This document shows, in pieces, positions 1-38,213 of a stretch of 38,213 bases of DNA. The stretch is taken from positions 1 to 38,213 of the forward strand of contig JAKPFT010000085.1 in assembly GCA_029551285.1 (NCBI GenBank), read 5' to 3'. Under the pieces are notes generated by a model. That model had not been told where the DNA came from, made no database searches, and saw only the letters and a program-made list of their open reading frames with translations. The position numbers and the translations under genes were made by a program. The stretch is from a bacterium. GTDB taxonomy: Bacteria; Ratteibacteria; UBA8468; B48-G9; DSTR01. Within the stretch, counting starts at the first letter, position 1; each line of letters begins with the position of its first letter.

Positions 1-226
1 CGAAGGCACAGTTACAAGACAAGACGAAAAGCGGCAGCGTTCGGTAAGCGGACCGGGCAATTCCATCCGGGACGCAATACCTTACTCGGCGGTGTCTGAG
101 CTCGCCAGATGGCGAGCGAGTTCGCCGAGCAACCGATTTCGGCGTAGTCCTTGTCTGTGCCGGAGCACCTTGAGTGAGCCAGTTTGTTCCCTTTCTTTTC
201 ATTCCTCTTTTATTCCTTTTTTGACA
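1..226 (+). repeat. Foldback repeat, copy A (left end cut off by contig start)
   Basis: First of four copies of one interspersed repeat, all in the same orientation; the others are at 17253, 17551 and 37957. This copy starts about 37 bases into the element and ends with TTCCTTTTTTGACA (213-226), the reverse complement of the TGTCAAAAAAGGAA that opens the complete copies. The interior folds back on itself: GGCACAG (5-11) pairs with CTGTGCC (155-161), CTCGGCG (85-91) with CGCCGAG (123-129), and GCTCGCC (100-106) with GGCGAGC (111-117) around an AGAT loop. Terminal inverted repeats, foldback and no coding capacity fit a MITE-like non-autonomous element. A conserved structured RNA is the alternative. 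Short open frames inside differ in frame and length between copies and look spurious. Confidence 0.85.
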
Positions 227-1227
227 CTACCTCTAATCCTTTCCCTGGCGATTTTCACCGCCTTCATCGCCAGGGAGTGGCTATCAACCCATGCCTTCAC
301 CGTAGGCCGCCAGACCGTCTGGAGAAAACCAAGCAGATTCGCGGAAGAGAGATGCTGCCGGCAGAACTCCACTGTCTGGCCAAAGTTTTCAAAGTGGCTG
401 TGGTTGCTGCCCGTGGGAATCTGCTTGTAGCCGGCTTTTTCCAGCGTCAGGTAGGCTTTTACATAATTAACATCGTTGCGGAAGTCAGTTCCGTAATACC
501 AGTTGCTCTGAATAACTGACCGGGGCATCTTCTTCAAAAACTCTTCCTCGTGATTCCAGAGGTAGTCGCTCCATACCCAGGCCGCAACATCCCTTTTTTC
601 CACTTCCTTCACCAGAAAGTAAAGATCGTGCCACCACAGCTCCCCGTGCCTGACCACGGCGTAAAGAAGGTGCTGCTGATGGGCGTAGGTCTCCTCATCC
701 ATGCCCAGGTGAAAAAACCGTGGGTGACCGAAAATCTCAATTATCTCTGCAATCAGGTCGCGGCAGACGCCGTAATAAATGTCTGTGGAAAGCATCCGGG
801 AATACTTCCCCAGCCAGACATCGTGAGCCGCAGAGAAATTAAGTTTGGGCACAGGTTCCACCCCGAGTTTTCTGATGGTTGCTAACTTCTTTTTCAATTT
901 CTCCACACTCCAGGAGCCTTCCACCGCCAGTTCGGGATGGCTCTCGTATCTAACGCCTTCCCCAAGGTCAATCACCAGCAAGTTTATTCCGTGAGCTGGC
1001 AGTTTCTCCACATAGTCATCCCAGGCTTCTTCCTGACACCGCAGTCTGGTTCGGGCCGGATAATCAATTCTTTCGTCAGGGTGAAGTCGGTGTTCCGCTC
1101 CATGGTCTTCCCACATGTTATAGCCGAGGTGAACAAGATAACCCCACAACATTTTATCCCTCTGCTGAGGTCCAGCCAGTGAAAACTTCGGGCTTACTTT
1201 CATTTTCCCGGATTTTGTCATAAGCAT
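199..1227 (-). CDS. GH20-like family glycosidase, C-terminus ends in a repeat
   Basis: Predicted cytosolic TIM-barrel protein of 342 residues resembling beta-N-acetylhexosaminidase-like (GH20-related) proteins. The strand-4 motif HLGMDEE (173-179) resembles the HIGGDE acid/base pair of GH20, and aromatic residues (WYYGTDF, WRPTVKAW) could line a sugar site. It is shorter than true hexosaminidases and lacks their N-terminal accessory domain, so substrate is unknown. No secretion signal is seen. Starts at 1227, 1221 or 1203 (MKVSPKF) are all possible; none has a strong ribosome binding site. The final residues SVKKGIKEE and the stop codon are encoded by the repeat at 199-226, so the original C-terminus may have been replaced. 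It transcribes towards the contig edge. Confidence 0.7.
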   Translation of the reverse strand: MLMTKSGKMKVSPKFSLAGPQQRDKMLWGYLVHLGYNMWEDHGAEHRLHPDERIDYPARTRLRCQEEAWDDYVEKLPAHGINLLVIDLGEGVRYESHPELAVEGSWSVEKLKKKLATIRKLGVEPVPKLNFSAAHDVWLGKYSRMLSTDIYYGVCRDLIAEIIEIFGHPRFFHLGMDEETYAHQQHLLYAVVRHGELWWHDLYFLVKEVEKRDVAAWVWSDYLWNHEEEFLKKMPRSVIQSNWYYGTDFRNDVNYVKAYLTLEKAGYKQIPTGSNHSHFENFGQTVEFCRQHLSSANLLGFLQTVWRPTVKAWVDSHSLAMKAVKIARERIRGSVKKGIKEE

Positions 1228-1445
1228 ACACCGTGGCGGTTATTCGGGGCAATTGGCCCAGACAGTACAAAAGCAGCCCTCCGGAAAAAGGGGTAAATAA
1301 ATTCCCGCGGCTAAATGAAAACTAACCAAGATAGACTGAGTTGATCAGACAGACTGAACCAGGCTTTGAAATAAACCGGAAAAATTCAGGCTAAAGAATA
1401 ACTGAAATATTGCCCCAGGCCTGACCTTATGCCTCCCCCGCTTTT

Positions 1446-2030
1446 CTATAATATCTCACGGAAATCAACCTCAATTCCATCTTTAATTTTTTTGTAATAA
1501 ACGATTCTTACATTTATTCTTTCTTGCAGTAAGGCTTTAACTTCATAGGTCTCAGGTTTTATGGAAACAGGAATATCTCCTATGAAACCATCTATCCCTT
1601 TTGTTTCTTCTTCGGGTTTGGAAAACCTGTAACTTGTTCCTTTTATCTCCGCACCCTTTTTAAGGATTGCCTCCTGAAATTTTAATCCAGCAAAAGTTTT
1701 TACGATTACCAGGTCCCTTACCCATTTTTCAACTGTGTCCTGGTCAATCTTCTCGACGGCATCCTTTAAGTCTCTCAATTTTTGTAATATCTTCTCTGTA
1801 GCCTTTTTGATTGCATCAGGCTTCCTCTTTAAGTACCAGGATTCCCACTCCGATAGGCTTTTGCCTTCAAATTCCTGTATGAGTTCGGTCATCTGGCCAA
1901 CGATTTTTGGTCTTGTCCCCTGCGCATATTGATTTGCCAAATTTATAAGAGGCCCTATATATTTAGGAAACTCGGGTGTTTCTATATTTAAATAGGCTCT
2001 GATTTCTTCAGCTGTGATTTTTATTTTCAT
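1446..2030 (-). CDS. MjaI-family type II restriction endonuclease
   Basis: 194-residue protein matching the MjaI restriction endonuclease family, whose characterised member cuts at CTAG. The N-terminus (KITAEEIRAYLNIETPEFPKY followed by NQYAQGTRPKIVGQM, residues 33-47) has the family's recognisable signature. The rest is charged, with a conserved C-terminal KPEEETKGIDGFIGD stretch. ATG at 2030 has an AAGGGG ribosome binding site four bases upstream and lies inside the end of the methyltransferase gene (23-bp overlap), so the two are translationally coupled, methylase first. The gene is clearly AT-rich relative to its neighbours, which fits horizontal acquisition. Family assignment is by recognition of motifs; CTAG specificity is inferred, but is backed by the scarcity of CTAG in this window. 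Confidence 0.85.
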   Translation of the reverse strand: MKIKITAEEIRAYLNIETPEFPKYIGPLINLANQYAQGTRPKIVGQMTELIQEFEGKSLSEWESWYLKRKPDAIKKATEKILQKLRDLKDAVEKIDQDTVEKWVRDLVIVKTFAGLKFQEAILKKGAEIKGTSYRFSKPEEETKGIDGFIGDIPVSIKPETYEVKALLQERINVRIVYYKKIKDGIEVDFREIL

Positions 2031-3333
2031 AATGCCCCTTTGTAACTGGTTCCTTCTTTAACTCTAAAAATTTCCTCTTAAACTTATAATCAAAAGAAGT
2101 ATCTACCTCTACCAGGCCGTTTTTGATTAAGTGAGCATTTAAAAATGTCTTGTTTTGCAAATACAGATAACAGAGAAGGTTGTTATTTTTGTCATATTTT
2201 ATCCTGTCAAACTTCATATATACCTTTTGCCCTCTTATCTTTTCCCTCAAAAATTGGACAGCCACTCCATTGCTTTCTGATTTTCCCTTTATCCCTAACA
2301 ATTTGATTTTTAGCCCGTTGTTCAATTGCATAAGTTCTGGCGAGAATATCTCTTTTACAGTATAACCGGTTTCTTTTCTGGAATCTGTGTCATCTATTTT
2401 GGACCCGAATTTTAATTTCTTAGGGTCCACTTGCTTGTCAAATCTTATTGGATCTTTAAAGATGTAAGGTAGCTTTTTAAATTCTTCCTCAAAATCTACT
2501 TTTATATCCCTCTGCTTAACGATTTCAAAAGTTGCCTCCTGAAGAATAGAGGGATGGTTTAAGCCAATTTTCTCCTTTATAACAGGCAAAAAGTTCTCAT
2601 TTATCTCGTATCCAATAGAATTTCTATTAAGGTTCCGGGCAGCTAATGTAGTTGTACCGCTTCCTAAAAAGGGGTCAAGTACAGTATCATTAACAAAACT
2701 AAACATTTTAATGAGTCGTTTTGGTAACTCGTCAGGAAACATGGCGAGGTGTTTATCCTGTTTTTCACCAGGAAAATTCCAGTGTCCTGTGAAATATCTA
2801 TTCCATTCTTCATCAGTCAATTTTGACCTCTCTTTTATTTCTTTTGTCACTTTGGGAGGGTTACCGTACTTTTTAAAGATAAGGATAAACTCGTAGTCCA
2901 ACTTGAGAATACCATTCCTCGGGTACGGGTAGGAACCCATTACAGTCGCCCCTCCGGTTGTGTGACAGGTAGTGACCTTCTGCCAGATAATGGCCCCCAT
3001 ATAATCAAGACCAATGCTTTCACAGAACTTAATAATTTCCGTTCTTATAGGAATAACCTTATATCTTCCATAATAAACAGAACGGGCAAACTGGTCTCCA
3101 ATGTTAATGCATAAGCGGCACCCTTTATGTAGAACCCTGTAACATTCATTCCAGACGAGATTCAGATTATTAATATATTTCTCGTAGGTATCGTTAAACC
3201 CAATTTGTTTTCCATTTCCATAGTCCTTTAATTGCCAGTATGGGGGGGAAGTAATGATAAGATGAACAGATTCATTAGGAACTTCGCCCATCCTTCTTGA
3301 GTCACCTATAATAATCCTATGCCATGTCTTCAT
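2008..3333 (-). CDS. DNA N4-cytosine methyltransferase with C-terminal SNase-like domain
   Basis: Modification enzyme of the MjaI-like pair; it would methylate cytosine N4 in the recognition site using S-adenosylmethionine. The catalytic TSPPYW motif (28-33) precedes the SAM-binding DPFLGSGTT (220-228), the beta-class order, and SPPY is typical of N4-cytosine enzymes. The catalytic half ends near residue 260. Residues about 340-428 resemble a staphylococcal-nuclease/TNase fold (repeated short strands ending in FLNAHLIKNGLVEV), but the conserved arginine of the YGR motif is replaced by NNLL, so it is probably a binding rather than a nuclease domain. ATG at 3333 has no obvious ribosome binding site; an AT-rich TATAAAAT box lies about 12 bases upstream, so a leaderless message is possible. 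AT-rich like the endonuclease gene. Confidence 0.88.
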   Translation of the reverse strand: MKTWHRIIIGDSRRMGEVPNESVHLIITSPPYWQLKDYGNGKQIGFNDTYEKYINNLNLVWNECYRVLHKGCRLCINIGDQFARSVYYGRYKVIPIRTEIIKFCESIGLDYMGAIIWQKVTTCHTTGGATVMGSYPYPRNGILKLDYEFILIFKKYGNPPKVTKEIKERSKLTDEEWNRYFTGHWNFPGEKQDKHLAMFPDELPKRLIKMFSFVNDTVLDPFLGSGTTTLAARNLNRNSIGYEINENFLPVIKEKIGLNHPSILQEATFEIVKQRDIKVDFEEEFKKLPYIFKDPIRFDKQVDPKKLKFGSKIDDTDSRKETGYTVKEIFSPELMQLNNGLKIKLLGIKGKSESNGVAVQFLREKIRGQKVYMKFDRIKYDKNNNLLCYLYLQNKTFLNAHLIKNGLVEVDTSFDYKFKRKFLELKKEPVTKGHYENKNHS

Positions 3334-3495
3334 CGGATATTATTTTATAATTTTTTTCAGAAGCATTAAAAGTAGCGCACCCTAAACAATGCCAGAACTT
3401 TCTTCGGGCAAAAACCGGACACTGCCTGAAAAAAGGTAAAAATGGGACTGGTGGCTGCAGTCTCAAGCAGAATTTCCTGAATCTCACAGTTTAGG

Positions 3496-3524
3496 TTGCC
3501 GAACTGCGCTTTCCGGTATAGAAT
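3496..3524 (+). promoter_or_regulatory. Predicted sigma-70-type promoter of the HD-domain gene
   Basis: TTGCCG (3496-3501) and TAGAAT (3519-3524) are separated by 17 bases and lie about 54 bases before the AGGAGG-preceded ATG at 3578. Spacing and sequence match a housekeeping promoter. Prediction from sequence only. Confidence 0.5.
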
Positions 3525-3577
3525 TGTTTCGGGGAAAAGCACTATGAACAATCTTGACGCTCCTCCAGGAGGCGGGA

Positions 3578-4786
3578 ATGCTTGATACCGGTCTGATTGA
3601 AAAATGCTTTCAGGCCGCCAGTATTCAGAGATGGAATGACCACATCCGGCCGGTGGAATTTACCGAACTGGATAAACAGGCGCACAAGATGGTTCTGGCT
3701 TATGTCATCGGTCGTTTTGAAGAAACCGAGAGGAACGCTACCATCAACTGGCTGGACCTGATTGAGGGCGGCATTTTTGAGTTTTTGCACCGGGTCATTC
3801 TGACTGATATTAAGCCGCCGGTGTTTCACCGGATGATGCGGGAAAAGGGACAGGAATTGAACCAGTATGTCCTGCAGCAACTGGAAAAAGATTTACTCTC
3901 TGCCGGGGCTGGTTTCTCAGAACGCTTTCAGAAATACTTTTTTGACCAGCAGCAGGCACCGTTTGAAAAACGCATTCTCCAGGCGGCCCACTACCTGGCA
4001 ACCAACTGGGAGTTCAGGATTATCTACAACACCAGCCGGTTCATTTACGGCATTGAAAAAACCAAAGAAGAGATAGAAAACGAGATTGAAGATTACTACG
4101 ACCTGATCGGCGTCCAGAAAATTTCTCTCGGCAAGAAATCCTTTGGCTTTATTGACCTCTGCGGTCAGTTGCGTTTCCAGCAGCGCTGGGCTCATTCCCC
4201 CAGACTGCCCAAGACTTCTGTTCTCGGCCATATGCTGACCGTAGCCATCATGACCTACCTGTGTTGCCTGGAACTGAAACCATGCGCCCGGCGGCTCTAC
4301 AATAACTTTTTTGCCGCTCTTTTTCACGACCTGCCGGAGGTTCTTACCAGAGACATTATCCGTCCGGTGAAAAAGTCGGTTAAGGGACTGGACGAGATTA
4401 TCAAGGAATATGAGCAACTTCAGTTAGAGCAGCGGTTGATGCCACTGCTTCCGGAAACATGGCGGGAGGAGATGAGATTTTTTACCCGGAATGAGTTTGA
4501 GAACCGTCTCCGCGTCAATGGCCAGGTGAAAATTCTTCCGGAGAAAGAGATTGCGGCCCGCTGGAACCAGGACCGGTACTCGCCGCTGGATGGCCAGCTT
4601 ATCAAACTGTGTGACGACCTGGCCGCTTTCGTTGAAGTCACCCTGTCCCACGCCCACGGTATCCACTCCCGGGTGATGGAAGAGTCGCGGCGGGAACTCT
4701 TGCAGCGCTACCGCAAAGTTACAGCTTACGGAATTGACTTCGGCGCTCTCTTCCAGAAGTGCGACCAGTCACTTTCCTCTGCCTGA
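3578..4786 (+). CDS. Two-part HD-domain phosphohydrolase (YfbR-like)
   Basis: 402-residue cytosolic protein with a YfbR/HDDC2-like metal-dependent HD phosphohydrolase fold; relatives dephosphorylate nucleoside monophosphates. In the C-terminal half, RW (203-204), H218 (LGHML), H250-D251 (FHDLPEV) and a later aspartate (KLCDDL, about residue 345) form the expected metal set. The N-terminal 110 residues (LDKQAHKM, NWLDLIEGGIFEF) look like a second, degenerate helical lobe, making the protein about twice the length of YfbR. The start is ATG at 3578, which has a full AGGAGG five bases upstream; an in-frame TTG at 3554 is less likely. Its last 18 bases overlap the end of convergent queC. Exact substrate unknown. 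Confidence 0.75.
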   Translation: MLDTGLIEKCFQAASIQRWNDHIRPVEFTELDKQAHKMVLAYVIGRFEETERNATINWLDLIEGGIFEFLHRVILTDIKPPVFHRMMREKGQELNQYVLQQLEKDLLSAGAGFSERFQKYFFDQQQAPFEKRILQAAHYLATNWEFRIIYNTSRFIYGIEKTKEEIENEIEDYYDLIGVQKISLGKKSFGFIDLCGQLRFQQRWAHSPRLPKTSVLGHMLTVAIMTYLCCLELKPCARRLYNNFFAALFHDLPEVLTRDIIRPVKKSVKGLDEIIKEYEQLQLEQRLMPLLPETWREEMRFFTRNEFENRLRVNGQVKILPEKEIAARWNQDRYSPLDGQLIKLCDDLAAFVEVTLSHAHGIHSRVMEESRRELLQRYRKVTAYGIDFGALFQKCDQSLSSA

Positions 4787-5428
4787 GGGGTCTCTTACTC
4801 CTGCCTGCTGAAAGGCCCTGGCCCGCAAACGGCAGCTGGGACAAGATCCGCAGGGAAGCCTGCCGGAGAGATAACACGACCAGGTCAGGGAAAAATCAAG
4901 ACCAAGGGCCAGCCCCTTTTTGACAATCTCTGCCTTGGATAAAAACAGAAGAGGTGCTTTCAGAAAAAGCCGATCGCCTTTAACGGTTTTCTTCAAGGCC
5001 AGGTCTATTAATCTTTGAAATTGCCGGAGATACTCTGGCCGGCAGTCAGGATAACCGGAATAGTCAATGGCATTCACTCCAACAAAAACCGCTTCAGCCC
5101 CGATAACTTCAGCGTAGGCTAATCCGTGGCTGATAAAGATGGTGTTGCGGGCTGGCACATAGGTCGTAGGAACGGAGGCTGTCCGCTTCCGTGGAACAGC
5201 GCGTCTTGGGTCTGTCAGGGAAGAACCAGTTACCGGCAGGCAGACAGGAACAATCCAGTGTTTTTTCATCTTCAAAGAAGCCGCCACCTTCCTGGCTGAA
5301 GTCAGTTCCCGCCGGTTTTTCTGTCCGTAGTTAAAGGTTAAACCGTAAAGGAGGTAGCCTTCTTCCCTGGCGATGGCAGCAGCGACATAACTATCCATCC
5401 CTCCGGAAATGAGACAGACGGCCTTCAT
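4769..5428 (-). CDS. queC: QueC, 7-cyano-7-deazaguanine (preQ0) synthase
   Basis: ATP-dependent enzyme converting 7-carboxy-7-deazaguanine plus ammonia to preQ0 in queuosine tRNA modification. The PP-loop SGGMDS (8-13) binds ATP, and four cysteines (185, 193, 196, 199; WSCY and CGSCPSC) form the zinc site. Length 219 is normal. Sixteen bases separate it from upstream queE, so the two are co-transcribed leftward. The start lacks a clear ribosome binding site, which suggests coupling to queE. queD and queF are not in this window. The 3' end overlaps the convergent HD-domain gene by 18 bases. Confidence 0.96.
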   Translation of the reverse strand: MKAVCLISGGMDSYVAAAIAREEGYLLYGLTFNYGQKNRRELTSARKVAASLKMKKHWIVPVCLPVTGSSLTDPRRAVPRKRTASVPTTYVPARNTIFISHGLAYAEVIGAEAVFVGVNAIDYSGYPDCRPEYLRQFQRLIDLALKKTVKGDRLFLKAPLLFLSKAEIVKKGLALGLDFSLTWSCYLSGRLPCGSCPSCRLRARAFQQAGVRDPSGRGK

Positions 5429-5444
5429 CAGTAAATCGCCCCCT

Positions 5445-6044
5445 TCACCTGAAGTTTAGCACCTTCTGGAGTTGAAGCCGCAGGAAACGCTGTGGCCTAC
5501 CTTCCTTTTTGAGAAAATCAATAATCGCCTTAACCATCTCCGGATTGTTATCCACCGGCTGCAAAATTACCGGACAGCCCTGGTTGTTTTCTACCCTTTT
5601 CAGGTCTTCCGCATTGGTAATCACATACTTAAACTCGCTGGCCACTTTGCGGAACCGTTCATCATAGCCGTTCTGGTGCAGCCTGAGCCCTTCCTTCTTC
5701 GGACTAAGGGTGAGCCAGTCAAGACCGAGTTCCTGCCAGAGCGTCCCGTTGGTCTCAGCCGCCACCCAGTAACCGGCTTGTTTCAGCCTCCTGACCAGCG
5801 GCAAGAGCGGCTGTAAAAATGGTTCTCCGCCGGTAAGACATGCCCGGTGACAACTGTAGTTGCGCACCGCCTTTAGAATAGCCTCCACCGTCATTTCCTG
5901 CCCCTTCTCCCAGGCATACTTAGTGTCACAGAAGTCACAGCGCAGGTTGCAGCCAGACAACCGCACGAAAACCATCGGCAATCCCTGCAGCATTCCTTCA
6001 CCCTGCAGAGAATAAAATATCTCACAGACGGTATAGGTCACCAT
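5445..6044 (-). CDS. queE: QueE, 7-carboxy-7-deazaguanine synthase (radical SAM)
   Basis: Radical SAM enzyme that contracts the ring of 6-carboxytetrahydropterin to 7-carboxy-7-deazaguanine, the step before QueC. The N-terminal EIFYSLQGEG is the family signature. The cluster-binding CxxxCxxC is C32, C36, C39 (SGCNLRCDFCDT), and LTGGEPFLQP supplies the SAM-binding GGEP. 199 residues is at the short end for bacterial QueE. The ATG at 6044 has only a weak ribosome binding site. It lies 43 bases downstream of the Gfo/Idh gene, so it may read through from that promoter. Confidence 0.95.
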   Translation of the reverse strand: MVTYTVCEIFYSLQGEGMLQGLPMVFVRLSGCNLRCDFCDTKYAWEKGQEMTVEAILKAVRNYSCHRACLTGGEPFLQPLLPLVRRLKQAGYWVAAETNGTLWQELGLDWLTLSPKKEGLRLHQNGYDERFRKVASEFKYVITNAEDLKRVENNQGCPVILQPVDNNPEMVKAIIDFLKKEGRPQRFLRLQLQKVLNFR

Positions 6045-6087
6045 TTTTCTATCAGGTTTAAGCCACGCCGTTACTTTCTGGTAGCGG

Positions 6088-7422
6088 TCAGCACCGATAG
6101 ATTACCTCTTCGGCTGGCTGAGAGTAAGGGTCAATGATAACGATGCGGTCCTGGCTCAGAGCCGCGGTTACCGGTGTTTTTCCTGCCTTCTGAAAATGCT
6201 TAAAGTTTCTTTCCGCCACCACCGTGGCGGCTTCAATCGCCATGGTGACCGAGCGCTGGCTGGCAGCATCGGGGTAACTACCAGCCAGACTCTCCGGAGA
6301 CTCCCCAAAAAACTTCACCCGGCAGATACTCAGAAGACCGGCCACGATAGATGCCTTGCCATACCCGAAAACTTCTCGGTAGCCCTGAACATTCTTAATT
6401 CTGCCAGCAAAAAACGGATTTCGCGTGCGGGAACCATCGCCCATCACAGCCTCCCGGTAACCTCTATCCTGCTGGTCCACCATCCCCCGGCCCAGGATAC
6501 CATAGACTTCTATCTCTTGATTAACAGCCCCTTCAAATTCAGGCGGGTTAATCCAGGCATTGTTGAAATCTCCCCTCATCCCGTTATCGTAGGTGATGTT
6601 TACATTAAGGCTATCCCAGGCGTTGATAGAGTTCTGTCTGGGAAAAGAAGATAAAGGTCGCCTGGTCCGCTCAGCCACCACCTTGACATACTTATCCCAG
6701 TTGACTAAAAGGTTCTTCTCTCCGGTGGCAAAAAGACTTCTGGGGAAAACCTTCAGGTAATGAGCCACCACATCAAGCCAGTGAGAACCAACATAGGCGA
6801 AAGGGTGGGAATGCTCCACCCACTGAAAAATTTCCGTGGAAACGGTCAGTGGTTCTTCTAAGACCGCGCGAATCCGATAAATTTTTTCGTACTTCGTCAG
6901 GCAGTTAGTCATCAGGTCCCTGACGGCCGGGTCATACCTTTTGTGCATGTCCACTGCCACCACCAGGTCTTTTTTCCTTGCCTTTTCAATAATGGCGTCG
7001 GCTTCAACCGTCTTCAAACAGAGCGGTTTCTCGGTAATAACATGGGCGCCATGCTCCAGCGCCGATATAATTGCCGGCGTATGAAGATGGTCCGGAGTGG
7101 CCACGAAGACAACATCGGGTTTTTCTTTCTCCAGTATTTCCTCGTGGACCAAATCACCGTAATAAGGTTTCACCTGACAGCCGGGTAATTCCCTCCGGAA
7201 AAAGTCGGCTACCTTTCTGGCAGTGCCCCTGCTCTGGCTCCTGGTGCCGACAGCCACCACTTCCACGTCGACATCAGCCACCCTGGGCGCCCAGTGGGAC
7301 ATGCCAATGGAAGTTAAGGCTGCGGCCAGCCCACCCCGGGAAAAGTCAACAAAAGACTGACCGATGACATCTTCAAAAAACATTCCGCCACCCAGGATGG
7401 CCACCCGCAGTTTCTTATCCAT
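6088..7422 (-). CDS. Gfo/Idh/MocA-family NAD(P)-dependent oxidoreductase
   Basis: 444-residue predicted cytosolic dehydrogenase of sugars, sugar acids or inositol-like compounds. The N-terminal Rossmann domain begins VAILGGG (7-13) and contains VFVATPDHLHTP and the family's EKP triad (131-133, TEKPLCLK), whose lysine helps bind substrate and cofactor. The C-terminal half is the alpha/beta substrate domain. It is longer than the usual 330-390, with an extra C-terminal segment. ATG at 7422 has an AAGGAG ribosome binding site. It is divergent from the enolase-superfamily gene across a 218-bp region, suggesting a shared pathway such as oxidation then dehydration of a sugar. No Tat signal is visible. 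Substrate cannot be named. Confidence 0.88.
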   Translation of the reverse strand: MDKKLRVAILGGGMFFEDVIGQSFVDFSRGGLAAALTSIGMSHWAPRVADVDVEVVAVGTRSQSRGTARKVADFFRRELPGCQVKPYYGDLVHEEILEKEKPDVVFVATPDHLHTPAIISALEHGAHVITEKPLCLKTVEADAIIEKARKKDLVVAVDMHKRYDPAVRDLMTNCLTKYEKIYRIRAVLEEPLTVSTEIFQWVEHSHPFAYVGSHWLDVVAHYLKVFPRSLFATGEKNLLVNWDKYVKVVAERTRRPLSSFPRQNSINAWDSLNVNITYDNGMRGDFNNAWINPPEFEGAVNQEIEVYGILGRGMVDQQDRGYREAVMGDGSRTRNPFFAGRIKNVQGYREVFGYGKASIVAGLLSICRVKFFGESPESLAGSYPDAASQRSVTMAIEAATVVAERNFKHFQKAGKTPVTAALSQDRIVIIDPYSQPAEEVIYRC

Positions 7423-7640
7423 GGAACTCCTTTTGTTAACTTCCGGTCTGCTTCATCCTCTAAAGTTCTGCTTAATTTCAGGAGAGATTTTCCTTAATTA
7501 GCATAGCCCCAAAAGAATTCTGCGGTCAATTCAATTCGCTTGCCGTTACCAGTTGCCCATTTGCCACTCTCAACAAAAACAGCCATAATTAAACACAGTT
7601 AGGTAAAATGATATTTTGTTCGGTTTCTTAAGGAGGTACG
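7423..7640. other. Divergent intergenic promoter region
   Basis: 218 bases between the outward-reading oxidoreductase and enolase-superfamily genes. It is AT-rich near both starts and must hold both promoters. TTGCCA followed about 19 bases later by TAATTA is a weak candidate for the rightward gene. No operator palindrome or riboswitch stood out. Confidence 0.4.
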
Positions 7641-9008
7641 GTGAAAAGCGATATAAGGGTGGTGGAGGCCAGAGTCAGTTTTTCTGACGAAAAAGCCAGG
7701 GTACCACTAAAGTTCGGCAAGGTGGTAATGGAGGCCGCTACTTACGCTGAGGTGGAAGTTACCGTGGAAAATCAAGCAGGCAATACGGCTAAAGGCCACG
7801 GTGGCATTTTCCTTTCCCATGTCTGGGCTTTCCCCAATCCAGCCATTTCCCCGGAGGTCAAGGACAGGGCGATGCGAGAGCTGGTGCGTCAGTTTGCCGG
7901 CAAACTTACCGAAGTCCGGGAATTTCTCCACCCGGTAAGACTTTTCCTGACGCTGGAAGAGGAACTGAGGTGCCTTTGCCGGCAAACAACGGTCAACTAC
8001 CGGTTACCGGAAGAATTCCCTTTTCTGGCAGGCCTGGTGTGCGCCTCTCCGGCTGACGCGGCGGTCCATGATGCTTTCGGCCTGGTCAACGATATCTGCA
8101 CCTACGATGGCTACGGAAAGGAATTTATGCCTGAACTGTCAACTTTTCTCGGGGCTGACTTTCCTGGTCGTTACCTGGCTGATTATCTCAGGCCAGTTTA
8201 TCAACAGCAGATTCCTGTTTTCCATCTGGTCGGCGGGCTGGACAAACTCCGGGAAAAGGAAGTTACCCCTGAGGACCCCTGTGATGGATTACCCGTTTCC
8301 CTGGAAAAATGGATAGAAACAGAAAGACTTTTTTGTCTGAAGGTGAAACTGCGAGGCAATGACCTGGACTGGGATATTTCCAGAACGACAGAGGTTTCCC
8401 GGGTGGCCCATGAAGTTTACCGGAGGCTCAACGAGAAGAAAGAAATTTTCCTCTCGGTGGACACCAACGAAGTTTGCGAAAGCCCGGACTATATTGTGGA
8501 GATGTTAAGCCGCATCAGGGAAAAGGACAGCCAGACTTACCGGGAGATTTTATATGTGGAACAACCTACCGGCCGCGACCTCACCAGATACAATTTTGAT
8601 ATGACCGCCATCGCCAGGCTGAAACCTGTTCTGGTGGATGAAAGCCTTACCGGAATTCAGGAATTCTACCAGGCAAAAAAATTAGGCTGGTCTGGCCTGG
8701 CTTTGAAGACCTGTAAAGGCCACTCCATGGAGCTTCTGCTGGCTGCCCTGGCCAGTCACCACGGGCTACCCTATACCATTCAGGATTTGACCAATCCTAA
8801 ACTGGCCCTCATCCATTCAGCCGGATTCGCCGCCCGGACCTACCCGATGATGGGTGTGGAAGCTAACGCCCACCAGTTTTTCCCGTTTTCCTCACTGGTT
8901 GAGGGAAAAGTTCACCCGGGTATTTTTTCACGGAGAGGGGGCTATTTGCACCTGAACACTCTGGGCCGGACCGGACTGGGCTATCGGACGGAAGAAATAA
9001 GAAAGTAA
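7641..9008 (+). CDS. Enolase-superfamily (mandelate racemase/muconate-lactonizing type) enzyme
   Basis: 455-residue TIM-barrel enzyme that would abstract the alpha-proton of a carboxylate, as in sugar-acid dehydratases and racemases. The KVK pair (234-236), metal ligands D274 (SVDTNE), E307 (VEQPT) and D333 (VDESL), and the barrel-strand lysine K356 (ALKTCKGHS) are in the expected order. The N-terminal capping domain is longer than usual. The start is GTG at 7641, chosen because AAGGAGG lies six bases upstream. It is divergent from a Gfo/Idh gene, consistent with joint sugar-acid catabolism. The reaction cannot be assigned: the general base on the other face (a His-Asp dyad) is not obvious. 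Confidence 0.82.
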   Translation: MKSDIRVVEARVSFSDEKARVPLKFGKVVMEAATYAEVEVTVENQAGNTAKGHGGIFLSHVWAFPNPAISPEVKDRAMRELVRQFAGKLTEVREFLHPVRLFLTLEEELRCLCRQTTVNYRLPEEFPFLAGLVCASPADAAVHDAFGLVNDICTYDGYGKEFMPELSTFLGADFPGRYLADYLRPVYQQQIPVFHLVGGLDKLREKEVTPEDPCDGLPVSLEKWIETERLFCLKVKLRGNDLDWDISRTTEVSRVAHEVYRRLNEKKEIFLSVDTNEVCESPDYIVEMLSRIREKDSQTYREILYVEQPTGRDLTRYNFDMTAIARLKPVLVDESLTGIQEFYQAKKLGWSGLALKTCKGHSMELLLAALASHHGLPYTIQDLTNPKLALIHSAGFAARTYPMMGVEANAHQFFPFSSLVEGKVHPGIFSRRGGYLHLNTLGRTGLGYRTEEIRK

Positions 9009-9050
9009 CTGAGCCCGGATGGCTAAGGCTCAACCGCTAAAATCACTGTC

Positions 9051-11639
9051 ATGGCCGTCAATAACCACATCAGGGGTATCGCTGGCAACGAAGTCCCCAG
9101 AAAGATGGTTATGTCCATCTTTGATGCTGCCCGTTCCACCGTTGATGAGCTTCTGTCAGCCTACCAGACGCGCCTTGCGGGTCTTTCCTTCCACGAAGCC
9201 CGACAACGTCTGGAACATTACGGTCCGAACGAACCCTCCCGCCCCAGGCGCCACACCGCTATCTTCCAGTTTCTGGTAAAGTTTCTCAATCCGCTGGTAA
9301 TTGTTCTAATTATCATCGCCGTAGCTTCGCTTTTCTTCGGAGAAAAAGTCAATGCCCTCATTGTTATTTTGATGGCCCTGTTGAGTGTTATCCTTGCGTT
9401 CATTCAGGAATACCGGGCCGGCAGGGAGGCGGAACAATTAAGCGAGATGATCCGCGCCACTGCGACCGTATATCGCCAGGGAAGGATCAGAGATATTAAA
9501 ATTCGGGAGATCGTCCCGGGCGATATTATCTATCTGGCGGCCGGTGACATGGTACCGGCGGACATTCGCCTTCTTTCCTGCAAGGACCTCTTCGTCAACG
9601 AAGCCTCCTTGACCGGAGAGTCCTTTCCCATTGAGAAATCGGCCGAACCGGTTCACCCGCGGAGTGCTGCTCTTTCGGAACTGACTAATTGCGTTTTCAT
9701 GGGCTCAAGCGTGGTCACCGGAACCGCGACAGGACTGGCCGTTCAGACAGGACTGGCCACCCGTTTCGGGGAGCTTTCCCGAAGGCTGGTCACCGGTCGG
9801 GGGGAAACCAGGTTTGACCGCGGGGTCAAAGAATTCACCTGGTTGATGGTCAGGGCAATGAGCGTGATGGTAGTAGTAATTTTTGCCATCAATGTTCTCG
9901 GCAGACACCGGATGGTTGATGCTTTCCTGTTTTCCCTGTCTGTGGCCGTAGGCTTGACACCGGAGATGCTCCCGATGATCGTCACCATCAATCTTTCCCG
10001 GGGAGCGATTGCCATGGCCAGGAAGAAGGTTATTGTGAAACGGCTCAGCTCCATCCAGACCCTCGGCGCCATGGATATTCTCTGCATGGATAAGACAGGA
10101 ACACTGACGCTGGACAAGGTCGTCCTGGAACGGTACTGCGATGTCACCGGACAGGAAGATACCAGCGTGCTTCTGCTGGCCTACATCAACAGTTTCTACC
10201 AGACAGGCCTGAAGAACCTCCTGGACCAGGCGATTCTGAAGCACAGCCGTCTGCCAGTCCGCAAGTATAGGAAAATAGATGAGTTGCCGTTTGATTTTTC
10301 CCGGAAGTTGATGTCGGTCGTGGTGGAACAGGATGGCGAACACCTGCTGGTTACCAAGGGAGCGCCGGAAGAAGTTTTCAAACGGTGCACCCATTACGAA
10401 CTGGATAGTGAAATTGAACCCATGGAGCCATTGCTCATCGCGGACCTGCAGGCTGAGTACCGAGCTCTCAGCAGCCAGGGCTTCCGGGTTCTGGCCGTAG
10501 CCTACCGAAAACTTCAAAAAATAAAGATGTCCTACTCGCGGGAAGATGAACGCGACCTTATTCTTAAAGGTTATCTCGCCTTTCTGGACCCACCCAAAAA
10601 GACTGCGCGGCGGGCGATTGAACTTCTCCGCGAACTCGGTGTTAACTGCAAGGTTCTGACCGGCGATAACGAACTGGTTACCCGGAAAATTTGCCGGGAT
10701 GTTGGTCTGGATGGTCAGGAGCCGGTGCTGGGCGATCGCCTTGACGAACTGACCGACGAGGAACTGCGTTCCATAGTGGAAACAAAGGCAGTCTTTACCC
10801 GATTAACGCCCTTTCAAAAGGAACGAATTATCCAGGTGCTGCGGCAGAATGGACACACGGTTGGTTTTCTCGGTGACGGAATCAACGACGCGCCGGCGCT
10901 ACACAGGTCGGACGTGGGAATTTCCGTTGACAACGCGGTGGACATCGCCAAGGAATCTGCAGATATCATCCTTCTGGAAAAGAGCCTCCTCGTGCTGGAA
11001 CATGGCGTAACCGAGGGACGGAAAATCTTCGGCAACATCATCAAGTACATCAAAATGGGCTCCAGTTCCAATTTCGGGAACATGTTCAGCATGACCGGCG
11101 CAAGTCTCTTCCTTCCCTTTCTGCCAATGACGCCGGTTCAAATTCTCCTCAACAACTTTCTTTACGATGTCTCCCAGGTAGCCATCCCCACAGATGCGGT
11201 GGATGAAGAATACCTGAGGAAACCCAGACCCTGGAATGTCCAGGCCATCCGGCGGTTCATGGTTACCATCGGGCCGATAAGTTCCATCTTTGACTTTCTG
11301 ACCTTCGGAATTCTGCTTTTCGTCTTCCACGCTGACCCCTCCCTTTTCCACACGGGATGGTTTCTGGAATCGCTGTGCACCCAGACCCTGGTGATTCACG
11401 TCATTCGCACCTCACGAATTCCCTTTCTGGAGAGCCGTCCCAGCCGGCCGCTTCTGGTGACCTCCTTTTTAATCGTGGCGACCGGTCTGGTCCTCCCCTT
11501 CACCTTTATGGCCAAACCGCTCGGTTTCGTGCCTCCTCCCGGCGCTTACTTTGCGATGCTGTGCGGTATCCTCATGGCCTATCTCCTGCTGGTCCATGGG
11601 GTCAAAACCTGGTTCGTGCGAAGGTACGGCCTGGATTGA
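9051..11639 (+). CDS. mgtA: MgtA-type magnesium-translocating P-type ATPase (P3B)
   Basis: 862-residue inner-membrane pump predicted to import Mg2+. Features in order: actuator TGES (188-191), transmembrane segment with VGLTPEMLP (300-308, in place of the PEGL of other classes), phosphorylated aspartate in DKTGTLT (347-353), TGDN, and the hinge GDGINDAP (about 609-616). About ten membrane segments and full length fit the P3B class. The start is uncertain: ATG at 9051 has no ribosome binding site and ATG at 9105 is nearly as good. The 42-base gap after the enolase-superfamily gene holds a small hairpin (TGAGCC 9010-9015 with GGCTCA 9027-9032) but no Mg2+ leader. The window also carries mgtE, so the cell has two Mg2+ uptake routes. 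Confidence 0.92.
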   Translation: MAVNNHIRGIAGNEVPRKMVMSIFDAARSTVDELLSAYQTRLAGLSFHEARQRLEHYGPNEPSRPRRHTAIFQFLVKFLNPLVIVLIIIAVASLFFGEKVNALIVILMALLSVILAFIQEYRAGREAEQLSEMIRATATVYRQGRIRDIKIREIVPGDIIYLAAGDMVPADIRLLSCKDLFVNEASLTGESFPIEKSAEPVHPRSAALSELTNCVFMGSSVVTGTATGLAVQTGLATRFGELSRRLVTGRGETRFDRGVKEFTWLMVRAMSVMVVVIFAINVLGRHRMVDAFLFSLSVAVGLTPEMLPMIVTINLSRGAIAMARKKVIVKRLSSIQTLGAMDILCMDKTGTLTLDKVVLERYCDVTGQEDTSVLLLAYINSFYQTGLKNLLDQAILKHSRLPVRKYRKIDELPFDFSRKLMSVVVEQDGEHLLVTKGAPEEVFKRCTHYELDSEIEPMEPLLIADLQAEYRALSSQGFRVLAVAYRKLQKIKMSYSREDERDLILKGYLAFLDPPKKTARRAIELLRELGVNCKVLTGDNELVTRKICRDVGLDGQEPVLGDRLDELTDEELRSIVETKAVFTRLTPFQKERIIQVLRQNGHTVGFLGDGINDAPALHRSDVGISVDNAVDIAKESADIILLEKSLLVLEHGVTEGRKIFGNIIKYIKMGSSSNFGNMFSMTGASLFLPFLPMTPVQILLNNFLYDVSQVAIPTDAVDEEYLRKPRPWNVQAIRRFMVTIGPISSIFDFLTFGILLFVFHADPSLFHTGWFLESLCTQTLVIHVIRTSRIPFLESRPSRPLLVTSFLIVATGLVLPFTFMAKPLGFVPPPGAYFAMLCGILMAYLLLVHGVKTWFVRRYGLD

Positions 11640-11749
11640 CCTGACGCCGCGGCAGTCACACGGTCAGAAAATCAAGGTGTCAGGGCCGGCGGCAGAAGTT
11701 AACAGGGAACTTCCGGCAGGTAACGCCGGTAAGCAGTCACAACCAAAGA

Positions 11750-12970
11750 CTAACAACCGGCAGGAGAGGATTGCCTGCTTTCCTGAGCAAACCAGCCCCT
11801 GGTCCGCAAACAGATTCTGACCAGCCAGAGCATGACCGGAACTTCAATCAGCACGCCCACCACCGTAGCCAGCGCCGCGCCTGAAGACAACCCGAAGAGC
11901 ATCGTCGCCGTGGCGATGGCCACTTCAAAATGGTTGCTGGCGCCGATCATCGCTGCCGGTGCGGCATCCTGGTAGGATAACTTCAGCAATTTAGCCCACC
12001 AGTAGCCCAGCCAAAAAATAAGATTGGTCTGGATGAAAAGCGGGATGGCAATCCAGAGAATCGTCAGAGGATTGGCGATAATGACCTCGCCTTTGAAACT
12101 GAACAGGAGCACCAACGTGGTAAGCAGAGCGATAATCGTGATGGGGGTAAGGACATGCAGAAACTTCTGCGTGAACCAGGCCACACCCTTGGCCCTGATA
12201 ATCCACCGCCGCGAGAGATACCCGGCTATTAGGGGCAGGGCAACATAAATGGAAATGGACAGCACCAGCGCCTGCCAGGGAACCGGAAGCCGGCCCACAC
12301 CCAGCAGAAACCCGCCCAGCGGACCGTACAGCAAAAGCATCGTCAGAGAGTTGATGGCCACCATCACCAGCGTTAGGCCGTCATTGCCTCGCGCCAGATA
12401 ACCCCAGACCAGCACCATGGCCGTGCACGGCGCAATCCCTAACAGAATGCAACCGGCGAAGTAACTGCGCCACAGGGGCACCTGAAGCATCTTGACACCC
12501 TCGTGCAAAACCACCTTACCTGCACCATGCACCGCTCCGACAGGCAGGTTGAGACCGAACGGCATCTTGACCAGGTCCATTGCTTCTGAACCAAGCAGTC
12601 CCCGGAACAGGAACCCCAGAAACAACAGAGCGATGCCGTACATGGTGAATGGTTTAATGGCCCAGTTGACAAACAGCGTTAGCAACACCGGCTTCCCGCT
12701 TTTTCCGGCCTTCACCACTTCGGCAAAGTCAATCTTCACCATAATGGGATACATCATAAAAAAGAGACAGATGGCGATGGGGATGGAAACCACCGGTGCG
12801 CCATTGACAGAGATGGCCAGGCTATCCAGATACCTGGCCACCTGCGGAGCCACCCTGCCTAACAGAATTCCCGCCCCAATACAGAACACCACCCAGATGG
12901 TCAGGTATCGTTCGAAAATGCTGGTTAACCTTCGCTCCCCGTTGGACTCCTTTTTTCCAGGCATATTCAT
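11750..12970 (-). CDS. acr3: Acr3-family arsenite efflux permease
   Basis: Inner-membrane arsenite exporter of 406 residues, about ten transmembrane segments. The conserved cysteine of the fourth segment is C182 ([14 protein letters not shown]), essential for As(III) transport in studied Acr3 proteins. Compared with common Acr3 proteins it seems to carry about 35 extra residues just before this segment (roughly 124-169, including [15 protein letters not shown]). ATG at 12970 is chosen because an AGGGGGA site precedes it and it clears the upstream ccdA gene; an in-frame start at 13045 would overlap it by 50 bases. It is the last gene of the leftward arsenic/thiol operon. Confidence 0.92.
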
Positions 12971-12995
12971 TCTTCCCCCTTTTGTTTGCTTTTTG

Positions 12996-13694
12996 TCACC
13001 GGGCAATATAAACAAGGTAAAGTCCGCCCAGCAAAACGAGAACACCGCATATCTTCCTGAGGATAACGGCTCCCCTGGAGTTCTCGTTCCAGTTCAGGTA
13101 ATGCTGGACAACTTCCGTAAACGTTCCAGCCAGCACCAGTACCGTGCAATGGCCGACGCCGTACACCAGAAGAAGCAAGATTCCATAAGGAAGGTTAGTG
13201 GCGGCCAGTCTGAAGGTAACTGCCAGCATCGGCGCCATATACGCGAAGGTACACGGACCCAGGGCCAGACCAAAGACCAGACCCAGAAGGAAGCCGGCCA
13301 GCAATCCTTTCTGTTTCAGCGGGACACGCCCAGGACCGGACCAGGGCGCAGGAACAATATCCAGCAGGTGAAGCCCAACCAGAAAAAAGATAACGGCCAC
13401 CGCATAGTTTCCCCAGCGTCCGATGTTGCCCATCATCCGGCCGGCGGTTGCCGTCAGTGCCCCGATCAAGGTAATAGTGACAAGAATGCCGACTCCGAAC
13501 AGCAAGGAAATCAGGAAGGCGCGGCGGGTGGAAATACGACCCTGCTCGTCAATGAAACCGACAATCAGCGGGATGCTGGCCAGGTGACAGGGGCTGAGGA
13601 TAATGCTGAGGACACCCCAGAGAAAAGAGCCGGCCAGAGCGACCACCGGAGTCGCTTCCACGGCCCTGGTCAGGACTGTTAAAAGGTGGGCCAT
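12996..13694 (-). CDS. ccdA: CcdA-like membrane thiol-disulfide electron carrier
   Basis: 232-residue inner-membrane protein of the CcdA/DsbD-gamma family that carries electrons from cytosolic thioredoxin to extracytoplasmic thioredoxin-like proteins. The redox cysteines are C36 ([10 protein letters not shown]) and C148 ([11 protein letters not shown]), each followed by a proline-rich stretch in the first and fourth of six membrane segments. Its ATG follows directly on the stop of the SurA/thioredoxin gene (TAAATG). Next to two exported thioredoxins, it most likely keeps them reduced. CcdA homologues are also known inside arsenic operons. Confidence 0.92.
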
Positions 13695-14609
13695 TTATTT
13701 CATCCCCAGTTGGTTCAATCTTTTTTCAATCTCCTCCCGGGACATAAAACCTGTGTGGCGGAAAACTTCCTGGCCATTTTTGTCAAAGAAAATCTGCACC
13801 GGAATTGACTGAATACCATACCGGGCGCTTAAGACCTGTTCTTTCCGAACATGGACAAAAACCACATTGAGTTTACCTTTGTATTCCTCGCTGATACTTT
13901 TCAGAATTGGCGCCATCATATCGCAGGGGACGCAGCCGTCAGCGCCAAAATCAACCAGAGTGGGCAAGCCACTGGCTCTGGCTTTGTCCACCGGATTATC
14001 CCTGGCCAGCACAGCCTGTTTTTCTGTCCAGGCGCGGTTGACTTCAGGGCTCAATATCCGGCCGAGATTGCCAATGAGTTGCTCTCCGGCTTTCTTTCTC
14101 TTTTCCTGGGTAAGAAAGCCCAGCAGATCAGTCTTAACCTGGTCAAAGGTGGCGCCACCCATCATCGTTTTATTTTCTTCAAAGAACTGTCTGGCTTCGG
14201 TTTCAGTGGCGGTTAACCCTTTTAGAGACTGCTGGAAATAAAGATTTACCAGCTCACGGTTATCCTTGCCCGCAACACCATTGTCCCCAAACTGTTTCCT
14301 GGCCGCCTGGACCAGCAATGTTTCTACGACGACCTGTTCCAGAAGGAAGAAAGCATTCTTCTCCAGTTGCTTCCGGATCTCGGCAGGATAGTTGGCCATT
14401 CTTGCTTTGAGTTCCTGCTCACTCACCTGAAAAGTACCTGACTTAAGAAGAACGCCATCGGGCATTTCCACCACCCGCGCATACTTCAAACATCCTGATG
14501 CTAGGCCCGGATAAAGTTCTTCTACGCTGCCGCTCCTGTTTTCTGCTACCGAGATAATCACTCCGGAGAGACAAAACGCCAGAAGAAAAAATCGCCTCTT
14601 CAATTTCAT
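13695..14609 (-). CDS. Exported SurA-like/thioredoxin fusion protein
   Basis: 304-residue protein with an N-terminal signal or anchor (2-21, hydrophobic FFLLAFCLSGVIIS). Residues about 55-200 are helical and resemble the SurA/PrsA N-terminal chaperone domain (FQVSEQELKARM, LLEQVVVETLLVQAA). Residues about 205-304 form a thioredoxin domain with the active site C226-V-P-C229 (GCVPCDMM) and a cis-proline in SIPVQIF. The PPIase domain is absent. It probably acts on disulfides of unfolded proteins outside the cytoplasm. The C-terminal domain closely resembles the product of the gene just upstream, indicating a tandem duplication. ATG directly follows that gene's TAA. Confidence 0.82.
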   Translation of the reverse strand: MKLKRRFFLLAFCLSGVIISVAENRSGSVEELYPGLASGCLKYARVVEMPDGVLLKSGTFQVSEQELKARMANYPAEIRKQLEKNAFFLLEQVVVETLLVQAARKQFGDNGVAGKDNRELVNLYFQQSLKGLTATETEARQFFEENKTMMGGATFDQVKTDLLGFLTQEKRKKAGEQLIGNLGRILSPEVNRAWTEKQAVLARDNPVDKARASGLPTLVDFGADGCVPCDMMAPILKSISEEYKGKLNVVFVHVRKEQVLSARYGIQSIPVQIFFDKNGQEVFRHTGFMSREEIEKRLNQLGMK

Positions 14610-15101
14610 TTATCCCCCAAGGTCAACACCTAATCTCTTCCACGTCTCCAAAATGTCCTCTCTGGACATGAAACCTTCGTGACGGAAAACCTCCTTTCCG
14701 TCGCGGTCAAAGAAAATCTGAGTGGGAATGACCCGGATACCGTAGCGCTCTCCAGCCTGCCGGTCCTCCCAGACATCAATAATTTCCACTTCCATCTTCC
14801 CGCGGAATTCACGCTTGAGTTCTTCCAGTATGGGAGCCATCATCTTGCAGGGGACACACTGACCGGCTCCTAAATCCACCAGCCTGGGCAGTCTCTTTTC
14901 CGCGGTAGCCCGGTTGTCTTTCCCCGGCTCAGAGACAGTCGCTTCCGGCGCCGGCTCACTGAGTTCTTTTTCCGGCAGGAGAGCGCCTGTTTCCAGCGGT
15001 TCCTGAACGCGTCTGGCCTTCACGACCAGAAGAATGAGCACCACGACTGCCAGAACAACAACAGGTAACAACCTGTTTCGTACCCACTTCTTTTCCGCCA
15101 T
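14610..15101 (-). CDS. Membrane-anchored thioredoxin-like protein
   Basis: 163-residue protein: transmembrane anchor (11-28), a Pro/Glu-rich linker (35-70), and a thioredoxin domain with C82-V-P-C85 (QCVPCKMM) and cis-proline in VIPTQIF. The thioredoxin part faces outside the cytoplasm and is probably reduced through CcdA. It is about half identical by eye to the C-terminal domain of the following gene. AGGAGG lies six bases upstream of ATG at 15101. The first 146 bases overlap, in another frame, the end of the DGC-domain gene. Confidence 0.9.
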   Translation of the reverse strand: MAEKKWVRNRLLPVVVLAVVVLILLVVKARRVQEPLETGALLPEKELSEPAPEATVSEPGKDNRATAEKRLPRLVDLGAGQCVPCKMMAPILEELKREFRGKMEVEIIDVWEDRQAGERYGIRVIPTQIFFDRDGKEVFRHEGFMSREDILETWKRLGVDLGG

Positions 15102-15471
15102 TGGCCGCCTCCTTTTCCTTCTTTACAACCTGACACAAGCAGGAGATATTCTTACCACTAACCGGTGTCTCTCCTTTAAGGAAACCGGCGTCCTTCAAAT
15201 TCACCACTACCGGTTGAAAACCAGCGTGAATCAACGTTTTAGAAGCGCACGCGGCCGGACATCCGTCCAGGGCGACAATTTCACTGGCCATCTTTGTTGT
15301 CTCCAGAAACACAGGCAGGTGAGCCGCCACCCCGGCCAGGCAATATATCCGGCCCCAGCCTTCCCTGGTCAGGGCCCTGGCCGCTTTATCTGTCAGTTCG
15401 CCCACATCAGAGCCTCCGGCACAGGGGAAAAGCAACCTTACTCTTCCCGCAGAACAACATTTCTCAGCCAT
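14956..15471 (-). CDS. DGC-domain putative zinc-binding protein
   Basis: 171-residue protein of the DGC family, small cysteine-rich proteins often found near arsenic, copper or selenium genes; function unknown. The DGC signature is at 69-71 (LDGCPAACASK), with further cysteines C5, C6, C17, C44, C75. Family members usually end near residue 115-125, about where KKEKEAANGG begins. Beyond that the frame runs 146 bases into the next gene, giving a basic, low-complexity tail (SSGREGQTRSG), so the normal stop seems to have been lost. GGAGG precedes ATG at 15471. It may store or deliver a thiol-bound metal. Confidence 0.78.
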   Translation of the reverse strand: MAEKCCSAGRVRLLFPCAGGSDVGELTDKAARALTREGWGRIYCLAGVAAHLPVFLETTKMASEIVALDGCPAACASKTLIHAGFQPVVVNLKDAGFLKGETPVSGKNISCLCQVVKKEKEAANGGKEVGTKQVVTCCCSGSRGAHSSGREGQTRSGTAGNRRSPAGKRTQ

Positions 15472-15549
15472 TTCTCCCTCCTTTTATTCTTCGTTTCTGA
15501 AATACATTACGCTTTATTCACCTGTTTATCCTCCATAACTGCCCCCAGC

Positions 15550-16863
15550 CTATCGTTTCGCCGGAACCAGCAAAACAGGAGCCGGTGAAAGCCGTGCCAT
15601 GGCGTGGCTCACGCTGCCAAGGAATACTTCCTGGATAAAGCCACGGCCCTGACTTCCCATTAAAACCATCTGAACATCTCTTTCCCGGATCAGCCGCAAC
15701 AACTCCTGAATCGGTACTCCGAAAGGAATCTCAATCTCAATGCGGGCCTTCCCTTCTCCGGTCAGTTCCTGCTTCATCTTTTCCAGACGGCCACGGTCAA
15801 TTTCGTTGAACTCGTTCAGACGAGGCAAAAGGTGCGGGTCCAGCCGGTTTTTGTCCTGAACGTGGACAAGGGTAACCTGCTTAACTCCATGAGAAACCAT
15901 CTCTTTCAGGTAGGTGAAGGCGTAATCCGCGTTCCGGGAAAAATCCGTGGGAAAAAGGATGTGTTCCTGGAAATGACAACGCTGGCTCTCAATACGGACC
16001 TGGCCTGTTTCCCTGCTCAGAGACAGACGGATAATCAACACCGGCCGGACCGCGTGCTGAATAATTTCGCTGGCTGCCCCGCCTAAAAGGACATCGCCGG
16101 CCAGGGTATGCCCGTGGGAACCAACAATAATCAACGAACAATTGCGCTCCACCGCCAGCCGGTTCACCATTTTGTAGGGAAAGCCCGGAACAACCTCCAC
16201 ACTGGTCACCAATCCCTGCTCCTCCAGGATACGTTTCTGGTCCTGGAGATTCTCTACCAGCAAATCTCTGGCCTGGGCCATACCCAGGGACATCCCTTCC
16301 AGCACACCCACACACTGCACCAGGAGGCATTCTTTCACTCCGAAAACCTTTAAGCCGCCGACACACTGGGTAACAACAAAGGAAGCAGGCGATAAGTCTG
16401 TCGCCACCAGGACTCGCGTCAACATGGTCCCTCCCTGTTTAGCAATCCATGCCTCCAGTTTTTCTTTCAGGGCATCGCGTATCTGTCCGGTTTTGGCCAG
16501 ACGCTGCGCCCACGTGCCTTCCAGACCAGCCGGGTCCGGAAAACTCCAGTGAATTGTTTCCTGGACGCCAGGAATTACCGGGCAGGCAGAACCTTCATCA
16601 CACAGGGTTATTACCGTGTCAAAGGTTCTCCCTTGATTCAGAATCTCCTTGATGCTTTTGGTTTTGTTCTGGGAAATATCCAGACCGACTTGCCGCATCG
16701 CTTCCACCGCCAGAGGGTTCAGCGTTCCCGGCTCCAGTCCGGCGCTGGCCACCTCAAACCTGTCTCCGGCCAGATGGTTTAACAACGCTTCGGCCATCTG
16801 GCTGCGCGCACTGTTGTGAACGCAGACAAATAGCACCCGCTTTTTGGCTGATGACTTGGTCAT
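15550..16863 (-). CDS. ArsC arsenate reductase fused to two UspA domains
   Basis: 437-residue fusion. Residues 1-143 are a thioredoxin-coupled arsenate reductase with low-molecular-weight phosphatase fold: P-loop C14-x5-R20 (CVHNSARS), then C88 and C94 ([11 protein letters not shown]), and WSFPDP. Residues 147-290 and 307-437 are two universal stress protein domains, each with the ATP-binding G-x2-G-x9-G pattern (GSHG..GG and GSQG..GS). ArsC reduces arsenate to arsenite; the Usp parts may bind ATP. The join KQGGTM is read from a GGGAGGG sequence just before an internal ATG at 16425, so separate translation of the double-Usp part is possible. GGAG precedes the ATG at 16863. Confidence 0.9.
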
Positions 16864-16905
16864 CTCGCTCCTTCTACCGCTTTCCGCTAAACCAGTCAGG
16901 AAAGA

Positions 16906-17139
16906 CTACTTCAACATCTGTTTGATTTCTTCCACAGTAGGAACTTTCCCGGATACTTTCACCTCGCCATCCACGGCCAGGGCCGGCGTCATCATTACCC
17001 CGAAATTCATGATGTCGTTGATGTTGGTCACCTTGACCAGTTCATATTCCAGACCAAGTTCTCTGGCCGCTATCTCCGCATTCTCTGATAACTTCTTGCA
17101 TTTAGGACATCCTGTCCCCAGAATCTGTATCTTTTTCAT
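16906..17139 (-). CDS. Small thioredoxin-like redox protein (CPKC)
   Basis: 77-residue cytosolic protein of the small thioredoxin/glutaredoxin-like (redox-active disulfide protein 2) family. The active site is GTGCPKCKKL near residues 8-17, and MMTPAL carries the cis-proline. It is normal length for the family, which is often found beside arsenic genes. ATG at 17139 has GAGGAGG seven bases upstream; an in-frame extension to 17211 runs into the repeat and is rejected. It is the first gene of the arsenic/thiol operon and could supply electrons to ArsC or CcdA. Confidence 0.88.
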   Translation of the reverse strand: MKKIQILGTGCPKCKKLSENAEIAARELGLEYELVKVTNINDIMNFGVMMTPALAVDGEVKVSGKVPTVEEIKQMLK

Positions 17140-17166
17140 TCTGCACCTCCTCAGTTTTTCTGGTTC

Positions 17167-17511
17167 TGTTAAAATTCTGAGTTGTTTTTTTAGTCTTTTT
17201 TTGTGGCTCAATGGTTCTGCAATTCTTTATCTCCCTCCCCTTCCTCCCACACTGTCAAAAAAGGAAGGGAATAACTGGCGAACGATTTGCGAAGGCACAG
17301 TTACAAGACAAGACGAAAAGCGGCAGCGCTCGGTAAGCGGACCGGATAAGTCCATCCGGGACGCAATACCTTACTCGGCGGTGTCTGAGCTCGCCAGATG
17401 GCGAATGAGTTCGCCGAGCTACCGATTTCGGCGTAGTCCTTGTCTGTGCCGGAGCACTTTGAGTGAGCCAGTTTGTTCCCTTTCTTTTCATTCCTCTTTT
17501 ATTCCTTTTTT
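17167..17511 (+). repeat. Foldback repeat, copy B, with left extension
   Basis: Complete copy. The core runs from TGTCAAAAAAGGAA (17253-17266) to 17511, where TTCCTTTTTT abuts copy C directly. About 86 bases to the left (from GTTAAAA) are also shared with copy D, so the full unit is near 345 bases. Small differences from copy A (GGCGAATGAG for GGCGAGCGAG) shorten the central hairpin, whereas the outer CTCGGCG/CGCCGAG arms are kept. It sits just upstream of the arsenic operon. Confidence 0.85.
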
Positions 17512-17814
17512 GGTTCTGCCTGTCCTTGTCTCTCTCCGCTTCCTCCCCATTGTCAAAAAAGGAAGGGGACAGCTGGCGAACGAATGGCGAAGGCACAGAT
17601 ACAAGACAAGACGAAAAGCGGCAGCGTTCGGTAAGCGGCCCGGACAATTCCATCCGGGACGCAATACCTTACTCGGCGGTGTTTGAGCTCGCCAGATGGC
17701 GAGCGAGTTCGCCGAGCAACCGATTTCGGCGTAGTCCTTGTCTGTGCCGAAGCACCTTCCAGTGAGCCAGTTTGTTCCCTTTCTTTTCATTCCTCTTTCT
17801 TCCATTTTTTGACA
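17512..17814 (+). repeat. Foldback repeat, copy C, head-to-tail with copy B
   Basis: Second unit of a direct tandem pair with a period of about 299 bases, from GGTTCTGCC at 17512. The core runs from TGTCAAAAAAGGAA (17551-17564) to TTTTTTGACA ending at 17814. The core is about 264 bases and restores the strong GCTCGCC/GGCGAGC hairpin seen in copy A. Its right end presents TTGACA (17809-17814) towards the transglutaminase-like gene. Confidence 0.85.
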
Positions 17815-17858
17815 CTACCCCTTATGTTATCATAGTGGAAACCTGCCGGGAAAGAAAA

Positions 17859-18494
17859 ATGACTGTTGAACCTGACTATTTCCGGGCCACAAGGGTCTGC
17901 GACCTTGACCATCCCCGGATTGGCCTCTTAAGCCAGCAACTGGTGGCTTCCTGCTCCACGGAGCGAGAAAAGGCTGTGGCTATCTTCAATTTTGTCCGGG
18001 AGAAAATCCTTTACCGGTTTGACTATCCAGGCACTCTGGCCTCCACCACCCTGGTCAGAAGGAAAGGCAACTGCTTTAACAAGGCCAATCTCCAGATTGC
18101 CCTGTTAAGGCGTGCCGGCATACCTGCAGCCTACGGCGTCTGCCTTATTCACCGGGAAGTCTTCCAGCCTCTGCTGCCAGAAGATATCTACCAGCTGGTC
18201 AGCGAACCCACTGTGCACGTCTACGCCTGCTGCTACTTAAAAAACTCCTGGGTCGCAGCTGACGCCACTATTGACCGGCAGACCTACGAAAATTTTTACC
18301 TCAATCAGCCTGGCTGGTTCTACGCTGACTGGGATGGCACCACCGACTACCTGTTAGCTGAGGCTCACCTGGTGGCCAAACAGGGCCTTTATGCCAACAT
18401 TGACCTTTTCCTGATGCAGCCCCCGCGTTTCTGGACCGACCAGTTGCTTGAGCGTGCCAACCAGCACCTGGAGAAACTGCTCCAGAACCCCTGA
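17859..18494 (+). CDS. Transglutaminase-like cysteine protease-fold protein
   Basis: 211-residue protein of the transglutaminase-like superfamily, often peptidases or amidases in bacteria. The catalytic triad is C72 (KGNCFNKA), H120 (PTVHVYAC) and D135 (VAADATID). No signal peptide, so a cytosolic role is likely; substrate unknown. ATG at 17859 begins the conserved part; the frame extends into the repeat upstream, but those residues are repeat-derived. The ribosome binding site is weak (GGGAAAG). The gene is isolated: the repeat lies upstream and the convergent dockerin-protein gene downstream. Confidence 0.8.
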   Translation: MTVEPDYFRATRVCDLDHPRIGLLSQQLVASCSTEREKAVAIFNFVREKILYRFDYPGTLASTTLVRRKGNCFNKANLQIALLRRAGIPAAYGVCLIHREVFQPLLPEDIYQLVSEPTVHVYACCYLKNSWVAADATIDRQTYENFYLNQPGWFYADWDGTTDYLLAEAHLVAKQGLYANIDLFLMQPPRFWTDQLLERANQHLEKLLQNP

Positions 18495-18548
18495 TCGCCA
18501 TCTCTTTTGGTCTGACGGAACTATTGCCCCTTGATGGTTCCGAAAGAT

Positions 18549-18572
18549 GGGTGCTTTTTTCTGAAAACACCC
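18549..18572. terminator. Possible hairpin between convergent genes
   Basis: GGGTG (18549-18553) and CACCC (18568-18572) enclose a T-run and A-run that extend the stem (TTTT with AAAA). It lies between the ends of the transglutaminase-like and dockerin-protein genes, a place where a bidirectional terminator is expected. There is no clean U-tract after it, so this is weak. Confidence 0.3.
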
Positions 18573-18604
18573 GGTCTGTTCTTATCTGGCTGGAAGGAAA
18601 ATGG

Positions 18605-21523
18605 TCAATTTAGATTCAGAATTTCCTTTAAGAGAAGTATTACATCAAAAATATCAACCACGCCATCTCGGTTAATATCCCCGAGCAGAAGGTCAGGTTC
18701 GTCAAACCCTAATACGACCCTGACACAGATCACCAAATCCGCGATGTCCAGACTTCCGTCTTCGTTTAAGTCACCCCTTTGTGCGGGGATTTTCCAGAAT
18801 GTGCCATATACCTTGCTGTAATCCTGATTCCAGAAAACGAGAAAGTTATTGTTGGCATTACCTGGCACCACCGCGGGCTTTTGTTTAAAACCGGCATAGT
18901 TGGTTATCAAAAGGTCGCTTTCAAACGCGGGACCTTCTGCTGTTATCTTCTGAGCGTAAATGTATGAGTTACCGTAAGTCTGCTGCCCCTGGCTGTCCGC
19001 GTAGTCGTGCCAGAAAGCCCATTCTGTCCCATCTTTGGCCACCGCGACATCTATAATATCTCCCTCTTGCAAACTGGTTCGGGACACATAAAAGGCACTG
19101 CTTGACACGGTACCGTCTCCGTTCAGATAATTTGCCCTAACCCGGTATGAATTGATAATAGAATAACCCAGCAGATACTTGCCAGTAGTTGAGTTATAGA
19201 TTAAAGAAGGACAATCCAGACCATTGCTGTTAGGCGAGGTTGCCACTGTCTGCTCTGTCCCGAGTGAGCCGTCATTTTCCACCGTTCTTCCTTTCATATT
19301 CTTTTGCCTGTAAGAATAAACCGCCAGGAAATTATCAGAATCCGGATTGTACGCGACTGCGCCACTGTATCCGTACTCGCTATATTGGCCAATCTGGAAA
19401 AGAGGAACAACTGTATTTCCGTCCTTGTCCAGTATAATTCCCTTCCAGGCTCCGCCGTAAACATATTCGCACGCCATTACCAAATAACTTCCGGATTGGG
19501 TATTGACTGCGGCCGCCGGAAACCAGTAGTTGGCGTCAACAATAATAAATTCCTGGCCCACCTCCCGGGTTGCACCGTCAATAAAAACCCCGCGCAGTTT
19601 GGAGTCGGCAGAAAAAACCACCAGGTACTTCTGATTGACTGGATTGTAAACAACCTCTGGCTGGCGAGGTATCCAGCCTGCGGAGTAAATAAGAAATTTG
19701 CTTCCTATCACTTCTCCGTTGTCATTCAAAAAACAGCCCCAGAGTTTGTTGCTTTTCCTGGTAACTACGAGGTAACTGCTGCCCTTTGCCACCTGCGGCT
19801 GGTCATTCCACTCTGTTTCCAGTCCTGTCTCAATCTGGATAAACATCTGGAGGTCTTTTTCAATCACAGTAGCACCATCTGTGACGGAAACGGAAAAATA
19901 AAAGGCACCGGTTTCCTGGGGAGTGCCGGAAACAATGCCGGTTGCCACATCAAAATCAAGGCCTGAGGGAAGACGGCCCGAAGTAATCTGCCATTGATAC
20001 CGGTTGCCATTCCCGCCAGTGGCAGCAATGCGGTACTGGTAAGGCTGGCCAAAGGTCCCGTTGGTTAAGGCGTTCACGGAAACAGCCAAAGGAGAAGAAG
20101 CATCCAGTGTTCCATTGTTGAACAGCTTCTGTGCATAGATATTTCCACCTGACGACCAGACAAAGATTATTCCATCTCCGTCCTCAACCATCTGGTAGTC
20201 ATTGCCAACCGCCTGATTGAAAACCTGCACCCCGCCCACCGTCCACCAGCCCACCCCGTTTATGTCAATCTTTTGCACCATTATGCCATTACTAACCAGC
20301 CAGGAAACCAGAAAATTACCGTCTGAAGTGTTGATGATTCTGGGAGTGTTGCTGTCTGTGTTGCTTACCAGCATTCCATTATCCCCCCATTGGACATTGC
20401 CGCTGGCATCCACCCGCTGTGCGTATATCCGGTAACCGCTTCGGCCATCCCGCCAGACTACTATCGCACCACCCTGCCCGTCAGAAACAGCCTGAAGCTG
20501 CTCCTGCCCCCCGGAAGCGGTGCAAATCCCGACTCCGCCGTCCTGCCACATAACACTGCCCGCAGAACTGACCCTCTGGGCAAAGATGTCGCTGGTATTT
20601 TCCCCGTTGCGGTTGTCAGTCCAGAAACATATCACGCCTCCGGCTCCGTCTGGCGCCGCGTCATACGTTGCCACTACTTGATTGAGAATATTATTGGGCA
20701 AAGAAACCCTTACCCCTTCGCGGTCCCAGACCTTGGCTTCGGCCAATCTCTGAACTCTTAGAGACCTCCAGCCCGGATAAGGACCGTCCCGGGCATCCAG
20801 CCAGGCAATGACCGCTTCACCCACGCCCGTACTTATCACTTTGGAAGTATCGGCAATTGAACCTTCGCCATCGCCTCCGCCCATGCAAGAGATAGACCCG
20901 TAATCAACCACGCGTTCTCCCTGAGTATTCAGCCGAGCCGCCTTCAACCGGTTATACCACAGCCGGAATCCGGCGTACGTCCAGGAAGAAAAGATACCTC
21001 CTGCTCCATCCTGACATATGGATTCATTAGCGCCGCTGTCTCCTTCCTGCACAAGTACACCACCCAGCCCCCAGAGCAGGTTTCCTTCTCCGTCAATCCG
21101 ATTAGCCCGAACATTATCGCATTGAATACCTCCGCCGGAAGAGTCAGTCCAGGTAAAGAAAGCGCCCCCGCTTCCGTCGGATGCTGCTTTCACCCCCTGC
21201 TGTCGTTCAAACGTCACATTTTCCCATCCTCGCACAAGGACCAGGCCATTATCCTGCCAAAGGCACTCACCTGAAGAACTTAATTTCTGTCCATAGATAT
21301 CCCGGAATTTCCAGGAGGCCCCGGGCACAGTTCCCCGGCGTTCGTCCACCCAGAAAATCAGACAATATCCGTTTGGTGTCCGGACAATCTGCGGCTGAAA
21401 TTGGTTTTCCGGCGCCTCGCAAATTGCCACCGGTGAAGAGATTTGATTAGACCAGGCAAAGACCGGATGCGGGACTGAAACCAGCAGCAAGAAAAGAACC
21501 AGGAAAGTTTTCCTGAAAGTCAT
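18605..21523 (-). CDS. Secreted beta-repeat protein with Ig-like domain and C-terminal type I dockerin
   Basis: 972 residues: signal peptide 1-23 (FLVLFLLLVS, cleavage near VFA), then about 450 residues of propeller-like repeats (VSDGQGGAIVVWRDGR-type units), a putative Ig domain (FGQPYQYRIAATG to VSVTDGATVIEK, about 490-560), a second repeat region, and a type I dockerin tail (about 916-972). The dockerin has two calcium-binding repeats (DLNEDGSLDIADLV and DINRDGVVDIFDVI). Dockerins bind cohesins, but in non-cellulosomal bacteria they also tail many secreted proteins; no cohesin is in this window. AAGGAGG precedes ATG at 21523. It could be a surface-binding protein; no enzyme motif is seen. 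Confidence 0.85.
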   Translation of the reverse strand: MTFRKTFLVLFLLLVSVPHPVFAWSNQISSPVAICEAPENQFQPQIVRTPNGYCLIFWVDERRGTVPGASWKFRDIYGQKLSSSGECLWQDNGLVLVRGWENVTFERQQGVKAASDGSGGAFFTWTDSSGGGIQCDNVRANRIDGEGNLLWGLGGVLVQEGDSGANESICQDGAGGIFSSWTYAGFRLWYNRLKAARLNTQGERVVDYGSISCMGGGDGEGSIADTSKVISTGVGEAVIAWLDARDGPYPGWRSLRVQRLAEAKVWDREGVRVSLPNNILNQVVATYDAAPDGAGGVICFWTDNRNGENTSDIFAQRVSSAGSVMWQDGGVGICTASGGQEQLQAVSDGQGGAIVVWRDGRSGYRIYAQRVDASGNVQWGDNGMLVSNTDSNTPRIINTSDGNFLVSWLVSNGIMVQKIDINGVGWWTVGGVQVFNQAVGNDYQMVEDGDGIIFVWSSGGNIYAQKLFNNGTLDASSPLAVSVNALTNGTFGQPYQYRIAATGGNGNRYQWQITSGRLPSGLDFDVATGIVSGTPQETGAFYFSVSVTDGATVIEKDLQMFIQIETGLETEWNDQPQVAKGSSYLVVTRKSNKLWGCFLNDNGEVIGSKFLIYSAGWIPRQPEVVYNPVNQKYLVVFSADSKLRGVFIDGATREVGQEFIIVDANYWFPAAAVNTQSGSYLVMACEYVYGGAWKGIILDKDGNTVVPLFQIGQYSEYGYSGAVAYNPDSDNFLAVYSYRQKNMKGRTVENDGSLGTEQTVATSPNSNGLDCPSLIYNSTTGKYLLGYSIINSYRVRANYLNGDGTVSSSAFYVSRTSLQEGDIIDVAVAKDGTEWAFWHDYADSQGQQTYGNSYIYAQKITAEGPAFESDLLITNYAGFKQKPAVVPGNANNNFLVFWNQDYSKVYGTFWKIPAQRGDLNEDGSLDIADLVICVRVVLGFDEPDLLLGDINRDGVVDIFDVILLLKEILNLN

Positions 21524-21824
21524 TTTCCCTCCTTATTTTTCAGGGTCTGGCTTAATTTTTTTACCCTATATTTTTTTTCGTGTCAATTTCGCTGCGGGTT
21601 TAACCTGATTTCAGTGGCTCTGCAAAAAAGCAAAGTTTTTAGTTAAAGCATCCGGGCTATGGGCCTCAGTTGTGTGATAGTAACCTGGTCGCACCATCCC
21701 TGCGGAAACAATCACGGACTAAATTAGCGGCGACTCTAACGGGTAACATTGATATCTTTGCAGGGCTGTTATTGTCAGGGCAGGGTGTCACACGGTTTTC
21801 AAAATCTTAAACTGCCGGAAGGTA
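21524..21824. other. Intergenic region, 301 bp
   Basis: Gap between the UroD-like gene and the dockerin-protein gene, both leftward. Its left part carries the predicted dockerin-protein promoter. In the remainder I saw no gene, tRNA, repeat copy or clear terminator. Confidence 0.5.
21558..21586 (-). promoter_or_regulatory. Predicted promoter of the dockerin-protein gene
   Basis: On the minus strand, TTGACA (21581-21586) and TAAAAA (21558-21563) are separated by 17 bases, about 35 bases before the ATG at 21523. The -35 is perfect and the -10 is weak. Prediction only. Confidence 0.45.
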
Positions 21825-22916
21825 TTACTGGACAGCACCGGCAAACGGGTAGAAATTCAGGGCTGTCTCAAACATGGTGACGATATTTTCCGGCGGGGTG
21901 CCGGCCTGAATACTGTGAGAGGGGCCAAAGATATACCCACCCCCTTTGCCCAGCACGGTAATCAGCCTTTCCACCTCCTGCCGGACCTCCTCGGAAGAAC
22001 CAAAGGGCAGCGTCTTCTGGACACTCACGCCTCCCTGAAAGGAAAGTCGCTGGCCAAACCGTGTTTTAAGTTCTACCGGATCCATGCCCCGCGCATCCAA
22101 CTGCAAACTCTGAAGAACATCCATACCTATCTCCATCAATTCTGGCACCAGTTCTATTACTGCGCCGTCAGAATGATATATTACCCGCGCTCCGTAGTGG
22201 TGAATTACATTATTCAGCCGGAGATGGTGCGGCCTGATGTACCTGGCCCAGAGCGAAGGCGAGACCAAAAGTCCCTGCTGGCCGGCCAGGTCGTCAGCGG
22301 TAAAAGCCAGGTCAATCCTTCCGCGACCGGCTTCAAGTATCGCTTGAAAGTGCGCCACCATAAAATCCGCCACCCTGCTCAGTAAGTAGTCAGCCAGTTC
22401 TGGATTGACCATGAAGTCAAGCAGTAGTTGCTGGAAACCGCGGAGGTACCAGGCCGTTTCAAAGATATTGCCGTTGGCGATCATCACTGCCCAGTTACCT
22501 GTCCTGTCCAGAGCCGCCAGTTGCTCGCCAATGACCTGGTAATCAAAAAACTCTTTCCGGGGCCACGGGTAGTTCTGTAACTGGTCAATGGTTTGAAATT
22601 CTTTCAGTGGATGGCAAACGATTTCTTCATAACTATCCAGGCTGTTAGCAACCGGCTGACGAACCACTCCCCAGATGTCAGTGCCTTCCGGTAAAGACGG
22701 ACCGCGGTAAGCCGGAGACACCATCCTGATATCCAGGAAACTTTTCAGATACTCTTCCACACCGATCCCGCGTGTCTGCTGCAGGTACTTCGCCAGGGCC
22801 TGCCGGGCCGGGGGATTAATCCCGGCGCAAACCATAGCCATGGGAATACGGTCTGTCTCCTGGTGCGCCAGTGCCAGATTTACTCTCTCCCGCGCAGAAA
22901 GCTTTTCCCGCTTCAT
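21825..22916 (-). CDS. Uroporphyrinogen decarboxylase-superfamily protein (1)
   Basis: 363-residue cytosolic TIM-barrel protein of the UroD/MtaA/CmuA superfamily. Family hallmarks: RERVNLALAHQETDRIP at the N-terminus, DDLAGQQGLLVSPSLW (208-223), and the C-terminal GYIFGPSHSIQAGTPPENI. In corrinoid:thiol methyltransferases the zinc site is His-x-Cys; here it reads HSDG (248-251), so zinc is probably not bound that way. It is last in the sugar operon, 53 bases after a second UroD-like gene. Such proteins are common in carbohydrate clusters of these bacteria, with no established reaction. Heme synthesis is unlikely. Confidence 0.82.
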   Translation of the reverse strand: MKREKLSARERVNLALAHQETDRIPMAMVCAGINPPARQALAKYLQQTRGIGVEEYLKSFLDIRMVSPAYRGPSLPEGTDIWGVVRQPVANSLDSYEEIVCHPLKEFQTIDQLQNYPWPRKEFFDYQVIGEQLAALDRTGNWAVMIANGNIFETAWYLRGFQQLLLDFMVNPELADYLLSRVADFMVAHFQAILEAGRGRIDLAFTADDLAGQQGLLVSPSLWARYIRPHHLRLNNVIHHYGARVIYHSDGAVIELVPELMEIGMDVLQSLQLDARGMDPVELKTRFGQRLSFQGGVSVQKTLPFGSSEEVRQEVERLITVLGKGGGYIFGPSHSIQAGTPPENIVTMFETALNFYPFAGAVQ

Positions 22917-22969
22917 CGTTTCGCCTGTTCCAGGCTACCGAGGGCAAGACTTGCTGCCTGCTGAGATTC

Positions 22970-24061
22970 TTACCAGCGGAAAGCCAGCTCGTGGGCAAGG
23001 TCCAGGTAGAGTTTGACTGCCTGCGGCGGTACATTATAGGGAATGTGGTTGCCAATGCACATCATGTAACCGCGGCACATCCGGCCAGTCTCCACCATTT
23101 TTTCCACCATATTCCTGATCTCTTCCGGCCGGTTACGCATCAGCACCCGGTTGTCCCCTTCTCCGGCTAAGAAACAGTCTCTGTATTTTCTGGCAATGTT
23201 TTTGTAGTTGGTGTAAGGCTCGCTGATCACCCCCAGCGCGCCGCAGGCCATAATGTCATCCACGAAAACGTCCAGGCAGCCATCAGACATAAAAATAACG
23301 TGTTTGCCGGCAGCCTTCACGATGGACCAGAATTCTTCATACCTGGGAAAAATGTGCCGGCGCATCCACTTCGGGTGGCAGACCGGACCGCTGGAGATAA
23401 CGATATCGTCGTGGCAGACGACAAAGTTAACCGGCAGCCGGGCAAAGGCCCGGAAGACCCGACGGTTGATTTCTGCAAATTCTTCCAGAATCCGCTCAAA
23501 TTCTGGCTCAAGACAGATGGAGAGAAAATTCTCGTAGCCAAAGACCAGCAGCGGCCACATAAAAAGGGTGTTGTAAAAACCAACCATGGTGGCGGAACCT
23601 TCCGGCGCTTTCTCGCCCCATTCAGCAGGATAGTTCTGGCGAAAACGCTGGTAGATAACCTCTTCACTCCGGTAATCGCCATCCACCACTACATTCCAGC
23701 CGGTGAAATCTCCCTGTTCTAACGGACTGAAGCGCAGCATCTCCTCCTGGCTGGAAAACCGCTGGCTGGCGATTTCCTGCTGCCAGTAGTCCCGGTAAGC
23801 ATTTCCCCAGAAGCCTTTCCCTTTATCCTTCTGGGTCTCCGGCCTGGGCAGTGGCTGGTCGGTGGCCGGTGCTGGAAGGTAAAGATACGGGTAAAGCTGG
23901 TTCAATTTTTCTATGCAGGTTTTCGGGCGCTGGTAGTAGTTTATTCCGGTAATGTAGGTAGCCGCATCCGGATTGGACCAGTGTTCCCAGTGAATGATGT
24001 GGGCTGGTCCCCGGCCCAAAAAAGTTTCGTATCTGGGGTCTTCTTCCTGTTTCTCGCTCAT
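22970..24061 (-). CDS. Uroporphyrinogen decarboxylase-superfamily protein (2), divergent
   Basis: 363 residues, distantly related to the following gene product. The central and C-terminal UroD features remain: VCHDDIVISSGPVCHPKW (215-232), then IFMSDG (256-261) where MtaA-type enzymes have His-x-Cys, so it also lacks the classical zinc ligands. The N-terminal third (GRGPAHIIHWEHWSNP) differs from standard UroD. Its ATG overlaps the TGA of the GH36 gene (ATGA), so the two are translationally coupled. Substrate unknown. Confidence 0.75.
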   Translation of the reverse strand: MSEKQEEDPRYETFLGRGPAHIIHWEHWSNPDAATYITGINYYQRPKTCIEKLNQLYPYLYLPAPATDQPLPRPETQKDKGKGFWGNAYRDYWQQEIASQRFSSQEEMLRFSPLEQGDFTGWNVVVDGDYRSEEVIYQRFRQNYPAEWGEKAPEGSATMVGFYNTLFMWPLLVFGYENFLSICLEPEFERILEEFAEINRRVFRAFARLPVNFVVCHDDIVISSGPVCHPKWMRRHIFPRYEEFWSIVKAAGKHVIFMSDGCLDVFVDDIMACGALGVISEPYTNYKNIARKYRDCFLAGEGDNRVLMRNRPEEIRNMVEKMVETGRMCRGYMMCIGNHIPYNVPPQAVKLYLDLAHELAFRW

Positions 24062-26079
24062 CGTCTCTCCTCCGGTTTTACTTCCGCATACCGTAACAGC
24101 AGGCTTTTAGAAACCGCCGGTATCGCCACTTTCAAGCGGGCTAAATTTTTCCCCTGCACCCGTTTGCGTGGCTTCTCCCGGTAATCAGGGCTTAAACTTA
24201 CCTCATAGTCCTTCCCGGGGTCAATCCCCTTCAACCGCACTTCTGCCTGCGGGAAGGGGCTTTCGTGCCGGCGGAAAAACATGGCTATCCCGGCGTGAAG
24301 GTCCTGACGGTGAAACTGCCAGCCGCACCAGTCGTGAAAGGCCGCACTCAGCGGCATCAGCAGATAAAAATCACCGGTAAAATACGGCCTGAGACTTTTC
24401 CATTCAAGGACAGCCGCTTTTAAGGTTTCCACCGGGAAATCCCGGTCAAAGATTACTTTTCCGGAAGAGAGGGCTTCCTGCCAGGTTAAAGTTTTCTTCT
24501 GGAGAAGGACTTTCTCTTCAAGATGGTAACCCAGGGTAAATCCACCCATCATAGCGCTTCTCATCCCGTAAGGAGAAAGTGTCCAGCAGCCTCCGCCGAA
24601 AAGGGGCACCCAGCGCGCCAGGCCTGCCTTCAGACACTGCGAACCCACGAAGATTCCCGGACCGGTGGAAAGCCCGCCAATGTCCAGGAAGTCGCTGGGC
24701 CACAGCGGCAGGGAACGGGAGAGTGTTTCCAGGTCAATTCTTCTGCCCCCGCTGGAGCAATTATCAATCAGCAGATGCGGGAATTCTTCCCGCAGGCTGT
24801 CCCACAACCGGTAAAGTCCTTCTATGTACCTGATTTCTGTGATACCCTGACGGTTGGCGGCATCAGCCGCCTGCCAGTAGGGCAGCGGATTGATGTTAAA
24901 ATCATGCCGGTAAATGTCAAGGCCTACCCTGGAAATGTGTCTGGAGATAATCTTCCGGATAAAGGCCAGGGCTTCTCTCTCTCCCAGGTTCAGCAGAAAA
25001 TTGTCCGGGTCATCCTTCCGGCTCAGCAAAAACTGCGGATGCTGTCGGTGAAGAAGTGAGTTTTTCCTGACCCTCTCCGGCTCAAACCAGAGAAGAAACT
25101 TCATCCCTTTCCTGTGAGTCAGGTCAGCAATCGGTTTCAGGCCGCGGGGAAACTTCTGCCGGTTGACCTGCCAGGAACCGACCTCCTGCCACCACTGGCC
25201 GCTTCCGCCGTACCAGCAAGCGTCAATCCAGTGAGTGTCCAGACCGGCCCGGGAGGCATTCTCCAGCGCCGCCAGTTCCAGGGATTCTCTGGCCTTCCCG
25301 GTGAGATAAAAATACCACTGAAGACAGCAGGCAGCCGGAGGCATCACTATTCTCTTGCCTGTACGGGGAAGGTAGTAGCGCAGGAGAATCTGCCGCAACA
25401 AATTGTTTCCGGTCTCCGGCTCGTGGCCATCCCAGGGAAGTAAAAGGAAACGGGGCTGCCTGATTTTCTCCCCGGGATAAAGGAAGAAGCGGGTGGTCTC
25501 CATTCCAGCGGTAATCCTCAGTGAAGACTCTGAACGGACAAGTTGCACCTTCCACTGGCCGGACCAGCCTACCCCCAGGATAAAGCCACCGGTGCTTCTC
25601 TGAACATTGAGAAAGGGAAGCACCCCGTTGGAAGAGCGGCCACCATCCGGTTTCAAGACCAGAGAAGAATTGACCGGCAAGTTCGCCTGCCGTGGAAGAA
25701 AATCGTCCATCTCACACTGGCTACCCCGGGCATAATGGACAATAATTTTTTCTCCTTTCTCAACCGGAAAGAATAGGTCCAGCGGCCGGATGTCTTCAAT
25801 TAAAGGTGTTCGGGTCTGGCCAGCGTTTTCCACCTCCAGCAGCCGGTCAAGACTGCCGGGAAAATCCGTAAAGGTCCGGCTGGTGAAAATCAGTTTCAAT
25901 CCGCTGGCCGGGTGAGTGAAGATTTGCTTGAAAACGACACTGGCAGTTGTCTCTTCTCGCCAGAGACGCCGCTTCAGAAAGGGCGCCAGGTGTTGGTAAG
26001 GCTTTCCACCCAGGGTAAAAGAAAGGGAAGGGTTTTCAACTTCTGCTTTTATCCAGCTGTCCTGTTTTTTTTGTTCCAT
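24058..26079 (-). CDS. GH36-family alpha-galactosidase-like glycoside hydrolase
   Basis: 673-residue enzyme without a signal peptide, so probably cytosolic. An N-terminal beta-sandwich (about 1-240) precedes the TIM barrel. The nucleophile is D393 (IYRHDFNINPLPYW) and the acid/base D463 (WPSDF), with CSSGGRRIDLETL (441-453) as the family's glycine-rich strand. It would retain stereochemistry and hydrolyse alpha-galactosides or similar sugars. It shares an ATGA overlap with the downstream UroD-like gene, so their products probably act together. The 26-base gap to the upstream gene supports one operon. Confidence 0.88.
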   Translation of the reverse strand: MEQKKQDSWIKAEVENPSLSFTLGGKPYQHLAPFLKRRLWREETTASVVFKQIFTHPASGLKLIFTSRTFTDFPGSLDRLLEVENAGQTRTPLIEDIRPLDLFFPVEKGEKIIVHYARGSQCEMDDFLPRQANLPVNSSLVLKPDGGRSSNGVLPFLNVQRSTGGFILGVGWSGQWKVQLVRSESSLRITAGMETTRFFLYPGEKIRQPRFLLLPWDGHEPETGNNLLRQILLRYYLPRTGKRIVMPPAACCLQWYFYLTGKARESLELAALENASRAGLDTHWIDACWYGGSGQWWQEVGSWQVNRQKFPRGLKPIADLTHRKGMKFLLWFEPERVRKNSLLHRQHPQFLLSRKDDPDNFLLNLGEREALAFIRKIISRHISRVGLDIYRHDFNINPLPYWQAADAANRQGITEIRYIEGLYRLWDSLREEFPHLLIDNCSSGGRRIDLETLSRSLPLWPSDFLDIGGLSTGPGIFVGSQCLKAGLARWVPLFGGGCWTLSPYGMRSAMMGGFTLGYHLEEKVLLQKKTLTWQEALSSGKVIFDRDFPVETLKAAVLEWKSLRPYFTGDFYLLMPLSAAFHDWCGWQFHRQDLHAGIAMFFRRHESPFPQAEVRLKGIDPGKDYEVSLSPDYREKPRKRVQGKNLARLKVAIPAVSKSLLLRYAEVKPEERR

Positions 26080-26105
26080 TGGCTGGACGATTTTTCCTTA
26101 CTATT

Positions 26106-27917
26106 TTACTCCTGGCCTGCTCCTAATTCTTGCAGGAGAATATCTCCTAACTCCGGATGGTCAATGAAAATGGTAAAGGGGCAGAGGCTCAAACAGCGGG
26201 AACCAGCCTGCCGGACAGCCCGCAGTTCCTGCTGGAACCTTTCCACAGGTTTGCTGATACCTGGCCGGTCAAGGTAGATGCCCACAAAGGGAATACCTCG
26301 GGGTCGACCGTAATAATCCTTATCCCGTTGGACCACTACCCTGGTGTACTGGCTCACCTTCTCCAGGGGCCAGAAAGGCTCAAAGTACCAGGCCACGGTC
26401 TGGCAGCAGTAATCAACCTTCAGCCGGTTGCCATAAAGTGGGTTAGGGATAAAGGTCGGATAGATGTGGGTGACGAATTTCAAGGAGGGATAAAGACTCT
26501 GAAGGTAGTCAATCAGGGTATGATAGAAATCAACGAGCGTCTCCAGAGAAAACTGTTCCCGGGCTTTTTCCTCCGGTATTTTTTCTTTCAGGTTTTTCCG
26601 GTAATATTCCTGAAACAAACTTTCCGAAACCGGGCAGCGGCAACCGCGGTAGTTCTTGTAGCCGAAATAGTCAAAGGCAATCCCGGTCAAGCCTGGCGAT
26701 TCTTTCAGCACCTGGAGCAATCTCTCCTGGCACCAGGCCACCACTTCCGGCCGATGGAAACACAGAAATTCGTTGATATCCACATCGTGCTGGGGACTTA
26801 CCGGTTCGCCACCATGCTGATATGGTGGCCGGCCCGGAGTTTTATCAGCCTTAATCCTGGCGGCTTTCGCTTCCTCTTCCGGGCTGACTTTCTGCCACCA
26901 CTCCTGGTTTTCCTTCTGACCGATGATGTGAAACCAGTAATAAATTTCTATACCCTGAGCGTTAGCCTTCGGAATGAGTTCATTGAGATAGTTAGCTGGC
27001 GCATTAATCATCAGGGCGGTAAACCCGAGTTTTTTTGCGACGGACAAAAGTTTCTCCTGGTCCTTCACGGCTGCTGACCAGCCGCCCCGCCAGATTTTTT
27101 CTTTTTTCTCAGGCGGTGCGCCAGCCACAAACTCCATCGTCTGCCACCGGGAAGGGATGTGGCACTCCACAATACCCATCACCGGCCAGGTCCAGTAAAC
27201 CCTTTCTGTGTAAGGGCCGGTGCGCCACACCCGGCCAAGGTGCGCCTTCCAGATATCCCCGGGCTTTACGGGGAAAGTGCGCAGGAAAGGCTTCAAACTG
27301 GACCAGGGGACGGCCAGTTCCACTGACCAGCCTGTATCCTTATCGGTAAAGTCGTTCAGGGTACCCAGGATGTGCACCGCACTCACCACGCCCGGACAGG
27401 ACCATTCATGATGATAAACCCGGTCAACCGGAGACTGCTGCAGAGAATTTTTTCCGCTGGTGAAGAAACAGTCAAATATGGAATTGAAGGGGTTGACATG
27501 GAACTCCACGTAATTGCGGCCGTCAGCGTCCGGGTCCAGGATAACCTTGAGAAAGGTGTCGCTGCCCATAATCTCGGATTCACTCCGGGGAAAAACCAGG
27601 GGGGCGCCATAGCGCCTTTTCAAATCCACGGTGGCCCAGACGTTCGGGTCCTGAAAAAAGGCGCCTACATAAAGAAAGTTATCGTCCCACAATAATCTCG
27701 GTTCGGAAACAAAAAGCGGTGGCTCTCCAGTCACGATGTCCGCCAGTTTGACCACCGGCGCTTTTTCCCAGTCTGATTCTGTCAGCTGGCCATCAATGGT
27801 AATCTTACCCGTAGCCTTCTGACACTGGTAGACAGCCCCTTCCAGCAGAAAGGTTAAACCCACCAGCCCGGTCAGAGAAAAAATCAAGACCGCCCTGGCC
27901 AGTTTTTTGCCCTTCAT
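26106..27917 (-). CDS. Exported CBM9-like domain plus TIM-barrel glycosidase-like protein
   Basis: 603 residues: signal or anchor (about 6-26, AVLIFSLTGLVGLTFLL), a CBM9/DOMON-like sugar-binding domain (about 30-230; ITIDGQLTESDWEKA, SVELAVPWSSL), and a C-terminal barrel (about 240-600) resembling uncharacterised GHL-type glycosidases. Candidate acids include IAFDYFGY and HDVDINEF; no family could be assigned. ATG at 27917 is chosen because GGAG lies five bases upstream and it overlaps the previous stop as TGATG. It probably binds polysaccharide at the cell surface and may hydrolyse it. Confidence 0.7.
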   Translation of the reverse strand: MKGKKLARAVLIFSLTGLVGLTFLLEGAVYQCQKATGKITIDGQLTESDWEKAPVVKLADIVTGEPPLFVSEPRLLWDDNFLYVGAFFQDPNVWATVDLKRRYGAPLVFPRSESEIMGSDTFLKVILDPDADGRNYVEFHVNPFNSIFDCFFTSGKNSLQQSPVDRVYHHEWSCPGVVSAVHILGTLNDFTDKDTGWSVELAVPWSSLKPFLRTFPVKPGDIWKAHLGRVWRTGPYTERVYWTWPVMGIVECHIPSRWQTMEFVAGAPPEKKEKIWRGGWSAAVKDQEKLLSVAKKLGFTALMINAPANYLNELIPKANAQGIEIYYWFHIIGQKENQEWWQKVSPEEEAKAARIKADKTPGRPPYQHGGEPVSPQHDVDINEFLCFHRPEVVAWCQERLLQVLKESPGLTGIAFDYFGYKNYRGCRCPVSESLFQEYYRKNLKEKIPEEKAREQFSLETLVDFYHTLIDYLQSLYPSLKFVTHIYPTFIPNPLYGNRLKVDYCCQTVAWYFEPFWPLEKVSQYTRVVVQRDKDYYGRPRGIPFVGIYLDRPGISKPVERFQQELRAVRQAGSRCLSLCPFTIFIDHPELGDILLQELGAGQE

Positions 27918-29254
27918 CACCACTCCTTCAGAGAAAAGGCTTTAACTTCTATGTTCTCAAAACTCACCCCTTCTCTTTCCGCAAAGAATAGAAGACAGTT
28001 TCCGCGTGTTTCCGGGCAGCGGTTAATCAAACATCTTTTTCCGGCAATCTCCACATCAAACAAATCTCCGGTAAGTAGAATATGAAGAAAGAAAGGTTCC
28101 GTCAAGGCCACTTTTTCCAGCCTTTCCTGGCCCAGGCTCATGCTGGAGGTGGCCAGATCAAAAACCAGCGGACAGCCTGAGGCCATCTTCTCCTGACACC
28201 TGAGACCAAAACCGAAGCGGGCGGCTTTCCCCTGCGGTATCACCTGGCATCGGAAACTGTAATTTTCTGACAGCGGGTGCCAGCAGACTTCCGCCGGTCC
28301 TTTTTCCGCGGAGAGCCTGACCGGTCCCTGGCCGGGAAAACCACTCCCGGAGTAAAGCGGGAGCATCTCCGGAACAAATCTTGTGCCCAGCGTGCCATCA
28401 GGGTTCTGGACCAACTCCCGGAAAAGAAGCTGGCCGCCCCACTGAAGCTGGCCATCATTTTTGTTGCCAGCCCGCGTACCGACCCAGGCCACGCCCAGAC
28501 GCCGTCCGGGCCCAAAGGCCGCCGTTTTCATCACCGCTTCCAGCCGGCTGCCCGGGCAATCCACTCCGGGTTTAACCCAGGGACCGAAAGGGTGCCTGGA
28601 AAACCGGTACCTGGTGGTCAGATTAAGACCACAAAGCAGGTAGTAATAGCCGTTCCAGAAAAAGTAGTCCGGACACTCCGGAACTATAACTTCCTCCGGG
28701 ATAAAAAATGGTTCTTCCACCTGCCAGGACCATAAGTCACAACTACTTAACCGCAGCAGACAGCCCTGACCGGAAGAATATGGTTTCTCCAGCATCGCCG
28801 TGACCAGCATTTGAAACCGGCCAGGCTCAGATTCAAAGACAAACGGGTCCCGGAAATGGTAGGGAGAAAAACCGGCTGGCGGAGAAAGGAAGGGATTGGG
28901 TCTGGCTTTCTCAAAGTGAACGCCGTCAGGGCTGACCGCATGGCTCAGGTGCTGGGTGCGGTCTGTTTTCCTGGTGGCGTAAAAAGCGTGGTAACGACCC
29001 TGGTGATAAAAAACTGAGCCGGTGCAGATTGACCCTTCCCAGTCTTCGGTAATGGCCACAGCCAGCGGGTGCTGCTGCCAGTGAACCAGGTCCGTGGTGG
29101 AAAGGTGGGCCCACTGATGGCCGCCCAGCCCGGCCCGACTGCTGTGGTGTCCCTGGTCCAGCAGGTAGTAAACATGAAAAATACCCTGGTGGTAAAAGGG
29201 CATGGCATCACCGGCAAAGAAATCGCCGGCTGGTTTGAAGTATTGCCGGCGCAT
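27917..29254 (-). CDS. GH32-family-like beta-propeller glycosidase
   Basis: 445 residues: five-bladed propeller (about 1-320) plus a C-terminal beta-sandwich, the GH32 layout of fructosidases. The nucleophile position is D16 in AGDAMPFYHQG, replacing the usual WMNDPNG; the RDP motif is R135-D136-P137 (HFRDPF), and the acid/base glutamate is E193 (VPECPDYF). All three acids are present, but the altered first motif suggests a substrate other than ordinary sucrose or levan. No signal peptide. TGATG coupling to the next gene and a 3-bp gap from the FGGY kinase place it in the sugar operon. Confidence 0.82.
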   Translation of the reverse strand: MRRQYFKPAGDFFAGDAMPFYHQGIFHVYYLLDQGHHSSRAGLGGHQWAHLSTTDLVHWQQHPLAVAITEDWEGSICTGSVFYHQGRYHAFYATRKTDRTQHLSHAVSPDGVHFEKARPNPFLSPPAGFSPYHFRDPFVFESEPGRFQMLVTAMLEKPYSSGQGCLLRLSSCDLWSWQVEEPFFIPEEVIVPECPDYFFWNGYYYLLCGLNLTTRYRFSRHPFGPWVKPGVDCPGSRLEAVMKTAAFGPGRRLGVAWVGTRAGNKNDGQLQWGGQLLFRELVQNPDGTLGTRFVPEMLPLYSGSGFPGQGPVRLSAEKGPAEVCWHPLSENYSFRCQVIPQGKAARFGFGLRCQEKMASGCPLVFDLATSSMSLGQERLEKVALTEPFFLHILLTGDLFDVEIAGKRCLINRCPETRGNCLLFFAEREGVSFENIEVKAFSLKEW

Positions 29255-29257
29255 TGC

Positions 29258-30772
29258 TTATTGAGATTTCCTGATTTTCGGTTCTGCCATCGCAGTGAGA
29301 AGCGGTTTCACGGCCGAATAAATTTTCTGGAAAATTTCGTACTTTTCCTGATAAATCCTGTGACGCCGCGCGTCCGGGTAAAAAGTCTTTTCTTCCTGGA
29401 TGAAAAGAGCCGCGGCTTCGGAAAAGGAGCCGTAGAGACCGCAGGCCAGCCCTGCCAGCATGGCACAACCAGCCAGTCCGGCTTCCGTCACCCTGGGCCG
29501 GGTAAAGGGAAAACCAAAGATATCCGCATGAATCTGCAGCCAGGCGTCAGAGCTGGCGCCGCCTCCTGAAGCCAGACACTCCTTCACCGGAATACCCAGA
29601 CGCTTCAGGGAAGCCATCCCTTTCAGAAAATAGAAACTGGTTCCTTCCATAATTGCCTTGAGAATTTCGCCCCGGCTGGTGGTAGTTTTAAGACCGAGGA
29701 TTACTCCGGCTGTTTCTTTCACATAGACCGGCCACTGGGGTGGTTCAAAATGGGGCAGAACAAAAAGACCGGTAGGCTGCTCTGGTATCTCCTGGTTCAA
29801 TCTCCGGTAGATGTCTGCTGAGGCGGATTCGGAAGAGGCAAAGGTGTCCCGAAACCAGCGCACCAGCAGGCCAGCCTGATGGTAAAGGAAGGAAACGACC
29901 AGACCAGGGACCACATGGTTTTCCATATTCAACTTTTCTGGCAGTAACTTCAGCGGGTCGGCTAAGGGAGAATAAACCGGCGCCAGACACTCGTAGGTGC
30001 CCAGACCGCAGACAAGTTTGCCTGGCGCGATAGCCCCGCAGCCAAGAGCGTTCAGACACTGGTCATGGCCGCCGGAGACAAGGAGAAGACCTCCCGGCAA
30101 ATTCAATTCTTCAGTTAGAGAAGGCGCGATCTTACCCACGACCTTTCCCGCCGGAACTATCCGGGCCAGTTTTTCCCTGTCCAGACCGCTCCAGCTCAGT
30201 AAAGGCTCTGACCAGTCCTGCCGGGAAAAATCAAACAGCAGCGTGCGGCTGGCCAGAGAATTGGTCGTGACCGGTTCGGCCCCCAGCAGAAAATTCACTA
30301 AATCCGCCCAGAGCAGAAAATAATCCGCCTTCCGGTACAACTGCGGCTGGTGCTCCCTTATCCAGAGAAGTTTAGGCAGGGATAAATGGGGACCGGGTAG
30401 ATTACAGTTAATCCGGTAGAAATTTTTCAGACCGAATTCTCTTACCAGTGCCTGGCTGTACTGACTTCCCCGGGTGTCAAAAGAAAGAATCGCTGGCCCC
30501 AAAATTTCCCTGTCGGCACTCACCGGAATAAAAGCTTCGCCAATAGAACTGACCGACATGGCTACCGGTTTATCCTTTCCGGCCGCAACCGCAACCTGGC
30601 TTATCACCTGCTTGACTTTATCCCAGACGAGTTGGCTATCCAGCTGGGCCCGGCCAGGTCGCGGTCTTTCAGGTGTGTATTCCCGGTAGGCTGAGGACAG
30701 GCACCGACCGTTTATAGAAAAAACAGCGGCCTTGCAGCCAGAGGTACCAACATCAACCCCTAAAAGGCTCAT
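29258..30772 (-). CDS. FGGY-family carbohydrate kinase (xylulokinase-like)
   Basis: 504-residue cytosolic sugar kinase. The N-terminal ATPase-fold phosphate loop is DVGTSGCKAAVF (6-17); GGHDQCLNALGCGAI and ASGGGASSDAWLQIHADI are the C-terminal family signatures. Xylulokinase-like in length, but the sugar cannot be fixed from sequence. Two bases downstream of the aldolase gene and three bases upstream of the GH32-like gene. With the aldolase it would phosphorylate and cleave a released ketose. Confidence 0.92.
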   Translation of the reverse strand: MSLLGVDVGTSGCKAAVFSINGRCLSSAYREYTPERPRPGRAQLDSQLVWDKVKQVISQVAVAAGKDKPVAMSVSSIGEAFIPVSADREILGPAILSFDTRGSQYSQALVREFGLKNFYRINCNLPGPHLSLPKLLWIREHQPQLYRKADYFLLWADLVNFLLGAEPVTTNSLASRTLLFDFSRQDWSEPLLSWSGLDREKLARIVPAGKVVGKIAPSLTEELNLPGGLLLVSGGHDQCLNALGCGAIAPGKLVCGLGTYECLAPVYSPLADPLKLLPEKLNMENHVVPGLVVSFLYHQAGLLVRWFRDTFASSESASADIYRRLNQEIPEQPTGLFVLPHFEPPQWPVYVKETAGVILGLKTTTSRGEILKAIMEGTSFYFLKGMASLKRLGIPVKECLASGGGASSDAWLQIHADIFGFPFTRPRVTEAGLAGCAMLAGLACGLYGSFSEAAALFIQEEKTFYPDARRHRIYQEKYEIFQKIYSAVKPLLTAMAEPKIRKSQ

Positions 30773-30774
30773 TT

Positions 30775-31668
30775 TTAAGCCTGCCTTAAAATAGTCTGGT
30801 TACCGGCCACGGCCAGTTCTTCCTTCAGGATGGTGGTGGCCGTCCGATAAACCTCTTCCTGGGCTTTACTCACTGATCGGTCCATCCATTTTTCGTAGAC
30901 CTGTCTGATGGCTGTGGCTATGTTTACCTTGGCAATACCATTTTTGATGGCCGCCTGCAAGTACTCTTTCTGGATGCCGGTGCCGCCGTGCAGGACCAGA
31001 GGAATATCTGCAGCCTGTTGAAGACGATGGAGATGATTCAGGTCAAGCCTGGCCGGCTTTTTGGGCTGATGCCGGAGGGCTTGCGAAATCGCGCCGTGGA
31101 TATTGCCGATGGCCACGGAAAGCCAGTCCACCCCTGTTGCCCTGACAAAAAGGGCGGCCTCCTCCGGCCGGGTGAAACCGGTCCCGGAAGAAAAAATCTC
31201 CTCGTAATCCGGCAGTGCCGCGGCTTCGTGCCCCAGGACAGCTCCCAATTCGGCTTCCACCGGAACCCCCCGGCCGTGAGCCATCTCCACCACCAGCCTG
31301 GTGCAGTGGATATTTTCCCTCAGAGAGAGTCTGGAACCATCCACCATCACCGAGTGATACCCCACCTTCAGGGCTCGCGCCACAATCTCTTCAAAATCAA
31401 CCCTCTGACCGTCTTCGTCAATCACCGGCACATGGTCCAGATGTAACCGGGTAAAACCTTCCCGGCCCACCCGGAAGTATTCTTCGGCGATGGCTTCCAG
31501 GCTGCCGGCCTGAAACTTTTCCCATTCCAGACGGGCCACCATCACCAGCCCAAAGGTATTGGTATCCACCAGCGCGCTCACTACCGGCGCCATCATGGGC
31601 CGGTAAGGTATGTTGAAACCCGGCACCGCCGTACCTTTCCGCCAGGCAATCTTCACTTCAGGGTCCAT
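30775..31668 (-). CDS. Class II ketose-bisphosphate aldolase (FbaA/GatY/KbaY type)
   Basis: 298-residue zinc aldolase that splits fructose-, tagatose- or related ketose bisphosphates. The catalytic D78 and zinc ligands H79 (HLDHV), E140 (VEAELG), H191 (IGNIHG) and H227 (LVLHGGTG) fit the family. ATG at 31668 (MDPEVKIAW) is preferred; an earlier in-frame start at 31743 would overlap mgtE by about 60 bases and add residues not seen in the family. Probable first gene of the sugar operon, though mgtE is only 13 bases upstream. Confidence 0.9.
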   Translation of the reverse strand: MDPEVKIAWRKGTAVPGFNIPYRPMMAPVVSALVDTNTFGLVMVARLEWEKFQAGSLEAIAEEYFRVGREGFTRLHLDHVPVIDEDGQRVDFEEIVARALKVGYHSVMVDGSRLSLRENIHCTRLVVEMAHGRGVPVEAELGAVLGHEAAALPDYEEIFSSGTGFTRPEEAALFVRATGVDWLSVAIGNIHGAISQALRHQPKKPARLDLNHLHRLQQAADIPLVLHGGTGIQKEYLQAAIKNGIAKVNIATAIRQVYEKWMDRSVSKAQEEVYRTATTILKEELAVAGNQTILRQA

Positions 31669-31681
31669 AGAGTTTCCCAGA

Positions 31682-33058
31682 TTAAGGCCAGAGAAAACAT
31701 TTGACCGTGGCGAAATAGATAAACAAACCGGTAATATCCACAATCGTGGTCAGGGCAGGACTGGCGACCACAGCCGGGTCATGTCCTAAACTGGCCACCG
31801 CCAGCGGCAGGAGTGCCCCCAGGAGAGTCGCCGTAACTACCTGGAGCCCTAAAGCCGTGGAGATTGCCAGCCCCACTGTCCACAGGGAATAACCCGCGGG
31901 AATACAATTTCTGGCAAGGAAGGCTACCCGGCCAAAAGCGACCAGGGCCAGGACCAGAGCCAGAGACAGCGAAACTCTGAACTCCTTCCAGACAATCTTC
32001 AGGGCATCCCGGGTGGAGACCTCCCTCAAAGCCAGAGCCCTGACCACCAGCGTGGCGGACTGGCTCCCGGTATTGCCGCCAGTGTCAGTTAGCATGGGCA
32101 TGAAGGTGGCCAGGAGGCCAAACTGGAGAATCAGTCCTTCGTACCTCTGGACAATGTATCCGGAAACCAATCCCAAGATGGCTAAAACCACCACCCAGCC
32201 GACCCGGTTGCGAAAATGTTCCAGGACTGACATGTGAAGATAAATCCCGGTTTCATGAGAACCGGTTATGGCCATCAACTTTTCCATATCCTCGGTCTGC
32301 TCCTGGGTGATGATGTCTAAAGCGTCATCATGGGTAATGATACCCATCAGCACCCCTTCAGGCGAGGTTACCGGAAGGGCAATCAGGTCATACTTCTGAA
32401 TTTTGCGGGCGGCATCTTCCTGGTCGTCATTAACGCAGGCGGAGACAACATCACGGTGCATAATCTTTTCTATTTTCGCCTCAGGTGAAGCCAGAATGAG
32501 GTCCTTCAGAGAAACAAAACCAACCAGCCTACGCTTTTCGTCTACGACATAGGCATAATAAATGGTTTCCCGGTCCGGCGCTTCTCTCCTCAAACGGTTG
32601 ATGGCTTCAGCCGCGGAAATGTCGGCCGGCAATGTGGCGTAATCAGAAGTCATCACCGAGCCGGCGGTACCTTCAGGAAAAGAGGAAAGCCGGCGGATAT
32701 CCTCCCGTTCAGCCTGGGCCATCGCCGGCAGAATCATTTCCCTTCTGTCTTCCGGGAGGGACTTGAAAAGGTCCACCCGGTCATCGGCTGACATGTCAGA
32801 AAAAAGGCGGGCTAACTGGTCCCGGGAAAGTCTTTCCACCAATTCTTTCTGGAGGTCCGGTTCCAGGTAGGTAAAAATTTCCGCGGCCACTTGAGGCGAA
32901 ACACACTGAAGGGCCGCCCAGGCTTCGTTCGGTTCCAGGGCGGAAAGAAAATCAGCCACCAGGGCCGGTGAAGAAGTCTCGCAAAACTCTTTCAACTCCT
33001 GGGTTTTGTTCTGAGCCAGGAACTCCCGAAACTCTGGAACCAGAAGCGGTATCTTCAT
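31682..33058 (-). CDS. mgtE: MgtE magnesium transporter
   Basis: 458-residue inner-membrane Mg2+ channel. It has the N-terminal superhelical domain (1-130), two CBS domains (about 130-250; the region that senses cytosolic Mg2+), and five transmembrane segments (about 285-455). Pore signatures are MPMLTDTGGNTGSQSATLVVR and DPAVVASPALTTIVDITGL. Full length, with no ribosome binding site visible at ATG 33058. It is packed between a glycosyltransferase gene and the aldolase gene with no M-box riboswitch in the short gaps. Confidence 0.96.
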   Translation of the reverse strand: MKIPLLVPEFREFLAQNKTQELKEFCETSSPALVADFLSALEPNEAWAALQCVSPQVAAEIFTYLEPDLQKELVERLSRDQLARLFSDMSADDRVDLFKSLPEDRREMILPAMAQAEREDIRRLSSFPEGTAGSVMTSDYATLPADISAAEAINRLRREAPDRETIYYAYVVDEKRRLVGFVSLKDLILASPEAKIEKIMHRDVVSACVNDDQEDAARKIQKYDLIALPVTSPEGVLMGIITHDDALDIITQEQTEDMEKLMAITGSHETGIYLHMSVLEHFRNRVGWVVVLAILGLVSGYIVQRYEGLILQFGLLATFMPMLTDTGGNTGSQSATLVVRALALREVSTRDALKIVWKEFRVSLSLALVLALVAFGRVAFLARNCIPAGYSLWTVGLAISTALGLQVVTATLLGALLPLAVASLGHDPAVVASPALTTIVDITGLFIYFATVKCFLWP

Positions 33059-33095
33059 GGCTGGCTAAAGCCACCAGTCTGGACGAAAACCTCGC

Positions 33096-34196
33096 TTACT
33101 CCATCTGCCAGTCCAGCCCTGGCTGGAGTAGCTTTCCCAGAACAAAATAGAGGATGTAGAAAAACAGGAGAAAAGGAAAATAACCCAGGCTGTAGAGAAG
33201 ATACTCCCACAGGCTGAACCTGAACTTCAACAGTCTGGAGAAAATAAAAAATGTGGTCACCGAAATTACCAGGGAAACCAGGAAAGGTCCTGCTCCCTGA
33301 AGGAGCAGTCCTATCAGAGACAAAAGATAGAGACCAGAACTCACCCCCACATGGGCAGTCAGGTGCTGGCTGATAAGAATCAGCAGAGGAAGAATCCAGC
33401 TGAAAAAGTGGATTCTCAGCAGGAGCAAGCCAACCAGCGCCGGAAAGAAAGCAAAAAGGAGAATGTTCATGATAATCGGTAGACTCTTTAGATACAGCCG
33501 GATATCCTTTAAAATCTCCTGCCACCAGTAACTCATTCCCAGAGCCCAGCGGTTCCTCTGCTGGAGCCACTCCTCAAAGTTGGTCGGAGTCATGGTTTTT
33601 ACCTTAAGGCGGGGGGAAAACCAGTAGCTTTTTCTCGCCCGGAAGGCTTTGAGCATCAGGTCCCAGTCTTCGCTGATAACCCGGGAAAACTTTCCTAACT
33701 GTTGAAAAGTCTCTTTTCTGATGGCAAAGGCCGCACCACTGAGAAACAAACTTTTTCTGAAAATTCTGGAAACAAGCAGACAGAGAATAGAACCCGAAAG
33801 AAAATCGTAACTGGTAATCCGGGAAAAGAAGTTCTGCGCAATAGCCTCCTTGGACAATTCCAGCAGGTCATATCCGGCTATCTCCTGGCTTAACTGGCTC
33901 AGAAAATTTTCTTCCTCCGGCAATTCCACATCGTTGTCCAGAAACAGGAGCACCTCCCCGGTAGCCTGCTCACTGAGAAAATTCAGAGAGTTGGCTTTAC
34001 CCCGGCGCGCCCCGTTTTCATAGACTCTGACCTTGTTCCGGTAGGGTTCAAGCGCCTGCTCTATTTCGCGATTTGTCTGGCCGTCAATAATTACCAGAAT
34101 TTCTTTATCCGGGTAGGTGTTTTTCAACAGTTTGGCCAGAATATCTGCGAGAAACTTCGGCTCTCTATACACCGGAATCAGCACCGAAATTCGCAT
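33096..34196 (-). CDS. Membrane glycosyltransferase family 2 protein
   Basis: 366 residues. The N-terminal GT-A domain holds ISVLIPVYREPKF, the metal-binding FLDNDVELP (85-93; D87-N-D89) and SEDWDL, and QQRNRWALG marks a processive-type GT2. About four transmembrane segments follow (from about residue 240). Likely transfers sugars to a lipid or surface polysaccharide on the cytosolic face. ATG at 34196 (MRISVLI) has GGAG five bases upstream; the longer in-frame start at 34241 is rejected. Confidence 0.88.
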   Translation of the reverse strand: MRISVLIPVYREPKFLADILAKLLKNTYPDKEILVIIDGQTNREIEQALEPYRNKVRVYENGARRGKANSLNFLSEQATGEVLLFLDNDVELPEEENFLSQLSQEIAGYDLLELSKEAIAQNFFSRITSYDFLSGSILCLLVSRIFRKSLFLSGAAFAIRKETFQQLGKFSRVISEDWDLMLKAFRARKSYWFSPRLKVKTMTPTNFEEWLQQRNRWALGMSYWWQEILKDIRLYLKSLPIIMNILLFAFFPALVGLLLLRIHFFSWILPLLILISQHLTAHVGVSSGLYLLSLIGLLLQGAGPFLVSLVISVTTFFIFSRLLKFRFSLWEYLLYSLGYFPFLLFFYILYFVLGKLLQPGLDWQME

Positions 34197-34263
34197 TTTG
34201 CTCCTTATCCGTCGGATGGGCTCAAATCTATGATACCACAAAAAATTTTATCTTTTTTTTGGT

Positions 34264-35184
34264 TCAGCGCAGGTGACACCGGAGAAATTCAACTACTTCC
34301 TGCCTCATGGCCGCTGTTTCAAAATGGCCGATGGGATACCTTTTCAACTGCCAGGCGTCATGAGCCCTGAAAGAGGCATAAACCTTTTTCAGTTCAGCAT
34401 CAATCCTGTCCAGACCTGCCGGGGGCGTCAGGTAGTCATACTCCCCGGCCAGGCTCAGATGGTAACGAGGAGCAATCAAAGCGTTGATCCGGGCTGTGGT
34501 GAAGTGTTTCAGCAGGGACGGCACATAGTAATAAATGCCGTGGCCATCCAGCCCGCGCCTTTCTATTAAGGCCTGATAATCTGTCAGACAGCAGAGGTCC
34601 ACACACACCTTTATTCTGACATCCAGCGCCGCCACCCACCAGGCCATGGTGCTGCCCATGGAAATCCCCATGGTGGCTAAACATTTTTTTTCCACTTCCG
34701 CACGGCTCACCAGATAGTCAATCGCCCGGAGGTGGTCATAGACCATCATGCCCCATAACACCTGGCCCTTCCAGAGCATTTCCTTAAAGACTTCACTTTC
34801 GCTGCGGCCACGGCGCTCGCCAAAACACCAGTCGTCAAGACATAACACCGCATAACCAGCCTGCGTCAACACCTTACCATAGGGTGGCGACTGGAGTCCT
34901 TTCCTGCCGTAAATCAGCTCGTCCTTACCCAGTTCGTAGTTCCCGCCATGGGCATGATTGTAAAGAACCGCCGGAATTTTGCCGGAGAGGTTTGCCGGTC
35001 TGGCAAAATAGGCGGGAACCGGTTCTACGCCGTTCAAGTCCAGAACAAGTTTTTCCAGACAGTATCCATCAAAATCAACCTTTTCCACCACTCTGGCGCT
35101 GATACGGCGTGTTCGGGCGGGCAACTGACCCAGCAGCCGGTACAACTTTTGCCTTTGTCTTTCCTGCCAGTTAACCATTTTCAT
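34264..35184 (-). CDS. Alpha/beta-hydrolase (acetyl xylan esterase/dienelactone hydrolase-like)
   Basis: 306-residue serine hydrolase without signal peptide. The nucleophile elbow is G-I-S175-M-G, with acid D250 (GEYDYLTP) and H287 (PIGHFET), and oxyanion-side HAHGG (77-81). Similar proteins deacetylate xylo-oligosaccharides or cleave other esters. The start may be ATG 35178, which has AAGGGA at the better distance; ATG 35184 directly abuts it. It lies between a PHP phosphoesterase and a glycosyltransferase in a leftward run. Confidence 0.82.
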
Positions 35185-35236
35185 TCCCTTCCGGGACCGT
35201 AGAACTTATTCTTTTTTCCGGTAACCTCAACCAGGG

Positions 35237-36127
35237 TTACCCTGACGGACGAAAAAAGTCCTCCAGATAGAAGGGGTTAGTCCAGGCAAAACGGTGCTGA
35301 GCATCAACGGCTTCCACCCGCAAATATCTTTCGTGACCGGAAATCTTATACTCGGCCCTCTCAATTTCTTTCCCGCAACCAGAAACCCGCAAACCCTGAG
35401 CGTTGTAACCGAGGAAACGTATCTCCCGGACCGGACTGGTCTGTACCGTAAGGATGTTATCTTTTAAAGAAATCTCGTGGATACTGACGCCGGTGGAAGA
35501 GTAATAATGACCATTTCTGATCGCCTCAAGAATTAGTTCCGGTTCCAGGGCGGTGGCTTTAACCATCACGTAACTTCCGGCCAGGTCATCTTCCATGGTC
35601 GCCGTCGGCCGGTGATGGGCATCATCCACAGCCACGCCTGACAAACGCCGACCGTTCTGCAGCAGTTCATCCCAGTGAACCGTAGAATAACCCTTCCCTT
35701 TGGTAATCTGGCAGACATTGTTATAGATTTCCAGGTGCTGGAAGTTTTTCAGGTTTAAAAGGTCTGCGGAAGTAATTCCTGACCAGTAAGGATGCGCCAG
35801 GACAGCCACTCCCTGCTGCTGGTTGATGGCGTCAATAATCTCCTGGACGTCTGGCGGCGGAGAGGGTAGAAGCGTTTTAACCCCCAGGGCCACAATGTGG
35901 TAAACGCCGCTGTTGTATTCCACCGCCGGGATGGTAATGAAATCAGGATAATCCAGACGCACCTCGGTCAGACTCCAGTGGTCAGCCAACGCTACGAAAT
36001 GGTAGCCGGCCTGGCGGTAAACAGAGCAAATTTCTTCCGGTGTTAATGTCCCGTCTGAGAAAGTCGTATGCAAATGAAGGTTGCCCCGGTACCAGTTCCC
36101 GGCCAGGTTAAAAATGTCTGTCTTCAA
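35237..36127 (-). CDS. PHP-domain metal-dependent phosphoesterase
   Basis: 296 residues of the PHP superfamily. Metal ligands: H18 and H20 (NLHLHTTFSD25), H50 (ALADHWSL), E70 (PAVEYNSG), then AHPYWSG and VAVDDAHH. The extra C-terminal beta domain (about 205-296) occurs in polysaccharide-linked PHP proteins. Probably a hydrolase for phosphate or a related ester; substrate unknown. The start is TTG at 36127, supported by AGGAGG six bases upstream; no ATG fits. Confidence 0.85.
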   Translation of the reverse strand: MKTDIFNLAGNWYRGNLHLHTTFSDGTLTPEEICSVYRQAGYHFVALADHWSLTEVRLDYPDFITIPAVEYNSGVYHIVALGVKTLLPSPPPDVQEIIDAINQQQGVAVLAHPYWSGITSADLLNLKNFQHLEIYNNVCQITKGKGYSTVHWDELLQNGRRLSGVAVDDAHHRPTATMEDDLAGSYVMVKATALEPELILEAIRNGHYYSSTGVSIHEISLKDNILTVQTSPVREIRFLGYNAQGLRVSGCGKEIERAEYKISGHERYLRVEAVDAQHRFAWTNPFYLEDFFRPSG

Positions 36128-36154
36128 AATTTTCCTCCTATTCTTATGCCTTTT

Positions 36155-37840
36155 CTACTCTTCTTCCTTTTTCGTCGTGTAGATTACCTCGGCGATGGTG
36201 GTCACCCCATCCAGAACCTTCCTGACGCCATCTTCCCGTAGAGTCTTCATGCCTGAAGCCCGCGCCGCCTCCCGCAGAGCAGTCAGAGAAGGATTTCTGA
36301 CAGTCAGCCTTCTAATCTCTTCGTTCATCACCAAAAGTTCGTAGAGGCCGGTGCGACCGGCAAAACCTGTGCCCTTACAGCGATGGCATCCCTTGCCCCG
36401 GGCATAGCGACCCTCGCTGCCGACAAGCTCGGCCGATAACTCCTTCACTTCTTCAGGCGAAGGTTGGTAGAACTCCTTGCATTGCGGGCAGATGGTGCGC
36501 ACCAGCCGCTGGTTCAACACGCCGATCAGCGAAGCGCTGACCAGGTATGACTCCACGCCCATGTCCAGTAAACGGATGACCGCACCCGGCGCGGTATTGG
36601 TATGCAGGGTAGAAAGAACTAACTGGCCGGTCTGGGCCGCCCGGAAGGCGATGGAAGCCGTTTCCAGGTCCCGGATTTCTCCGATCATGACCACATTGGG
36701 GTCCTGCCGGAGAATGGAACGCAATGCCACGGCAAAAGTCAGGCCTGCCTTGGGGTTAATCTGAGTCTGATCAACATTTTTCAGGTGGTATTCCACCGGG
36801 TCTTCCACGGTCATGATTTTGCGGTGGACACTATCCAGTTCATTCAGGGAGGAGTAAAGCGTGGTGGTTTTGCCGCTGCCGGTAGGCCCGGTTACCAGCA
36901 GCATTCCGTAAGGCTCGTCCAGCAGCATGCGCCAGCGGTGCAGCACCTCCGGCAGAAAACCTAATTGTTCCAGCCCGGAAAGGATATTGGCTTTGTCCAG
37001 CACGCGCAGGGCCACCATCTCCCCGAAAATCGTTGGAAAAGTGGAGACGCGCAAATCCACGTCCCGGCTGGCCAACCTGATTTTGAAATAACCGTCCTGG
37101 GGCACGCGTTTTTCCGCGATATCCAGATTGGCCAGAACCTTGATGTGGGAAACAACAGCGGAATAGAGTTCCAGCGGCGGTGGCGGGAATTCATAAAGAA
37201 GGCCGTTGATGCGAAAGCGTGTTCTCAGCCCTTCCTCTTCAACCTCCAGATGAATATCGGTGGCTCGCACTTCCACGGCCTGGGACACGATTTCTTCCAC
37301 GATTCTGGCCGCCGAGGATTCGGTAATCTCCCTGACCGCCACCGGCGCGACAAACTGCCCCGAACTTCCGGTCCGGGCTACCGGTGAGATGATTTCCAGG
37401 CTGCCCTGGGCAAAAAGGCGGTCCAGAGTTTCCCGGAGGTCACTTTCTTTTGCCAGTCTTGGCTCAATCTTCAAACCGGAAATCTTCTCCAGTTCCTGAA
37501 GTACCTGGGGGTCAGCCGGGTCCACCAGAGCGCAGACCAGGCTACCGCCTCCTTTATGAACAGGCAAAACCTGGTATTTTTTGCAGGTGAACTCTGGCAG
37601 GCAGTTTAACACTTCCCGGGGAACTTCCATCTCTTTCACCTGCAGGCTGGGTATCTTCAGTTCCTTCAGTACAAAAGAATACCAGCGCTCGGCCGACAGC
37701 AGGCCAAACCTGATGAGAAGATAACCAAAAGGAGCGCCTGTTTTTTCCCTTTCCTTGAGCACGACCTGCAGCGACTCCTCTCTCAACCCTTCCTTTGCTT
37801 TCAGAAGTGCCAGGACCTTCTCCAGCCAGTTCTCATCCAT
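36155..37840 (-). CDS. GspE/PilB-type secretion or pilus assembly ATPase
   Basis: 561-residue cytosolic hexameric ATPase. N-terminal MshEN/GspE-N domain (about 1-140), then DIHLE Asp box (195-199), Walker A GPTGSGKTTTL (318-328), Walker B (MIGEIRD, 385-391) and two zinc CxxC pairs (C451/C454, C485/C488). Powers type II secretion or type IV pili; the two cannot be told apart without neighbours, and no other assembly gene is nearby. The start at 37840 lacks a clear ribosome binding site. Repeat copy D lies directly upstream. Confidence 0.93.
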   Translation of the reverse strand: MDENWLEKVLALLKAKEGLREESLQVVLKEREKTGAPFGYLLIRFGLLSAERWYSFVLKELKIPSLQVKEMEVPREVLNCLPEFTCKKYQVLPVHKGGGSLVCALVDPADPQVLQELEKISGLKIEPRLAKESDLRETLDRLFAQGSLEIISPVARTGSSGQFVAPVAVREITESSAARIVEEIVSQAVEVRATDIHLEVEEEGLRTRFRINGLLYEFPPPPLELYSAVVSHIKVLANLDIAEKRVPQDGYFKIRLASRDVDLRVSTFPTIFGEMVALRVLDKANILSGLEQLGFLPEVLHRWRMLLDEPYGMLLVTGPTGSGKTTTLYSSLNELDSVHRKIMTVEDPVEYHLKNVDQTQINPKAGLTFAVALRSILRQDPNVVMIGEIRDLETASIAFRAAQTGQLVLSTLHTNTAPGAVIRLLDMGVESYLVSASLIGVLNQRLVRTICPQCKEFYQPSPEEVKELSAELVGSEGRYARGKGCHRCKGTGFAGRTGLYELLVMNEEIRRLTVRNPSLTALREAARASGMKTLREDGVRKVLDGVTTIAEVIYTTKKEEE

Positions 37841-37862
37841 GCTATGTCCAGGATGTTTCGGA

Positions 37863-38213
37863 GTTCAGTTAAAAACTCCCGGTTGTCTTTTAGTCTTTTC
37901 TTGTGTGTCTCAATGGTTCTGCCTGTGCTTTTGTTTCCCTGCCCTTCCTCCTACACTGTCAAAAAAGGAAGGGGACAGCTGGCGAACGAATGGCGAAGGC
38001 ACAGATACAAGACAAGACGAAAAGCGGCACCGTTCGGTAAGCGAACCGGGCAATTCCATCCGGGACGCAATACCTTACTCGGCGGTGTCTGAGCTCGCCA
38101 CCTGGCGAATGAGTTCGCCGAGCAACCGATTTCGGCGTAGTCCTTGTCTGTGCCGGAGCACCCTGAGTGAGCCAGTTTGTTCCCTTTCTTTTCATTCCTC
38201 TTTTATTCCTTTT
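37863..38213 (+). repeat. Foldback repeat, copy D, cut by contig end
   Basis: The left extension (from GTTAAAA, 37863) matches that of copy B for about 90 bases. The core starts with TGTCAAAAAAGGAA (37957-37970) and runs to the last base, stopping inside the terminal TTCCTTTTTTGACA. The central hairpin loop is CC in place of GA, and the flanking pairing (CCA with TGG) is kept. It lies upstream of the GspE-type gene. It differs from copy A at several bases, so the contig is not closing on itself. Confidence 0.85.

Follow-up and report, generated by a model that had tools for sequence, protein, structure and literature searches.

A probable MITE-like family of modular foldback repeats lies mostly about 22 nt upstream of start codons in a draft bacterial genome

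Results

Organization of the locus

The window, which is the whole 38,213-nt stretch of DNA that we analyzed, constitutes one contig (C97) of a draft genome of 2.72 Mb in 99 contigs, and harbors a complete repeat element that reads along the minus strand in the upstream region of the thioredoxin gene (Table 1). The 14-nt motif TGTCAAAAAAGGAA occurs exactly at 213-226 (minus strand) and at 17253, 17551, and 37957 (plus strand), with a copy carrying two mismatches at 17801-17814 (minus strand), a number of matches that none of 100 shuffled sequences reached. A repeat comparison of the window returned four copies with 79-95% identity, two of them in tandem with an offset of 298 nt, confirming the copy number and the tandem pair of the original prediction; the copies at 1-231 and 37957-38213 are interrupted by the contig ends. 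The borders of the element had been placed at 17167-17814 with the 14-bp repeat as its termini. We corrected the borders to 17162-17819, with the outer ends GGTTCTGTTAAAA (17162) and ...TTTTTTGACACTACC (17819), so that the 14-bp repeat is internal and the outer ends sit farther out. The right arm, described earlier as the reverse complement of the left, is exact in the copy at 1-231 (213-226) but not in the tandem copies, the first of which ends ...TTCCTTTTTTG followed by GTTCTG and the second ...TTCCATTTTTTGACA.

Table 1. Features of the element and its gene neighborhood in the window.
Feature	Coordinates	Strand	Remarks
Complete element: two-unit array with leader	17162-17819	-	outer ends located; 22 nt from the thioredoxin start codon (17137-17139)
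Leader, gene-proximal, ending ...TTAACAGAACC	17162-17252	-	conserved in other arrays, only beside units
Unit 1, proximal to the thioredoxin gene, foldback of ~260 nt	17253-17512	-	
Spacer between tandem units (shortened leader, GGTTCTGCC... type)	17513-17550	-	spacers start alike: GGTTCTGC
Unit 2, distal, foldback	17551-17814	-	folding energy z -6.3 (minus strand), -6.1 (plus strand)
Outer end GGTAGTGTCAAAAA	17806-17819	-	genome matches of this end given in the text
Downstream gene, small thioredoxin-fold protein (PF13192)	16906-17139	-	start codon and Shine-Dalgarno sequence seen
Divergent neighbor, transglutaminase-like protein (PF01841)	17859-18494	+	
Partial element, cut by contig end	1-231	-	outer end GGTAGTGTCAAAAA at 218-231
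Partial element (leader and one unit), cut by contig end	37862-38213	-	21 nt before the PilB-like ATPase start codon
PilB-like ATPase gene	36155-37840		downstream of the element at 37862-38213

Elsewhere in the neighborhood, 15550-16863 (minus strand) encodes a 437-aa protein with an unusual fusion of a low-molecular-weight phosphatase/arsenate-reductase-like domain to two universal-stress-protein domains. Two neighboring genes share 96 nt at 73% identity (13728-13823 and 14652-14747), apparently through tandem duplication of a thioredoxin-like gene.

A genome-wide family of arrays

The most conserved 25-mer of the units occurs 144 times in the genome, 72 times on each strand (control pattern: 0), and the family is therefore far larger than the four copies originally seen, with ~100 insertions and at least 150 repeat units that occupy ~1.7% of the genome. 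There are ~104 arrays, each holding 1-4 units of ~260 nt with a period of 300 nt. In the 96 arrays that we fetched, blast delimits 144 units, with 62 of the arrays being single, 23 double, 8 triple, and 3 quadruple; eight further arrays, two more diverged at 82% and 86% identity, came from a search with the outer end and from contig C92. The true arrays may be longer, since 50 of the 96 stop at the edge of a contig or of the stretch that we fetched, and breaks in this draft assembly fall inside arrays. Several contigs share left ends that lie within a unit (C30/C31/C32, C62/C63, C64/C77, and C14/C18/C78, with the 25-mer at 42, 67, 53, and 213, respectively), which is the signature of an assembly graph broken at a repeat.

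In the direction of the gene, an element consists of GGTAGTGTCAAAAAAGG, n foldback units of ~260 nt separated by spacers of 35-48 nt, and then a leader of ~40-90 nt that ends ...TTTGACAGAACC and is found on the gene side only. The true outer ends are GGTAGTGTCAAAAAAGG and GGTTCTGTCAAAG, which form an imperfect inverted repeat: as in MITEs, there are terminal inverted repeats (GGTAGTGTCAAA and GGTTCTGTCAAA), identical at 10 of 12 positions. The outer end GGTAGTGTCAAAAA has 71 genome matches at ≤1 mismatch (control pattern: 1). We saw no conserved reading frame in the units, in keeping with the original statement that the element encodes nothing conserved, and the short, non-coding, high-copy units are likewise typical of MITEs. 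The distinct ends combined with 1-4 tandem inner modules per array correspond to a BOX-type build. In 447 kb examined, the leader occurred exclusively beside units, and we therefore rejected the idea that it is the general promoter of this genome. A sigma-70 promoter within the leader was rejected as well: TTGACA is conserved, but no properly spaced -10 box was found by eye or by scan. No credible element promoter or terminator acting on the downstream gene was seen. On the opposite strand, at 17809-17836 (plus strand), the outer end provides a perfect TTGACA with CATAGT 16 nt on, a promoter-like arrangement directed towards the divergent transglutaminase gene.

Both strands of the foldback fold far better than shuffled sequences (Table 1). 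In the alignment of units, minor states make up 2.0% at paired sites and 9.9% at unpaired sites; this fivefold lower variation at paired positions indicates that the fold matters. In the clearest hairpin, two-base words match across the stem in 81 copies (58 GC/GC and 23 AT/AT) and mismatch in 14, with a linkage (r2) of ~0.42 at 15-17 bp compared to an average of 0.05 at 11-20 bp. At seven pairs, both positions are altered in two or more copies, which amounts to covariation among copies that are non-independent through gene conversion. The compensatory changes lend support to the earlier impression that some differences preserve the structure. Together, the comparison of units shows that folding, be it of RNA or of single-stranded DNA, is constrained, for a structure taken from the same alignment and among copies that exchange sequence. 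A few units, those with GAGCCCACGGGTAGTGGGC and L220, carry in place of GCTCGCC/GGCGAGC a wholly different hairpin that is still self-complementary.

The 96 complete units are all different, with a mean identity of ~91% (also over 60 units), and they vary in a combinatorial manner, through free recombination of a few alternative words found at roughly a dozen sites. Linkage (r2) falls from 0.37 at ≤2 bp to 0.16 at 3-5 bp, 0.06 at 6-10 bp, 0.05 at 11-20 bp, 0.02 at 21-40 bp, and 0.011 at 41-80 bp, where the sampling floor is 0.010, and 31 of 33 site pairs 6-10 bp apart exhibit all four combinations. The disappearance of linkage beyond ~20-40 bp is as expected of gene conversion among ~150 copies. 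A forward simulation of gene conversion (144 copies, tracts of 60-200 bp) produced a similar decay with lower values at 1-2 bp, the excess in the real units reflecting the multi-base words. We thus rejected exotic short-patch repair as the source of the mosaic, given that ordinary conversion tracts suffice at this family size, and also chimerism of short reads, since the scale of the mosaic is smaller than the usual assembly word length.

Insertion and position relative to genes

The 8-mers immediately outside the two ends of an element resemble each other (identity 0.445; 32 arrays) more than those of permuted partners do (0.287 ± 0.029; reached in 0 of 2000 permutations). This target-duplication signal is specific to length (z = 5.5 at 8 bp, 1.0 at 7 bp, and 1.8 at 9 bp) and is clearest at L129 (8/8) and at L052, L121, and L132 (7/8 each). 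Only about a third of the loci retain a recognizable duplication, which elsewhere was presumably lost by decay or by exchange between copies. The sister species, G001, is the sole genome of the same genus that we compared (77% complete) and contained no copy of the element. Three conserved gene junctions that are occupied in our genome (L097, L120, and L133) are element-free in G001, supplying the empty sites that the original prediction had named as a test, and these empty orthologous junctions argue for an inserted, MITE-like element. At L097 the insertion removed the last codons of the upstream gene, whose stop codon is now the TAG inside GGTAG. Upstream of the thioredoxin gene, the sister carries a different, tightly spaced gene without the element.

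In arrays with a readable leader side and an assignable downstream start, the leader sits ahead of a gene that points the same way. The distance between the end of the element and the start codon is 20-25 nt in 58 of 72 arrays, with a mode of 22; three arrays found after this rule had been set conform to it (22, 23, and 22 nt; counted by eye). For a small parasitic element in bacterial DNA, such spacing is unusually precise. Of 45 loci whose upstream gene runs in the same direction, 34 have the distal end of the element between -5 and +20 nt from the stop codon of that gene, and in six the stop codon is the element's own TAG. Where at least 25 nt of free room was available upstream, 10 of 13 loci, a few of them with uncertain upstream gene calls, still displayed a spacing of 20-25 nt compared to 0.9 expected under uniform placement; at the clearer of these loci (L032, L034, L049, L055, L120, and L132) it is 22-24 nt. 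Survivors confined to gaps would scatter when given room, so this result counts against short gaps alone. The standard deviation of the distance is about equal whether measured to the start codon (1.7) or to the center of the Shine-Dalgarno sequence (1.9), and the two anchors are thus not separable. A scan of 30 downstream proteins revealed no common function: the downstream genes are unrelated housekeeping genes and include those for GyrA, phosphoglycerate kinase, RNase PH, H+-pyrophosphatase, DAHP synthase, cytidylyltransferase, glycosidases, and pilin, which argues against a regulon.

Candidate mobilizing enzymes and known repeat systems

Target duplications of 8 bp are made by IS256, IS6, ISL3, and IS1595 family elements, which our family resembles in that duplication and in ends that begin with GG; here, in contrast, no transposase with these ends was found in the assembly. 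The assembly contains no match to the IS256 (PF00872) or ISL3 (PF01610) transposases, no autonomous transposon with these ends was found in the draft, and a transposase flanked by the same ends, anticipated in the original prediction, was likewise not found there. PF12762 is represented by one relic and PF13610 by a weak integrase-like match, both without element ends. Transposase searches of the assembly therefore left IS256, ISL3, IS6, and IS1595 unsupported as the parent. Contig C92 holds a three-unit array alongside a fragment of an IS1595-family transposase (L219, 1381-1746; a 121-aa frame) without element ends. A single, apparently intact Y1 (RAYT-like) transposase gene lies on contig C43 (L136, 2117-2878) and no associated repeat was found; with this one Y1_Tnp gene and no element ends nearby, a REP/REPIN system mobilized by a RAYT was rejected. 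Among the eight loci that we fetched for matches to the ends outside the known arrays, seven contain units and L225 matches by chance. A pair of end-like motifs 1.87 kb apart at L059 fits a rough chance expectation.

The element is absent from 60 relatives, apart from one weak 31-nt match, and from the viral contigs, plasmids, and phages that we searched; a 19-mer of the unit gave three single matches in named genomes, approximately the chance expectation. Rfam returned nothing at gathering score and one chance match to a miRNA (E = 0.77). The original prediction had offered a structured RNA family as an alternative to a MITE. Absence from the sister and from every collection searched is unlike an ancient RNA family, and neither conservation across species nor a shared function of the associated genes was seen. 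The only other multi-copy DNA found in the fetched stretches of both species consists of paralogs that encode pilin-like proteins, which begin as type IV prepilins do, with a DUF1559 match (L039, L038, and L128; in the sister, for example, L215 and L194).

By its build, the family would work like a BOX element: both have distinct ends, a variable number of tandem inner modules, a fold, and no coding function. Our unit is ~300 nt (boxB is ~45 nt) and precedes a gene at ~22 nt, whereas BOX is found preferentially between convergent genes. Correia elements are shorter, lack tandem units, and insert at TA, whereas our family has an 8-bp duplication and no convincing promoter was seen in it; the likeness lies in the location upstream of genes. 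In BrickBuilt elements we know of no anchoring to start codons. The BOX element of Streptococcus pneumoniae (boxA-boxB(n)-boxC) is a composite, MITE-like element with variable tandem modules, a strong fold, and an uncertain mobilizer, and is over-represented between convergent genes, with gene distances that decay gradually (PMC3049150). BrickBuilt of Porphyromonas gingivalis is a MITE with an internal tandem repeat that is a minisatellite, as opposed to the 300-nt foldback found here (PMC4596501). The Correia elements of Neisseria are MITEs whose mapped sites are predominantly directly upstream of genes, and some carry promoters; the same review describes MITEs as mainly intergenic and, by text search, contains no reference to start codons or Shine-Dalgarno sequences (PMC10969869). 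A literature search for insertion anchored to start codons, with most subscription journals outside its coverage, found nothing relevant.

Discussion

We consider it likely that the element belongs to a lineage-specific, non-autonomous, MITE-like family of modular, BOX-like build, in which inverted outer ends enclose a leader and varying numbers of 300-nt foldback units. The earlier proposal of a MITE mobilized by an unseen transposase is well supported by the outer inverted ends, the 8-bp signal, the empty sites, and the lack of an autonomous copy. That proposal and the structure-preserving changes stood, while the original description had missed where the element truly ends, how it is placed and oriented with respect to genes, how large the family is, and its mosaic. 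In the scheme that we favor, a DDE-type transposase would have inserted the copies in trans, the enzyme now being lost or outside the assembly, and insertion, or the survival of insertions, would be linked to the region where translation of the downstream gene initiates. Later, gene conversion and unequal exchange may have homogenized the units, reshuffled their variants, and altered how many there are per array, with target duplications and leaders decaying in the meantime. With each insertion, the downstream gene would acquire an extensive structured 5' region, and the stop codon of the upstream gene can be shifted or provided by the element, so that expression within operons would probably change.

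Anchoring to the start codon is the novel part of this family, and several causes may be considered. One tentative reading is that transposition targets the translation-initiation region, so that each new copy, in one orientation, ends ~22 nt ahead of a start codon. Targeting of this kind would leave the downstream Shine-Dalgarno sequence intact, even where the upstream gene loses its last codons, and would need to read a feature of the start site, for example the Shine-Dalgarno motif in DNA or the edge of an initiating ribosome. It is also possible, if somewhat doubtful, that a cis-regulatory RNA spread as a MITE and was domesticated into a common 5' leader (an attenuator or a processing site). 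Such a role would explain the fixed orientation, the spacing, and the conserved fold, and is consistent with resolved arrays that precede a gene in one orientation, with double-compensated pairs, and with units that remain ~91% alike while their flanks decay; however, gene conversion alone can account for that similarity, and the unrelated downstream genes, the lack of an Rfam match, and the lack of a credible promoter or terminator acting on the gene speak against it. Rather unlikely, in our opinion, is that selection alone sets the spacing, in that insertions occurred at random in gaps and the survivors in tight operons are those that spared the Shine-Dalgarno sequence and the upstream gene. 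Most upstream stop codons do lie close to the distal end, leaving many short gaps, but the preferred spacing persists where there is room, and several insertions truncate the upstream gene instead, GGTAG supplying its stop codon.

Other origins seem far less probable. In favor of chimeric repeats produced by the short-read assembler, about half of the arrays touch contig or stretch ends; variants nevertheless reassort over 6-10 bp, below the usual assembly word lengths, and the flanks agree with the gene order of the sister species, making an artefact very improbable. Group IIC introns target positions after stop codons with an orientation bias, and our elements resemble them in both respects, but an origin from a retro-element, or from a relative of group II introns, that inserted downstream of stop codons is largely refuted by the absence of a reverse transcriptase (PF00078) from this 93%-complete genome, by the 8-bp duplication, and by the lack of an Rfam intron match. 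Least credible of all are integron-like attC recombination sites between cassette genes: a foldback that follows a stop codon and precedes the next start is reminiscent of them, but the same gene pairs are adjacent in the sister without the site, tandem units have no genes between them, and the 8-bp duplication is again at odds with the idea.

Small mobile repeats of bacteria usually reside where they are least harmful, often after genes. About 100 insertions, most of them just before a Shine-Dalgarno sequence in one orientation and with essential genes included, would represent a new choice of target site; alternatively, they would mean that ~100 genes of this genome have been given a shared 5' region. 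With its many mosaic copies, the family also constitutes a clean natural data set on gene conversion within one bacterial genome.

Follow-up and report, generated by a model that had tools for sequence, protein, structure and literature searches.

Several described systems lie close to the two proteins reported here, UroD1 and UroD2. The O-demethylases MtvB, OdmB, VdmB and MtoB belong to the same superfamily (UroD), and the available part of PMC10418091 reports for them a metal site with a carboxylate in place of Cys; we liken our proteins to them by this description. The same part of that paper describes O-methyltransferases of the superfamily in which the zinc Cys is replaced by Asp/Glu or by non-ligands. 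Next are the soluble CoM methyltransferases MtaA and MtbA, with His-Cys-Cys zinc ligands. The chloromethane methyltransferase CdmB (9rui) is also a member, found with an E-value of 5.7e-4 by a profile holding UroD1, and works without zinc according to the available part of PMC13222342. Unlike UroD1, it has a haloalkane substrate and its own corrinoid partner, CdmC. Finally, the type 1 mlp clusters, as far as the available part of PMC10418091 describes them, resemble one locus discussed below (L281), with its several UroD-superfamily proteins, one corrinoid protein and one activase. The Mlps are His-Cys-Cys proteins with some exceptions, and L281 differs in being of the Asp type and in having tetrahydrofolate (THF) genes in the operon.

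The window, which is the whole stretch of 38,213 nucleotides analysed, carries a minus-strand run of seven genes from 31668 to 21825, ending in UroD2 and then UroD1. The genes and motif sites are:

30775..31668, minus strand: class II ketose-bisphosphate-type aldolase, 297 aa (PF01116, 193.2 bits; the start at 31668 is the choice of the codon model)
29258..30772, minus strand: FGGY carbohydrate kinase, 504 aa (PF00370, PF02782; nearest model xylulokinase TIGR01312, 254.2, below the cut-off of 380.25)
27917..29254, minus strand: GH32-like protein, 445 aa (PF00251, 93.7 bits, above the cut-off of 22.1)
26106..27923, minus strand: CBM9-like protein whose C-terminal part is barrel-like (PF06452, 19.7 bits, below the 23.4 cut-off; the barrel and a signal-like stretch at the N-terminus were assigned by eye)
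24058..26079, minus strand: GH36/melibiase-type glycoside hydrolase, 673 aa (PF02065, 124 bits, above the cut-off of 27)
22970..24061, minus strand: UroD2, UroD superfamily, MSDG type, 363 aa (PF01208, 49.9 bits)
23279..23290, minus strand: MSDG codons, M258-G261 of UroD2
21825..22916, minus strand: UroD1, UroD superfamily, HSDG type, 363 aa (PF01208, 86.7 bits)
22164..22175, minus strand: HSDG codons, H248-G251 of UroD1, at the site of the methyltransferase HxCG
21915..21917, minus strand: His334 of UroD1, where MtaA has Cys as third zinc ligand

From the aldolase to UroD1, the gene spacings are 2, 3, -7, 26, -4 and 53 bases, the -4 being an ATGA overlap between GH36 and UroD2. The initial annotation described an operon joined by overlaps; most joints are indeed tight, with the exception of UroD2 and UroD1, separated by the 53-base gap without overlap. 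UroD1, on the same strand, is probably co-transcribed with the preceding glycoside-degradation operon. The window operon itself lacks genes for a corrinoid protein, for an activase and for THF enzymes. Unlike the O-demethylases, the window lacks a corrinoid partner, and the UroD genes have sugar-related neighbours, not aromatic-compound transporters.

Both proteins are members of the UroD superfamily, scoring above the PF01208 (URO-D) gathering score of 23.9 bits. On the MtaA/CmuA model (TIGR01463, cut-off 235.4), UroD1 reaches 48.5 bits and UroD2 gives no match. The top Foldseek and VIA rows for both are UROD and MtaA. The predicted structure of UroD1 (AF2 pLDDT 91.9) aligns with MtaA 4ay7 over 306 residues (VIA Z 28.2, rmsd 3.3), with Z values of 28.3 to MtaA 4ay8 and 27.8 to human UROD 1r3y. 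In the case of UroD2 (pLDDT 94.0), Z is 20.4 to UROD and 19.1 to MtaA. Direct search of the PDB found no sequence match for UroD2, and its profile gave only two weak matches, with E-values of 0.05-0.06, to an unrelated isomerase.

In a profile holding both proteins, HSDG and MSDG align with HICG of MtaA 4ay7, as had been proposed when these motifs were placed where methyltransferases have His-x-Cys. The His-Cys-Cys ligands of MtaA/CmuA are present in neither; the corresponding residues are His248-Asp250-His334 in UroD1 and Met258-Asp260-Asn338 in UroD2. The description of both proteins as lacking the zinc motif is thus right as to His-x-Cys, but UroD1 retains His248 and has His334 at the third-ligand place, so a His-Asp-His metal site is still possible. 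The Asp of MSDG is invariant among 69 aligned UroD2 sequences and HSDG occurs in 4/4 UroD1 orthologues, a conservation beyond chance. Asp250 puts a carboxylate in the place of the zinc Cys, as in O-demethylases of the MT-I type, although this is at best suggestive of membership and insufficient alone.

We considered the loss of His-x-Cys as a disproof of methyl chemistry and rejected it, since both the available part of PMC10418091 and the Asp-type UroDs adjoining corrinoid proteins speak against it. CdmB, in the available account of it, does not need zinc, so that arguing from the ligands does not work in every case. A UroD protein without the Cys is not, for that reason, something other than a methyltransferase.

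As for corrinoid proteins, we examined 61 small genes of this kind: for 12, a UroD lies no more than 150 bases away on the same strand, and 49 lack such a neighbour (a further 17 matches, in frames of 760-1333 aa whose size resembles that of MetH, are not part of this set). Counted once per homologous cluster, UroDs fill 7/122 neighbour slots against 5/251 background genes, a difference that is only borderline (p 0.065). Fourteen UroDs adjoin corrinoid proteins; seven are of the Asp type, and four of these are HSDG/HTDG relatives of UroD1. This does not support the suggestion of the initial annotation that the two proteins may act on a sugar or cyclitol rather than on a methyl donor.

In a tree with thinned UroD2 rows, proteins of at least 270 aa and no characterised O-demethylase, the supported 17-row clade (96/89) that contains UroD1 also includes these four. 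D209, H248, Asp250 and H334 are identical in all four. The HSDG/HTDG members adjoining a corrinoid protein come from Lentisphaerae, Latescibacterota and Poribacteria (L177, L282, L280 and L281), with an activase as well in L280 and L281. The nearest HSDG relatives resemble the O-demethylases in adjoining a corrinoid protein, an activase and THF enzymes. The FHSDG UroDs of two Latescibacterota have 36% identity to UroD1 over about 355 columns, and both lie in the run FHSDG-UroD, corrinoid protein, HLCG-UroD, DUF1638, RACE activase, pterin-MTHFR fusion and UroD, followed by Fhs in one of the two. In Lentisphaerae, the order in L177 is HTDG-UroD, corrinoid protein (after a gap of 24 bases), Gfo/Idh, UroD2, GH38 alpha-mannosidase and transporter-like genes. 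In G028 and G032, two genomes from the class of the window itself, the gene immediately preceding that of the corrinoid protein encodes a DSDG-UroD; in G030 a broken UroD frame takes this place.

Known Asp-for-Cys swaps, the clade mates beside corrinoid proteins and the L177 operon together lead us to read UroD1, tentatively and at somewhat short of an even chance, as a corrinoid-dependent O-demethylase (MT-I)-type methyltransferase, with an O-methyl sugar or methoxylated carbohydrate as likeliest substrate and UroD2 as a separate family. For UroD1 at least, methyl removal, perhaps from methylated sugars, is more likely than a wholly new sugar reaction.

UroD2 itself forms a distinct, very conserved family of the superfamily without a conserved neighbour. 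We kept 80 loci from many phyla with 57-75% identity. Met258 stands in place of the ligand His and is invariant, with Asp260, H24, E26, H217-D218-D219 and N338-H339, among the 69 aligned sequences. The codon-model gene caller recovered the anchor in 79 of the 80 loci (L196 is absent from the neighbour counts), and 43 of these 79 genes stand alone. In other genomes, GH95/GH38/GH4 account for 10/119 neighbours against 0/119 controls, with families picked after looking and limited to the 25 commonest, which are those with at least two members. The scan covers 119 of 140 adjacent genes, excluding very long or short proteins and UroD genes missed by the caller, and the controls are 119 of the 140 that were sampled from 246 distant genes. 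Had the scan included the GH38 gene of L177, the count would be one higher. L177 is the only operon link found between UroD2 and a corrinoid protein. The figure of 49/50 for corrinoid proteins covers UroD2 genomes only and is no measure of enrichment.

Among the alternatives, a porphyrin or siroheme-pathway decarboxylase is highly improbable. HemE has the same fold, and UroD1 shares its His at the last motif, but on TIGR01464 (cut-off 302.95) UroD1 scores only 30.3 bits and UroD2 does not match; these scores exclude HemE identity, as the earlier view of a non-porphyrin role had it, and dozens of paralogues in one genome also speak against such a role. It is rather unlikely, with more in its favour, that Asp-type UroDs have a sugar, sugar acid or cyclitol as substrate and convert it without methyl transfer, by isomerisation, epimerisation, decarboxylation or carbon-bond cleavage. 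The host genome has 39 UroD frames and one corrinoid protein, on a different contig from the window among PlsY/GpsA-like genes. Across 35 genomes of the class there are 2-39 UroDs against 0-2 corrinoid proteins, and the two do not correlate (rho 0.13, p 0.45), whereas UroD number tracks Gfo/Idh oxidoreductases and still does so once genome size is allowed for (partial rho 0.42, p 0.012). In one of the counts, with 38 candidates scored, some UroD numbers are lower bounds. Nothing else observed here is as strange as this excess, and no other argument against a methyltransferase is as strong. A sugar reaction also agrees with the glycoside hydrolase genes beside UroD2, its missing ligand His and own invariant residues, and a second host locus (L122) with an HCDG-UroD, a DeoC/LacD-type aldolase and an FGGY kinase. 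Foldseek rows beyond the superfamily include barrels of the xylose-isomerase-like and psicose-epimerase kinds, which score far below UROD. Against it are the HSDG, HTDG and DCDG members that adjoin corrinoid proteins, and the carboxylate ligands that the available part of PMC10418091 gives for O-demethylases.

It is also improbable, though hardly negligible, that rearrangement put UroD1, and perhaps UroD2, at the end of the sugar operon and that it serves an unrelated pathway. The UroD1 orthologue of the same genus is not part of a sugar operon; it stands alone, flanked by HD-domain-like and transglutaminase-like genes, and a homologue of the latter is still near in the window (17772-18494), adjoining a dispersed repeat (17226-17819). 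The window operon was found in no relative examined, no UroD lies beside the best GH36 orthologue (57%), and many UroD2 genes are solitary. Against this reading are the ATGA overlap, the closeness of UroD1 on the same strand and, in G007, a GH2 gene that precedes the UroD1 orthologue by 10 bases. The same-genus orthologue, the UroD2 neighbourhoods and the GH36 orthologue rule out a conserved sugar-UroD operon. Sugar neighbours in relatives, which the earlier note had expected, are present beside UroD2, but the operon linkage is not conserved.

If UroD1 is an O-demethylase-type enzyme, His248, Asp250 and His334 would hold a metal to which the ether oxygen of the O-methylated substrate binds, and the methyl group would pass to a Co(I) corrinoid protein, presumably the single one of the genome supplied in trans, then to THF and CODH/ACS. 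The position of UroD1 after, and its probable co-transcription with, the glycoside-degradation operon makes an O-methyl sugar or related methoxylated carbohydrate the likeliest substrate class. In one Lentisphaerae operon at least, that of L177, UroD2 may share this setting, as a second methyltransferase or at a different step.

More broadly, it is conceivable, though we hold it improbable, that Asp-type paralogues, dozens per genome, strip O-methyl or similar groups anaerobically from diverse plant and algal sugars with one shared corrinoid carrier per cell, and that the Met-x-Asp UroD2 family supplies a shared step alongside glycoside hydrolases. Such a system would extend over Omnitrophota, Lentisphaerae, Kiritimatiellota, Armatimonadota and others. 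We found no report of corrinoid demethylation of O-methyl sugars, nor any paper on the UroD expansion in these phyla, in the open-access literature. In this class, small genomes carry as many as about 40 UroD-fold enzymes beside one corrinoid carrier, a ratio that calls for an explanation. A corrinoid-based anaerobic pathway for demethylating methyl sugars would be new, giving anaerobes a route to methylated sugars of plant and algal polymers with methyls feeding acetyl-CoA synthesis; if no methyl is transferred, the superfamily has further chemistry. In favour of methyl transfer, the host genome has, besides the corrinoid protein, a RACo with CdhD nearby, and the contig that carries these two also encodes a pterin-binding protein.

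The window is the entire contig C97 of a draft genome of 2.72 Mb (93% complete). Seven genes run together on its minus strand, with intergenic distances of 2, 3, -7, 26, -4 and 53 bases in order. No transporter gene is found within this run, and no corrinoid gene is found within it or elsewhere in the window.

31668-21825, minus strand: the whole run, in the order aldolase, FGGY kinase, GH32-like protein, CBM9-like protein with a barrel part, GH36, UroD2, UroD1
24061-22970, minus strand: UroD2, the MSDG-type UroD
22916-21825, minus strand: UroD1, the HSDG-type UroD

In a profile built with both window proteins, the xSDG of UroD1 and UroD2 aligned with the HICG of MtaA (PDB 4ay7). His334 of UroD1 takes the position of the third MtaA ligand, a Cys, so that its site reads His-Asp-His. 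The UroD2 site is Met258-Asp260-Asn338, and these residues, together with the adjoining His339, are invariant in 69 sequences. Predicted models are confident (pLDDT 91.9 for UroD1 and 94.0 for UroD2). The UroD1 model is nearest to MtaA (Z 28.3, rmsd 3.4, 309 aligned), with UROD tied (Z 27.8), and the UroD2 model is nearest to UROD (Z 20.4), then MtaA (Z 19.1), at larger rmsd (4.1-4.9). The Asp motif is not rare, since the Cys position in 39 UroD frames of the same genome holds Asp in 22, Cys in 13 and another residue in 4.

The tree places UroD1 in a 17-row clade (support 96/89). Four UroDs adjacent to corrinoid proteins belong to it as well, as do the YHSDG and LHSDG UroDs of an Armatimonadetes operon. 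The positions of D209, H248, G251 and Q272 are constant throughout, and H334 is kept in 16/17. The Asp250 position carries Asp in 12 rows and Cys in 5; with such interchange inside one clade, telling the chemistries apart takes more than the Asp-or-Cys letter. UroD2 lies in a separate clade, with no corrinoid-adjacent members.

As for the corrinoid association, 61 small corrinoid-protein genes were examined together with their flanks, and 12 have a same-strand UroD within 150 bases. UroDs make up 5 of 251 background genes (p 0.0002 for adjacency; p 0.065 when homologous clusters are counted once). The 14 adjacent UroDs comprise HTDG (1), HSDG (3), xDCDG (3), HICG (4), HLCG (2) and one unassigned. 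Among the HSDG cases, two Latescibacterota share an identical run of FHSDG-UroD, corrinoid protein, HLCG-UroD, DUF1638, RACE activase, pterin-binding-MTHFR fusion and UroD; Fhs comes next after the final UroD in locus L281, and in locus L280 Fhs- and CODH/ACS-like genes (by eye) are at the opposite side. The Armatimonadetes locus contains a corrinoid protein, DCDG-, LHSDG- and YHSDG-UroDs, DUF1638 and a pterin-binding methyltransferase, plus Fhs-like and MTHFR-like genes (by eye). DUF1638 (PF07796) accompanies corrinoid-protein genes in operons from two phyla (L281:9821-10564, L283:8632-9387), and is likely part of corrinoid methyl transfer.

In a Lentisphaerae MAG (L177), a corrinoid-protein gene lies 24 bases past an HTDG-UroD. 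Gfo/Idh and UroD2 come next, and one base beyond UroD2 is a GH38 alpha-mannosidase, with a DUF2961 protein and sugar-ABC-transporter-like genes (by eye) downstream. This type of corrinoid protein is present in 49/50 UroD2-holding genomes searched. In the window's own class, a DSDG-UroD precedes the corrinoid protein by 198 bases (G028) or 20 bases (G032), and G030 has a broken UroD frame upstream of it. Members of the clade of these DSDG-UroDs overlap UroD2 by four bases in two further genomes (G004, G027).

The initial annotation had expected sugar neighbours beside related UroDs. This holds for glycoside hydrolases near UroDs in general, and not for a single sugar or a fixed operon. UroD1 orthologues (71, 55 and 54% identical) all occur in other settings: the same-genus one lies between HD-domain-like and transglutaminase-like genes (by eye), and that of G007 follows a GH2 gene by 10 bases and adjoins another UroD, a Gfo/Idh-like gene and an enolase-like gene. 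For UroD2, 80 of 169 confirmed orthologue loci were kept (57-75% identical); they come from Kiritimatiellota, Lentisphaerae, Armatimonadota, Planctomycetota, Latescibacterota, Poribacteria, Chloroflexi, Spirochaetes, KSB1, Clostridia and Omnitrophota. The gene is solitary in 43/79 loci, and across these 79 its most frequent neighbour is another UroD. The 119 adjacent genes include GH95 (5), GH38 (3), GH4 (2), Gfo/Idh (3), xylose-isomerase-like proteins (3) and AraC-type regulators (4); GH95, GH38 and GH4 are not among the families listed for 119 distant control genes of the same loci. In the window's genome, GH123_N (5/67), GH42 (2) and GH36 occur among the 67 genes lying at most two positions from an Asp-type UroD, and no glycoside hydrolase is among the families listed for 42 genes near Cys-type UroDs. 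The window GH36 has a 57% identical counterpart in G013, with no UroD or kinase adjoining.

A second locus of this genome (L122:8260-16439, contig C23) has an Asp-type UroD (HCDG), a DeoC/LacD-type aldolase, an amidohydrolase and an FGGY kinase. Another (L106:3080-4973, contig C11) encodes two adjacent proteins at a distance of 22 bases from an HTDG-UroD gene on the opposite strand; the first of the two has a 4Fe-4S match. Fer4 proteins also occur near other UroDs here.

In published work, O-methyltransferases of the superfamily are reported to have Asp, Glu or non-ligand residues in place of the zinc Cys (PMC10418091), a superfamily member working zinc-free is shown (PMC13222342), and the O-demethylase systems are described (PMC8630106 and PMC8359953). 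Together with the UroD/corrinoid-protein operons, this makes an O-demethylase-type corrinoid methyltransferase the best reading of UroD1. Its neighbouring genes lead us to guess at a methylated sugar as substrate. The genome could use the released methyl group, judging by its gene content: it has one corrinoid protein, and RACo, CdhD and a pterin-binding protein all on contig C43. UroD2 shares the setting of UroD1, and we commit to that much and not to its step; a methyltransferase role for this protein too is possible but rather doubtful. Action on a sugar or cyclitol, as initially proposed for the two window UroDs, has to be taken seriously as a rival, most of all for UroD2.

Confidence in the methyltransferase reading is held down by the single carrier for 39 UroDs, the window lacking a corrinoid gene, and an operon not kept even inside the genus. 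The strongest fact against every UroD being a corrinoid methyltransferase is the mismatch across the class. UroDs number 2 to 39 per genome (35 genomes, some counts being lower bounds), with 40 PF01208 matches over 39 frames in the window's genome, and 28 genomes have a single methyltransferase-type corrinoid protein (PF02607), 1 has two (one of them a 30-residue fragment) and 6 have none. UroD count does not track corrinoid-protein count (rho 0.13), and correlates with genome size (rho 0.77) and Gfo/Idh count (rho 0.79; 0.42 size-corrected). RACo activase copies range from 0 to 4.

The lone corrinoid protein of the class belongs to a conserved gene block that also contains PlsY-, GpsA-, PurN- and ArgG-like genes (by eye), seen on contig C18 of the window's genome (L116:7588-16867) and in L206-L217. 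An HSDG/HTDG UroD adjoins ArgG of this block in G014 and in the window's genome.

Lastly, a 972-aa protein (18605-21523), flanked by a transglutaminase-like gene and UroD1, has a putative Ig domain and a type I dockerin match. Copies of one dispersed repeat (232-284 nt, 79-95% identical) form an internal tandem pair (17226-17819) and also lie singly at the two contig ends (1-232, 37930-38213). The repeat may mark a site of rearrangement, since the internal pair adjoins the transglutaminase-like gene, and in the same-genus genome the homologue of this gene directly neighbours UroD1.
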